The translations under genes and the position numbers were made by a program. Below are positions 1 to 64,000 of a DNA stretch of 64,000 nt, one piece after another (the first letter of the stretch is position 1; every line of letters starts with the position of its first letter). The notes beneath the pieces are model-generated. The model was not told the DNA's origin. It did not search any database and saw only the letters and a program-made list of their open reading frames with translations. Origin of the DNA: Candidatus Ferrigenium altingense. GTDB taxonomy: Bacteria; Pseudomonadota; Gammaproteobacteria; Burkholderiales; Gallionellaceae. The stretch covers positions 248,001-312,000 of the forward strand of contig JAHRYS010000001.1 of NCBI GenBank assembly GCA_020621985.1, written 5' to 3'.

Positions 1-249
1 GCCGTCTCGGCCGAATATGTAGGCATGGCGCGCATCGCGGGAGTAATTGAGGGAAGCGTGCGACAGGTCGCCCAGACCGGCGATCTGGCCGAGCCTGGTG
101 CGATGTGTGGTTTCCACCACCTGGATGCTGCCGGTGGCGCGTTCGATGACCACGCCCAGATCGCCCGTGCCGCGCTGCGGCGGCGTGGTAGCACATCCCG
201 TCAGTAAATATATTGCAAGGAGCAAGGGTAAAGCTAAATAGCATCGCAT
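1..249 (-). CDS. nirF: NirF-like lipoprotein (heme d1 biosynthesis), N-terminal part, truncated by window edge
   Basis: Minus-strand frame from ATG at 249 is open to position 1: MRCYLALPLLLAIYLLTGCATTPPQRGTGDLGVVIERATGSIQVVETTHRTRLGQIAGLGDLSHASLNYSRDARHAYIFGRDG. Lipobox (LTGC) and cytochrome-d1-like N-terminus; located in a nir cluster. Confidence 0.8.
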   Translation of the reverse strand, partial: MRCYLALPLLLAIYLLTGCATTPPQRGTGDLGVVIERATGSIQVVETTHRTRLGQIAGLGDLSHASLNYSRDARHAYIFGRDG

Positions 250-250
250 C

Positions 251-607
251 TCAAGGTAATCCTTTCATTAGCATTTTTACAATCCAGTCGGCTTCGGCCC
301 CGGTTAAAAACGGGTTCCACGGCGGCATCGTTGTGTCATTGCGTCCATACAGGATGGTATTCCTGAGCGCATCGGGCGATTTCCCCTTCAGTGCCGCTGG
401 GGTAAGCGGCACACCAAGCCCGCCCTCGAAGCGCAAACCGTGACATGACCCGCAGTCCTGGCGAACAAGATTGAGCAATTCAGCTTGGCGCGCGGGAGCA
501 GGTATGACAACTTCTTTGGCAGCAGAATCGCTCCACGCCAAACCCGAGTGTGCGAGCAATAACGGCAGAATGCCGATCCGGAAAAACTGCAAAGGGTTAT
601 TTGACAT
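251..607 (-). CDS. nirC: small c-type cytochrome (NirC / c55x-like)
   Basis: MSNNPLQFF... signal peptide, CGSCH heme motif, TMPPWNPFLTGAEADWIVKMLMKGLP C-terminus; between nirF and nirS. Confidence 0.7.
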   Translation of the reverse strand: MSNNPLQFFRIGILPLLLAHSGLAWSDSAAKEVVIPAPARQAELLNLVRQDCGSCHGLRFEGGLGVPLTPAALKGKSPDALRNTILYGRNDTTMPPWNPFLTGAEADWIVKMLMKGLP

Positions 608-637
608 CTTTTTGCTCTGTGCCAAAAACAAGTTAAA

Positions 638-660
638 TGCATCCGGCAAAGCCGGATATT
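638..660. terminator. hairpin terminator-like element downstream of the TonB remnant
   Basis: CATCCGGC-AAA-GCCGGATatttatt stem-loop. Confidence 0.4.
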
Positions 661-662
661 TA

Positions 663-941
663 TTAAATACTCCCATCATGGCCGAGCGTGTCGCCGCGCA
701 AATAGAGGCTGGGCGCCTGATCCAGCATATCGCCGGGGCGCGGCGCATTTTTTGTTTCAATATTTCTGGTATTGATCACCGTTACGGCGGCAGGCGCAGC
801 GGAAAGCGAAGCGCTGGTTCTGGTTGCCGCCGCCACCACCTCCATCTCTTTCACGCTTTCCGCTGCGCCCGCCGCATTGGTCAGGCCAAAAAGGCAGCTC
901 AACGTTAATAGCAACTGCCCTTTGTTTAGCTGGGTTTTCAT
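663..941 (-). pseudogene. truncated TonB-dependent receptor (signal peptide plus start of plug domain)
   Basis: 92 aa: MKTQLNKGQLLLTLSCLFGLTNAAGAAESVKEMEVVAAATRTSASLSAAPAAVTVINTRNIETKNAPRPGDMLDQAPSLYLRGDTLGHDGSI then stop; no barrel follows. Confidence 0.65.
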
Positions 942-970
942 TGTGTTTTTCTACAAACTTGTGGATTGAA

Positions 971-998
971 AATAAAAAGGGCGGGTCGCCCCGCCCTT
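971..998 (-). terminator. rho-independent terminator of nirS
   Basis: Perfect stem AAGGGCGGG-TCGC-CCCGCCCTT followed on the minus strand by a T-rich run (TTTTTATT). Confidence 0.7.
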
Positions 999-1089
999 CA
1001 ACTGCACGTTTTTCCAACATGAATCGCTGCGCTCCGTCATTCCAGCCAAGATCGCCGGAACGGCGGAAGCGGAATTTACTAAAAGAATC

Positions 1090-2892
<1,803 letters not shown>

Positions 2893-2936
2893 TTAAGCTT
2901 GTTCGGATATTACAGACAAAAAATTATTTGCGGAAT

Positions 2937-2966
2937 GCGACATGATGTCGCGCGGCAAATTGCCGC
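2937..2966. promoter_or_regulatory. double palindrome, copy 1, upstream of nirS
   Basis: GCGACAT-G-ATGTCGC directly abutting GCGGCAA-A-TTGCCGC, both perfect 7-bp arm palindromes. Confidence 0.6.
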
Positions 2967-3031
2967 ACCCATCATCTTGAACGGTTCGACTGCACCGATA
3001 AGTACAGGGCGCACTCGATGTTTGTGGGGTG

Positions 3032-3208
3032 TTACGGAACCCTATGGATTGCTTTGTCGGCGCCATTTGGGGGAGGGGTTGAAGTCGAGGGGAGGTTGGG
3101 ATAATGGCGGGGCGCGGGGATCCTGTTTTTTGTTTCGACAATCTCAATAGAACAAAGGGCCGCAGACAGCAGCTTGAAAAATTTGTTTTCTTTCAGTTTG
3201 GCAAACAT
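3032..3208 (-). CDS. small ORF (58 aa), unknown, possibly a truncated gene
   Basis: MFAKLKENKFFKLLSAALCSIEIVETKN...; AAGGGGAAAC Shine-Dalgarno-like sequence just upstream of ATG; short. Confidence 0.3.
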   Translation of the reverse strand: MFAKLKENKFFKLLSAALCSIEIVETKNRIPAPRHYPNLPSTSTPPPNGADKAIHRVP

Positions 3209-3398
3209 GTTTCCCCTTACTTTGGTTGTTGTGCAAGTCAATTGCATGAATGAATAATTAGGTGCCAAAAGCCCGTATCGCATTCCCGGCAAATTGAAGT
3301 GTCGATCGGGAGAGGACACATCACACGCTATCGCTGGAAACAATGATGCAGTGCTTTTGGCAAGGTGGATTGTTGATTAAAAAAATCAGTTTGGGAAT

Positions 3399-3428
3399 GT
3401 GACATGATGCCGCGCGGCAATTTGTCGC
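3399..3428. promoter_or_regulatory. double palindrome, copy 2 (diverged)
   Basis: GTGACATGATGCCGC+GCGGCAATTTGTCGC, matches copy 1 with few substitutions; flanks also match (GGAATG...CCCAT). Confidence 0.55.
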
Positions 3429-3533
3429 GCCCATAGATTTGAATCGGCGGTGGAGTTTTTGAAAGCAGTTGGGCGAAATTTTCCGGGGCTCGGTCTTTCA
3501 GGGATGACATAACTTGAAGCCGCTAAGCTAAAG

Positions 3534-4553
3534 TTAATTGGTGATTTCTGCCAGATTCCAGCGCGGTTTGACGTTGAAGCGATAATCCTTGTCGCCTTGC
3601 TGTTGCGCCAAGCGAAGCGCTCCGGCAAAGGCGATCATCGCGCCGTTGTCAGTGCAAAATTCCAGGTCAGGGTAAAACACGGCGCCGCCACGTTTGCCGA
3701 TGTCTTCATTCAGGCGGTTGCGCAATAGCCGGTTTGCGCCCACACCGCCCGCCACGACTAACCGATTCAACCCAGTCTGCGCCAAAGCGGCGCGCGCCTT
3801 GTGCGTCAGTACATCGATGATGGCTTCTTGTACAGCGCAGGCGATATCGGCGCGTGTCTGTTCATGGTGGTCGCTTTGCTTTGCCAGCGTCCATACCGCC
3901 GTCTTTAATCCGCTGAAACTGAAATCCAGATTGCCGCTGTGCAGCATCGGGCGTGGCAGCTTGTATTGTCCGGAGCGGCCCGAAGCGGCGAGTTTGGCCA
4001 ATGCAGGCCCTCCTGGATAGTCCAAGCCCAGCAGCTTCGCGCTCTTGTCGAAGGCTTCTCCGGCCGCGTCGTCCAATGTCTCGCCGAGCAAAGTGTATTG
4101 TCCCACGCCGTCCACGCGCATCAATTGCGTATGCCCACCGGAAACCAGCAAGGCGACGAAGGGAAATTCCGGTGCGGGATCGGATAATAAAGGGGAAAGC
4201 AGATGGCCTTCCAGATGATGGATGCCGATGACGGGAATGTCGAGCGCGTAGGCCAGTGCGTTGGCAACGCTGGCGCCGACTAATAATGCGCCTCCTAAGC
4301 CCGGCCCCTGGGTATAGGCAATGGCATCGATCCGGGCTAGCGACACATCGGCGGCATGCATGACTTGGCGCAGCAGTGGGATGATGCGCCGGACATGATC
4401 GCGTGAGGCGAGCTCCGGCACGACGCCGCCATATTCGCTGTGCATGGCGACTTGGGTATGCAACGCATGTGCCAATAACCCGCGCCCCATTTGGTAAAGC
4501 GCGATACCGGTTTCATCGCAAGATGATTCAATTCCAAGTGTAATCAGTGACAT
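3534..4553 (-). CDS. tsaD: tRNA N6-adenosine threonylcarbamoyltransferase
   Basis: [21 protein letters not shown]... with TsaD/Kae1 motifs ([22 protein letters not shown]). Confidence 0.96.
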
Positions 4554-4643
4554 TGTTACCTCTGTGCAAGAGTGCGCATTGTAGTCAATCCACCGTCTGA
4601 GCATGGGTGCGCGATGTTTTTTTAAAAAATATTACGAAATGTG

Positions 4644-4671
4644 TTGACGGGGATTTTTGACTCCCTATAAT
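4644..4671 (+). promoter_or_regulatory. rrn promoter P1
   Basis: TTGACG-N16-TATAAT followed by GCGCACCTCTTCGCTG. Confidence 0.75.
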
Positions 4672-4797
4672 GCGCACCTCTTCGCTGTGGCGGGGTTGAA
4701 ACGAAGCGATGTGAAGGTAAAAAGTCGCTTAATAATCAGTTATCTGATGACGTTTCCCCAGCCTCGGTGGCAGATGAAACGAAGTGCGAAAATTTAG

Positions 4798-4825
4798 TTG
4801 ACAGTAAAGTTTTAGTCCCTATAAT
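4798..4825 (+). promoter_or_regulatory. rrn promoter P2
   Basis: TTGACA-N16-TATAAT followed by the same GCGCACCTCTTCGCTG as P1. Confidence 0.8.
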
Positions 4826-5035
4826 GCGCACCTCTTCGCTGCCACGGCAGCCGTTCTTTAAAAAACAAACGAACAATCGACGAGTGTAGGTGCTTGGTTT
4901 TTGGGAAGTTTCTGTATCTTTCGGGATATGGGAACGACTTTAAAATATAGCAACAACCTACGCGAAGTCGAAACAAATCATGCAAGTGATTTACTTTGAG
5001 TAGGACCGTTCCATTTATGGAACAAAACAGGTATT

Positions 5036-6576
<1,541 letters not shown>

Positions 6577-6621
6577 GAGAATCCAAAGGCTGAGTGCCTA
6601 CACTCATCGGTTGTTCGAAAG

Positions 6622-6716
6622 CAGGACTGAGGAACGAGGACTAAGTGCTGAGTTAAAGCGGTGGCGCAGCCACGCGGAACACTCAGTCCTGAGTTTCTCG
6701 GTACTCAGTCCTGAAG
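6622..6716. repeat. degenerate heptanucleotide repeats within the 16S-tRNA-Ile spacer, inverted arrangement
   Basis: GGACTGA GGAACGA GGACTAA GTGCTGA ... and on minus GGACTGA GTACCGA GAAACTC AGGACTG. Confidence 0.6.
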
Positions 6717-6720
6717 TTAT

Positions 6721-6797
6721 GGGTCTGTAGCTCAGCTGGTTAGAGCATTGTGTTGATAACGCAGGGGTCGTTGGTTCGAGTCCAACCAGACCCACCA
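6721..6797 (+). tRNA. tRNA-Ile (GAT)
   Basis: Cloverleaf GGGTCTGTAGCTCAGCTGG...TTGATAAC...GGTTCGAGTCCAACCAGACCCACCA. Confidence 0.97.
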
Positions 6798-6812
6798 GAG
6801 CAAGGAAAAATG

Positions 6813-6888
6813 GGGGGTTTAGCTCAGCTGGGAGAGCACCTGCTTTGCAAGCAGGGGGTCGTCGGTTCGATCCCGTCAACCTCCACCA
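6813..6888 (+). tRNA. tRNA-Ala (TGC)
   Basis: GGGGGTTTAGCTCAGCTGGGAGAGCACCTGCTTTGCAAGCAGG...AACCTCCACCA. Confidence 0.97.
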
Positions 6889-7211
6889 ACACCTTGGAAA
6901 AATAAGCGAGAACCTATATTCAAGCCATTGCGGCTTCGGTATTGGCTTTTGCCGATAAGCAGTTCTTTAAAAATATGGAAGAAGTAAAGAAAGTGATTCA
7001 CGCGCAAGCGTTGACGGGGCAACCCATTGGCGTGAGCGTATGAAAAACAATGGGTTTTGATTGTATCAAGCCAATTCATGATTAGTCATTGTGAATTGGT
7101 CACAAACCTTTGCGAAAGCCGGATCCTTAAATCAATCCGGTGGAAGTAAAAGTTAAAAATGCGAAACACTTATAACGCCTTGACAGCGATGTCGAGGGCT
7201 TAACGTTATAG

Positions 7212-10096
<2,885 letters not shown>

Positions 10097-10248
10097 TATA
10101 ACATTAAGTTGTTTATAGCGTGTGACGCAGTACAATCAAAACACAGCTTTACTTCTTCCAGATACGGTTCGTTGATCGAGCGTCAAAACTCGGGCAAGGA
10201 ACCACAAACAGGGTTGGCTGCAGAACAGCGCAGCTGACCGAACAGTTT

Positions 10249-10363
10249 GTCTGACGACCATAGCGAGTTGGTCCCACTCCTTCCCATCCCGAACAGGACA
10301 GTGAAACGACTCCGCGCCGATGATAGTGTGGATTACCCATGTGAAAGTAGGTCATCGTCAGAC
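10249..10363 (+). rRNA. rrf: 5S ribosomal RNA
   Basis: GTCTGACGACCATAGCGAGTTGGTCCCACTCCTTCCCATCCCGAACAGG...GTGAAAGTAGGTCATCGTCAGACT. Confidence 0.95.
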
Positions 10364-10371
10364 TCCTTACA

Positions 10372-10411
10372 AACAACAACGCCCTCGTCACTGAGGGCGT
10401 TGTTGTTTTTG
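10372..10411 (+). terminator. rrn operon terminator
   Basis: AACAACAACGCCCTC-GTCACT-GAGGGCGTTGTTGTTTTT. Confidence 0.9.
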
Positions 10412-10576
10412 GGGTTTGTTGAAGCTTATTGCCTCACAAGTCGGCAAGGCGCCACCTGAGTGGTATACCTTCCAACAGGCTCATGGCTGGCATCAATTGC
10501 CTGTGAGCAACAACGCCCCTGTTGGTAAAAATGTTACCGCTTTAATGTGTTAGTAAGTAAACAAACCGCCTTTGGT

Positions 10577-10605
10577 TTGACATCCAATGCGATTATTGAC
10601 ATAAT
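10577..10605 (+). promoter_or_regulatory. promoter of tRNA-tuf operon
   Basis: TTGACA-N17-CATAAT 14 bp upstream of tRNA-Tyr. Confidence 0.7.
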
Positions 10606-10619
10606 CGCAAGTTCTGTTT

Positions 10620-10705
10620 GGAGGGGTGGCCGAGTGGTTAAAGGCAGCAGACTGTAAATCTGCCCTCTTATGAGTACGAAGGTTCGAACCCTTCCCCCTC
10701 CACCA
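10620..10705 (+). tRNA. tRNA-Tyr (GTA)
   Basis: GGAGGGGTGGCCGAGTGG...ACTGTAAAT... long variable arm ...CCTCCACCA. Confidence 0.97.
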
Positions 10706-10780
10706 AATGTTTTGGCTTTTGGTTAGCTTGGCTGGCGTTGCGACAACCGCTGTTTGGGCCGTTGTTTAGTTGGAAAGCAC

Positions 10781-10854
10781 GCGGGTGTAGCTCAATGGTA
10801 GAGCAGAAGTTTTCCAAACTTACGACGAGGGTTCGATTCCCTTCACCCGCTCCA
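10781..10854 (+). tRNA. tRNA-Gly (TCC)
   Basis: GCGGGTGTAGCTCAATGGTAGAGCAGAAGTTTTCCAAACTT...CACCCGCTCCA. Confidence 0.97.
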
Positions 10855-10866
10855 GTTTGGATTTTT

Positions 10867-10941
<75 letters not shown>

Positions 10942-10984
10942 TTTAGTTTTTATTGTTAACGTTTGACATTGATAAGGAAAAATC

Positions 10985-12175
<1,191 letters not shown>

Positions 12176-12234
12176 GGAAGATAGGAAAGGGATGGAGTTG
12201 AGGGTGTTTTTTCTTTGTCCTCTTTCCGAAAATT

Positions 12235-12310
12235 AGGCCAGTAGCTCAATTGGTAGAGTATCGGTCTCCAAAACCGAGGGTTGGGGGTTCGAAACCCTCC
12301 TGGCCTGCCA
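12235..12310 (+). tRNA. tRNA-Trp (CCA)
   Basis: AGGCCAGTAGCTCAATTGGTAGAGTATCGGTCTCCAAAACCG...CTGGCCTGCCA. Confidence 0.97.
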
Positions 12311-12343
12311 AAAGTAAGTAAAAGTTGATTGGAATAATTGCGC

Positions 12344-12691
12344 ATGGCAGACAAAATTAAGTTGCTGGTGGCCTTTCTGCTGGTTGTGGCGGGCATCGCA
12401 GGCTTCTACTACCTGCACGATAGTGCGGCAGTATTGAAGCTGGCTTCGGTTCTGGCAGGTCTGTTGTTGGCTACAGGAGTGGCGTGGACCAGCGAGCCGG
12501 GCAAACGTTTTTTTGCTTTTGCCAAGGATTCCGTTGCGGAGGCGAAGCGTGTGGTTTGGCCGACGCGCAAGGAAACACTGCAAACCACTGGTGTGGTGAT
12601 CCTGTTTACCATCATCATGGCTTTGTTTCTGTGGGCGGTGGATGCCAGTTTGATGTTGGTAGTGAATAAACTGATGGGGCGGGGTGAGTGA
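12344..12691 (+). CDS. secE: preprotein translocase subunit SecE
   Basis: [15 protein letters not shown]...[21 protein letters not shown]. Confidence 0.96.
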
Positions 12692-13224
12692 TGGCCAAGA
12701 ATTGGTATGTTGTTCATACGTACTCGCAGTTTGAGAAAAGCGTACAGCGCGCATTAATCGAGCGTATTCAGCGCGAGGGGATGCAGGATAAGTTTGGCCA
12801 GATTCTGGTTCCCGTTGAAGAGGTGGTGGAACTGAAGTCAGGGCAAAAGAGCATTACCGAGCGCAAGTTTTTTCCCGGCTATGTGCTGGTCGAAATGGAA
12901 ATGACTGACGAAAGCTGGCATTTGGTGAAGAGTACTCCCAAAGTAACCGGTTTTCTGGGGGGGTCGGCGATGAAACCTACGCCGATCAGCGAAAAGGAAG
13001 TGCAGCATATCATGCAGCAAATGCAGGCCGGGGTTGAGAAACCAAGACCAAAAGTGCTGTTTGAGGTGGGTGAGGCGGTGCGTGTCAAGGAAGGTCCGTT
13101 TACGGACTTCAATGGCACGGTTGAGGATGTCAATTACGACAAGAATAAAATACGCGTGGCGGTGACTATCTTCGGTCGCTCGACCCCCGTGGAACTGAAT
13201 TTCGGCCAAGTAGAGAAGGGCTGA
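12691..13224 (+). CDS. nusG: transcription termination/antitermination factor NusG
   Basis: [22 protein letters not shown]...; overlaps secE stop. Confidence 0.98.
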
Positions 13225-13348
13225 AGAGCGAGAAATGCGGATGGGGAACGCAGTCTGCAAAAAATGCAGATGCAGTTTCCCTTATGCTATTTCTCATGTT
13301 GGGGAGAGACGAAACGTTTCGCTGGTACCCGTTTGACAGGAGTGCATC

Positions 13349-13780
13349 ATGGCAAAGAAAGTTATTGGCTATATCAAGCTGCAAGTGCCTGCAGGCAAGG
13401 CAAATCCAAGCCCGCCAATTGGCCCGGCATTGGGTCAGCGCGGTTTGAATATCATGGAATTTTGCAAGGCGTTTAATGCGCAGACACAAGGCATGGAACC
13501 CGGTTTGCCGATTCCGGTGGTGATCACCGCTTTTGCGGACAAGAGTTTCACCTTCATTATGAAGACCCCGCCCGCGACCATTCTGATCAAGAAGGCCGCC
13601 GGTGTGCAAAAAGGCAGCAAAACGTCGCACACCGACAAGGTGGGCAAGCTGACCCGCAAGCAAGCGGAAGAAATCGCAACAACCAAGATGCCTGACCTGA
13701 CGGCTGCCGATATGGACGCCGCAGTGCGCACCATTGCGGGAAGCGCGCGCAGTATGGGTATCACCGTGGAGGGCGTATAA
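13349..13780 (+). CDS. rplK: ribosomal protein uL11
   Basis: [32 protein letters not shown]. Confidence 0.98.
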
Positions 13781-13781
13781 C

Positions 13782-14468
13782 ATGTCCAAACGCTATAAAG
13801 CAATTGCAGCCAAGGTCGACCGCAACAAGCTGTACCCCCTGAATGATGCGTTGAACCTGGTTAAAGAAACTGCCGTGGCAAAATTCGATGAGTCCATTGA
13901 TGTCGCGGTAAACCTCGGCATCGATGCGCGCAAGTCGGATCAATTGGTGCGCGGTTCAGTGGTGTTGCCTAAAGGAACCGGTAAGACGGTGCGCGTGGCA
14001 GTATTCGCGCAGGGCGCGAAGGCCGAAGAAGCCAAGGCTGCCGGTGCGGACATCGTGGGTTTCGATGATCTGGCCGAATCAATCAAAGGCGGCAATTTGA
14101 ACTTTGACGTGCTGATTGCCAGCCCGGATGCAATGCGTCTGGTCGGCCAGCTGGGTCAGATTCTCGGTCCGCGCGGCTTGATGCCTAACCCGAAAGTGGG
14201 CACGGTGTCTGCCGATGTGGCGGGTGCAGTGAAGAACGCCAAAGCCGGCCAGGTGCAATATCGCACCGACAAGAACGGCATCGTGCAATGCACTATTGGC
14301 CGTGCTTCGTTTACGCCGGAAGCATTGCGCGAAAACCTGCTGGCGTTGGTCGATGCGCTGAACAAGGCTAAGCCTGCTGCTTCCAAAGGGGTGTACCTGA
14401 AGAAGGTATCCATCTCCAGTACCATGGGTGCCGGTATTCGCGTCGAACAGGCCAGCCTGGCTGCATAA
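13782..14468 (+). CDS. rplA: ribosomal protein uL1
   Basis: [24 protein letters not shown]...[14 protein letters not shown]. Confidence 0.98.
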
Positions 14469-14710
14469 TATTTAAAATTTGGCGACAGGATGCAGATCCT
14501 GTTGCCTCTAATCTTTGGACTGCTGGCGTGCTGGCAGCATCAAAGACCGTAGGTGTCAAAGGAGTTGTTGGCCCGAGACTTAATTGGCGGAGCGATCCGT
14601 CTACCCACGTAGATGGTGTGCCCGCGAGCAGGAGTTGTTTTCCTGATTCAAGGTCGCTGTTGTAACCGATGGAATGCGTGCAAGCGCATTCTGGAAAAAT
14701 GGAGGAAGAC
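14469..14710 (+). promoter_or_regulatory. rplJL leader (likely L10(L12)4 autoregulatory mRNA leader)
   Basis: 242-nt structured untranslated region in the canonical position between rplA and rplJ. Confidence 0.55.
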
Positions 14711-15208
14711 TTGAGTCTCAATCTGCAAGAAAAACAGGCAGTGGTTGCGGAAGTCAGTGCACAGGTTACGCAGGCCCAGACTATCGTCTTGGCAGAGTAT
14801 CGTGGCATTACGGTCAGCGACATCACCAAGTTGCGCGCTAATGCACGCAAATCGGGTGTGTATTTCCACGTGTTGAAGAACACGCTGGTGCGCCGTGCTG
14901 TGCAAGGCACTCAGTTCGAATCCTTGGCTGAAAAAATGGTTGGCCCGCTGGTGTATAGCATCAGTGCGGACGCCGTCGCTGCCGCCAAGGTGGTGTATGA
15001 CTTCGCCAAGACGAACGACAAGCTGGTAGTTAAGGCAGGATCCTACAACGGCAAGGTGCTGGATACCGCGAGCGTGAATGCGCTGGCTTCCGTGCCGTCG
15101 AAGGAAGTGCTGCTGGCACAACTGTGCGGTCTGTTGCAGTCGCCGGTCTCTGGCTTGGCTCGCGTGCTCAGCGCGATTGCCGAGCAAAAAGCACCTGCTA
15201 CTGCTTGA
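14711..15208 (+). CDS. rplJ: ribosomal protein uL10 (TTG start)
   Basis: [50 protein letters not shown]. Confidence 0.96.
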
Positions 15209-15240
15209 TCCGATTAATTTTTTAAAGTTAGGAAAACAAA

Positions 15241-15618
15241 ATGGCATTCGATAAAGACGCATTTTTGGCTGCTCTGGACAACATGTCCGTGCTGGAACTC
15301 AATGAGTTGGTAAAGGCGATTGAAGAGAAGTTCGGTGTTTCTGCTGCTGCGATGGCTGCTCCAGCCGCTGCTGGCGGTGCTGCTGCTGGCGCTGCTGCCG
15401 CTGAACAAACCGAATTCAGCGTGATCCTGAAGGCCGCTGGCGACAACAAGGTGAACACGATCAAGGTGGTTCGCACCATTACTGGCCTGGGCTTGAAAGA
15501 AGCCAAGGACTTGGTCGACGGTGCACCGAAGGCAGTTAAGGAAGGCGTGTCCAAGGCCGATGCCGAGGCTGCATTGAAACAACTGATCGAAGCTGGCGCA
15601 TCTGCTGAACTCAAGTAA
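15241..15618 (+). CDS. rplL: ribosomal protein bL12
   Basis: [37 protein letters not shown]... Confidence 0.98.
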
Positions 15619-15637
15619 GGTTGTACGTTGTTGAAAG

Positions 15638-15664
15638 GCTGACGGTATTCCGTCAGCCTTTTGC
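15638..15664 (+). terminator. rplL-rpoB attenuator/terminator hairpin
   Basis: AAGGCTGACGG-TATT-CCGTCAGCCTTTT. Confidence 0.75.
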
Positions 15665-15740
15665 CGCTTTAAGAAGTCAGCGGCCAGAAAGTATGTGATG
15701 CTTTCTAGCCCCTGTCTTTTTCCTCAATCGTGGAGATTAT

Positions 15741-18700
15741 ATGAGCTACTCTTTTACCGAAAAAAAACGCATCCGTAAAAGTTTTGCCAAACGAGTCGGT
15801 GCGTTGCCGGTTCCTTTCTTGCTGTCCACTCAATTGGAATCCTTTGCCGCATTCTTGCAGGCCTATACTCCACCGGAACAACGGAAAAATGACGGCTTGC
15901 AGGCCGCCTTCAACGGGATTTTCCCGATTGAGAGCCATTCCAAAAATGCGCGTCTCGACTTCGTCAGTTACCAGCTCGGCATGCCGCCGTTTGATGTAAA
16001 GGAATGCCAGCAGCGCGGTCTGACCTATGCTTCTCCGCTGCGCGCGCGCGTTCGCCTGACCATCATGGACAAGGAAGCATCCAAGCCCACGGTCAAGGAA
16101 GTGAAAGAGCAGGAAGTGTATATGGGCGAAATGCCCCTGATGACGCCAACCGGTTCGTTTGTGATTAACGGCACCGAGCGCGTCATCGTGTCGCAGTTGC
16201 ATCGTTCGCCCGGCGTATTTTTCGAGCATGACCGCGGCAAGACGCATTCGTCCGGAAAGCTGTTGTTCTCTGCGCGCATCATCCCGTATCGCGGCTCCTG
16301 GCTGGATTTCGAATTCGACGCGAAGGACTACGTGTACTTCCGTATCGACCGCCGCCGCAAGATGCCGGTCACCATCCTGTTGCGTTCGCTCGGCTACAGC
16401 AACGAAGACATGCTCAAGATGTTCTTCGAGTTTGATGCATTCCACCTGGGCAAGAAGGGCATCCAGTTCGAGGTGGTGGCCGAGCGTTTGCGCGGCGATG
16501 TGGCGCGTTTCGATATCGTCGGCAAATCAGGCAAGATCATCGTAGCCAAGGACAAGCGTATTACCGTGCGCCATATCCGCGAAATGCAGGAGGCCGGCAT
16601 CGACAAACTGGCTGTTGCCGAAGAGTTCCTGATCGGCCGCGTAATTGCGACCAATATCGTGGACAAGGACAGCGGCGAAATCATCGCCAATGCCAACGAT
16701 GAAATCACCGAGGCGTTGCTGCAAAACCTGCAAGCCGCCGGCATCAGCAAAATTTACACGCTATACACCAATGATTTGGATCACGGCGCATTCATTTCGC
16801 AAACCCTGCGCACCGATGAAACCACCGATCAATGGACGGCGCGTGTGGCGATATACCGCATGATGCGCCCTGGCGAGCCACCTACCGAAGACGCCGTCGA
16901 AGGCTTGTTTAACGGGCTGTTTTTCAGCGAGGAACGCTATGACCTGTCTTCGGTTGGGCGCATGAAATTCAATCGCCGTGTTGGGCGTGAAGAGTTGACC
17001 GGCGCATCGATCCTGTCCAACGAAGATATCGTCAATGTCGTAAAAATTCTGGTCGAGTTGCGCAATGGACGTGGTGAAATCGACGACATCGATCACCTCG
17101 GTAACCGTCGTGTCCGTGCCGTCGGCGAGTTGGCGGAAAACACATTCCGCGCCGGTTTGGCGCGCGTGGAGCGCGCCGTCAAGGAGCGCCTCGGCCAAGC
17201 CGAAACCGACAACCTGATGCCGCATGACCTGATCAATGCCAAGCCGATCTCGGCTGCGGTCAAGGAATTTTTCGGCTCCAGCCAGTTGTCGCAGTTCATG
17301 GATCAAACCAATCCGTTGTCCGAAATTACCCACAAGCGCCGTATTTCAGCGCTGGGCCCGGGCGGCCTGACGCGCGAACGCGCCGGCTTCGAGGTGCGCG
17401 ACGTGCATCCGACCCACTATGGTCGCGTGTGCCCGATCGAAACGCCGGAAGGCCCGAACATCGGTCTGATCAACTCGCTGGCGTTGTATGCACGCACCAA
17501 CGAGTATGGCTTCATCGAAACGCCGTACCGTAAGGTGACCAAAGGCAAGGTGGCTGACGAAGTCGATTATTTGTCCGCGATCGAAGAAGGCAAGTTCACC
17601 ATCGCCCAGGCGAACGCCGAACTGGACAAAAAAGGCCACTTCACCAACGACATCGTGTCGGCGCGCCATCACAACGAATTCGTCCTGGCCGAACCGGACA
17701 AGCTGGAATATATGGACGTGTCGCCCTCTCAGGTGGTGTCGGTTGCGGCTTCGCTGATCCCGTTCCTGGAGCATGACGACGCCAACCGCGCCCTGATGGG
17801 TGCCAACATGCAACGCCAGGCGGTACCCTGCCTGCGCGCGGAAAAACCGCTGGTGGGCACCGGCATCGAGCGCACCGTGGCAGTCGACTCCGGCACGACG
17901 GTGCAGGCATGGCGGGGCGGACGCATCGACTATATCGACGCGGGCCGTATCGTGGTGCGCGCCAACGACAACGAAACCACTGCCGGCGAAGTCGGTGTGG
18001 ATATTTACAATCTGATCAAATACACCCGTTCCAACCAGAACACCAACATCAACCAGCGTCCGCTGGTCAAGGTGGGCGACGTGATTGCGCGCGGCGATGT
18101 GATTGCCGACGGCGCTTCCACTGACATGGGCGAGCTGGCTCTTGGCCAGAACATGCTGGTCGCGTTCATGCCGTGGAACGGCTACAACTATGAGGATTCG
18201 ATCCTGATTTCCGAGCGCGTCCTGGCGCAGGATCGTTTTACTTCCATCCACATCGAAGAGTTGACCGTTGCGGCGCGCGACACCAAGCTCGGCGCGGAAG
18301 AAATTACCCGCGATATCCCGAATCTGGCCGAAGCGCAACTGGCGCGTCTGGACGAATGCGGCATCGTGCATATCGGCGCGGAAGTCGCGGTGGGCGACGT
18401 GCTGGTCGGCAAAGTGACGCCCAAAGGCGAAACGCAACTGACCCCGGAAGAAAAGCTGCTGCGCGCGATTTTCGGCGAGAAGGCATCGGACGTGAAAGAT
18501 ACCAGCTTGCGCGTGCCGACCGGCAGCTCGGGAACGGTGATCGACGTGCAGGTGTTCACGCGCGAAGGGCTGCAACGCGACAAGCGTGCGCAACAGATCA
18601 TCGATGACGAACTGAACCGCTACAAGAAGGATTTGGCGGATCAGATGCGCATCGTGGAGGCCGACGTTTTCGCGCGGCTGGAAAAATTGCTGCATAACAA

Positions 18701-19817
18701 GGCCGCCAACGGCGGGCCGAAGAAGCTGGTCAAGGGCAGCAAGCTCAGCAAGGAATATCTGCATAGCATCGAACATCATCAATGGTTCGATATCCGCGTG
18801 GCCGACGACGAGGTGGCTGCCCAGATGGAGCAGGTCAAGGAAGGCTTGGCGCAGAATCGCATCGAGTTTGATGCCGCCTTTGAGTTGAAGAAGAAGAAAC
18901 TGACCCAGGGCGACGAGCTGCAAGCCGGCGTACAAAAGATGGTCAAGGTGTATGTCGCGGTGAAACGCCGCCTGCAACCCGGCGACAAGATGGCCGGCCG
19001 CCACGGTAACAAGGGTGTGGTTTCGCGTATCGTGCCGGTGGAAGACATGCCGTACATGGCGGACGGCACACCGGTTGACGTGGTGCTGAACCCGCTCGGC
19101 GTACCGTCGCGGATGAACATCGGTCAGATCCTTGAAACCCACTTGGGCTGGGCCGCCAAGGGGTTGGGCAAGAAGATCGACGAGATGTTGCAAACCAATG
19201 CCAAGATTGCGGATGTGCGCAAGTTCCTCAACAAGATATATAACCATCACAACGGCCAGACCGCGGATCTGGAAGCGCTCAACGACGATGAAATCATCGA
19301 ATTGTGCCGCAACCTGAAACATGGCGTGCCATTTGCAACACCGGTATTCGACGGCGCCAGCGAAGAGGAAATCAAGTACATGCTGGAACTGGCCGATTTG
19401 CCGCTGTCCGGCCAGACCACGCTGCACGACGGCCGCACCGGCGAGGCTTTCGATCGCCCGGTGACGGTCGGTTACAAGCATGTGCTGAAGCTGCATCACT
19501 TGGTGGACGACAAGATGCACGCCCGTTCCACCGGCCCGTACAGCCTGGTGACGCAACAACCGCTGGGCGGCAAGGCGCAGTTTGGTGGCCAGCGTTTCGG
19601 TGAAATGGAAGTGTGGGCATTGGAAGCCTATGGCGCGGCCTACACCTTGCAAGAAATGCTGACCGTCAAGTCGGACGATGTGGCGGGGCGCACCAAGGTT
19701 TATGAAAACATCGTCAAGGGTGAGCACAAGATCGATGCCGGCATGCCGGAATCCTTCAATGTGGTCATGAAGGAAATTCGTTCCTTGGGTATTGATATGG
19801 ATTTGGTACGCCACTAA
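15741..19817 (+). CDS. rpoB: RNA polymerase subunit beta
   Basis: 1358 aa, [18 protein letters not shown]..., canonical RpoB motifs. Confidence 0.99.
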
Positions 19818-19820
19818 ACA

Positions 19821-19888
19821 CAGAGAGTTAGTGAGTAGAGAGTGGGGAGCAGGCTTCCCCACTTCTTACTTCCCACTTCCCACTCACC
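19821..19888. repeat. degenerate heptanucleotide repeat, inverted arrangement
   Basis: GTGAGTA GAGAGTG GGGAGCA... and on minus GTGAGTG GGAAGTG GGAAGTA AGAAGTG. Confidence 0.6.
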
Positions 19889-19905
19889 AGATTTAGGAGT
19901 TACAC

Positions 19906-22900
19906 ATGAAATCATTGCTGGATTTGTTCAAACAGGTCACACAAAAAGAAGAATTTGATGCGATCAAGATTGGCCTTGCATCGCCGGAAAAGATCCGTTC
20001 GTGGTCTTACGGTGAAGTCAAGAAACCGGAAACCATCAATTACCGCACCTTCAAGCCGGAGCGCGATGGATTGTTCTGCGCCAAGATTTTCGGGCCGGTT
20101 AAGGATTATGAATGCCTGTGCGGCAAGTACAAGCGTTTGAAACACCGCGGCGTGATCTGTGAGAAGTGCGGCGTGGAAGTGACCTTGTCCAAAGTGCGTC
20201 GTGAACGCATGGGGCATATCGAACTGGCCAGCCCGGTCGCGCATATCTGGTTCCTGAAGTCGCTGCCCTCGCGTCTCGGCATGGTGCTGGACATGACTCT
20301 GCGCGATATCGAACGCGTGCTGTATTTCGAAGCCTATGTGGTTACGGAGCCCGGCATGACCCCGCTGAATCGCGGCCAATTGCTGTCGGAAGACGACTAT
20401 CTCGCCAAGACCGAAGAATACGGCGACGAGTTCACCGCGATGATGGGCGCGGAAGGCGTGCGTTCGCTGTTGAGCGGTCTGGATGTGACCAGTGAAATCG
20501 AAATCATACGCGCCGATCTGGCGGCAACCGGTTCGGAAACCAAGATCAAAAAATACGCCAAGCGCCTGAAAGTGCTGGAAGCATTCAATGCGTCCGGCAT
20601 CAAGCCGCAATGGATGGTGCTGGAAGTGCTGCCGGTGCTGCCGCCGGAACTGCGCCCACTGGTACCGCTGGACGGCGGACGTTTCGCGACTTCCGACCTG
20701 AACGATTTGTACCGTCGCGTGATCAACCGCAACAACCGTCTGCGCCGCCTGCTCGAATTGAAGGCACCGGACATCATCGTGCGCAACGAAAAGCGCATGT
20801 TGCAGGAAGCGGTGGACTCGCTGCTGGACAATGGTCGCCGCGGCAAGGCGATGACCGGCGCGAACAAGCGCCAACTGAAATCCCTGGCCGACATGATCAA
20901 GGGCAAGAGCGGTCGTTTCCGCCAGAATCTGCTGGGTAAGCGCGTCGATTACTCCGGCCGTTCCGTGATCGTGGTGGGGCCGCAACTGAAATTGCACCAA
21001 TGCGGCCTGCCCAAGAAAATGGCGCTGGAATTGTTCAAACCGTTCATTTTCAGCAGGCTCGAGGCGATGGGCCTGGCGACTACCATCAAGGCCAGCAAGC
21101 GCATGGTGGAAGCCGAAGAACCGATCGTATGGGATATTCTCGAAGAAGTGATCCGCGAACATCCGGTACTGCTCAACCGCGCGCCGACCTTGCACCGCCT
21201 GGGTATCCAGGCATTCGAGCCGATGCTGATCGAAGGCAAGGCGATCCAGCTGCATCCGCTGGTCTGTTCGGCATTCAATGCCGACTTCGACGGCGACCAA
21301 ATGGCGGTACACGTGCCGTTGTCGCTGGAAGCGCAGATGGAGTGCCGCACTTTGATGCTGGCATCCAACAACGTGCTGTCACCTGCGAACGGTGAACCGA
21401 TCATCGTTCCGTCGCAGGACATCGTGCTGGGGTTGTACTACATGACCCGCGAAAAGATCGGTGCGCTGGGCGAGGGTTCGCTGTTTGCCAATATCGCCGA
21501 AGTGTCGCGTGCTTACGAGACACGCGAAGTCGAGTTGCAAGCCAAGGTGGTGGTGCGCCTCAAGGAGTTCCACAAGGACGAAGAAGGCCAGCCAGTAGAA
21601 AAGCTGATCCGCTACGAAACGACGGTGGGCCGTGCCTTGTTGTCCGAGGTGCTGCCTGCCGGTCTGCCGTTTGCGCTGATCAACAAGACGCTCAAGAAAA
21701 AAGAAATTTCGCGCCTGATCAACGCCAGCTTCCGCCAATGCGGTCTGCGCGATACGGTGATCATGGCGGATCGGCTGATGTATACCGGCTTCACCTACGC
21801 GACGCGCGCGGGCATCTCGATTTCCGTGGACGATATGCTGATGCCGCCGAAAAAGAATGAGCTGATCAGCGCGGCGGAAAAGGAAGTGCATGAAATTCAC
21901 ACCCAGTACACTTCCGGCCTGGTGACTGACGGCGAACGCTACAACAAGGTGGTGGACATCTGGGGCCGTACCGGCGACCAGGTTGCCAAGGCGATGATGG
22001 AGCAGCTGGGCAGCGAAGCGGTGATCGATCGTGTTACCGGCCAGCCGCGCATGGAAAAGGGCAAGGCGATAATGCAGGAGTCGTTCAACTCCATCTACAT
22101 GATGGCCGACTCCGGTGCGCGCGGTTCGGCGGCACAAATCCGTCAGCTGGCCGGGATGCGCGGCCTGATGGCCAAGCCGGATGGTTCGATCATCGAGACC
22201 CCGATCACCGCGAATTTCCGCGAGGGGCTGAACATGCTGCAGTACTTCATCTCCACGCACGGCGCGCGTAAGGGCTTGGCGGATACCGCGTTGAAGACCG
22301 CGAACTCCGGTTATCTGACCCGCCGTCTGGTGGATGTCACGCAAGACTTGGTGGTGATTGAGGACGATTGCGGCACCGATAACGGCACCGCGATGAAGGC
22401 GATTGTTGAAGGCGGTGAAGTCATCGAGGCATTGCGTGAGCGTATTCTCGGCCGTGTGGTCAGCGCAGACGTGGTCAATCCAGAGACCGCCGAAACGCTT
22501 TATGAAGCGGGCGTCCTGCTCGACGAAGCGGCAGTGGAACGTATCGAGGTATTGGGTATCGACGAGGTGCGCGTGCGCACCCCGCTGAATTGCGAAACAC
22601 GCTTTGGCTTGTGCGCCAAGTGTTATGGCCGCGATCTGGGCCGTGGCGGCATGATCAATGTGGGCGAAGCGGTGGGTGTGATTGCCGCTCAGTCTATCGG
22701 CGAACCGGGTACTCAGTTGACCATGCGCACCTTCCATATCGGCGGCGCAGCCTCGCGTACTGTTGTGGCCAGCCAGGTGGAAAGCAAATCCAACGGTGTA
22801 TTGAAGTACAGCCCGAATATGCGTGTGGTAGCCACCGTGCGCGGCGAATTGATCGTTGTGGCACGCAGCGCCGAGGTGATTATCGCCGACGATCATGGCC

Positions 22901-24147
22901 GTGAACGTGAACGCCACAAAGTGCCTTACGGTGCGGCCTTGACTGTCAAGCAGGGCGATACCGTACGCGCCGGGGTGGTTCTGGCAACCTGGGATCCGCA
23001 TACTCGTCCGATCGTCACCGAATACGCCGGCAAGGTAAGCTTCCAGAATGTTGAAGAAGGCGTGACTGTCGCCAAACAGATCGATGATGTGACGGGCCTG
23101 TCTACGTTGGTCGTGATTGATCCCAAGCAGCGCGCGGGTACGCAAAGCAAGACCGTGGTGCGTCCGATGGTGCGCCTGATTGACGATGCGGGTCAGGAAG
23201 TCAAGTTGGCAGGCACTGAAACATCGGTTAGTGTGACCCTGCAAACCGGCTCCATTATTACCGTTGAAGACGGCCAGCATGTCGGAGTGGGTGACGTGTT
23301 GGCGCGCATTCCGCAGGAAAGCAGCAAGACGCGCGACATTACCGGCGGTCTGCCACGTGTGGCCGAGTTGTTTGAAGCGCGCGTACCCAAGGATGCGGGT
23401 ATGTTGGCCGAATGCACCGGTACAGTTTCGTTCGGCAAGGACACCAAGGGCAAGCAGCGCCTGGTGATCACCGACGTGGACGGCATTGCCAACGAATTCC
23501 TGATCTCCAAGGAAAAACACGTGCTGGCACATGACGGCCAAGTGGTGAACCGCGGCGAAATGATCGTAGATGGCCCGGCTGACCCGCACGATATCCTGCG
23601 TCTGCTCGGTGTGGCGGCACTGGCACGCTACATCACTGACGAAGTGCAGGAAGTGTACCGCTTGCAAGGCGTGAAGATCAGCGACAAGCACATCGAAGTG
23701 ATCGTACGCCAGATGCTGCGCCGCGTGCAAATCAGTGATGTGGGCGATACCCGCTTCATCACCGGCGAACAAGTCGAACGTGCCGACTTGCTGGTGGAAA
23801 ACGAAAAAATGTTTGCCGCAGGTAAAACTCCAGCGAATTTTGTCGATGTGCTGCTGGGCATTACCAAGGCCTCGCTGTCCACCGATTCGTTCATTTCTGC
23901 GGCATCCTTCCAGGAAACTACGCGTGTATTGACCGAAGCGGCGATCATGGGCAAGCGGGATGATTTGCGTGGCCTGAAGGAAAACGTCATCGTGGGTCGT
24001 TTGATCCCAGCAGGTACGGGATTGGCCTACCACACCACGCGACGTAAACAGCGCTTGGGCATTGATGTGGCGGAAGGGCATGAATTGCAAGGGGTGGATG
24101 TACTCGCTCCGGGTGAATTGCTTGACACTCCTAGTGTTTCTCAATAG
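19906..24147 (+). CDS. rpoC: RNA polymerase subunit beta prime
   Basis: 1413 aa, [27 protein letters not shown]..., [12 protein letters not shown] motif. Confidence 0.99.
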
Positions 24148-24262
24148 AATTCGCAACCTTTTTTCCGTCGCAGTGGATTGCTGTTCAAGTCACGCTGCGG
24201 CGGTTGTATTTTACAGATTTGATTTTTAATGAAATTCCAGACATTTTTAAGGTGTATAGATA

Positions 24263-24640
24263 ATGCCAACCATTAATCAGTTGATCCGCAAGCCGCGTGT
24301 TGCAATTGTAGAAAAGAGTAAGGTGCCTGCTCTTGCAGGTTCTCCGCAAAAGCGTGGGGTATGTACCCGCGTGTACACCACGACCCCAAAGAAGCCTAAC
24401 TCCGCGCTGCGTAAAGTGGCCAAGGTGCGGCTGACTAACGGTTTTGAGGTGATCAGCTACATCGGTGGTGAAGGGCACAACTTGCAGGAACACTCGGTAG
24501 TGTTGCTGCGCGGAGGCCGCGTGAAGGATCTGCCGGGTGTGCGTTATCACATGGTGCGCGGTAGTTTGGATACGGCTGGCGTTAAAGATCGCAAGCAATC
24601 CCGCTCCAAGTACGGCGCGAAGCGTGCCAAAAAAGCATAA
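24263..24640 (+). CDS. rpsL: ribosomal protein uS12
   Basis: [12 protein letters not shown]... [15 protein letters not shown]. Confidence 0.99.
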
Positions 24641-24670
24641 TTTTAAGCATTAATAATTTTCGAGGTTGAT

Positions 24671-25141
24671 ATGCCAAGACGCAGAGAAGTACCCAAACGC
24701 GAAGTCCTGCCTGATCCAAAATTCGGCAATCAGGATTTGTCCAAGTTCGTAAACGTATTGATGACGGCGGGCAAGAAGTCGGTTGCCGAGCGCATCCTGT
24801 ACGGCGCGCTGGAGCAAATTGGCAAGAAGACCGGAAAAGATGCGATCGAAGTGTTCAATCTGGCCTTGACTAATGCCAAGCCTCAGGTGGAAGTGAAAAG
24901 CCGTCGTGTCGGCGGTGCCAACTATCAGGTGCCGGTTGAAGTGCGCCCTTCCCGCCGCATGGCTTTGTCGATGCGCTGGTTGCGCGAAGCCGCGCGCAAG
25001 CGCGGTGAAAAATCCATGGGCATGCGTTTGGCCGGCGAGTTGATCGACGCGTCCGAAGGTCGCGGCGGTGCGGTGAAAAAGCGTGAAGAGGTGCACCGTA
25101 TGGCCGAGGCAAACAAGGCTTTCTCACATTTCCGTTTCTAA
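24671..25141 (+). CDS. rpsG: ribosomal protein uS7
   Basis: [28 protein letters not shown]. Confidence 0.99.
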
Positions 25142-25187
25142 TCGGAACACTGCAGTTTTAATCAGAATATATAGTTAGGTATCCACC

Positions 25188-27281
25188 GTGGCACGCAAAA
25201 CTCCAATCCAACGCTATCGCAATATCGGCATCAGTGCGCACATTGACGCAGGCAAGACCACGACCACCGAGCGCATCCTGTTTTATACGGGTGTGAGTCA
25301 CAAGATCGGCGAGGTGCACGATGGTGCGGCTACGATGGACTGGATGGAGCAAGAGCAGGAGCGCGGTATTACCATTACCTCTGCGGCGACCACTTGTTTT
25401 TGGAAGGGTATGGACAACTCCTACCCTGAACATCGTTTCAATATCATCGATACGCCAGGGCACGTGGACTTCACTATTGAGGTTGAGCGTTCCATGCGTG
25501 TGCTGGATGGTGCGTGCATGGTGTATTGCGCTGTGGGTGGTGTGCAGCCGCAGTCCGAGACTGTATGGCGTCAGGCTAATAAGTACAAAGTGCCGCGCCT
25601 GGCATTTGTCAATAAGATGGATCGTACTGGGGCCAATTTCTTCAAGGTGGTTGATCAGATGGAGACCCGCCTGAGGGCCCGCCCGATTCCTCTTGTGATT
25701 CCTATCGGTGCGGAAGAGGGGTTTACTGGCGTTGTGGATCTGATCAAGATGAGAGCCATCATCTGGGACGAAGCTTCGCAAGGTATGAAGTTCGAGTACA
25801 AAGAGATTCCGGCTGAGTTGGTGGCGAGCGCCAATGAGTGGCGCGCAAAGATGGTCGAGACGGCCGCCGAAGCGTCCGAGGAGCTGATGAATCAGTATCT
25901 CGAAAATGGCGAACTGACCGAAGAACAAATCATTCTTGGTATTCGCACTCGTACCATCGCCTGTGAAATTCAGCCGATGTTGTGCGGCTCTGCTTTCAAG
26001 AACAAGGGTGTGCAGCGTATGCTGGATGCGGTGATCATGTTCTTGCCGTCGCCGGTGGATATCCCGGATGTGACAGGTGAAACGGAAGAGGGCGAGCATA
26101 TTACTCGCAAGGCTGACGACGCAGAGAGCTTCTCTGCGCTGGCGTTCAAGCTGATGACCGATCCGTTCGTTGGGCAATTGACCTTTGTGCGCGTGTATTC
26201 CGGTGTGCTGAAGAAGGGCGATACGGTATACAACCCGGTCAGGGGCAAAAAAGAGCGTATCGGGCGTATCGTGCAGATGCATGCGAACAACCGCGTAGAG
26301 GTTGATGAGATTCTGGCGGGCGATATCGCTGCCTGTATCGGTTTGAAAGATGTAACTACCGGCGAATCGCTGTGCGACCCGAGCAAGCCAATCATCCTTG
26401 AGCGTATGATATTCCCGGAGCCGGTGATTCACGTTGCTGTCGAGCCGAAGACCAAGGTTGACCAGGAAAAAATGGGTATTGCGCTGAGCCGTTTGGCGGC
26501 AGAAGATCCGTCGTTTCGTGTTCGTACCGATGAAGAGTCTGGTCAGACGATCATGTCCGGCATGGGCGAGTTGCACCTGGAAATCCTGGTCGACCGCATG
26601 AAGCGCGAATTCGGCGTGGAAGCTAACGTGGGCGCGCCGCAGGTGGCTTACCGCGAAGCGATCAGGAAACCGGTCGAAATCGAAGGCAAGTTCGTCAAGC
26701 AGTCCGGCGGCCGCGGTCAGTATGGCCACGTGTGGATCAAGCTGGAACCGAGCGAAGCGGGTAAAGGTTTCGAATTCGTCGATGCAATCAAGGGCGGCAC
26801 GGTTCCCCGCGAATATATTCCTGCGGTCGAAAAAGGTTTGCGCGAAACGCTGCCGAATGGCGTGTTGGCTGGCTTCCCGGTAGTTGACGTCAAGGTGACC
26901 TTGTTCGACGGTTCCTATCACGATGTGGACTCCAATGAAAACGCCTTCAAGATGGCGGCTTCGATAGCATTCAAGGACGGTATGCGCAAGGCTAGCCCGG
27001 TGCTGCTCGAGCCGATGATGTCGGTCGAAGTGGAAACCCCGGAAGACTATGCCGGCACGGTGATGGGCGATTTGTCCTCGCGCCGCGGCATGGTGCAGGG
27101 TATGGATGACATGATGGGTGGTGGAAAATCAATCAAGGCTGAAGTGCCATTGTCCGAAATGTTTGGCTATTCCACTTCGCTGCGTTCCGCAACGCAAGGT
27201 CGTGCGACTTACACAATGGAATTCAAGCATTATTCAGAGGCGCCGAAGAATGTTGCCGAAGCAATCATGAACAAGAAATAA
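25188..27281 (+). CDS. fusA: elongation factor G
   Basis: [35 protein letters not shown] (GTG start), 697 aa. Confidence 0.99.
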
Positions 27282-27331
27282 TTTCATAAATTCAAGAACA
27301 TTAATAACTATCAGATTAAGGGGCGATTATC

Positions 27332-28522
<1,191 letters not shown>

Positions 28523-28621
28523 GGCTACAATGCGCGCCCTCGCGTGACCCGAGGTCATTTGTGGGATCGCGCGATTCGTTCTTTAATTAGCGGCATTGCC
28601 GCGTAAAAGTAAGAGAAAATT

Positions 28622-28933
28622 ATGCAAAGTCAAAAAATTCGCATTCGCCTCAAGGCGTTCGATTATCGCTTGATCGACCAGTCGGCAGCGCAGATTGTTG
28701 AGACTGCCAAGCGTACCGGCGCGGTGGTAAACGGCCCGGTGCCATTGCCAACCAAGATCGAGCGTTTCGACGTGTTGCGCTCCCCGCACGTCAACAAGAC
28801 TTCGCGTGATCAGTTTGAAATTCGCACCCATTTGCGTTTGATGGACATTGTTGACCCTACCGATAAGACGGTAGATGCGTTGATGAAGCTGGATTTGCCG
28901 GCCGGTGTGGATGTCGAGATCAAGTTACAGTAG
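28622..28933 (+). CDS. rpsJ: ribosomal protein uS10
   Basis: [34 protein letters not shown]. Confidence 0.99.
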
Positions 28934-29001
28934 TTATTGCACCAAGCAGCAAAAAATCGGTTGACCAATTGTAGTCACCCCCTTAACAAGAGGAAATTAA
29001 A

Positions 29002-29646
29002 ATGAGCTTAGGACTTGTCGGTCGCAAGATTGGCATGACCCGCGTATTCACCGAAGACGGTTCGTCGTTGCCGGTGACAGTGCTGGAAGTGTCAAATAAT
29101 CGTGTCACTCAGGTTAAATCCGTTGATACCGATGGCTATACCGCTGTGCAATTGGCACACGGTGCACGTCGTCCCAGCCGCGTCAGCAAGGCTGCTGCCG
29201 GGCATTACGCCAAGGCGGGCGTTGAAGCCGGGAATGCACTTAAGGAATTCACCGTATCTCCTGAGCAGCTGGAAGGCCTGAAGGCTGGCTCCACGGTCAG
29301 TGTGGAGATCTTTCAGGTGGGTCAACTCGTCGATGTGACGGGCACCTCCAAAGGTAAGGGTTACGCCGGCACCATCAAGCGCCACCACTTCAAGTCTGGT
29401 CGCGCATCGCACGGTAACTCGAAGTCGCATAACGTACCGGGTTCTATCGGTATGGCGCAAGATCCGGGTCGCGTGTTCCCAGGTAAGCGCATGACCGGCC
29501 ACCTCGGTGATGTGCAGCGCACCGTTCAAAATCTACAAATCGTTCGTGTTGATGTCGCGCGCCAATTGTTGCTGGTTAAAGGCGCCGTTCCAGGCTGCAC
29601 AAACAGCAGCATTGTCGTGCGTCCCGCAGTGAAGGCAGGTGCATGA
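29002..29646 (+). CDS. rplC: ribosomal protein uL3
   Basis: [20 protein letters not shown]. Confidence 0.99.
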
Positions 29647-30272
29647 TGGAACTTAAAGTCATTAATGATAAGGGGCAGGCGACTGCCAATCTGAGCGCAT
29701 CCGATGAATTGTTCGGCCGCGAATACAACGAAGACTTGGTCCATCAGTTGGTCACCGCTTATATGGCCAATTCGCGTGGCGGCAACAGCAAGCAAAAGGG
29801 CCGCAGTGAAATCGCCAAGAGTACGCGTAAGCCATTTGCGCAAAAAGGTACCGGCCGCGCGCGCGCCGGTATGGCGTCCAGCCCGTTATGGCGTGGCGGC
29901 GGCAAGATTTTCCCGAATACCGGCGAAGAAAATTACACTCAAAAGATCAACCGTAAGATGTATCGCGCCGGGCTGGCAGCTATTTTATCCAGGCTGGTCA
30001 GCGAAAACCGTTTGGTGGTGGTGGACAGCTTGACTGTCGACGCGCCAAAAACCAAGCTGTTGGCGCAAAAGATCAAGGGGATGGGGTTGAATTCCGGGCG
30101 CGTGTTGATTATTACGGATAGCGTTGACGAAAACCTGTACCTGTCTGCGCGCAATTTGCCAAACGTGCTGGTGCTGGAAGCCAATCAGGCCGACCCGGTC
30201 AGCTTGGTGCGTTTCCCGAACGTGGTCGTCACGCGCAATGCCGTGGCTAAAATTGAGGAGATGTTCGCATGA
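29646..30272 (+). CDS. rplD: ribosomal protein uL4
   Basis: [36 protein letters not shown]; overlaps rplC stop. Confidence 0.98.
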
Positions 30273-30586
30273 GTACGCAACAATTCAGCCAGGAGCGTTT
30301 GATGAAGGTGTTGCTCGCTCCGCAAATCTCCGAAAAGGCGACTTACGTCGCCGACAAGAATGAACAGGTGATTTTCCGTGTTGTAACGGATGCGACCAAG
30401 CCAGAAATCAAGGCTGCCGTAGAAATGATGTTCAAGGTGAGCGTGGATAGTGTGCAAGTGGCCAACGTCAAGGGCAAGGTAAAACGCGCTGGTCGTTTTT
30501 CCGGTCGCCGCAACAACTGGAAAAAGGCTTATGTCTGCTTGGCTTCCGGTCAGGAAATCAATTTTGCTCCAAGTGAGCAAGGGTAA
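30269..30586 (+). CDS. rplW: ribosomal protein uL23
   Basis: [38 protein letters not shown]. Confidence 0.98.
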
Positions 30587-30591
30587 TTATC

Positions 30592-31419
30592 ATGGCATTG
30601 ATTAAATTAAAACCGACAACTCCGGGGCAGCGTGCGGTAGTGCGCGTTGTCAATCCAGACCTGCATAAAGGCAAGCCGGTCGCCGCGCTGCTGGAAAAGC
30701 AGACTAGGACTGCAGGCCGAAACAATAATGGGCATATCACGACCCGCCATATGGGCGGCGGCCATAAGCAGCATTACCGCTTGGTGGACTTCAAACGTGA
30801 TAAAGATGGCATTCCTGCGACTGTCGAACGCCTGGAATATGATCCAAACCGTAGCGCTAACTTGGCTTTGTTGTGTTACGCCGATGGTGAGCGTCGTTAT
30901 ATTATTGCGCCTAAGGGTGTCGCAGCCGGGGCGATCCTGGTGAGCGGCTCGGAAGCGCCAATCAAGCCGGGTAATGCCTTGCCTTTGCGCAATGTCCCAG
31001 TCGGCTCGACTATTCATTGCATCGAAATGTTGCCGGGCAAGGGTGCGCAGTTGGCGCGTTCCGCAGGCACTTCCGTGCAACTGTTGGCGCGCGAAGGCAG
31101 CTACGCGCAATTGCGGTTGCGCTCTGGCGAAATCCGCAAAGTACATATCGATTGCAAAGCGACCTTGGGCGAGGTGGGCAATTCTGAACACAGTCTGCGA
31201 TCCATCGGCAAGGCCGGTGCGATGCGTTGGCGCGGTGTTCGCCCAACCGTGCGCGGTGTGGTAATGAATCCGGTCGATCACCCGCATGGCGGCGGCGAAG
31301 GTAAGACTGCAGCTGGCCGTCATCCGGTCAGCCCATGGGGTGTGCCAGCCAAGGGCTTCCGCACACGTCGCAACAAGCGCACTAGCGGCATGATCGTGCG
31401 TCGTCGCTTTCAGGTTTAA
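30592..31419 (+). CDS. rplB: ribosomal protein uL2
   Basis: [19 protein letters not shown]... [13 protein letters not shown]. Confidence 0.99.
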
Positions 31420-31432
31420 GGGGTAAGTAAAC

Positions 31433-31714
31433 ATGGCACGTTCTATTAAAAAAGGTCCATTTGTTGACGCTCACTTGCTCAAGAAAATTGAGACAGTGCG
31501 CGCAACCAACGATAAACGTCCGGTGAAAACCTGGTCACGCCGTTCAACGGTGCTGCCTGAATTCGTCGGTCTGACAATTGCGGTACACAACGGTAAGCAG
31601 CATATCCCGGTGTATGTATCCGAAAACATGGTGGGCCACAAATTGGGTGAGTTTTCCCTGACGCGCACCTTCAAGGGACATGCTGCTGATAAAAAAGCCG
31701 CAGTCAAGAAATAG
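31433..31714 (+). CDS. rpsS: ribosomal protein uS19
   Basis: [20 protein letters not shown]. Confidence 0.99.
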
Positions 31715-31720
31715 GGAGGC

Positions 31721-32056
31721 ATGATGACAACGACTATTGCAGTTGCAAGAAATATTCATCTTTCCGCGCAGAAAGGCCGTTTGGTTGCCGATCAGATTCG
31801 CGGCTTGCCGGTTGCGCAAGCGCTTAATATCCTGGCCTTCAGCCCGAAAAAGGGTGCAGGAATCATCAAAAAGGCCCTGGAATCCGCAATTGCGAATGCC
31901 GAGCATAACGATGGCGCGGATATCGATGAGTTAAAGGTGAAAACCATTTACATCGATAAGGCGGCATCGCTAAAGCGTTTCATGGCGCGCGCTAAGGGTC
32001 GTGGCAACAAAATTGAAAAGCAGACCTGCCACATTACGGTCAGCGTCGGGAGCTAG
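31721..32056 (+). CDS. rplV: ribosomal protein uL22
   Basis: [31 protein letters not shown]. Confidence 0.98.
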
Positions 32057-32065
32057 GGGTAAATT

Positions 32066-32773
32066 ATGGGACAAAAAATTCATCCAACCGGCTTCCGGTT
32101 GTGCGTTCGCAAAAACTGGGATTCCAAATGGTTCGCAAACAGCAAGAATTTTGCTGACTTGTTGCTCAAGGATATTGAAGTTCGTGCTTTCCTGAAAAAG
32201 AAGCTGGCTTCTGCCGGTGTTTCCAAGGTAATTATCGAGCGCCCGGCCAAGAACGCCAAAGTGACTATTTACACTGCGCGTCCCGGCATGGTGATAGGTA
32301 AAAAAGGCGAGGATATCGAAGCGTTGCGTGCTGAATTACGCAAGCGCATGGGTTTGCAATCTGTCGATGTTGCTATTGAAGAAGTGCGCAAACCGGAAAT
32401 CGATGCGCAATTGATCGCCGACAGCATCACCGCTCAACTGGAAAAGCGCATCATGTTCCGCCGCGCCATGAAGCGTGCGATGCAAAATGCGATGCGTCTG
32501 GGTGCACAAGGTATCAAGATCATGAGTGCGGGCCGTTTGAACGGTATTGAAATCGCACGCACCGAGTGGTATCGCGAAGGGCGTGTGCCATTGCATACCC
32601 TGCGTGCCGATATTGACTACGGTACTTCCGAAGCGAAGACTACCTATGGCATCATCGGCGTGAAGGTTTGGGTGTTCAAAGGCGAAATTGGTCAGGAAGT
32701 TGCTGCACCAGTCGCCGCTGAGCCGGAAAAGAAAGTAAGAAAGTCGGGAGCTAAGCATGTTACAGCCAGCTAG
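32066..32773 (+). CDS. rpsC: ribosomal protein uS3
   Basis: [25 protein letters not shown]. Confidence 0.99.
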
Positions 32774-33173
32774 AAGAAAATACCGCAAGGAACAAAAGGG
32801 CCGTAATACCGGCATTGCCACCCGTGGCAACAAGGTCAGTTTCGGTGAGTTTGGTTTGAAGGCGGTTGCACGCGGTCGCTTGACGGCACGTCAAATTGAG
32901 GCCGCACGCCGTGCGATGACCCGCCACATCAAACGGGGCGGTCGTATCTGGATTCGTATTTTCCCGGACAAGCCAATTTCCAAAAAACCGGCTGAAGTGC
33001 GCATGGGTAATGGTAAGGGAAATCCAGAGTTTTACGTTGCCGAGATTCAACCAGGCAAGATGTTGTACGAAATGGACGGCGTGAATGAAACATTGGCGCG
33101 CGAAGCATTCCGTTTGGCATCTGCAAAGTTGCCGATTGCGACCACATTCGTAATTAGACAGGTAGGGGCATAA
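32757..33173 (+). CDS. rplP: ribosomal protein uL16
   Basis: [25 protein letters not shown]. Confidence 0.99.
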
Positions 33174-33174
33174 C

Positions 33175-33366
33175 ATGAAGGCGAGTGAATTGAGAGCCAA
33201 ATCTGCGGCAGATTTGCAACAAGAAACGCTGTCGCTGACCAAGGCGCAATTTGGCCTGCGTATGCAAGTTGCGACGCAGCAAATGACCAATACCAGCGAG
33301 TTGCGCAAAGTGCGCCGTGATATCGCCCGCGTAAAGACAGTATTGAAAGAGAAGGGTGCCCAGTGA
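33175..33366 (+). CDS. rpmC: ribosomal protein uL29
   Basis: [31 protein letters not shown]. Confidence 0.98.
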
Positions 33367-33647
33367 TGAGCGATTCCAAAGTAATAAGCGATTCCAAGCT
33401 GAAACGTACCCTGACCGGTACTGTGGTAAGCGACAAGATGGACAAGACTGTAACGGTTTTGGTAGAACGCAAAGTGAAGCACCCTCTGTTGGGTAAAATC
33501 ATTCGCGTCTCCAAAAAATATCACGCGCACGATGAGGCCAATGAGTTTCATACCGGCGATGCGGTCATGATTGAAGAGTGCCGCCCGCTTGCCAAAACCA
33601 AGAGCTGGCGTGTTGCAAAGTTGCTTGTAAGGGCTGCCGCAAACTAA
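33366..33647 (+). CDS. rpsQ: ribosomal protein uS17
   Basis: [44 protein letters not shown]. Confidence 0.98.
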
Positions 33648-33660
33648 TTACAGTTTTTGC

Positions 33661-33688
33661 TTGCGCCTTTCCAAAATTCGAATATAAT
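33661..33688 (+). promoter_or_regulatory. possible internal spc promoter upstream of rplN
   Basis: TTGCGC-N16-TATAAT in the 133-bp rpsQ-rplN gap. Confidence 0.5.
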
Positions 33689-33780
33689 AAGCGGCTTCGT
33701 TTCATCGCCGTTAGCGGCGACCTAACCCAAACGGGTTCCAAAACTGGCCGCCGCGAGCGGAAAAAGTTGGAGATTAAATA

Positions 33781-34149
33781 ATGATACAAATGCAGTCTGT
33801 TTTAGATGTAGCTGACAACACTGGTGCGCGCTCTGTAATGTGCATCAAGGTGCTGGGCGGTTCCAAACGCCGTTACGCTTCTGTTGGTGATGTCATCAAG
33901 GTTAGCATCAGAGATGCAGCTCCCCGTGGTCGCGTAAAAAAAGGTGAGGTGTATAACGCCGTAGTGGTGCGCACTGCCAAGGGTGTGCGTCGCCCGGATG
34001 GCTCGCTGATTAAATTTGATGGTAACGCTGCGGTTTTGCTTAACGCCAAACTGGAGCCTATCGGCACGCGCATCTTTGGGCCGGTAACACGCGAGTTGCG
34101 TACCGAAAAGTTCATGAAGATCGTTTCGCTGGCACCTGAAGTGCTGTAA
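33781..34149 (+). CDS. rplN: ribosomal protein uL14
   Basis: [33 protein letters not shown]. Confidence 0.99.
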
Positions 34150-34177
34150 GCGGAAACAGATCGAGTCGAGGAAAATC

Positions 34178-34492
34178 ATGCGCAAGATCAAGAAAAACGA
34201 TGACGTTATCGTAATCGCAGGTAAAGACAAAGGTAACCGCGGCAATGTGCTGCAGGTTCTTGGTGATCACCTGTTGGTTGGCGGCATCAATAGAGTCAAG
34301 AAGCACCAGAAGCCTAACCCGACAAAGGGGTTGACTGGCGGGATCGTGGAGAAGGAAACGCCGATTCATATTTCGAATGTGGCGATCTACAACACGGCCG
34401 CCAAGAAGGGTGATCGAGTCGGTATTAAAACGCTGGAAGATGGACGCAAGGTTCGTGTGTTCAAGTCCAGTGGCGAAATGATTGACGCTTAA
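34178..34492 (+). CDS. rplX: ribosomal protein uL24
   Basis: [27 protein letters not shown]. Confidence 0.98.
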
Positions 34493-34504
34493 GGGGTATA
34501 GAGC

Positions 34505-35044
34505 ATGGCTCGTTTGTATGAGTTTTACAAAGATAAGGTCGCAAATGACCTGATGAAGCAGTTTGGCTACAAATCCATCATGGAAGTGCCGCGTATCGAG
34601 AAAATCACCCTGAATATGGGGGTTGGCGAGGCGGTTGCAGACAAGAAGGTGATGGAGTTTGCGGTTGGTGATATGCAAAAGATTGCCGGCCAAAAACCGG
34701 TAGTCACATTGTCCAAGAAGTCCATTGCCGGCTTCAAGATTCGTGAAGGTTATCCAGTTGGTTGTAAGGTGACGCTGCGCAAGCTGCGCATGTATGAATT
34801 CCTGGATCGCCTGATTTCGGTTGCGATTCCGCGTATTCGCGATTTCCGTGGTATTTCCGGAAAATCTTTTGATGGTCGCGGTAACTACAACATGGGCGTT
34901 AAAGAGCAGATTATTTTTCCGGAAATCGAGTACGAAAAAATTGATGCGTTGCGTGGCATGAATATTACCATCACCACCTCCGCGAAGACTGATGAAGAAG
35001 CCAAGGCTCTGCTGTTGGCATTCAAACTCCCATTAAAGAAATGA
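34505..35044 (+). CDS. rplE: ribosomal protein uL5
   Basis: [34 protein letters not shown]. Confidence 0.99.
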
Positions 35045-35054
35045 GGGAATACTA

Positions 35055-35360
35055 ATGGCTAAGATGGCAGTAATTAACCGCGAGCAAAAACGTCGTGACA
35101 CCGTAAAGAAGTTTGCGGCCAAACGTGCGGAATTGCAGGCGGCGATCTCCAACATGAAGCTCAGCGATGAAGAGCGTGCTGCTGCGCGTCTGAAGCTGCA
35201 AGCCTTGCCGCGCGATTCAAGCCCGGTACGCTTGCGCAACCGATGTGCATTGACGGGTCGCCCGCGCGGTACTTTCAGGAAGTTTGGTTTGGGGCGTATC
35301 AAAGTGCGTGAATTCGCGATGCGCGGTGAAATTCCCGGTATCGTTAAGGCCAGCTGGTAG
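35055..35360 (+). CDS. rpsN: ribosomal protein uS14
   Basis: [27 protein letters not shown]...[18 protein letters not shown]. Confidence 0.98.
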
Positions 35361-35369
35361 GAGAAATAT

Positions 35370-35768
35370 ATGAGTATGAGTGATCCGATCTCCGACATGT
35401 TGACGCGTATTCGTAATGCGCAGATGGCGGAAAAAACCAAAGTAGCAATGCCTTCTTCAAAGTTGAAGGTGGCGATTGCAGAAGTCTTGAAAGACGAAGG
35501 TTATGTGGATGGCTTTAATGTCGTCAAGGGTGATGGTGGCAAAGCCACGCTGGAAATCGGCCTAAAATATTACAGCGGACGCCCGGTGATCGAAAAGATC
35601 CAGCGTATCAGCCGTCCGGGACTGCGTATATACAAGGGTTCCGAAGATATTCCCAAGGTGATGAATGGTCTGGGTATCGCCATTGTGTCTACATCTAAAG
35701 GTTTGATGACCGACCGCAAAGCGCGCGCCAATGGTATTGGTGGTGAAGTGCTGTGCGTAGTCGCGTAG
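35370..35768 (+). CDS. rpsH: ribosomal protein uS8
   Basis: [33 protein letters not shown]. Confidence 0.98.
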
Positions 35769-35778
35769 TGAGGTAATC

Positions 35779-36312
35779 ATGTCTAGAGTTGCCAAGAATC
35801 CTGTCGTTCTGCCTGCCGGTGTTGAAGTCGTGCAAGTCGCAGGTGAAATTTCGATAAAGGGGCCGATGGGCACCCTTAAGCAAGCCTTGTCGGGTGATGT
35901 GAGCGTGGAGCGCGAGGGCGACAGCCTGTTGTGCAAGGCGCAGAACGACTCCACACAGGCCAATGCGATGTCCGGTACGATCCGCGCTTTGCTGGCTAAC
36001 ATGGTGCAGGGTGTGAGCAAAGGTTTTGAGCGCAAGCTGAGCCTGGTAGGCGTGGGTTATCGTGCGCAGGCTGCGGGCGATACGCTGAACCTGACATTGG
36101 GTTTTTCTCATCCCGTTGCCTACAAGATGCCTGCCGGTATCAAGGTCGAAACGCCGACGCAAACTGAAATCCTGTTAAAGGGCGCCGACAAGCAGCGTGT
36201 CGGACAAGTTGCTGCTGAAATTCGCGCCTTCCGCGAACCTGAGCCATACAAGGGCAAGGGTGTGCGCTACAGCGATGAAGTGGTGATTCTGAAAGAAACC
36301 AAAAAGAAATAA
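35779..36312 (+). CDS. rplF: ribosomal protein uL6
   Basis: [33 protein letters not shown]. Confidence 0.98.
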
Positions 36313-36323
36313 TTGAGGCGGAT

Positions 36324-36680
36324 ATGTTGATCAAAAAAGAAGCACGTCAGCGCAGAGCACGCAAAACCCGTGCCCGCATTGCTGAGAAAAAGACAGTACG
36401 TCTTGCTATTCACCGTACCAATTTGCACATCTATGCCCAGGTGATTTCTGCTTGTGGCAGCAAAGTGTTGGCAAGTGCGTCCAGTAACGAAGCGGAAGTT
36501 CGCAAGGATTTGGCGAACGGCGGGAACAAGGCCGCTGCGGCTGTGGTGGGCAAGCGCATCGCCGAGAAGGCGAAGAGCGCGGGCATTACCCAGGTGGCGT
36601 TTGACCGTTCTGGTAACCGGTATCATGGCCGTGTCAAGGCGTTGGCTGAAGCCGCGCGCGAACATGGTCTGCAGTTCTAA
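36324..36680 (+). CDS. rplR: ribosomal protein uL18
   Basis: [22 protein letters not shown]...REHGLQF. Confidence 0.97.
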
Positions 36681-36693
36681 TTGGAGTTGAGCG

Positions 36694-37215
36694 ATGGCTA
36701 AGCCGCAAGGAAAAATGCATCAGCAAGAAGAGCGCGATGACGGTCTGATCGAAAAAATGATCTCCGTAAACCGTGTCACCAAGGTGGTCAAGGGTGGCCG
36801 CATCATGGGGTTCGCAGCACTGACCGTGGTCGGTGATGGCGATGGCCGCGTAGCGATGGGCAAAGGTAAATCCAAGGAAGTTCCGGTTGCTGTGCAAAAG
36901 GCGATGGATGAAGCGCGCCGCAATCTGGTCAAGATAAGCCTGAGAAATGGCACGTTGCACCATACCGTGATCGGTAAACATGGCGCAGCCAAGGTGTTGA
37001 TGCAGCCGGCATCCGAAGGTACCGGCATTATCGCCGGTGGCGCGATGCGCGCAGTGTTCGAGGCGGTCGGTGTGCGCGATGTGTTGGCCAAGTGTATCGG
37101 CTCCAGCAATCCGTACAACGTGGTGCGCGCCACACTGAACGGCTTGAAAGCATTGAATTCTCCATCGGAAATTGCTGCCAAGCGCGGTAAGAATGTTGAC
37201 GAGATTCTGGGGTAA
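36694..37215 (+). CDS. rpsE: ribosomal protein uS5
   Basis: [44 protein letters not shown]. Confidence 0.99.
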
Positions 37216-37218
37216 GCC

Positions 37219-37410
37219 ATGACGCAAGCAAAAAACAAGACTTTAAAAGTGACGCAGATCAAAAGCCTGATCGGCACCAAGCAATCGCATCGCGACACGA
37301 TTCGCGGCTTGGGTCTGCGTCGTATCAATCATACCGTGCAACTGGAAGACACTCCTTGTGTGCGCGGCATGATCAACAAAGTGTTTTATATGGTTAAGTG
37401 CGAGGCATAA
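37219..37410 (+). CDS. rpmD: ribosomal protein uL30
   Basis: [45 protein letters not shown]. Confidence 0.98.
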
Positions 37411-37413
37411 CAA

Positions 37414-37848
37414 ATGCAACTCAATAATATTCAGCCTGCGCAAGGTGCCAAGCATTCCAAGCGCCGCGTTGGTCGCGGCATCGGTTCTGGTTTGGGCAAG
37501 ACCTGTGGTCGCGGTCACAAGGGGCAGAAATCCCGCGCTGGCGGTTTTCATAAGGTCGGTTTTGAGGGCGGTCAAATGCCGCTGCAACGCCGCTTGCCGA
37601 AGCGCGGTTTTGTCTCGCTGACACGCGATGACACGGCACAAGTTCGATTGTCAGATCTGCAAAAACTGCCGGTAGACAGCATTGACCTGCTGGCACTCAA
37701 GCAGGCTGGCGTTATTCATGCTGGTGCATTGACTGCAAAAGTCATTCTGTGCGGTGAAATTTCCCGTGCAGTGAAGTTGCAGGGGCTGCTGGTAACCAAA
37801 GGTGCACGCACAGCGATTGAAGCTGCTGGCGGCAGCATCGCCGAGTAA
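37414..37848 (+). CDS. rplO: ribosomal protein uL15
   Basis: [44 protein letters not shown]. Confidence 0.98.
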
Positions 37849-37857
37849 GGCTGGTAC

Positions 37858-39174
37858 GTGAGCGCAGTGGCTAAGGGTGCAGGCAAGAGCAAGTATGGTG
37901 ATTTAGGTCAGCGTCTTTGGTTTCTGCTGGGCGCGCTGGTGGTATTTCGCATTGGTGCGCACATCCCGGTGCCGGGTATTGATCCGACGGTGCTGGCTGA
38001 TTTGTTCAAGTCGCAGAAAGACGGCATCCTGGGCATGTTCAACATGTTCTCGGGTGGCGCGCTGGAACGTTTCACGATTTTCGCGCTGGGGATCATGCCG
38101 TACATCTCCGCGTCGATCATCATGCAGTTGGCTGCGATAGCGGTTCCGCATATCGAGCAGTTGAAGAAAGAAGGCGAAGCAGGACGCCGCAAGATAACGC
38201 AGTACACCCGCTACGGCACATTGGCTTTGGCGTTGTTCCAGGCGTTTGGCATCTCGGTGGCGTTGCAATCGCAGCCGGGCTTGGTGCCGAATCCGGGCAC
38301 AATGTTCCAGTTAACCTCGGTAGTTACCCTGGTGACCGGCACGATGTTCCTGATGTGGCTGGGCGAGCAGATTACTGAACGCGGTCTTGGAAATGGTATT
38401 TCGCTGATTATTTTTGCCGGTATCGCGGCGGGTTTGCCCAGCGCGATTGGCAGCACGCTTGAGTTGGCGCGCACCGGTGCATTCTCCATCCCGCTGGTGT
38501 TGTTGCTGTTCTTCGGGGCGATAGCGGTCACGGCTTTGGTGGTGTATGTCGAACGTGGCCAGCGCAAGATTTTGGTGAACTACGCCAAACGGCAAGTGGG
38601 TAACAAAGTTTATGGTGGGCAAAGTTCCCATCTGCCGCTGAAGCTGAATATGGCCGGCGTAATCCCGCCTATTTTTGCCTCCAGCATCATCCTGTTTCCG
38701 GCGACGATTGCGGGCTGGTTCGGTAGCGGAGAGGGCATGGGCTGGCTGAAAGATATCAGCGGAATGTTGTCTCCCGGGCAGCCAATTTATGTGCTGACGT
38801 ATGCGGTAGCGATTATATTTTTCTGTTTCTTCTACACGGCGCTGGTGTTCAGCCCGAAAGAAACGGCGGACAATTTGAAAAAGAGTGGCGCTTTTTTGCC
38901 CGGTATTCGCCCCGGCGAACAAACTGCGCGCTACGTTGAAAAGATCATGCTGCGTCTGACCATGATTGGCGCGGTGTATATCACTCTGGTTTGTTTGCTG
39001 CCGGAATTTCTGGTGGTAAAGTGGAACGTGCCGTTTTACTTTGGTGGCACATCGCTGTTGATCCTGGTGGTGGTAACGATGGACTTCATGGCGCAAGTAC
39101 AGTCTTATCTGATGACTCATCAGTATGAAAACCTGCTGAAGAAAGCCAATTTCAAGGGTGGGTCTGCGCGCTAA
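37858..39174 (+). CDS. secY: preprotein translocase subunit SecY (GTG start)
   Basis: 438 aa multi-pass protein, [45 protein letters not shown]. Confidence 0.98.
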
Positions 39175-39392
39175 TGGCTAAAGAAGATGTGATTCAGATG
39201 CAGGGCGAGATAGAGGAATCGTTGCCGAACGCGACATTCCGAATCAAGCTGGAAAATGGTCATGTGGTGTTGGGTCATATCTCGGGGAAAATGCGTATGC
39301 ACTACATTCGCATCCTGCCAGGAGACAAGGTGACCGTGGAATTGACACCATATGATTTGAGTAAGGCGCGCATTGTGTTCCGCGCCAAATAG
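39174..39392 (+). CDS. infA: translation initiation factor IF-1
   Basis: [53 protein letters not shown]. Confidence 0.98.
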
Positions 39393-39415
39393 TTGAGCGA
39401 GTAAGGAGAAGAAAA

Positions 39416-39529
39416 ATGAGAGTGCAAGCATCAGTAAAAAAGATATGCCGTAACTGCAAGATCGTCATTCGCAAGCGTGTGGTGCGCGTTATTTGCGCAG
39501 AACCGCGGCACAAGCAACGCCAAGGCTAA
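39416..39529 (+). CDS. rpmJ: ribosomal protein bL36
   Basis: 37 aa [37 protein letters not shown]; below ORF-track length cutoff; SD GTAAGGAG. Confidence 0.97.
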
Positions 39530-39559
39530 TTGAATCAAATCGGCTCTTAGTGATATAAT
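39530..39559 (+). promoter_or_regulatory. possible alpha-operon promoter
   Basis: TTGAAT-N18-TATAAT, 30 bp upstream of rpsM. Confidence 0.45.
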
Positions 39560-39588
39560 TTTCGTCTTTTCAAAGATAGGGTAGCTGC

Positions 39589-39954
39589 ATGGCACGTATT
39601 GCAGGGGTCAATATCCCCAACCATCAACACGCTGTGATTGCCTTGACTGCAATCTACGGTATCGGGCGCGCCCGTTCGCAAGATGTTTGCGTAGCGGCTG
39701 GCGTGAATTCCAGCACCAAGATGAAAGATTTGACTGACGCAGAGGTTGAAAAGCTGCGCGAGCAAGTCGCCAAGTTCACGGTGGAAGGTGATCTGCGTCG
39801 TGAAACGACGATGAACATCAAGCGCCTGATGGACTTGGGTTGCTATCGCGGCCTGCGCCATCGCCGTGGTTTGCCATGCCGTGGCCAGCGCACTCGCACC
39901 AACGCACGTACCCGTAAGGGCCCGCGCAAGGCGATTGCCGGCGCCAAGAAGTAA
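39589..39954 (+). CDS. rpsM: ribosomal protein uS13
   Basis: [34 protein letters not shown]. Confidence 0.99.
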
Positions 39955-39984
39955 GTTTGCTATAACGCATTAGAGGATTAGATT

Positions 39985-40374
39985 ATGGCCAAGCCAAGCA
40001 CGAAGGTGCGCAAGAAAGTCAAAAAGAACGTAGCCGAAGGTATTGCGCACGTTCACGCTTCCTTTAACAACACTATCGTCACCATTACCGACCGCCAAGG
40101 CAATACCTTGGCATGGTCGACCAGCGGTGCGCAGGGTTTTAAGGGTTCGCGCAAGAGCACGCCGTTTGCAGCGCAGGTGGCGGCCGAAACAGTGGGCAAG
40201 GCTGCAGTTGAATGCGGCGTTAAAAATCTTGAAGTGCGCATCAAGGGACCAGGCCCAGGCCGCGAGTCCGCAGTGCGCGCATTGAATGCGGCTGGTTTTA
40301 AGATTACCAGCATTTCCGACATTACACCGGTGCCGCACAACGGCTGCCGTCCGCCTAAAAAGCGCCGTATCTAA
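39985..40374 (+). CDS. rpsK: ribosomal protein uS11
   Basis: [33 protein letters not shown]. Confidence 0.99.
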
Positions 40375-40391
40375 TTTTTTGGGAGTCGATC

Positions 40392-41021
40392 TTGGCTAGA
40401 AATCTTGATGCAAAATGCCGTCAGTGCCGCCGCGAAGGCGAGAAGCTGTTCCTGAAGGGCGAAAAATGTTTTACCGATAAATGTGGTGTTGAGCGCAGGG
40501 CTTATCCGCCCGGCCAGCACGGACAGAAAAAGAATACCCGTCTGTCCGAGTACGGCGGCCAGTTGCGTGAAAAGCAGAAAGTTCGCCGCATTTACGGCGT
40601 GCTGGAAAAGCAATTCCGCCTGACTTACAAGCAAGCGGAAAGCCAACGCGGCATCACCGGCGAAAGCTTGTTGCAGATTCTGGAATCGCGTTTGGATAAT
40701 GTTTCCTATCGTATGGGTTTCGGCGCGTCGCGTGCCGAAGCGCGTCAGGTGGTTCGCCATAATGGCGTTCTGGTAAATGGCAAGCGCGTCAATATTCCTT
40801 CCTATCAAGTACGCCCCGGCGACGTGGTTGAAGTGGCCGAAAAATCCAGGACGCATCTGCGCATCAAGGCTGCACTGGCTGCGGCCGAACAGCGCGGTTT
40901 TCCGGAATGGATTGAAATGGACACCAAAGCGCTTAAGGGAACATATAAAGCCAAGCCACAACGTGCCGAACTGCCTGCAACCATCAACGAGCATCTCGTG
41001 GTTGAGTTGTATTCCAAGTAA
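40392..41021 (+). CDS. rpsD: ribosomal protein uS4 (TTG start)
   Basis: [44 protein letters not shown]. Confidence 0.98.
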
Positions 41022-41038
41022 TCCACGTGGAGTAGCGT

Positions 41039-42007
41039 ATGCCTAAGAATGAATTTTTAAAGCCCCGCATCATTGATGTGCAAAAGATTTCCGCCACCCA
41101 GGCCAAGGTGGTGATGGAGCCTTTTGAGCGTGGCTACGGCCACACATTGGGTAATGCATTGCGCCGTATCCTGTTGTCATCCATGCCTGGCGCCGCGCCG
41201 ACCGAAGTGAAGATGGCCGGCGTGTTGCACGAGTATGCAACCATTGACGGCGTGCAGGAAGATGTCGTAGATATCCTGCTGAACCTGAAGGGCGTGGTAC
41301 TGCGTCTGCATAATACTCATGAAGTCGTGCTGACCCTCAAGAAAGAAGGCCATGGCGTAGTGACTGCTGCCGATATCAGCGGCAACGCCGATGTCGAAGT
41401 GGTCAATCCGGATCACGTGATTGCGCATCTGACTGCCGGCGGCAAGCTGGATATGCAGATCAAGGTTGAGCAGGGACATGGCTATGTTTCGGCAAATGCC
41501 CGCCAGGTATCGAGCGAAACGCGTGCCGTCGGGCATATCGCGCTGGACGCATCGTTCAGCCCGGTCAGCCGCGTCAGCTACGCAGTTGAAAGCGCGCGTG
41601 TCGAGCAGCGCACCGACCTTGACAAGCTGGTGATGAATATCGAAACCAATGGTGCCATTGACCCTGAGCAGGCGATCCGCAATGCGGCGCGTATCCTGGT
41701 CGATCAATTCTCCGTGTTCGCCGCTTTGGAAGGTACCGAGCCGGTCGTCGAGAAGGTGCAAGCGCCCAAGGTTGACCCGATCCTGTTGCGTCCGGTGGAT
41801 GATCTGGAACTGACCCCGCGTTCTTCCAACTGCCTCAAGGCACAAAGCATCCACTATATCGGCGACCTGATTCAATACACCGAAAACGACCTGTTGCGTA
41901 CCCCGAATCTGGGCCGCAAGTCGCTGAACGAGATCAAGCAGGTTCTCGCCGAGCACAACTTGTCGCTGGGCATGAAGCTGGAAAACTGGCCTGTAGCCGC
42001 CGCTTAA
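41039..42007 (+). CDS. rpoA: RNA polymerase subunit alpha
   Basis: 322 aa, [22 protein letters not shown]. Confidence 0.99.
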
Positions 42008-42060
42008 AGCAGCGAAACAAAATAGAAGTCCAAGAAAATCTGAAGTAAGAGAGGCAAATC

Positions 42061-42447
42061 ATGCGTCACCGTTTAGGCTTAAGAAAACTCAACCGCACCA
42101 GCAGCCACCGTCTGGCGATGTTCCGCAACATGACCGTGTCGCTGTTGCGTCACGAACTCATCAAGACCACGCTGCCCAAGGCCAAGGAACTGCGCCGCGT
42201 CGCAGAACCCATCCTGACGCTGGGCAAGACCCCGAGTCTGGCGAACCGCCGTCTGGCATTTGCCCGTCTGCGCGATCGTGAAATGGTTACCAAGCTGTTC
42301 GATGAACTCGGCCCGCGCTACGCGGCACGCAACGGCGGCTACCTGCGCATTCTCAAGTTCGGTTTCCGCCAGGGCGACAATGCCCCGATGGCGCTGATCG
42401 AACTGATGGATCGCCCGGCAGAAGCCACAGCTGTTGATGTCGAGTAA
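42061..42447 (+). CDS. rplQ: ribosomal protein bL17
   Basis: [24 protein letters not shown]. Confidence 0.99.
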
Positions 42448-42498
42448 TTAGCGCATCCGCTCATGCTGGGCACGTCGAAAGATGTTTCAGCATTAAAC

Positions 42499-42528
42499 GA
42501 AAAGCCGGACTTGTCCGGCTTTTTGTAT
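42499..42528 (+). terminator. alpha-operon terminator
   Basis: AAAAGCCGGAC-TT-GTCCGGCTTTTTGT. Confidence 0.85.
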
Positions 42529-42555
42529 TTTCAACACGATTAACAGGAGAGACTC

Positions 42556-43533
42556 ATGGCAAACTGGTTCGCAGACAACTCCCTATCCATAGGCCACACG
42601 CCGCTGGTGCGCCTCAACCGCATCACCGATGGCGCGCCCGCCACCATCCTCGCCAAGATCGAGGGGCGCAATCCCGCCTACTCCGTCAAATGCCGCATCG
42701 GCGCGGCGATGGTCGCGGATGCCGAAAAGCGCGGCCTGCTTGGCCCGGGCAAGAAACTCGTCGAGCCGACCAGCGGCAACACCGGCATCGCGCTGGCCTT
42801 TGTCGCCGCCGCGCGCGGCATCCCGCTAACCCTGACCATGCCGGAAACCATGAGCATCGAACGGCGCAAGCTGCTGGTTGCGTTCGGCGCCACCTTGGTG
42901 CTGACCGAAGGGGCCAAAGGCATGAACGGCGCGATCGCCAAGGCCGAAGAAATCGCCGCCTCCGACCCGGAGCACTACGTTCTGCTGCAACAGTTCAAGA
43001 ATCCGGCCAACCCTGCCATCCACGAACAAACCACCGGCCCGGAAATCTGGGACGACACCGACGGCAAGGTCGATATTTTCGTCTCCGGGGTCGGCACCGG
43101 CGGCACGATTACCGGCGTATCGCGCTACATCAAGAATACCAGAGGCAAAGCCATCACCTCGGTTGCGGTCGAGCCAACCGCCAGCCCTGTCCTCACCCAG
43201 CAGCGCGCCGGCGAGCCGCTGAAACCCGGCCCGCACAAAATCCAGGGCCTCGGCGCAGGCTTCGTGCCGGACACCCTCGACATGTCGCTGGTGGACGAGA
43301 TCGAGCAAGTGACCAACGAAGACGCGGTGCTGTATGCCCGCCGTCTGGCGCATGAAGAAGGCATCCTGTCCGGCATCTCCAGCGGTGCAGCGGTCGCTGC
43401 CGCAGTGCGCCAGGCCAACCGCCCCGAGAATGCGGGCAAGACCATCGTCGTCATCCTGCCCGACTCCGGCGAACGCTATCTCAGCTCGATCCTGTTCGAG
43501 GGGATGTTTGACGAGAAGGGAATGGCTGCATAA
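42556..43533 (+). CDS. cysK: cysteine synthase A (O-acetylserine sulfhydrylase)
   Basis: [23 protein letters not shown]..., [23 protein letters not shown]. Confidence 0.92.
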
Positions 43534-43542
43534 TTCTGTAGG

Positions 43543-43566
43543 GGCGCGATTCATCGCGCCCTTCTT
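43543..43566 (+). terminator. cysK terminator hairpin
   Basis: GGGCGCGA-TTCA-TCGCGCCC followed by TTCTT. Confidence 0.55.
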
Positions 43567-43589
43567 CTGGTGCATGAATAGCGCAGTTT

Positions 43590-43673
43590 GTAGGGCGCAA
43601 TAACCAAAGCGCATTGCGCCGTATGCATTTATCGATCATTCGGCGCAATGCGCTTCGCTTATTGACGCCCTAC
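43590..43673. repeat. intergenic palindromic repeat family A, copy 1
   Basis: GTAGGGCGCAATAACCAAAGCGCATTGCGCCG...CGGCGCAATGCGCTTCGCTTATTGACGCCCTAC. Confidence 0.8.
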
Positions 43674-43705
43674 ATGGTTATTGCTGTTTCGAAAGAGTAA
43701 TGAAA

Positions 43706-44119
43706 TTACTCGCTGACCTTGCCCCGCAACGCCTTCAGTTGGCCGCGTTGCGTTTTACCTTCGATGCGCCTTTTAACCGAACTTCTGGTCGGCTTGGTTG
43801 CGGTGCGCTTCTTGGGTGTGATGCCTGCGCTTCTGATCAAAGCCTGAAGCCGCGCAAGCGCATCCTCCCGGTTCTTCTCCTGGCTGCGATAGCGCTGCGC
43901 CTTGATGACGATGATCCCGTCGCCGGAGATGCGCCGGTCGGTTAGCTGCCGGAGTTTTTCCTTGTAGTCATCCGGCAGTGACGACGCATTGATGTCAAAG
44001 CGCAGATGAATCGCGGTCGAGACCTTGTTGACGTTCTGGCCGCCCGCACCCTGCGCCCGGATCGCATGCAATTCGATCTCGGCATCGGGGATGGCAATGA
44101 GCCTGGATATTCTCAACAT
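43706..44119 (-). CDS. arfB: alternative ribosome rescue peptidyl-tRNA hydrolase ArfB (YaeJ/ICT1-like)
   Basis: [44 protein letters not shown] motif, basic C-terminal tail. Confidence 0.92.
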
Positions 44120-44146
44120 CGGTTGCGCTATGCCTTTATTGGGTTT

Positions 44147-44229
44147 GTAGGGCGCAATAACCAATGGGCATTGCGCCGTATGTGCTGATGTTCATCCGGC
44201 GCAATGCGCTTTGCTTATTGACGCCCTAC
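44147..44229. repeat. intergenic palindromic repeat family A, copy 2
   Basis: GTAGGGCGCAATAACCAATGGGCATTGCGCCG...CGGCGCAATGCGCTTTGCTTATTGACGCCCTAC. Confidence 0.8.
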
Positions 44230-44249
44230 GATTTATGCGATGACGGGCT

Positions 44250-47072
44250 CTATCGCTTTTTCATCGCCTGCTTCAAATATTTCCCCGTCACGCTGTTCTT
44301 GTCTTTGGCGATGTCTTTCGGCGCGCCTTCCGCGATGATGCGGCCGCCGCCGTCGCCGCCTTCCGGGCCGAGGTCGATCACCCAGTCGGCGGTCTTGATC
44401 ACGTCGAGGTTGTGCTCGATCACCACCACGGTGTTGCCCTGGTCGCGCAGCTTGTGGATCACCTTGAGCAGCAGCGCGATGTCGTGGAAATGCAGGCCGG
44501 TGGTCGGCTCGTCGAGGATGTACAGGGTGCGCCCGGTGTCGCGCTTGGATAATTCGAGCGACAGTTTGACGCGCTGCGCCTCGCCGCCGGACAGCGTGGT
44601 GGCGGATTGCCCGAGCGTGATATAGCCGAGGCCGACGTCGAGCAGGGTTTGCAGCTTGCGCGCGATGACCGGCACGGGCTTGAAGAATTCATACGCCTGC
44701 TCGACGGTCATCTGCAAAATCTGGTGGATGTTTTTGCCCTTGTACTGGATCTCCAGCGTCTCGCGGTTGTAGCGCTGGCTGTGGCACACGTCGCACGGCA
44801 CATACACGTCCGGCAGGAAGTGCATCTCCACCTTGATCATGCCGTCGCCCTGGCAGGATTCGCAGCGCCCGCCCTTGACGTTGAACGAAAAGCGCCCCGG
44901 CCCGTAGCCGCGTTCGCGCGCCGACGGCACCCCGGCGAACAGCTCGCGGATCGGCGTGAACAGGCCGGTATAGGTCGCGGGGTTGGAGCGCGGCGTGCGC
45001 CCGATTGGGCTTTGATCGACGTTGATCGCCTTGTCGAAAAATTCCAGCCCGCTGATTTCGGCATGAGGCGCGGGTTCGGTGTTGCTGCCATACAGATGCT
45101 GCGCGACGGCGGGATACAGCGTGTCGTTGATCAGCGTGGATTTGCCGGAACCCGACACGCCGGTGACGCACACCAGCAGGCCGACCGGCAGATTTAGCGT
45201 GATGTCCTTCAGGTTGTTGCCGGAAGCGCCGACGATGTGCAGCATGCGTTCCGGGTCGGGCTTGAGAGATTTTTCCGGCATCGGGATGCTGCGGCGGCCG
45301 GTCAGATAATCGCCGGTGAGCGACTGCTCGCTCTGGCAGATTTCTTCCGGCGTACCCTGCGCGACGACCAGCCCGCCGTGCTCGCCCGCACCTGGCCCCA
45401 TGTCCACCACGTAGTCGGCATGGCGGATCGCCTCCTCGTCGTGCTCGACCACGATCACGCTGTTGCCCATGTCGCGCAGCTTCTTCAGCGTTTGCAGCAG
45501 GCGGTTGTTGTCGCGCTGGTGCAGGCCGATGGACGGCTCGTCGAGCACGTACATCACGCCGGTCAGGCCGGAGCCGATCTGCGACGCGAGGCGGATGCGC
45601 TGCGCCTCGCCGCCGGACAGCGTCTCGGCGGAGCGCTCCAGCGACAGGTAATCCAGCCCGACGTTGTTCAGGAAGGTCAGGCGGCTGGCGATTTCCAGCA
45701 CGATCTTTTCCGCGATCGCCCGCTTGTGGCCTTGCAGCTTCAAGCCCTGGAAGAAAGTCAGCGCATGCTTCAGCGGCAGCGCGCTGATCTCGTACAGGTT
45801 CATTTCCGCGACGCGCACATGGCGCGCTTCCAGGCGCAGGCGCGTACCCTTGCATTCCGGGCAGGGGCAACTGTTCAGGTATTTCGCCAGCTCCTCGCGC
45901 ACGGCGGGCGAGTCGGTCTCCTTGTAGCGGCGTTCCAGATTATTGACGATGCCCTCGAAGGCATGTTCGCGCAGCATCGGCTTGCCGCGCTCGTTGATGT
46001 ACTGGAACGCGATCTCGGTCCTGCCGCTGCCGTACAGGATCACCTGCTGAATCTTCTCCGGCAGGCTCTCGAACGACTGCTCGATGTCGAAGCCGTAATG
46101 CTTCGCCAGGCCGGCGAGCAACTGGTGATAGAACTGGTTGCGCCGATCCCAGCCCTTGATCGCGCCGGAGCTTAACGACATCTGCGGGAAGGCGACGATG
46201 CGTTTCGGGTCGAAGAAGCTGATGTTGCCGAGGCCGTCGCACTTCGGGCATGCGCCCATCGGATTGTTGAACGAGAACAGGCGCGGTTCCAGTTCCGGCA
46301 GCGAGTAGCTGCAAATCGGGCAGGCGAATTTCGCCGAGAACAGATGCTCTTTGTCCGTATCCATTTCCACCGCCAGCGCGCGGCCTTCGGCGTGGCGCAG
46401 TGCGGTCTCGAACGATTCGGCCAAACGCTGCTTGGCTTCCGCACTGACCTTCAGCCGATCCACCACGATCTCTATCGTGTGTTTCCTGTTCTTCTCCAGC
46501 TTCGGCAAGGCGTCGATCTCGTAAACTTTGCCGTTGATGCGCAGCCGTGTAAAACCCTGCGCGCGCAGCTCGTCGAACAAATCCAGTTGCTCGCCCTTGC
46601 GCTCCACCACCAAAGGAGAAAGAATCATCACCTTCGTGCCTTCCGGCAGCTCCAGCACATGATCCACCATCTGGCCTACCGACTGTGCCGCCAGCACCAG
46701 GTCGTGCTGCGGGCAATACGGGTCGCCCGCGCGCGCGAACAGCAGCCGCAGGTAATCGTGTATCTCGGTGACCGTGCCGACCGTCGAGCGCGGGTTGTGC
46801 GACGTGGCCTTCTGCTCGATCGCGATCGCGGGCGACAGGCCCTCGATCAGATCCACGTCGGGCTTTTCCATCAGCTGCAAAAACTGCCGCGCGTACGCCG
46901 ACAGCGATTCGACATAACGGCGCTGCCCCTCGGCATACAAGGTGTCGAAAGCGAGTGAGGACTTGCCCGAACCGGACAGCCCGGTGATCACCACCAGCTT
47001 ATGCCGCGGCAGATCGAGGCTGATGTTCTTCAGGTTATGCGTGCGTGCGCCGCGAATCTTGATTTGTTCCAT
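44250..47072 (-). CDS. uvrA: excinuclease ABC subunit A
   Basis: [65 protein letters not shown]. Confidence 0.98.
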
Positions 47073-47171
47073 GCCAGGCTGCGAATGAGTAAAACGACCG
47101 GACAATATACGCGAATTCTGATGCTTTCCCAACCTGCGAAAGCACTAAGGAATTGGCTAACAGAAGGCATA

Positions 47172-47200
47172 TTGACGTGCGTAGTCGATGCGCGTAGATT
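47172..47200 (+). promoter_or_regulatory. promoter of ccdAB-like operon
   Basis: TTGACG-N17-TAGATT with internal TGCGTAG/TGCGCGTAG repeats that could be operator half-sites. Confidence 0.5.
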
Positions 47201-47229
47201 ATGCGCATTACCAATGTTAAGGAAAAGCT

Positions 47230-47478
47230 GTGAGCAACCTTGTTTTCAACCCGACCGCCCCCAAAAAATCGGCTAACCTCAGCATTAACGCCGACCTCTT
47301 GCAGCAGGCGAAACAACTCAATATCAATCTTTCGCAAACGCTTGAGCAACATCTTGCCGAAATCGTCCGGCAAGCGCAGCGCGGCCAATGGCTGGCAGAG
47401 AACAAAAGCGCGCTGGATGAATATAACCGCCGCGTCGAATCGCGCGGCACGTTCAGCGACGGCCTGCGGCGGTTTTGA
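47230..47478 (+). CDS. ccdA: CcdA-type antitoxin (GTG start)
   Basis: MSNLVFNPTAPKKSANLSINADLLQQAKQLNINLSQTLEQHLAEIVRQAQRGQWLAENKSALDEYNRRVESRGTFSDGLRRF. Confidence 0.9.
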   Translation: MSNLVFNPTAPKKSANLSINADLLQQAKQLNINLSQTLEQHLAEIVRQAQRGQWLAENKSALDEYNRRVESRGTFSDGLRRF

Positions 47479-47792
47479 TGGCACAGTTTGATGTTTACCT
47501 CAATCCGAATCTGGACACCTGCAAGGTCATTCCTTACCTGCTGGATGTTCAAGCCGATCTGCTGGATACGTTATCAACTCGTGTAGTGGTACCGCTCATT
47601 CTGGTGGACAAAATGGGGCTGGCAGCCAAATACCTCAATCCGCAGTTTAAGATCAAGGGGGAGGTTGTCGCGATGTCCACCGCAGAACTAGCGGGTATTT
47701 CCAACCGTTCACTGGGCGAAAAAGTAGCGTCGCTAAAAAACAAACGCAATGAAATCATTGCTGCCCTGGATTTGCTGTTTACCGGAATTTGA
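47478..47792 (+). CDS. ccdB: CcdB-type toxin
   Basis: MAQFDVYLNPNLDTCKVIPYLLDVQADLLDTLSTRVVVPLI...DLLFTGI; start overlaps antitoxin stop. Confidence 0.9.
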   Translation: MAQFDVYLNPNLDTCKVIPYLLDVQADLLDTLSTRVVVPLILVDKMGLAAKYLNPQFKIKGEVVAMSTAELAGISNRSLGEKVASLKNKRNEIIAALDLLFTGI

Positions 47793-47955
47793 CGCTAGCC
47801 TCACAGCTATTGTTTGCGTCGTGGGAAAATGATGCTGACCCTTTGGGTACCCTGATTACGTTGGCAACGCGGGCGGGAAAGAAAGTCGAACTCAAGCTGA
47901 CGGCGTGAAACTGTGGTCTGTCCCCGATTGTTCGCAAAACCATGAGGAGCAATAA

Positions 47956-48183
47956 ATGAAACGTGACTGGGACTTGCTGAGAAAACAATTAACCGACATT
48001 GAAGAGGAACGCGATCCGCTAGCAGATTTTCCTGACGAACCTAGGTATGAAACCCAAACATGGGAAGAGTACGAGCAACAACTAAAGGAATACAAGGCCA
48101 TCGAAAATAGGCTTGGTGGCCATCTCGAGTTGCTTATTGAAAATGGGTATATAGATCTCAGGGTCAGCATCGAATATATCTGA
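47956..48183 (+). CDS. DUF2513-like short protein, possibly truncated
   Basis: MKRDWDLLRKQLTDIEEERDPL...NRLGGHLELLIENGYIDLRVSIEYI resembles the DUF2513 N-terminal pattern (MKRD.DLIR..L..IE); SD GAGGAG. Confidence 0.5.
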   Translation: MKRDWDLLRKQLTDIEEERDPLADFPDEPRYETQTWEEYEQQLKEYKAIENRLGGHLELLIENGYIDLRVSIEYI

Positions 48184-48308
48184 CGGAAACCTGGCATTGC
48201 TGAGAGTGAAGCCAAAGGTACCAGAGTCGAATTCTTTACTTCGAAACAGCTAAAGCCTCGCATTTAAATTTTCCAAGCCGCCAGTTGCCCCCGCACTATT
48301 CAAATCAA

Positions 48309-48364
48309 GCGTGCGCTGTGCGCACGTTTTCAGGTTGAGTTGTCGTGCGCACAGCGCACACTAC
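48309..48364. repeat. intergenic palindromic repeat family C, copy 1
   Basis: GCGTGCGCTGTGCGCACG-N17-CGTGCGCACAGCGCACACTAC. Confidence 0.7.
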
Positions 48365-48388
48365 CAAGCCGATAGGGCGAATAAGCTC

Positions 48389-48468
48389 GTAGGATGGGTG
48401 GAGCGCAGCGATACCCATCAATTTGTTACCGTGGAACGATGGGTATCGCTGCGCTCCACCCATCCTAC
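48389..48468. repeat. intergenic palindromic repeat family B, copy 1: perfect 31-bp arms
   Basis: GTAGGATGGGTGGAGCGCAGCGATACCCATC-N18-GATGGGTATCGCTGCGCTCCACCCATCCTAC. Confidence 0.9.
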
Positions 48469-48568
48469 AAACTGAGCACCACCTATTCTGCTGCTCTTGC
48501 GCATATCTGTCGGCAAGCGCGGCGACCTGCTAAAATGCGCGACTTTTTGCACCTTTCCAAAATCACCC

Positions 48569-49945
48569 ATGCCTGCGACAAATACCATGACTGCGGTTGA
48601 ACGCCGCGCCAGCTTTGGCTTGGCGAGCATTTATGGCCTGCGCATGCTCGGGCTGTTCATCATCCTGCCGATCTTTGCGGTGTATTCGGAGCAGCTGCCC
48701 GGCGGCGAGAGTCATCTGCTGATGGGCATCGCGCTCGGCGCCTACGGGTTGACCCAGGCGATCCTGCAGCTCCCGGCCGGCTGGCTGTCCGACCGTTACG
48801 GGCGCAAGCCGGTCATTTACGGCGGCTTGCTGGTGTTTGCGCTGGGCAGTTTTATCGCCGCGTCGGCGGACAACATCTATTGGGTGATTGCCGGCCGTGC
48901 CATTCAGGGCGCGGGTGCGATCAATGCCGCGGTGATGGCGCTTACCGCCGACCTCACGCGCGAAGAAGTGCGCACCAGGGCGATGGCGATGATCGGCATG
49001 ACCATCGGCGTCACGTTCTCGCTGTCGCTGATTTTGTCCCCGGTGCTCAACGGCCTGCTCGGCGTGCCCGGCATCTTTGCGCTGACCGGCGTGCTGGCCG
49101 TGCTGGCCTTGCTGGTGGTGCGTTTCATGATTCCCGATCCGGCGATTACGCGCTTCCACAGCGACACCGAGGCGAACCGGAAACGTTTCGGCGAAGTGCT
49201 GCGCAACAAGGAATTGCTGCGCCTCGATTTCGGTATTTTCTCGGTGCATGCGATTCTGATGTCGGTGTTCATGCAGGTGCCGTTCCTGCTGCAGGCCGAT
49301 GATCTGGATGTGTCGCAGCACTGGAAGGTTTATCTGCCGGTGATGCTGGCGGCTTTTGTGCTGATGCTGCCGCTTATCATCATCTCGGAAAAGAAGGGCA
49401 AGGTGAAGCAGGTGTTCGTGCTGGCGATCGCGTTGTCGGTGCTCGCGCAATTCATGCTGCTGTTTGCGCAACATAGCCTGTGGGGCGTGACCGCCGGGCT
49501 GCTGGTATTTTTTACCGCGTTCAACGTGCTGGAAGCCAAGCTGCCCGCGCTGATCAGCGTGATCGCGCCGCTGTCCGCCAGGGGCACGGCGATGGGCGTA
49601 TACAGCAGCGTGCAGTTCCTCGGCGCGTTTTTCGGCGCGACAGTGGGCGGCGCGCTGATGCAGTTTGTCGGCGGCGATGCGGTGTTTGTGTTCGGCATCG
49701 TGCTGCTGCTGGTGTGGTTGGCGGTGGCCTCCGGCATGCAGCCTCCGGCGCCGGTGCGTACCCGGCTGTATCATTTGCCGGAAATGGATGACGCCGCTGC
49801 GGTAGAATTGCGCCAGCGTCTCGCGCAACTTCCCGGGGTGCGCGAAGTGATGGTGGTCGCAGCGGAAAATATGGCCTGCCTCAAGGTGGACAGGCACGGG
49901 TTTGACGAGGCGGCGGTGGAACAACTCATAGCGAAAGGAGCATGA
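48569..49945 (+). CDS. MFS transporter (YajR-like)
   Basis: [46 protein letters not shown]..., [14 protein letters not shown] motif; C-terminal ferredoxin-like extension. Confidence 0.88.
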
Positions 49946-49946
49946 C

Positions 49947-50435
49947 ATGTCGGTGAACAAAGTGATTCTGATAGGCCGCCTGGGCAAAGACCCGGAAACG
50001 CGCTATATGACCAATGGCGAGGCGGTGACCAACGCCACGCTGGCGACTTCCGAAAACTGGAAGGACAAGAGCGGCGAGAAACAGGAAAAAACCGAGTGGC
50101 ATAATCTGGTGTTCTACCGCCGCCTCGCCGAGATCGCCGGCGAGTACCTGAAGAAAGGCTCGCAGATTTACGTCGAGGGCAAACTGCAAACCCGCAAGTG
50201 GCAGACCAAGGAAGGCCAGGATCGCTACACCACCGAGATCGTGGTCAACGAAATGACCATGCTCGGCGGGAAGTCATCCGGCGGCGGCAGTTTCGAAGTG
50301 GTGGAAAACGAGCGCAGCGAAGGTTCGAGCTCGCGGCCAAGCAAGCCCGCTTCCTCATCCGGCAGTGCTCCAGCCAAGGCCGCACCGGCGGCCAAGAGTA
50401 GCTTCGATAATTTCGACGACGATATTCCGTTCTAA
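49947..50435 (+). CDS. ssb: single-stranded DNA-binding protein
   Basis: [27 protein letters not shown]... acidic tail DNFDDDIPF. Confidence 0.98.
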
Positions 50436-50505
50436 AATATATTGATGTGGTTTTGATGTAATGACGGCCGCATTTGCGGCCGTTTTACGTTGCTGAACGA
50501 GCCGG

Positions 50506-51759
50506 TCAAACCCGTTCCAGTACCGCCGCAAAGAATCCGTCCGTGTTGTGCAGGTGCGGGCGCAACTCCAGATAGTCGCCCGTATCCAGCGCGATCTTTT
50601 GCTGTTGCAGCACCTCGCTGGCCGGGCGCAGCACGAAGTCGGGATGCGCGGTGAGGAAGGCTTGCACGATAAGCTGGTTCTCTTCCGGCAGGATGCTGCA
50701 AGTCGCGTACACCAAACGGCCGCCTTTCTTCAGCAGGCGGCTGGCGGAGGCGAGGATGGCGGCCTGCTTGCGCGTAACTTCCTCGATGCTGCCGGGCGAT
50801 TGGCGGAACTTCAGATCCGGGCTGCGGCGCAGCGTGCCCAGGCCGCTGCACGGCGCATCCACCAACACGCGGTCGATCTTGCCGGACAGGCGTTTCACCT
50901 TGAGGTCGTTCTCGTGCGCGATGAGCATCGGCTGGATGTTGCTGGCGCCGGAGCGTTTCAGGCGCGGCTTGAGATTGGCGAGGCGTTTTTCGGATGTATC
51001 CATCGCGTATAAACGGCCCTGCGAATTCATCAGCGCGGACAGCATCAGAGTCTTGCCGCCCGCCCCGGCGCAGAAATCCACCACCATGTCGTTGCGCTTC
51101 GGCGCGAGCAGGAAGCCGAGCAACTGGCTGCCCTCGTCCTGCACTTCTATCTTGCCTTCGGTGAACAGCGCGTCTTTATTCAGCGGGATTTTTTCCTTGA
51201 GGCGGATGCCGACGGGCGAGTAGGGCGTGGCGGCGGCTTCGATATTCTTATCGTGCAGCAGTTGCAGCACATCGTCGCGCTTGGCGAGCAGGGTGTTGAC
51301 GCGAATGTCCAGCGGCGCGCCTTGTTGCATGGACAGGCCGATGGCGAGAATGTCCTCATCGGAATAGGAGGCATGCATTTTTTCCACCAGCCATTCCGGC
51401 AGTTCGGCCTGCACCGGCAACGGCTGGTCGCCGGTCTTCACGCCCTTCACCGTGGCGAGCCATTCCTTCTCGTCGTGCTTCAATACCGGTTCGATCTCGC
51501 GCAGGTTGTAGCCGCCGAACCTGACCAGCCAGGCGAGCGCCATGCGGCGCGGGGTAGCATTGCCGGCGCAGGTGATTTCCAGCAGCAGGCGATGGCGCAA
51601 TACGCCGAACACGGTCTCGGCGACCAGTTCACGTTCATTCGAGCCGATGCGCTCGTCCTTGAAAAAATAGCGCAGCGTGGTGTCGGCCGGGTGCGCCAGC
51701 GGCAGGATGGCGCGCAGTGCCTGGATGGCGAGTTCCAGACGGTATTCGGTAATCAGCAT
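50506..51759 (-). CDS. rsmB: RsmB/NOP family 16S rRNA m5C methyltransferase
   Basis: VVDFCAGAGGKTLMLSALM, RVLVDAPCSGLGTLRRSPDLKFR, VYATCSILPEEN. Confidence 0.88.
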   Translation of the reverse strand: MLITEYRLELAIQALRAILPLAHPADTTLRYFFKDERIGSNERELVAETVFGVLRHRLLLEITCAGNATPRRMALAWLVRFGGYNLREIEPVLKHDEKEWLATVKGVKTGDQPLPVQAELPEWLVEKMHASYSDEDILAIGLSMQQGAPLDIRVNTLLAKRDDVLQLLHDKNIEAAATPYSPVGIRLKEKIPLNKDALFTEGKIEVQDEGSQLLGFLLAPKRNDMVVDFCAGAGGKTLMLSALMNSQGRLYAMDTSEKRLANLKPRLKRSGASNIQPMLIAHENDLKVKRLSGKIDRVLVDAPCSGLGTLRRSPDLKFRQSPGSIEEVTRKQAAILASASRLLKKGGRLVYATCSILPEENQLIVQAFLTAHPDFVLRPASEVLQQQKIALDTGDYLELRPHLHNTDGFFAAVLERV

Positions 51760-51873
51760 GGATAGTTGGGCTTCTCAAATTCAGGCGCGCAGTTTAACAG
51801 GGTTGCCGATGTAACGCTTCGGGCGCAGGCATCTTCGGGCGGATGAATGAAGGACGGCGGCAGTGCAACTAGG

Positions 51874-51895
51874 CCGAAATATATAGATATTTCGG
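51874..51895. other. AT-rich hairpin
   Basis: CCGAAATAT-ATAG-ATATTTCGG. Confidence 0.5.
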
Positions 51896-52100
51896 CATAT
51901 AGGCTTTTTCAGACCGAGGTGGTATGTTTTGAGCGGGTTGTTTTTCAGCCGATAAATTTTCGCCAGAGATGGCGATGGTTTTGGGCAGGATATACCGTAG
52001 GAGGCCATGATGAGTCTGATATGGACAAAGAAGTTTGACCTTGCCCCCGAAAAACGTATTTCTTAACTTATGGTAGATTTCAAGTTAAGGAGACGTAAAA

Positions 52101-52400
52101 ATGACGGCAGAAAAAAGCAAGAGAGCGGCATACACACTGGAGTACAAGCTGGAGGCGGTGCGATTGGTTCAGGGCGGCCAGGCATGTTTGATGACAGCCA
52201 AAGTGCTGGGTATTCCGAAGCAGACATTGGAGAATTGGGTCAGGCAGGCGGCAAAAGGGAAGCTGGCCGGTGCAGGTGCCAAGCCGGTGAGCGCAGAGCA
52301 AATGGAGCTGGCGCGCTTGAGAGCAGAACTTGCGCGGGTCAAGATGGAGCGCGACATCCTAAAAAAAGCGACGGCGTACTTTGCGCGGGAGTCAGCGTGA
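52101..52400 (+). CDS. IS3-family transposase OrfA
   Basis: MTAEKSKRAAYTLEYKLEAVRLVQGGQACLMTAKVLGIPKQTLENWV...; A7G slippery site at 52361-52368. Confidence 0.95.
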   Translation: MTAEKSKRAAYTLEYKLEAVRLVQGGQACLMTAKVLGIPKQTLENWVRQAAKGKLAGAGAKPVSAEQMELARLRAELARVKMERDILKKATAYFARESA

Positions 52401-53293
52401 AGTACGCCTGGATTGAGCGGCATAAAAATCGTTGGCCGATCACCCTGCAATGCGAAGTGCTGAACGTCAGCGCGAGCGGATACTTTGAGTATCAGCGTCG
52501 CAAAGGTTCTGGACACCCCGCGACGCCTGGCAAGCGCATCAATGATGAAGCCCTGCTGGTTCACATCAAGGCAGCGCATGCCGCCAGCAAAGGCGAATAC
52601 GGCTGGCCGCGAATCTGGCAAGAACTCCGTGCCAGTGGTGTGCGTGTCTGGAAAGAACGGGTTCGGCGGCTCATGAAGGAACACGGCATCAAGGCACGAG
52701 GAAAGCGTAAATTTGTTGTTACCACCGACAGCAAGCATAACCTGCCGATCGCGCCGAACTTGCTCAATCGCAACTTCCAGCCTGATACGCCCGACTGTGT
52801 ATGGACTAGCGACATCACCTATATCCAGACCGATGAAGGCTGGTTGTATCTGGCTATCGTCCTTGATCTGTACAGCCGTCAGGTAGTCGGCTGGAGCATG
52901 CAAGCCCACATGCAGACCCGCTTGGTGACGGATGCGCTCAGGATGGCATGGTTCAGGAGACGACCGGAGCCCGGGCTGATCTTCCACTCGGATCGGGGTA
53001 GTCAGTATTGCAGCCACACATTCCAGCAAACGCTGGTTGAATACGGCATGCAAAGCTCAATGAGCCGCAAAGGGAACTGCTGGGACAACGCGCCAACGGA
53101 AAGCTTGTGGGGGTCATTGAAGGTGGGACGGTTGTACGGCATGCGGTTTGAAACACGGCGCCAGGCGATGGACGAGGTGATTGACTGGCTGACGTACTAC
53201 AACCACAGAAGGCTGCACTCGACACTGGGCTATATCAGTCCGATGCAGTTCGAGAAAAACTGGTTGGCGGCACAGTTGAAGGATGCCGCATAA
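52397..53293 (+). CDS. IS3-family transposase OrfB (rve integrase core)
   Basis: MKYAWIERHKNRWPITLQCEVLNVSASGYFEYQRR..., VWTSDITYIQTDEGWLYLAIVLDLYSRQVVGW, HSDRGSQY, NAPTESLWGSLK. Confidence 0.96.
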   Translation: MKYAWIERHKNRWPITLQCEVLNVSASGYFEYQRRKGSGHPATPGKRINDEALLVHIKAAHAASKGEYGWPRIWQELRASGVRVWKERVRRLMKEHGIKARGKRKFVVTTDSKHNLPIAPNLLNRNFQPDTPDCVWTSDITYIQTDEGWLYLAIVLDLYSRQVVGWSMQAHMQTRLVTDALRMAWFRRRPEPGLIFHSDRGSQYCSHTFQQTLVEYGMQSSMSRKGNCWDNAPTESLWGSLKVGRLYGMRFETRRQAMDEVIDWLTYYNHRRLHSTLGYISPMQFEKNWLAAQLKDAA

Positions 53294-53976
53294 TGAGCGT
53301 GTTAAGAGATACGGATTACAGGGGCAAGGTCAGTTGAGCATCGGGAATGCGATTATCGATGCCGAACATAGAAATTTGATAAGCATGGTCAATGATGTAA
53401 GTCATGAGATCAAGATCAGGGATGGTTCGGCCCTGTCGCAAGCGTTTAAGCTGCTCGAGAATTGGCTATGTGTTCATTTTGTCAACGAGGAAAAGATTGC
53501 GCAGGCGATCAATTTCCATTTTGCTCAACACAAACTGGCGCAACAACATTCGCTGAAGGAACTTCGGTACATGAAAAATGAGCTGGTGGACAAGGATGGT
53601 GTGTGGTCAGACAGTGCCGTGAATCATTTCACCCGTTCCTTGAAGAATTGGATGATTGATGAGCACATCATCAAACTGGATATGCTGATGAAGCCAGCGC
53701 TGCAAAATTATGATTACAACTTCTGGCCCAATTGTAAGGATGGCGAAGCTGGCCATACTGCGGGGGGGGGCTGAAATCCACACTTCAAGCTCCGGAGGGT
53801 GTGGATGCGGCTGTGGATGTGATAGTTAGCCATTCGTTGGCCGCGCGTATTCTTGAGACAGGCATCGTCGCCGACGATTTCGCCGCTACGATCAACAGAC
53901 CATCATCCATTAATGGGGTAATATTCCAAGCGGTTGCACTGGCAGCCAATTTTGGGCGGATATATCACAGGATGGC

Positions 53977-54399
53977 ATGATGGAAAAATGGACGGATGAG
54001 CTGAGTGTCGGGAATGCATCAATCGATGCCGATCACAAAAAATTGATAATAATGGTCAATGGCTTGGAGACTATGATCAAGGCGAGGGATAATTTCGCCT
54101 TGCCGCAAGCACTTGAACAGCTCGAGCACCATTTATATATGCATTTTCTCAACGAGGAAAAAATTGCGCAGGCGGTCAATTTTCCTTTTGGCAAAAACAA
54201 GCTGGAGCACCAATATGTGCTGAAGGAGTTTCAGCACATGAAAGGTGAGTTGATCGCCAAGAATGGCATATGGTCTGATGGTGCGGCAGAGCATTATTCT
54301 CATTTCCTGAGTGATTGGATAACCGATCACGTCGTTAAGGAGGATATGCTGATGAAGCCGGTGCTGCAAACCTATCCGTATGACTTCAAACCCGACTGA
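53977..54399 (+). CDS. bacteriohemerythrin-like protein (copy 2)
   Basis: MMEKWTDELSVGNASIDADHKKLIIMVNGL..HHLYMHFLNEEK..HQYVLKEFQHMK..LSDWITDHVVKEDMLMKP: hemerythrin His/Glu/Asp ligand pattern. Confidence 0.85.
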   Translation: MMEKWTDELSVGNASIDADHKKLIIMVNGLETMIKARDNFALPQALEQLEHHLYMHFLNEEKIAQAVNFPFGKNKLEHQYVLKEFQHMKGELIAKNGIWSDGAAEHYSHFLSDWITDHVVKEDMLMKPVLQTYPYDFKPD

Positions 54400-54514
54400 G
54401 CGGTAGCTTTGATACGGTGAGGGGCAGCCCTATAGCCCAGGAAGAGAGTCGGGCAGGCAATTCGCGCAGCGGATACTCGCAAAGGCCGCAAGCCTCCGGT
54501 CTATGCGATCCGCC

Positions 54515-55228
54515 TCACGCTGGTTCGGGGATGATCTCGCGCAGTACCTGAAAAATTTCGCGGTAATTCTTAGGAGGCTTCCCGGCCTCCATTTCCTTTT
54601 GCGCGTTGCGGATCAGCGTGCGCAAGCGTTGCGCGTCGGCTTGCGGATGAGCGGCGAGCAACTCGGTCAACGCGCTGTCGTTTTCCATCAGGCGGTCGCG
54701 CCAGCGTTCCAGTTGGTGCATATACGCGATGTGATGTTGTGATTTCCCCTTCCATGCGTCCAGCTTGGCGAGGATGGGAGCGGTATCCACTTCGCGCATC
54801 AGCTTGCCGATGTATTGCATCTGGCGGCGCTGCGCGCCGAACTTGTTGATGTTCTTCATCTCGCGGATCGCATCGCGCAAGTTCTCGGGGATGTCGAGTT
54901 GCGCGATCTGGTCCTTGCCCAGCTCGGTTAATTCCTTGCCGAGGTCGCGCAACTCGTGCATCTGCTTTTTGATCTTGGTCTTGCTCGGAGGCAGCTCCTC
55001 CTCATCTTCCGCGACCTTGGGTTGATTGCGCAGGCCGCGCCCCCGGGTAGATGAGCTGTTTGGGGTGCGCGCGTGGGGACGGATGACTTCTACGCCGCCA
55101 TCATCGTGTTCCTCGGCATCGCATACCTCGGCAACGTCGTGCTCATCTTCATCCTCGTCATCTCCCAGATGAATATAGAGCGGCTCGTTTTCGCCGTGGG
55201 CTTTTGGGGTTTTATTGTGCGTGGTCAT
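54515..55228 (-). CDS. darP: ribosome-associated protein DarP (YjgA, DUF615) with long acidic N-terminal extension
   Basis: PPSKTKIKKQMHELRDLGKELTELGKDQIAQLDIPENLRDAIREMKNINKFGAQRRQMQYIGKLMREVD. Confidence 0.9.
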   Translation of the reverse strand: MTTHNKTPKAHGENEPLYIHLGDDEDEDEHDVAEVCDAEEHDDGGVEVIRPHARTPNSSSTRGRGLRNQPKVAEDEEELPPSKTKIKKQMHELRDLGKELTELGKDQIAQLDIPENLRDAIREMKNINKFGAQRRQMQYIGKLMREVDTAPILAKLDAWKGKSQHHIAYMHQLERWRDRLMENDSALTELLAAHPQADAQRLRTLIRNAQKEMEAGKPPKNYREIFQVLREIIPEPA

Positions 55229-55307
55229 AACAGTTAATGTGGCTGGCCTTAATGTGGAAGGCCGATGCTGCTATGATACCGCTTTTCGCCAATAACCCGC
55301 TTTGCTT

Positions 55308-56678
55308 ATGAATTCCCCGGTATCTTCTAACCCGCGTTTCTCCCATTCCGCCGATGCGTTACGCAACATCGCCCAGGACATGCTGGACTATGCCAAACAG
55401 CGCGGCGCATCAGCCGCCGCCGCCGAAGTTTCGACAGGTTTTGGCCAGGCCGTCACGGTGCGCCAAGGCGAGGTGGAAACCATCGAATATAACCGCGATA
55501 AAGGCTTGGGCATCACTGTCTATATCGGCCAGAAGCGCGGCAATGCCAGCTCTTCGGATTTTTCGCCGCAGGCGGTGCGCGACACGGTGGATGCGGCGTT
55601 GTCGATCGCCAGCTACACCGCAATAGACGACTGTTCTGGCTTGCCGGAGGCGGACATGCTGGCGCGCGATTGCCCCGATCTGGACTTGTACCACCCGTGG
55701 GATTTGCCGGTGGATGATGCGATCGAGTTGGCCAAACGGTGCGAGCAGGCCGCGCTGGATACCGATAAACGCATCAGCAACTCGGAAGGCGCGACGGTGA
55801 ATGTGCACGAGGCGCAGTTCGTGCATGCCAACAGCCTCGGCTTTATCGGCGGCTACCCCACTTCGCGCCACAGTCTTAGCTGCGCGGTGATCGCCGGCAA
55901 GGACGACGCGATGGAGCGCGACTACTGGTACAGCGTGGCGCGCGATGCCAAGGATTTGCTGGATGTGCAACAGCTCGGGCGGATTGCGGCGGAACGCACC
56001 GTGCGCCGCCTGAACGCGCGCCAGATCGACACCATGCAGGTGCCGGTGCTGTTCGAGGCGCCGATCGCATCGAGCCTGCTGGGCAGTTTCGTCGGCGCGG
56101 TGAGCGGCGGCAGTCTGTACCGCAAATCATCGTTCCTGCTCGATCAGCTGGGCAAACCGGTTTTTGCGCCGCATATCAACATCGAAGACATCCCGGACAT
56201 CCGCAAAGGGCTGGCCTCCAGCCCGTTCGATGACGAGGGCGTGCGGGTGCAACGCCGCGCGATTGTCGAGAACGGCGTGCTGAGCGGCTATTTCCTCGGC
56301 AGTTATTCGGCGCGCAAGCTGGGCATGCGTTCTACCGGCAATTCGGGCGGCAACCACAACCTGATCCTGAAAGCGTCGGGGGATCAATCCGGCGAGCTCG
56401 ATTTTGCCGGGCTGCTGAAAACCATGTCGCGCGGACTGCTGGTCACTGAATTGCTGGGTAGCGGCGTCAATGCGGTGACCGGCGATTACTCGCGCGGCGC
56501 GGCAGGATTTTGGGTGGAGCACGGCGAGATCCAGTATCCGGTGCAGGAAATCACCATCGCCGGAAACCTGAAAGACATGTACCGCAACATCGTTGCGGTC
56601 GGCAACGACATTCTGGTGCAAGGCTCGCGGCAGTGCGGGTCGATTCTGGTGGAAGGCATGACCGTGGCGGGGCGATAG
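55308..56678 (+). CDS. pmbA: metalloprotease PmbA/TldE
   Basis: GFGQAVTVRQGEVETIEYNRDKGLGITVYIGQKRGNASSSDFS...GAAGFWVEHGEIQYPVQEITIAGNLKDMYRNI. Confidence 0.95.
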   Translation: MNSPVSSNPRFSHSADALRNIAQDMLDYAKQRGASAAAAEVSTGFGQAVTVRQGEVETIEYNRDKGLGITVYIGQKRGNASSSDFSPQAVRDTVDAALSIASYTAIDDCSGLPEADMLARDCPDLDLYHPWDLPVDDAIELAKRCEQAALDTDKRISNSEGATVNVHEAQFVHANSLGFIGGYPTSRHSLSCAVIAGKDDAMERDYWYSVARDAKDLLDVQQLGRIAAERTVRRLNARQIDTMQVPVLFEAPIASSLLGSFVGAVSGGSLYRKSSFLLDQLGKPVFAPHINIEDIPDIRKGLASSPFDDEGVRVQRRAIVENGVLSGYFLGSYSARKLGMRSTGNSGGNHNLILKASGDQSGELDFAGLLKTMSRGLLVTELLGSGVNAVTGDYSRGAAGFWVEHGEIQYPVQEITIAGNLKDMYRNIVAVGNDILVQGSRQCGSILVEGMTVAGR

Positions 56679-56744
56679 GGTGCAACGCCCCTGATTTATT
56701 GCCGCGCACAAGAGAGGGCGCTATACCCGAAATAAAACCGGCGC

Positions 56745-56803
56745 GTAGCGTGCGCTGTGCGCACGACAACACACCCCAAAACCGTGCGCACAGCGCACGC
56801 TAC
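56745..56803. repeat. intergenic palindromic repeat family C, copy 2
   Basis: GTAGCGTGCGCTGTGCGCACG...CGTGCGCACAGCGCACGCTAC. Confidence 0.8.
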
Positions 56804-56921
56804 CGATAGCATGACCAACACTTTCAAATGCCCCGGATCAGCCTTGCCCCTGTAGCGTATCCCTGCAACATGGTAAAATCCGCCGCTTTCCCGCTTTCAT
56901 TATTTATTAGGAATATTCGCC

Positions 56922-58169
56922 ATGTTCTCCAGCAAAAATACCATTGCCCAGACCGATCCGGAATTGTGGGTAGCGATCCAGAACGAAAACCGCCGCCAGG
57001 AAGATCACATCGAGTTGATCGCCTCGGAAAATTACGCCAGCCCGGCGGTGATGGAAGCACAGGGCAGCAAGCTGACCAATAAATACGCCGAGGGTTATCC
57101 CGGCAAGCGTTATTACGGCGGCTGCGAGTATGTGGACGTGGCCGAGCAACTGGCCATCGACCGCGTGAAGGCGCTGTTCGGCGCGGAATATGCCAACGTG
57201 CAGCCGAATTCCGGTTCGCAGGCAAACCAGGCGGTGTACATGTCGGTGCTGAAACCCGGCGACACTATCCTCGGCCTGTCGCTGGCGCATGGCGGGCATT
57301 TGACGCACGGCGCGTCGGTCAATGCCAGCGGCAAGCTGTATAACGCCATCCAGTACGGCTTGGATAAAAACGAAGAAATCGATTACGACCAGGTGCAGGC
57401 ATTGGCGACGGCGCATAAGCCGAAGATGATCGTCGCGGGCGCGTCGGCCTATTCGCTGGTGATCGACTGGAAACGCTTCCGTGAAATTGCCGACAGCGTC
57501 GGCGCGTACCTGTTCGTGGACATGGCGCATTACGCCGGCTTGATCGCGGCGGGCGTGTACCCCAGCCCGGTCGGCATCGCGGATTTTGTTACCAGCACCA
57601 CCCACAAGACCCTGCGCGGCCCGCGCGGCGGCATTATTCTCGCCAAGGCGGAATATGAAAAAGTGCTGAACTCGGCGATTTTCCCCGGTATTCAGGGCGG
57701 CCCGCTGATGCACGTGATCGCCGCCAAGGCGGTGGCGTTCAAGGAAGCGGCCAGCAAGGAATTCAAGGAATACCAGAAGCAGGTGGTGGACAATGCGCGC
57801 GTGATGACCAAGGTGCTGCAGGAACGCGGCCTGCGCATCGTGTCCGGGCGCACCGACAGCCATTTGTTCCTGGTGGATTTGCAGGCCAAAAACATTACCG
57901 GCAAGGATGCCGAAACCGCGCTGGGGCGTGCGCATATCACGGTGAACAAGAATTCCATCCCCAATGACCCGCAAAAACCGTTCGTGACCAGCGGCATCCG
58001 CATCGGCAGCCCGGCGATGACCACGCGCGGTTTCAAGGAACTGGAGGCGGAGAAATTGGCGCACCTGATTGCCGATGTGCTGGACGCACCGGAAGACGAC
58101 GCGGTGATCGCGCGCGTGGTAGGCGAAGTGAAGCTGCTGTGCGACAAGTTTCCGGTGTATGGAAACTAA
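56922..58169 (+). CDS. glyA: serine hydroxymethyltransferase
   Basis: [45 protein letters not shown]. Confidence 0.98.
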
Positions 58170-58262
58170 AGCTGGAAAGTGGAAAGTGGGGCGGCACTTC
58201 GTGCCTCAGTGGGGAGTGGAGAAACCACTTCCCACTTTCTACTTCCCACTTCCTACTCACCA
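58170..58262. repeat. degenerate heptanucleotide repeat region
   Basis: GGAAAGT GGAAAGT GGGG... and minus-strand GTGAGTA GGAAGTG GGAAGTA GAAAGTG GGAAGTG. Confidence 0.65.
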
Positions 58263-58757
58263 ATGAAGTGCCCATTCTGTAAAGGCGACAACACCCAGGT
58301 GGTGGATACCCGCGAAAGCGAGGAGGGCGACAGCATCCGCCGCCGCCGCCGTTGCCAGTCGTGCGACAAGCGCTTCACCACTTACGAGACCGTGGAACTG
58401 CGCATGCCGCAGGTGGTCAAGCAGAACGGGATGCGCAGCGAATTCGACGCGGCAAAGCTGCGCACCAGTTTCAGCCGCGCGCTGCACAAACGTCCGGTAC
58501 CAACCGAACTGGTGGATGCGGCGATCGATCACGTGACCCAAAAAGTTTTCGCATTGGGCGAACGCGAAGTCGGTTCGCGCCAGATCGGCGAGATGGTGAT
58601 GAAGGAATTGCTGAAGCTCGACAAGGTCGCCTACATCCGCTTCGCCTCGGTGTACAAGAGTTTTCAGGATGTCGGCGATTTCGCCGAAGCGGTTGAGGCG
58701 GTGAGCAAGTCGCCGACGCGCAGGGGCGCGGGGCGCAGCGCGAAGCGAACGGCCTAG
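58263..58757 (+). CDS. nrdR: transcriptional repressor NrdR
   Basis: [45 protein letters not shown]. Confidence 0.98.
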
Positions 58758-58762
58758 CTAGT

Positions 58763-59857
58763 ATGTTCTCCGCGCAAGACAGCGTTTGGATGGCGCAGGC
58801 ATTGCGGCTGGCGGAGCGCGGTTTGTACGGCACCAGCCCGAATCCTCGGGTCGGCTGCGTACTGGTGCGGGATGGCGATGTCGTCGGTACGGGCTGGCAT
58901 CGGCGCGCCGGCGAGCCGCATGCCGAGGTGCATGCGTTGCGCGAAGCGGGCGAAGCGGCGCGCGGTGCGACGGCTTATGTCACGCTGGAGCCGTGCAGCC
59001 ATCATGGCCGCACGCCGCCCTGCGCCGAGGCATTGGTCGAGGCGGGTGTGGCGCGCGTGGTGGTTGCGGTGCAAGACCCCAATCCTCAGGTGGCCGGGGA
59101 AGGCATCGCGCGGTTGCGCGCAGCCGGCATCGCGGTCGAAAGCGGACTGATGGAAACGGCAGCGCGCGAATTGAATATCGGGTTTTTCGCGCGCATGACG
59201 CGCGGCATGCCTTGGGTAAGAAGCAAGATCGCGATGAGCCTGGATGGGCGTACCGCGCTGGGCAACGGCAAGAGCCAGTGGATCACCGGCGATGCGGCAA
59301 GGCAGGACGTGCAGCGCTGGCGCGCACGCTCCTGCGCAGTGCTGACCGGGATCAATACGGTGCTGGCGGATGATGCGCGGTTGAATGTGCGCGAGATCGA
59401 AATGCCTCGCCAACCGCTGCGAGTGGTGCTGGACAGCCAGTTGCGCATTCCGCTTGAAGCGCGCGTGTTGATCGGGGGCGGCGTGTTGATTTACACCGCC
59501 ATGCACGATGCCGAAAAAAGCGCGGCGCTGGAACAGGCGGGCGCGTCGGTTTGCGTGCTGCCGGACGGCAAGGGACAGGTCGATTTGCCGGCCATGTTGC
59601 GCGACCTCGCGCAACGGGGATGCAACGAGGTGCTGGTGGAAGCAGGCAGCATTCTGAACGGCGCATTGCTGCGCACCGGGTTGGTGGATGAATTGCTGCT
59701 GTACGTTGCGCCGCAATTGCTGGGTGAAGCGGCGCGCGGCATGGCGCAATTGGGCGAGTTGACCAGTCTGGATCAGCGCGTGAATCTCAAGTGGCAGGAT
59801 ATGCGCCAAGTCGGAAATGATTTACGCATTACTGTGAGAATGGAAAGATGCCTCTAG
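58763..59857 (+). CDS. ribD: bifunctional riboflavin deaminase/reductase RibD
   Basis: MAQALRLAERGLYGTSPNPRVGCVLV..HAEVHAL..LEPCSHHGRTPPC; reductase domain. Confidence 0.97.
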   Translation: MFSAQDSVWMAQALRLAERGLYGTSPNPRVGCVLVRDGDVVGTGWHRRAGEPHAEVHALREAGEAARGATAYVTLEPCSHHGRTPPCAEALVEAGVARVVVAVQDPNPQVAGEGIARLRAAGIAVESGLMETAARELNIGFFARMTRGMPWVRSKIAMSLDGRTALGNGKSQWITGDAARQDVQRWRARSCAVLTGINTVLADDARLNVREIEMPRQPLRVVLDSQLRIPLEARVLIGGGVLIYTAMHDAEKSAALEQAGASVCVLPDGKGQVDLPAMLRDLAQRGCNEVLVEAGSILNGALLRTGLVDELLLYVAPQLLGEAARGMAQLGELTSLDQRVNLKWQDMRQVGNDLRITVRMERCL

Positions 59858-60050
59858 AAAGTTGTTTTGCGGGATGAAGCGCAAGGAGCCGCGCAGCGAA
59901 TGACGAGGCATATCAGGTTGGATAGACGAGGAATGAGCGACAACGGAGTTGCGGTGAAGGCTCATATCGGCGCAGCCGATGTGAAACTGCGAAGCAGTGG
60001 CCGGAACCAACACGCGACACCGCGATTCGCCCGCAAAACAACTTTATAGA
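59853..60050. repeat. 198-bp intergenic element bounded by 21-bp inverted repeats
   Basis: TCTAGAAAGTTGTTTTGCGGG (59853-59873) and inverted CCCGCAAAACAACTTTATAGA (60030-60050), 20/21 match. Confidence 0.8.
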
Positions 60051-60057
60051 GGTATCT

Positions 60058-60663
60058 ATGTTCAGTGGAATCATTGCCGATGTTGGCATCATCACCCGCG
60101 CGGAAGACCGAGACGGCGGCTTGCGCCTGAGTGTCGCGACCGAAGTGCTGGGTATGGATGACGTGCAGATCGGCGATAGCATCGCGGTAAACGGCGTGTG
60201 CCTCACCGTGGTAAAAATAGACGGACACACCTTCACCGTGGACGTGTCGCGCGAGACGCTGAACTGCACCGTCGGCCTTGAGCGGCAGGGCGGCCATGTC
60301 AACCTGGAAAAGGCCTTGCGCCTGTCGGACCGGCTGGGCGGGCATCTGGTGAGCGGGCATGTGGACGGCGTGGGCGAGGTCGTCGCGTTTAACGACATCG
60401 GTGAAAGCTGGCGGCTGGTGGTGCGCGCGCCGCAGGCGCTGGCGAAATACATCGCGACCAAGGGCTCCATCACCATCAACGGCGTGAGCCTTACCGTGAA
60501 CCATGTCGCGGGCTCGGAGTTCGATATGAACCTGATCCCGCATACGCTGGACGTGACCACGCTGAACGAATTGAAGACGGGCACGAAAGTGAATCTGGAG
60601 ATAGACCTGATCGCGCGCTATGTCGAGCGCATGATGCAGGGCGAGAAAGAAGAATCGAAATGA
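60058..60663 (+). CDS. ribE: riboflavin synthase alpha chain
   Basis: MFSGIIADVGIITRAEDRDGGLRL... duplicated lumazine-binding repeats. Confidence 0.97.
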   Translation: MFSGIIADVGIITRAEDRDGGLRLSVATEVLGMDDVQIGDSIAVNGVCLTVVKIDGHTFTVDVSRETLNCTVGLERQGGHVNLEKALRLSDRLGGHLVSGHVDGVGEVVAFNDIGESWRLVVRAPQALAKYIATKGSITINGVSLTVNHVAGSEFDMNLIPHTLDVTTLNELKTGTKVNLEIDLIARYVERMMQGEKEESK

Positions 60664-61754
60664 CTGACATAGCACCGATACAAGACATCATCGCGGAGAT
60701 ACGCGCCGGACGCATGGTCGTGCTGGTGGACGAGGAAGACCGCGAAAACGAAGGCGATCTGGTGTTCGCCGCCGAATTCGTTACGGCGGAGAAGGTCAAC
60801 TTCATGGCCAAGCATGGCCGCGGCCTGATTTGCCTGACGCTGACCGGAGCACATTGCAAACAGCTCGATTTGCCGCTGATGGTGCGCGAAAACGGTTCGC
60901 CGCTCGGCACCAATTTCACCCTGTCCATCGAGGCGGCATCGGGCGTGACCACCGGCATTTCGGCGGCCGACCGTGCGCGCACCATCCAGGCGGCGGCCAA
61001 CCCGAATGCGCGGCCATCCGACATCGTGCAGCCCGGCCATATCTTCCCGCTGATGGCGCAGAACGGCGGGGTGCTGGTGCGCGCCGGACACACCGAGGCG
61101 GGCTGCGACCTGGCGCAACTGGCCGGGCTGATGCCGGCAGCGGTGATCTGTGAAATCCTCAAGGATGACGGCGAGATGGCGCGGCTGCCTGACCTGATCG
61201 AATTTGCCAAGCAGCACCAGCTCAAGATCGGCACGATCGCCAGCCTGATCGAATACCGCAGCCATAACGAAAAACTGGTCGAGCGCGTGGCGCAACGCAG
61301 CGTGCAGACGGCTTACGGCCAGTTCGATTTGATTACCTATGTGGACAAGACCACGCAACGTGCCCAGCTGGCTCTGCTGAAGGGCGAGATTCGCCCCGAT
61401 GTTGAAACCCTGGTGCGCGTGCATGAACCGCTGTCGGTGATGGATTTTCTGGAGCAAACCGACTATTCGCATTCCACCAGCGTGCATGATGCGCTGAAGA
61501 AAATCAGCCAGTCCCCATGCGGCGTGCTGGTGTTGATGCATCATGGAGAAACTTCGCAGGATTTGCTGACGCGCGCCGCCGCAACAATGGAGACGCATCC
61601 GGTATTGCGCTGGGACCCGCGCAGTTACGGCATCGGCGCACAAATCTTGCGCGATCTCGGCGTGGGCAAGATGCGCCTGCTGGCCACGCCGCGCAAGCTG
61701 CCCAGCATGACCGGCTTTGGCCTGGAAGTAGTGGGGTACGCGAATCACGAATAG
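60660..61754 (+). CDS. ribBA: 3,4-dihydroxy-2-butanone-4-phosphate synthase with degenerate GTP cyclohydrolase II-like domain (RibBA/RibBX type)
   Basis: RAGRMVVLVDEEDRENEGDLVFAAEFVT N-domain; C-domain lacks the zinc-binding CDCG region. Confidence 0.93.
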   Translation: MTDIAPIQDIIAEIRAGRMVVLVDEEDRENEGDLVFAAEFVTAEKVNFMAKHGRGLICLTLTGAHCKQLDLPLMVRENGSPLGTNFTLSIEAASGVTTGISAADRARTIQAAANPNARPSDIVQPGHIFPLMAQNGGVLVRAGHTEAGCDLAQLAGLMPAAVICEILKDDGEMARLPDLIEFAKQHQLKIGTIASLIEYRSHNEKLVERVAQRSVQTAYGQFDLITYVDKTTQRAQLALLKGEIRPDVETLVRVHEPLSVMDFLEQTDYSHSTSVHDALKKISQSPCGVLVLMHHGETSQDLLTRAAATMETHPVLRWDPRSYGIGAQILRDLGVGKMRLLATPRKLPSMTGFGLEVVGYANHE

Positions 61755-61769
61755 CAAAATTACAGCCGT

Positions 61770-61867
61770 GGGGTGGGCTTTGCCCACCATGTCGGGCGAG
61801 CTTTGCATAGCCATTCGGCCAAGTCACCAAAATACGGTGACATAAGCCGCTGGTTAAGCCCGACCTA
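61770..61867. repeat. structured intergenic element with nested hairpins (family D)
   Basis: GTGGGCTTTGCCCAC hairpin; GTCGGGC...GCCCGAC outer stem; GTCACC-AAAATAC-GGTGAC inner hairpin. Confidence 0.7.
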
Positions 61868-61898
61868 CATTTTGTTTTGACTTGGGAGGATTTAAGGC

Positions 61899-62351
61899 AT
61901 GAAAGAAATCGAAAGAAACCTCAACGGCAGCGGCTTGCGCATCGGCATCGTGCAAAGCCGTTTCAATCCCGAAGTATGCGAGGGCCTGCTCGGCGCGTGC
62001 CGCGCGCAACTGGCGCAACAGGGTGTCGCAGAGGCCGATATTACGCTGGCCACGGTGCCGGGCGCGCTGGAGATTCCGCTGGCGCTGCTGTGCATGGCGG
62101 AAAGCGAAAAGTTTGACGCGCTGATCGCGCTGGGTGCGGTGATCCGCGGCGACACCTATCATTTCGAGGTGGTGTCGAACGAGTCGGCGCGCTGCGTGAA
62201 CGAAGTCCAACTGGCGTGCGGCGTGCCGGTCGCCAATGCGATCCTCACCACCGATAACGACGAACAGGCGATCGCGCGCATGCACACCAAGGGCGGCGAA
62301 GCCGCGCTGGTAGCCATCGAGATGGCCAACCTGCTGCGGGACTTGGCATGA
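61899..62351 (+). CDS. ribH: 6,7-dimethyl-8-ribityllumazine synthase
   Basis: [20 protein letters not shown]... GALEIPLAL... [16 protein letters not shown]. Confidence 0.97.
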
Positions 62352-62824
62352 GCAATCCGGCCGCTGACCATGAAGTAAAAAAAGCGCCAAGCAAAAGCCC
62401 GCGCCATCGCGCGCGCGAACTGGCGTTGCAGGGCGTTTATCAATGGCGCGTCACCGCGGGCGAGGAAGCGCAAATCGAAAAGCAAATCCGGGACGAGAAG
62501 AACCTGGGCCGCTACGACAAGGAGCTGTTCTCCAAGCTGCTGCGCGGCGCGTTGAGCCAGCATGCCGACATTGAGGCGCTACTCGCGCCGCATCTCGACC
62601 GGCCGCTTGCCGAACTCAGCCCGGTGGAATTTTCCGTGCTGCTGCTGGGGGCGTTTGAATTATCGCAACACCTCGAGGTGCCCTACAAGGTCGTCATCAA
62701 CGAAGCGGTTGAGCTGGCCAAGACCTTTGGCGGTACCGACGGCCACAAATATGTCAACGGCGTGCTGGACAAGCTGGCGCCGCAGGTCCGTGCACCGGAA
62801 TTTGCGGCGCGCAACAGGGCTTAG
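62348..62824 (+). CDS. nusB: transcription antitermination factor NusB
   Basis: [24 protein letters not shown]... [32 protein letters not shown]. Confidence 0.97.
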
Positions 62825-62833
62825 TCGCTAGTC

Positions 62834-62969
62834 GTAGGATGGGTTGAGCGCAGCGATAACCAATGACTTGGCTGTCGTATTTTGACAGCCTAGTCAGATG
62901 GCTATGCAAAGCTACCCATCAATTTGTTAACGTAAAACGATGGGTATTGCTGCGCTCAACCCATCCTAC
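62834..62969. repeat. intergenic palindromic repeat family B, copy 2, carrying a 56-bp family-D-like insertion
   Basis: GTAGGATGGGTTGAGCGCAGCGATA - insert 62859-62914 - CCCATCAATTTGTTAACGTAAAACGATGGGTATTGCTGCGCTCAACCCATCCTAC. Confidence 0.85.
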
Positions 62970-62974
62970 AAACC

Positions 62975-63928
62975 ATGTCCGAATTTGATCTGATCCGCCG
63001 CTATTTCACCCGCGCTACGCCTGGCGCGCTGCTCGGTGTGGGCGATGATGCCGCGCTGCTGCAAGTGAGCGCGGGCAATGTGCTGGCGGTGTCCAGCGAC
63101 ATGCTGGTATGCGGTACGCACTTTCTCCCCGATGCCGACCCGTTTTTGCTGGGCCACAAAACCCTCGCGGTGAACCTGTCCGACATGGCGGCGATGGGCG
63201 CCGCGCCGCGCTGGGCGGTGCTGGCCATCGCGTTGCCCGAGGCCGATGAAGCCTGGCTGGCGCAATTCAGCGCGGGCTTCTTCGCGCTGGCGCAGCAGCA
63301 TGGCGTGGAGCTGGTCGGCGGCGACACCACGCGCGGGCCGCTCAATCTGTGCGTGACGATCTTCGGCGAAGTGCCTGCGCAACAGGCGCTGCGCCGCAGC
63401 GGCGCGCAGGTTGGCGATGAAATCTGGGTGTCGGGGCGGCTGGGCGATGCGGCGCTGGCGCTGGCGCATCTGCAGGGTCGCATCGCATTGCCAGCTGCCG
63501 AACTCGCCGCCTGCCTGCCGGCCCTGCATCAGCCGCAGCCGCGCGTGGCGTTGGGGCTGGCGTTGCGCGGCATCGCCAGCAGCGCAATCGATATTTCCGA
63601 CGGCCTGCTCGCCGATCTCGGGCATATCCTGGATGCGTCCCAAGTGGGTGCGCAGCTTGATTTCGCGGCGCTGCCGGTTTCGCCAGTCTTGAATAACTAT
63701 GTATCGCGGCCGCTGGCTAGACAATGCATCTTGTCCGGCGGCGACGACTACGAGTTGTGCTTTACCGTTTCTGCCGCGCGCCATGCTGAATTATCGGCGA
63801 TTGCCGCGCGGCTCAACCTGCCGCTGACCCGTATCGGGAAAATTGTTGCGGGGCGCGGCTGTATCGTGCACGATGCGTCGGGTAATCCACTCAACGTCGA
63901 GGCTTGCGGTTATGACCACTTCCGGTGA
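62975..63928 (+). CDS. thiL: thiamine-monophosphate kinase
   Basis: [29 protein letters not shown]... [18 protein letters not shown]... [11 protein letters not shown]. Confidence 0.97.
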
Positions 63929-64000
63929 CTTGCTCGTCAAACCCAGCTTGCAGCTTGTGCTGAGCCATCCGGCGCATCTGTTGTCGTTCGGCTTCGGCAG
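63912..64000 (+). CDS. pgpA: phosphatidylglycerophosphatase A, N-terminus (window edge)
   Basis: [29 protein letters not shown]..., overlaps thiL end. Confidence 0.75.

Follow-up and report, generated by a model that had tools for sequence, protein, structure and literature searches.

The nirS locus and its double palindromes

The window, as the whole stretch of DNA analysed is called here, is 64 kb of the genome of Candidatus Ferrigenium altingense, a MAG that is 81% complete; the MAGs of its relatives are incomplete too. It contains nirS, a small ORF and tsaD on the same strand, and a double palindrome lies upstream of each of the first two (Table 1). No dedicated NirS model matched the nirS product in an NCBIfam search. 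On the opposite strand beside tsaD is a complete rRNA operon (16S, two tRNAs, 23S and 5S; 5036-10363), with tRNAs at 10620-10938.

Table 1. Positions in the window of the tandem boxes, the promoter elements assigned to them and the adjacent genes
Feature	Position	Strand	Evidence or remark
Tandem RegA-type box, copy 1, nirS promoter P1	2937..2966	-	Single boxes rank 3 and 7 and pair ranks 1 with the RegA matrix; kept in 6 genomes
Putative -35 of P1, TTCCGC	2930..2935	-	Inferred; 1 bp from box, 17 bp from -10
Putative -10 of P1, TAATAT	2907..2912	-	24 bp from box end; offset statistics; TANTAT in six nirS promoters
Tandem RegA-type box, copy 2, promoter P2 of small ORF	3399..3428	-	Kept together with P1 in G015, G071 and G088
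Putative -35 of P2, TTCCCA	3392..3397	-	Inferred
Putative -10 of P2, AACAAT	3369..3374	-	24-bp spacing as in P1
Conserved small ORF, 58 aa, MFAKLKENKFFKLLS..., AAGGGG Shine-Dalgarno	3032..3208	-	Homologues in relatives
nirS, cytochrome cd1 nitrite reductase, 558 aa, target gene	1090..2766	-	Similarity to NirS homologues; named in the earlier note
tsaD, upstream neighbour in the same direction, non-target	3534..4604	-	TIGR03723, 437.5 bits

Copy 1 consists of GCGACATGATGTCGC and GCGGCAAATTGCCGC, each a palindrome with perfect 7-bp arms, which meet at 2951/2952. Copy 2 (GTGACATGATGCCGC followed by GCGGCAATTTGTCGC) is imperfect and retains the purine/pyrimidine pattern. The arrangement proposed in the earlier note, two abutting 15-bp palindromes with a diverged second copy, is thus confirmed, as are its distances of 171 bp from copy 1 to the nirS ATG (2937-2766) and 191 bp from copy 2 to the small-ORF ATG (3399-3208). 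The likeness of the flanks also holds: ATTCC (GGAAT on the + strand) adjoins the box, and the likely cause is that this ATTCC forms the putative -35. When up to three mismatches are allowed, the 30-bp pattern has two matches in the window and none in 100 dinucleotide shuffles. The double palindrome is a genuine promoter switch present in two copies.

Sequence comparison indicates that the small ORF behind copy 2 is real. It belongs to a group of microproteins of about 46-82 aa with the N-terminal pattern MFxKLxxxKxFKxLS, for which only 7 of 158 family genomes give clear matches. Homologues occur in the genomes with boxes at nirS (G015, G071, G086 and G088) and in two genomes of another genus, where they also lie behind a tandem box, at loci other than nirS (L072:4150-4290; L074:2847-2987). 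Transcription from P2 may read through into nirS.

The repeated unit resembles RegA-family sites

The unit GYGRCA-N3-TGYCRC agrees with the published site of the RegA/RegR/PrrA/RoxR family, and the tandem pairs fall within the published 15-bp RegA motif. Except at the central TT, the unit also agrees with the RegR box GNGRCRTTNNGNCGC (as given in PMC5506826). A symmetric matrix was built from 33 R. capsulatus RegA ChIP-seq sites only (PMC5359404), and is therefore independent of the boxes described here. Among the 63,986 positions of the window, the single palindromes rank 2 (3414), 3 (2937), 7 (2952) and 73 (3399), so that only the palindrome at 3399-3413 is a weaker match on its own. When pairs spaced by 15 bp are scored, the two copies rank 1 and 2. 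Both pairs occupy the top two places with only 10 of 500 column-permuted matrices, so base order matters, beyond composition. The third-best tandem match to this matrix in the window is at 44543-44572 (GCGACAGTTTGACGC at 44558).

Boxes also occur at the gene of the cognate regulator and at known classes of target: regB, regA2, norC and nirS; one single box lies close to a nirK-like gene (L057). The earlier note had considered an operator-type element, which is upheld; the 30-bp pattern occurs upstream of the nor operon as well. Its suggestion of an undescribed regulator responsive to nitrite or NO found no support, as the unit fits the published RegA-family site and is kept at regB. The predicted binder of the double palindrome is most likely the known redox regulator RegA, and the regulator is probably a known redox two-component system rather than an undescribed NO sensor.

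RegA of R. capsulatus and PrrA of R. sphaeroides recognize the same type of 15-bp site, GCGNCA-N3-TGNCGC, as in GTGACAATTTGTCCC (cydA), GCGTCAATATGGCGC and CGGACAAAATGTCGC (PMC5359404). However, these sites are published as single, imperfect sequences of varying quality, whereas here two near-perfect sites abut at one distance from the -10. In Bradyrhizobium, RegR binds the norC promoter and is required for its anoxic induction, and most tested promoters have two putative RegR boxes (PMC4064962). That system has in common with the boxes of the window genome a unit like GNGRCRTTNNGNCGC (PMC5506826) and control of nor. It differs in belonging to an Alphaproteobacterium, in its variable half-site spacing and in a FixK2 site that is also present at norC, while the nirS of the window has no FNR-type site. 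RoxSR/RegAB of Pseudomonas and Burkholderia is an orthologous redox system. In B. cenocepacia, GCGGCAATTTAGAGC upstream of cyd is reported as a potential RoxR site (PMC9104464), and denitrification genes are under RegAB control in B. pseudomallei (PMC8191878), but no tandem box at nirS is described for this system (PMC9104464, PMC8191878). What appears to be new, from these sequence comparisons, is the tandem module with its fixed promoter geometry, together with an apparent rewiring of nirS.

RegB and two RegA-like proteins

ORFs read around box matches in the window genome encode RegB and RegA as a pair (L007) and, adjoining norB (L008), an orphan RegA-like protein, RegA2. RegA1 and RegA2 each comprise a receiver (Response_reg) and a Fis-type helix-turn-helix (HTH_8), without an AAA+ domain. 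Their best curated family is ActR/PrrA/RegA NF033791, with 198.5 and 189.3 bits, the next family scoring about 75. Both scores are below the curated cut-off of 250 bits, and the proteins are therefore called RegA-like homologues, not certified equivalogs. In both proteins the helix-turn-helix (NVSATARALNMHRRTLQRKL in RegA2) is near-identical to its counterpart in 3rqi, a response regulator of solved structure. The RegB translation (L007:6779-8197) contains the quinone motif GGSTNPF (GGXXNPF type), the sequence HELGTPLS and recognizable kinase domains, and scores 251 bits against NF033792, for which the cut-off is 350.

Proteins of the RegA family are found in 144 of 158 family genomes, and in 91 of 94 good ones, too evenly for box counts over the family to be related to RegA presence or absence. 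Single boxes, and a few tandem ones, also occur in drafts that lack RegA, most of which are incomplete. In 27 of 29 testable relatives a box is found at -49 to -52 of regB, in some of them as a tandem. A conserved TTACAAT is located about 6 bp before the regB ATG, some 24-25 bp after the box (L142-L171). The regB mRNA is probably leaderless or nearly so.

RegA2 (L008:9974-10525; L110:455-1006) is about 73% identical to RegA1 and has its own tandem box, 137 bp from the listed start of the ORF. Among 26 nor loci, tandem boxes are confined to two genomes, which have them at both norC and regA2, with RegA2 beside norB. RegA2 was also considered as an obligatory partner of the nirS boxes and rejected, because G015, G079 and G088 combine a nirS box with a single RegA.

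Promoter geometry

The promoters of nirS, the small ORF, nor and regA2 share one layout, in which the box is followed by ATTCC, 19 bp and a -10-like hexamer. Among 122 tandem-box flanks, 59 start with ATTC, and TANNNT occurs at an offset of exactly 24 in 45, against a mean of 2.1 per offset. After similar flanks were removed, 14 of 22 ATT flanks have TANNNT at offset 24, where 0.25 are expected (binomial P about 2e-22). All six nirS promoters with boxes retain TANTAT at this position, and copy 2 has AACAAT there. The predicted transcription start of P1 is near 2900. The -35 hexamers are poor (TTCCCA in P2, TTCCGC in P1), and the geometry fits an activator site that abuts a weak -35, as would be expected of an activator touching polymerase.

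Distribution and predicted regulon

In the whole genome, the specific 30-bp pattern (up to three mismatches) matches one additional place, C7:203546, which precedes a small membrane ORF and norC-norB. The degenerate tandem, two GYGRCA-N3-TGYCRC units at 15 bp, matches six places (one with a mismatch), and the reversed-pattern control none. The single 15-mer has 31 places, versus 2 for its reversed control; several of them, GC-rich at the centre, located within large ORFs and without an ATTCC flank, may be chance matches. Within the family, 73 of 158 genomes from 10 of 15 genera contain the tandem pattern, and the reversed pattern is found in none. The tandem box is not exclusive to the family, as it also turns up elsewhere in the order, in a small number of genomes from other families (19 of 399 genomes in all).

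The tandem boxes of relatives lie mostly by TonB-dependent receptors (39 ORFs of one cluster), and others neighbour efflux MFP/OEP genes, regBA or cytochrome c'. Copper-linked genes recur beside tandem or single boxes (L056, L095, L105, L106, L057): genes for the copper-storage protein Csp1, for a PCuAC chaperone opposite regB and for CusB-like efflux, and a nirK-like gene. RegA of R. capsulatus is reported to bind copper (PMC9147068), and copper as a second input signal of the regulon is a possible lead only. The signal read by the boxes may not be specific to denitrification, in that the genes behind most tandem sites encode TonB receptors or are copper-linked. Boxes in the window genome also lie near ECF sigma factor/FecR genes and TonB receptors (L054, L061, L064), which suggests that ECF sigma factors act below RegA in a cascade. 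The nar operon was rejected as a target, because the 6 kb covering narXL, narK and the start of narG in the window genome contain no box.

Proposed mechanism and alternatives

Each copy is most readily explained as a pair of adjacent sites for RegA (ActR/PrrA/RegR/RoxR family) that abuts the -35 of a sigma-70-type promoter, a reading to which we assign a probability of roughly 85%. It draws on sequence comparison: the boxes themselves, their match to RegA sites, their placement at regB, regA2, norC, nirS and TonB-receptor genes, and the fixed spacing to the -10. In the proposed mechanism, RegB would sense a reduced quinone pool or low oxygen, and RegA~P would bind as two side-by-side dimers, with palindrome centres predicted near -44 and -59, and recruit RNA polymerase from a class II-like activator position. 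P1 would drive nirS directly, and P2 the small ORF and perhaps nirS; further targets in the window genome would be norCB and the orphan regA2 next to it. RegA occupancy, the redox signal and activation rather than repression are predicted from the known biology of the family (PMC4064962, PMC8191878, PMC5359404), and binding by two dimers is likewise a prediction.

RegA might instead occupy the same site as a repressor, by roadblock or polymerase exclusion, or act only with another factor. RegA of R. capsulatus represses many targets, including ccoNOPQ (PMC5359404), and autorepression is conceivable at regB, where a -10 lying only about 6 bp from the ATG follows the box at a distance of about 24 bp. 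However, the box overlaps neither the -35 nor the -10, a single strict spacing over many promoters is typical of activators, the -35 hexamers are poor, and norC is activated by RegR in Bradyrhizobium (PMC4064962). Either reading is unlikely. Somewhat less probable still is a different, undescribed regulator of the tandem palindrome, for example another Fis-type or a TetR-type sensor of NO or nitrite. The tandem layout is much stricter than that of published RegA sites, and RegA of At. ferrooxidans yielded no motif; the RegA-type motif could not be assigned to the Acidithiobacillus protein (PMC5506826). Nevertheless, the box is conserved at regB across the family, fits RegA ChIP sites and is present at regA2, and its targets are many TonB receptors and efflux genes, not NO genes alone.

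Two explanations that do not involve a binding protein are very improbable, and the fixed spacing from box to -10 argues against both. Palindromes form hairpins irrespective of their role. As hairpins of a nirS 5' leader, the repeats would function in RNA; compared with shuffles, the strand has a somewhat better fold (z -2.62), and a transcript reading through from P2 would include copy 1. This RNA element was rejected because no Rfam match lies near the boxes and palindromicity accounts for the z score. Moreover, the same 30-mer precedes unrelated genes, and the 24 bp to the -10 put the box upstream of its own transcript, so the structured 5' UTR offered in the earlier note is not borne out. 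A dispersed REP/MITE-like repeat without a regulatory role would account for several copies per genome, and many copies outside nir and nor, which by the earlier note would point to such a repeat, do exist. Yet these are promoter-positioned at TonB-receptor, efflux and regB genes and therefore form a regulon; the sequence varies within the purine/pyrimidine code while the spacing is kept, and the position is conserved at orthologous promoters. The dispersed repeat was rejected on these promoter-like positions.

Control of nirS within the family

FNR/DNR regulators acting through TTGAT-N4-ATCAA have the same target gene and a similar activator role, but a different site. As the earlier note had observed, the architecture here is not of that type: the 500 bp upstream of the window's nirS contain no TTGAT-N4-ATCAA match with up to two mismatches. 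An FNR/DNR operator was rejected on this absence, even though Crp/FNR-family regulators are present in the window genome. The five other tandem-box nirS genes have no FNR-type site with up to one mismatch.

Among 30 nirS loci of the family, only six have tandem boxes; their NirS proteins are at least 89% identical to that of the window and form one clade (100/99 support). Named members of this group are 'Ca. Ferrigenium bremense', 'Ca. F. straubiae' and Gallionella MAGs. The nirS of G093 has a single box. Conservation upstream of nirS thus holds in the nearest clade and not beyond it. Eight family nirS genes (L132-L139), at about 67-73% identity, have FNR/DNR-like sites (up to one mismatch). 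A direct swap from an FNR/DNR site to a RegA box at nirS would be only an extrapolation, because about fifteen other family nirS genes carry neither element. FNR-type sites (up to one mismatch) occur at 42 of the 76 named nirS loci that have sufficient upstream DNA; the six Gallionellaceae-type nirS genes with boxes have none, and a seventh box match, L221, is marginal.

Five of the six genomes with nirS boxes contain narG, versus 16 of 158 in the family. A pangenome study found narGH to be rare in Gallionellaceae, with Ferrigenium KS genomes among the carriers (PMC10734462). Both 'Ca. F. bremense' and 'Ca. F. straubiae' possess a further, diverged nirS paralogue immediately upstream of copy 2 (L079:3775-5481; L202:474-2081), and the two paralogues fall in different places in the NirS tree. 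Perhaps, in nitrate-reducing, Fe(II)-oxidizing Gallionellaceae, nirS moved from FNR/DNR to RegB-RegA control by way of the tandem-box module, and in two genomes a duplicated RegA2 without a kinase joined the nor cluster with the same boxes. This history is tentative. If it is true, there would be a branch dedicated to denitrification, with nitrite and NO reduction tied to the quinone redox state and possibly to copper.

Implications

A literature search found no binding or expression data for Gallionellaceae RegA; 'Ca. Ferrigenium straubiae' exists as an isolate (PMC12622760). Two RegA boxes, ATTCC and 24 bp from box to -10 make up a readable promoter code, which predicts RegA targets across a family of iron oxidizers with few genetic tools. 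The arrangement suggests that in nitrate-reducing iron oxidizers the redox state of electron transport may set nitrite and NO reduction, a role usually held by FNR/DNR.
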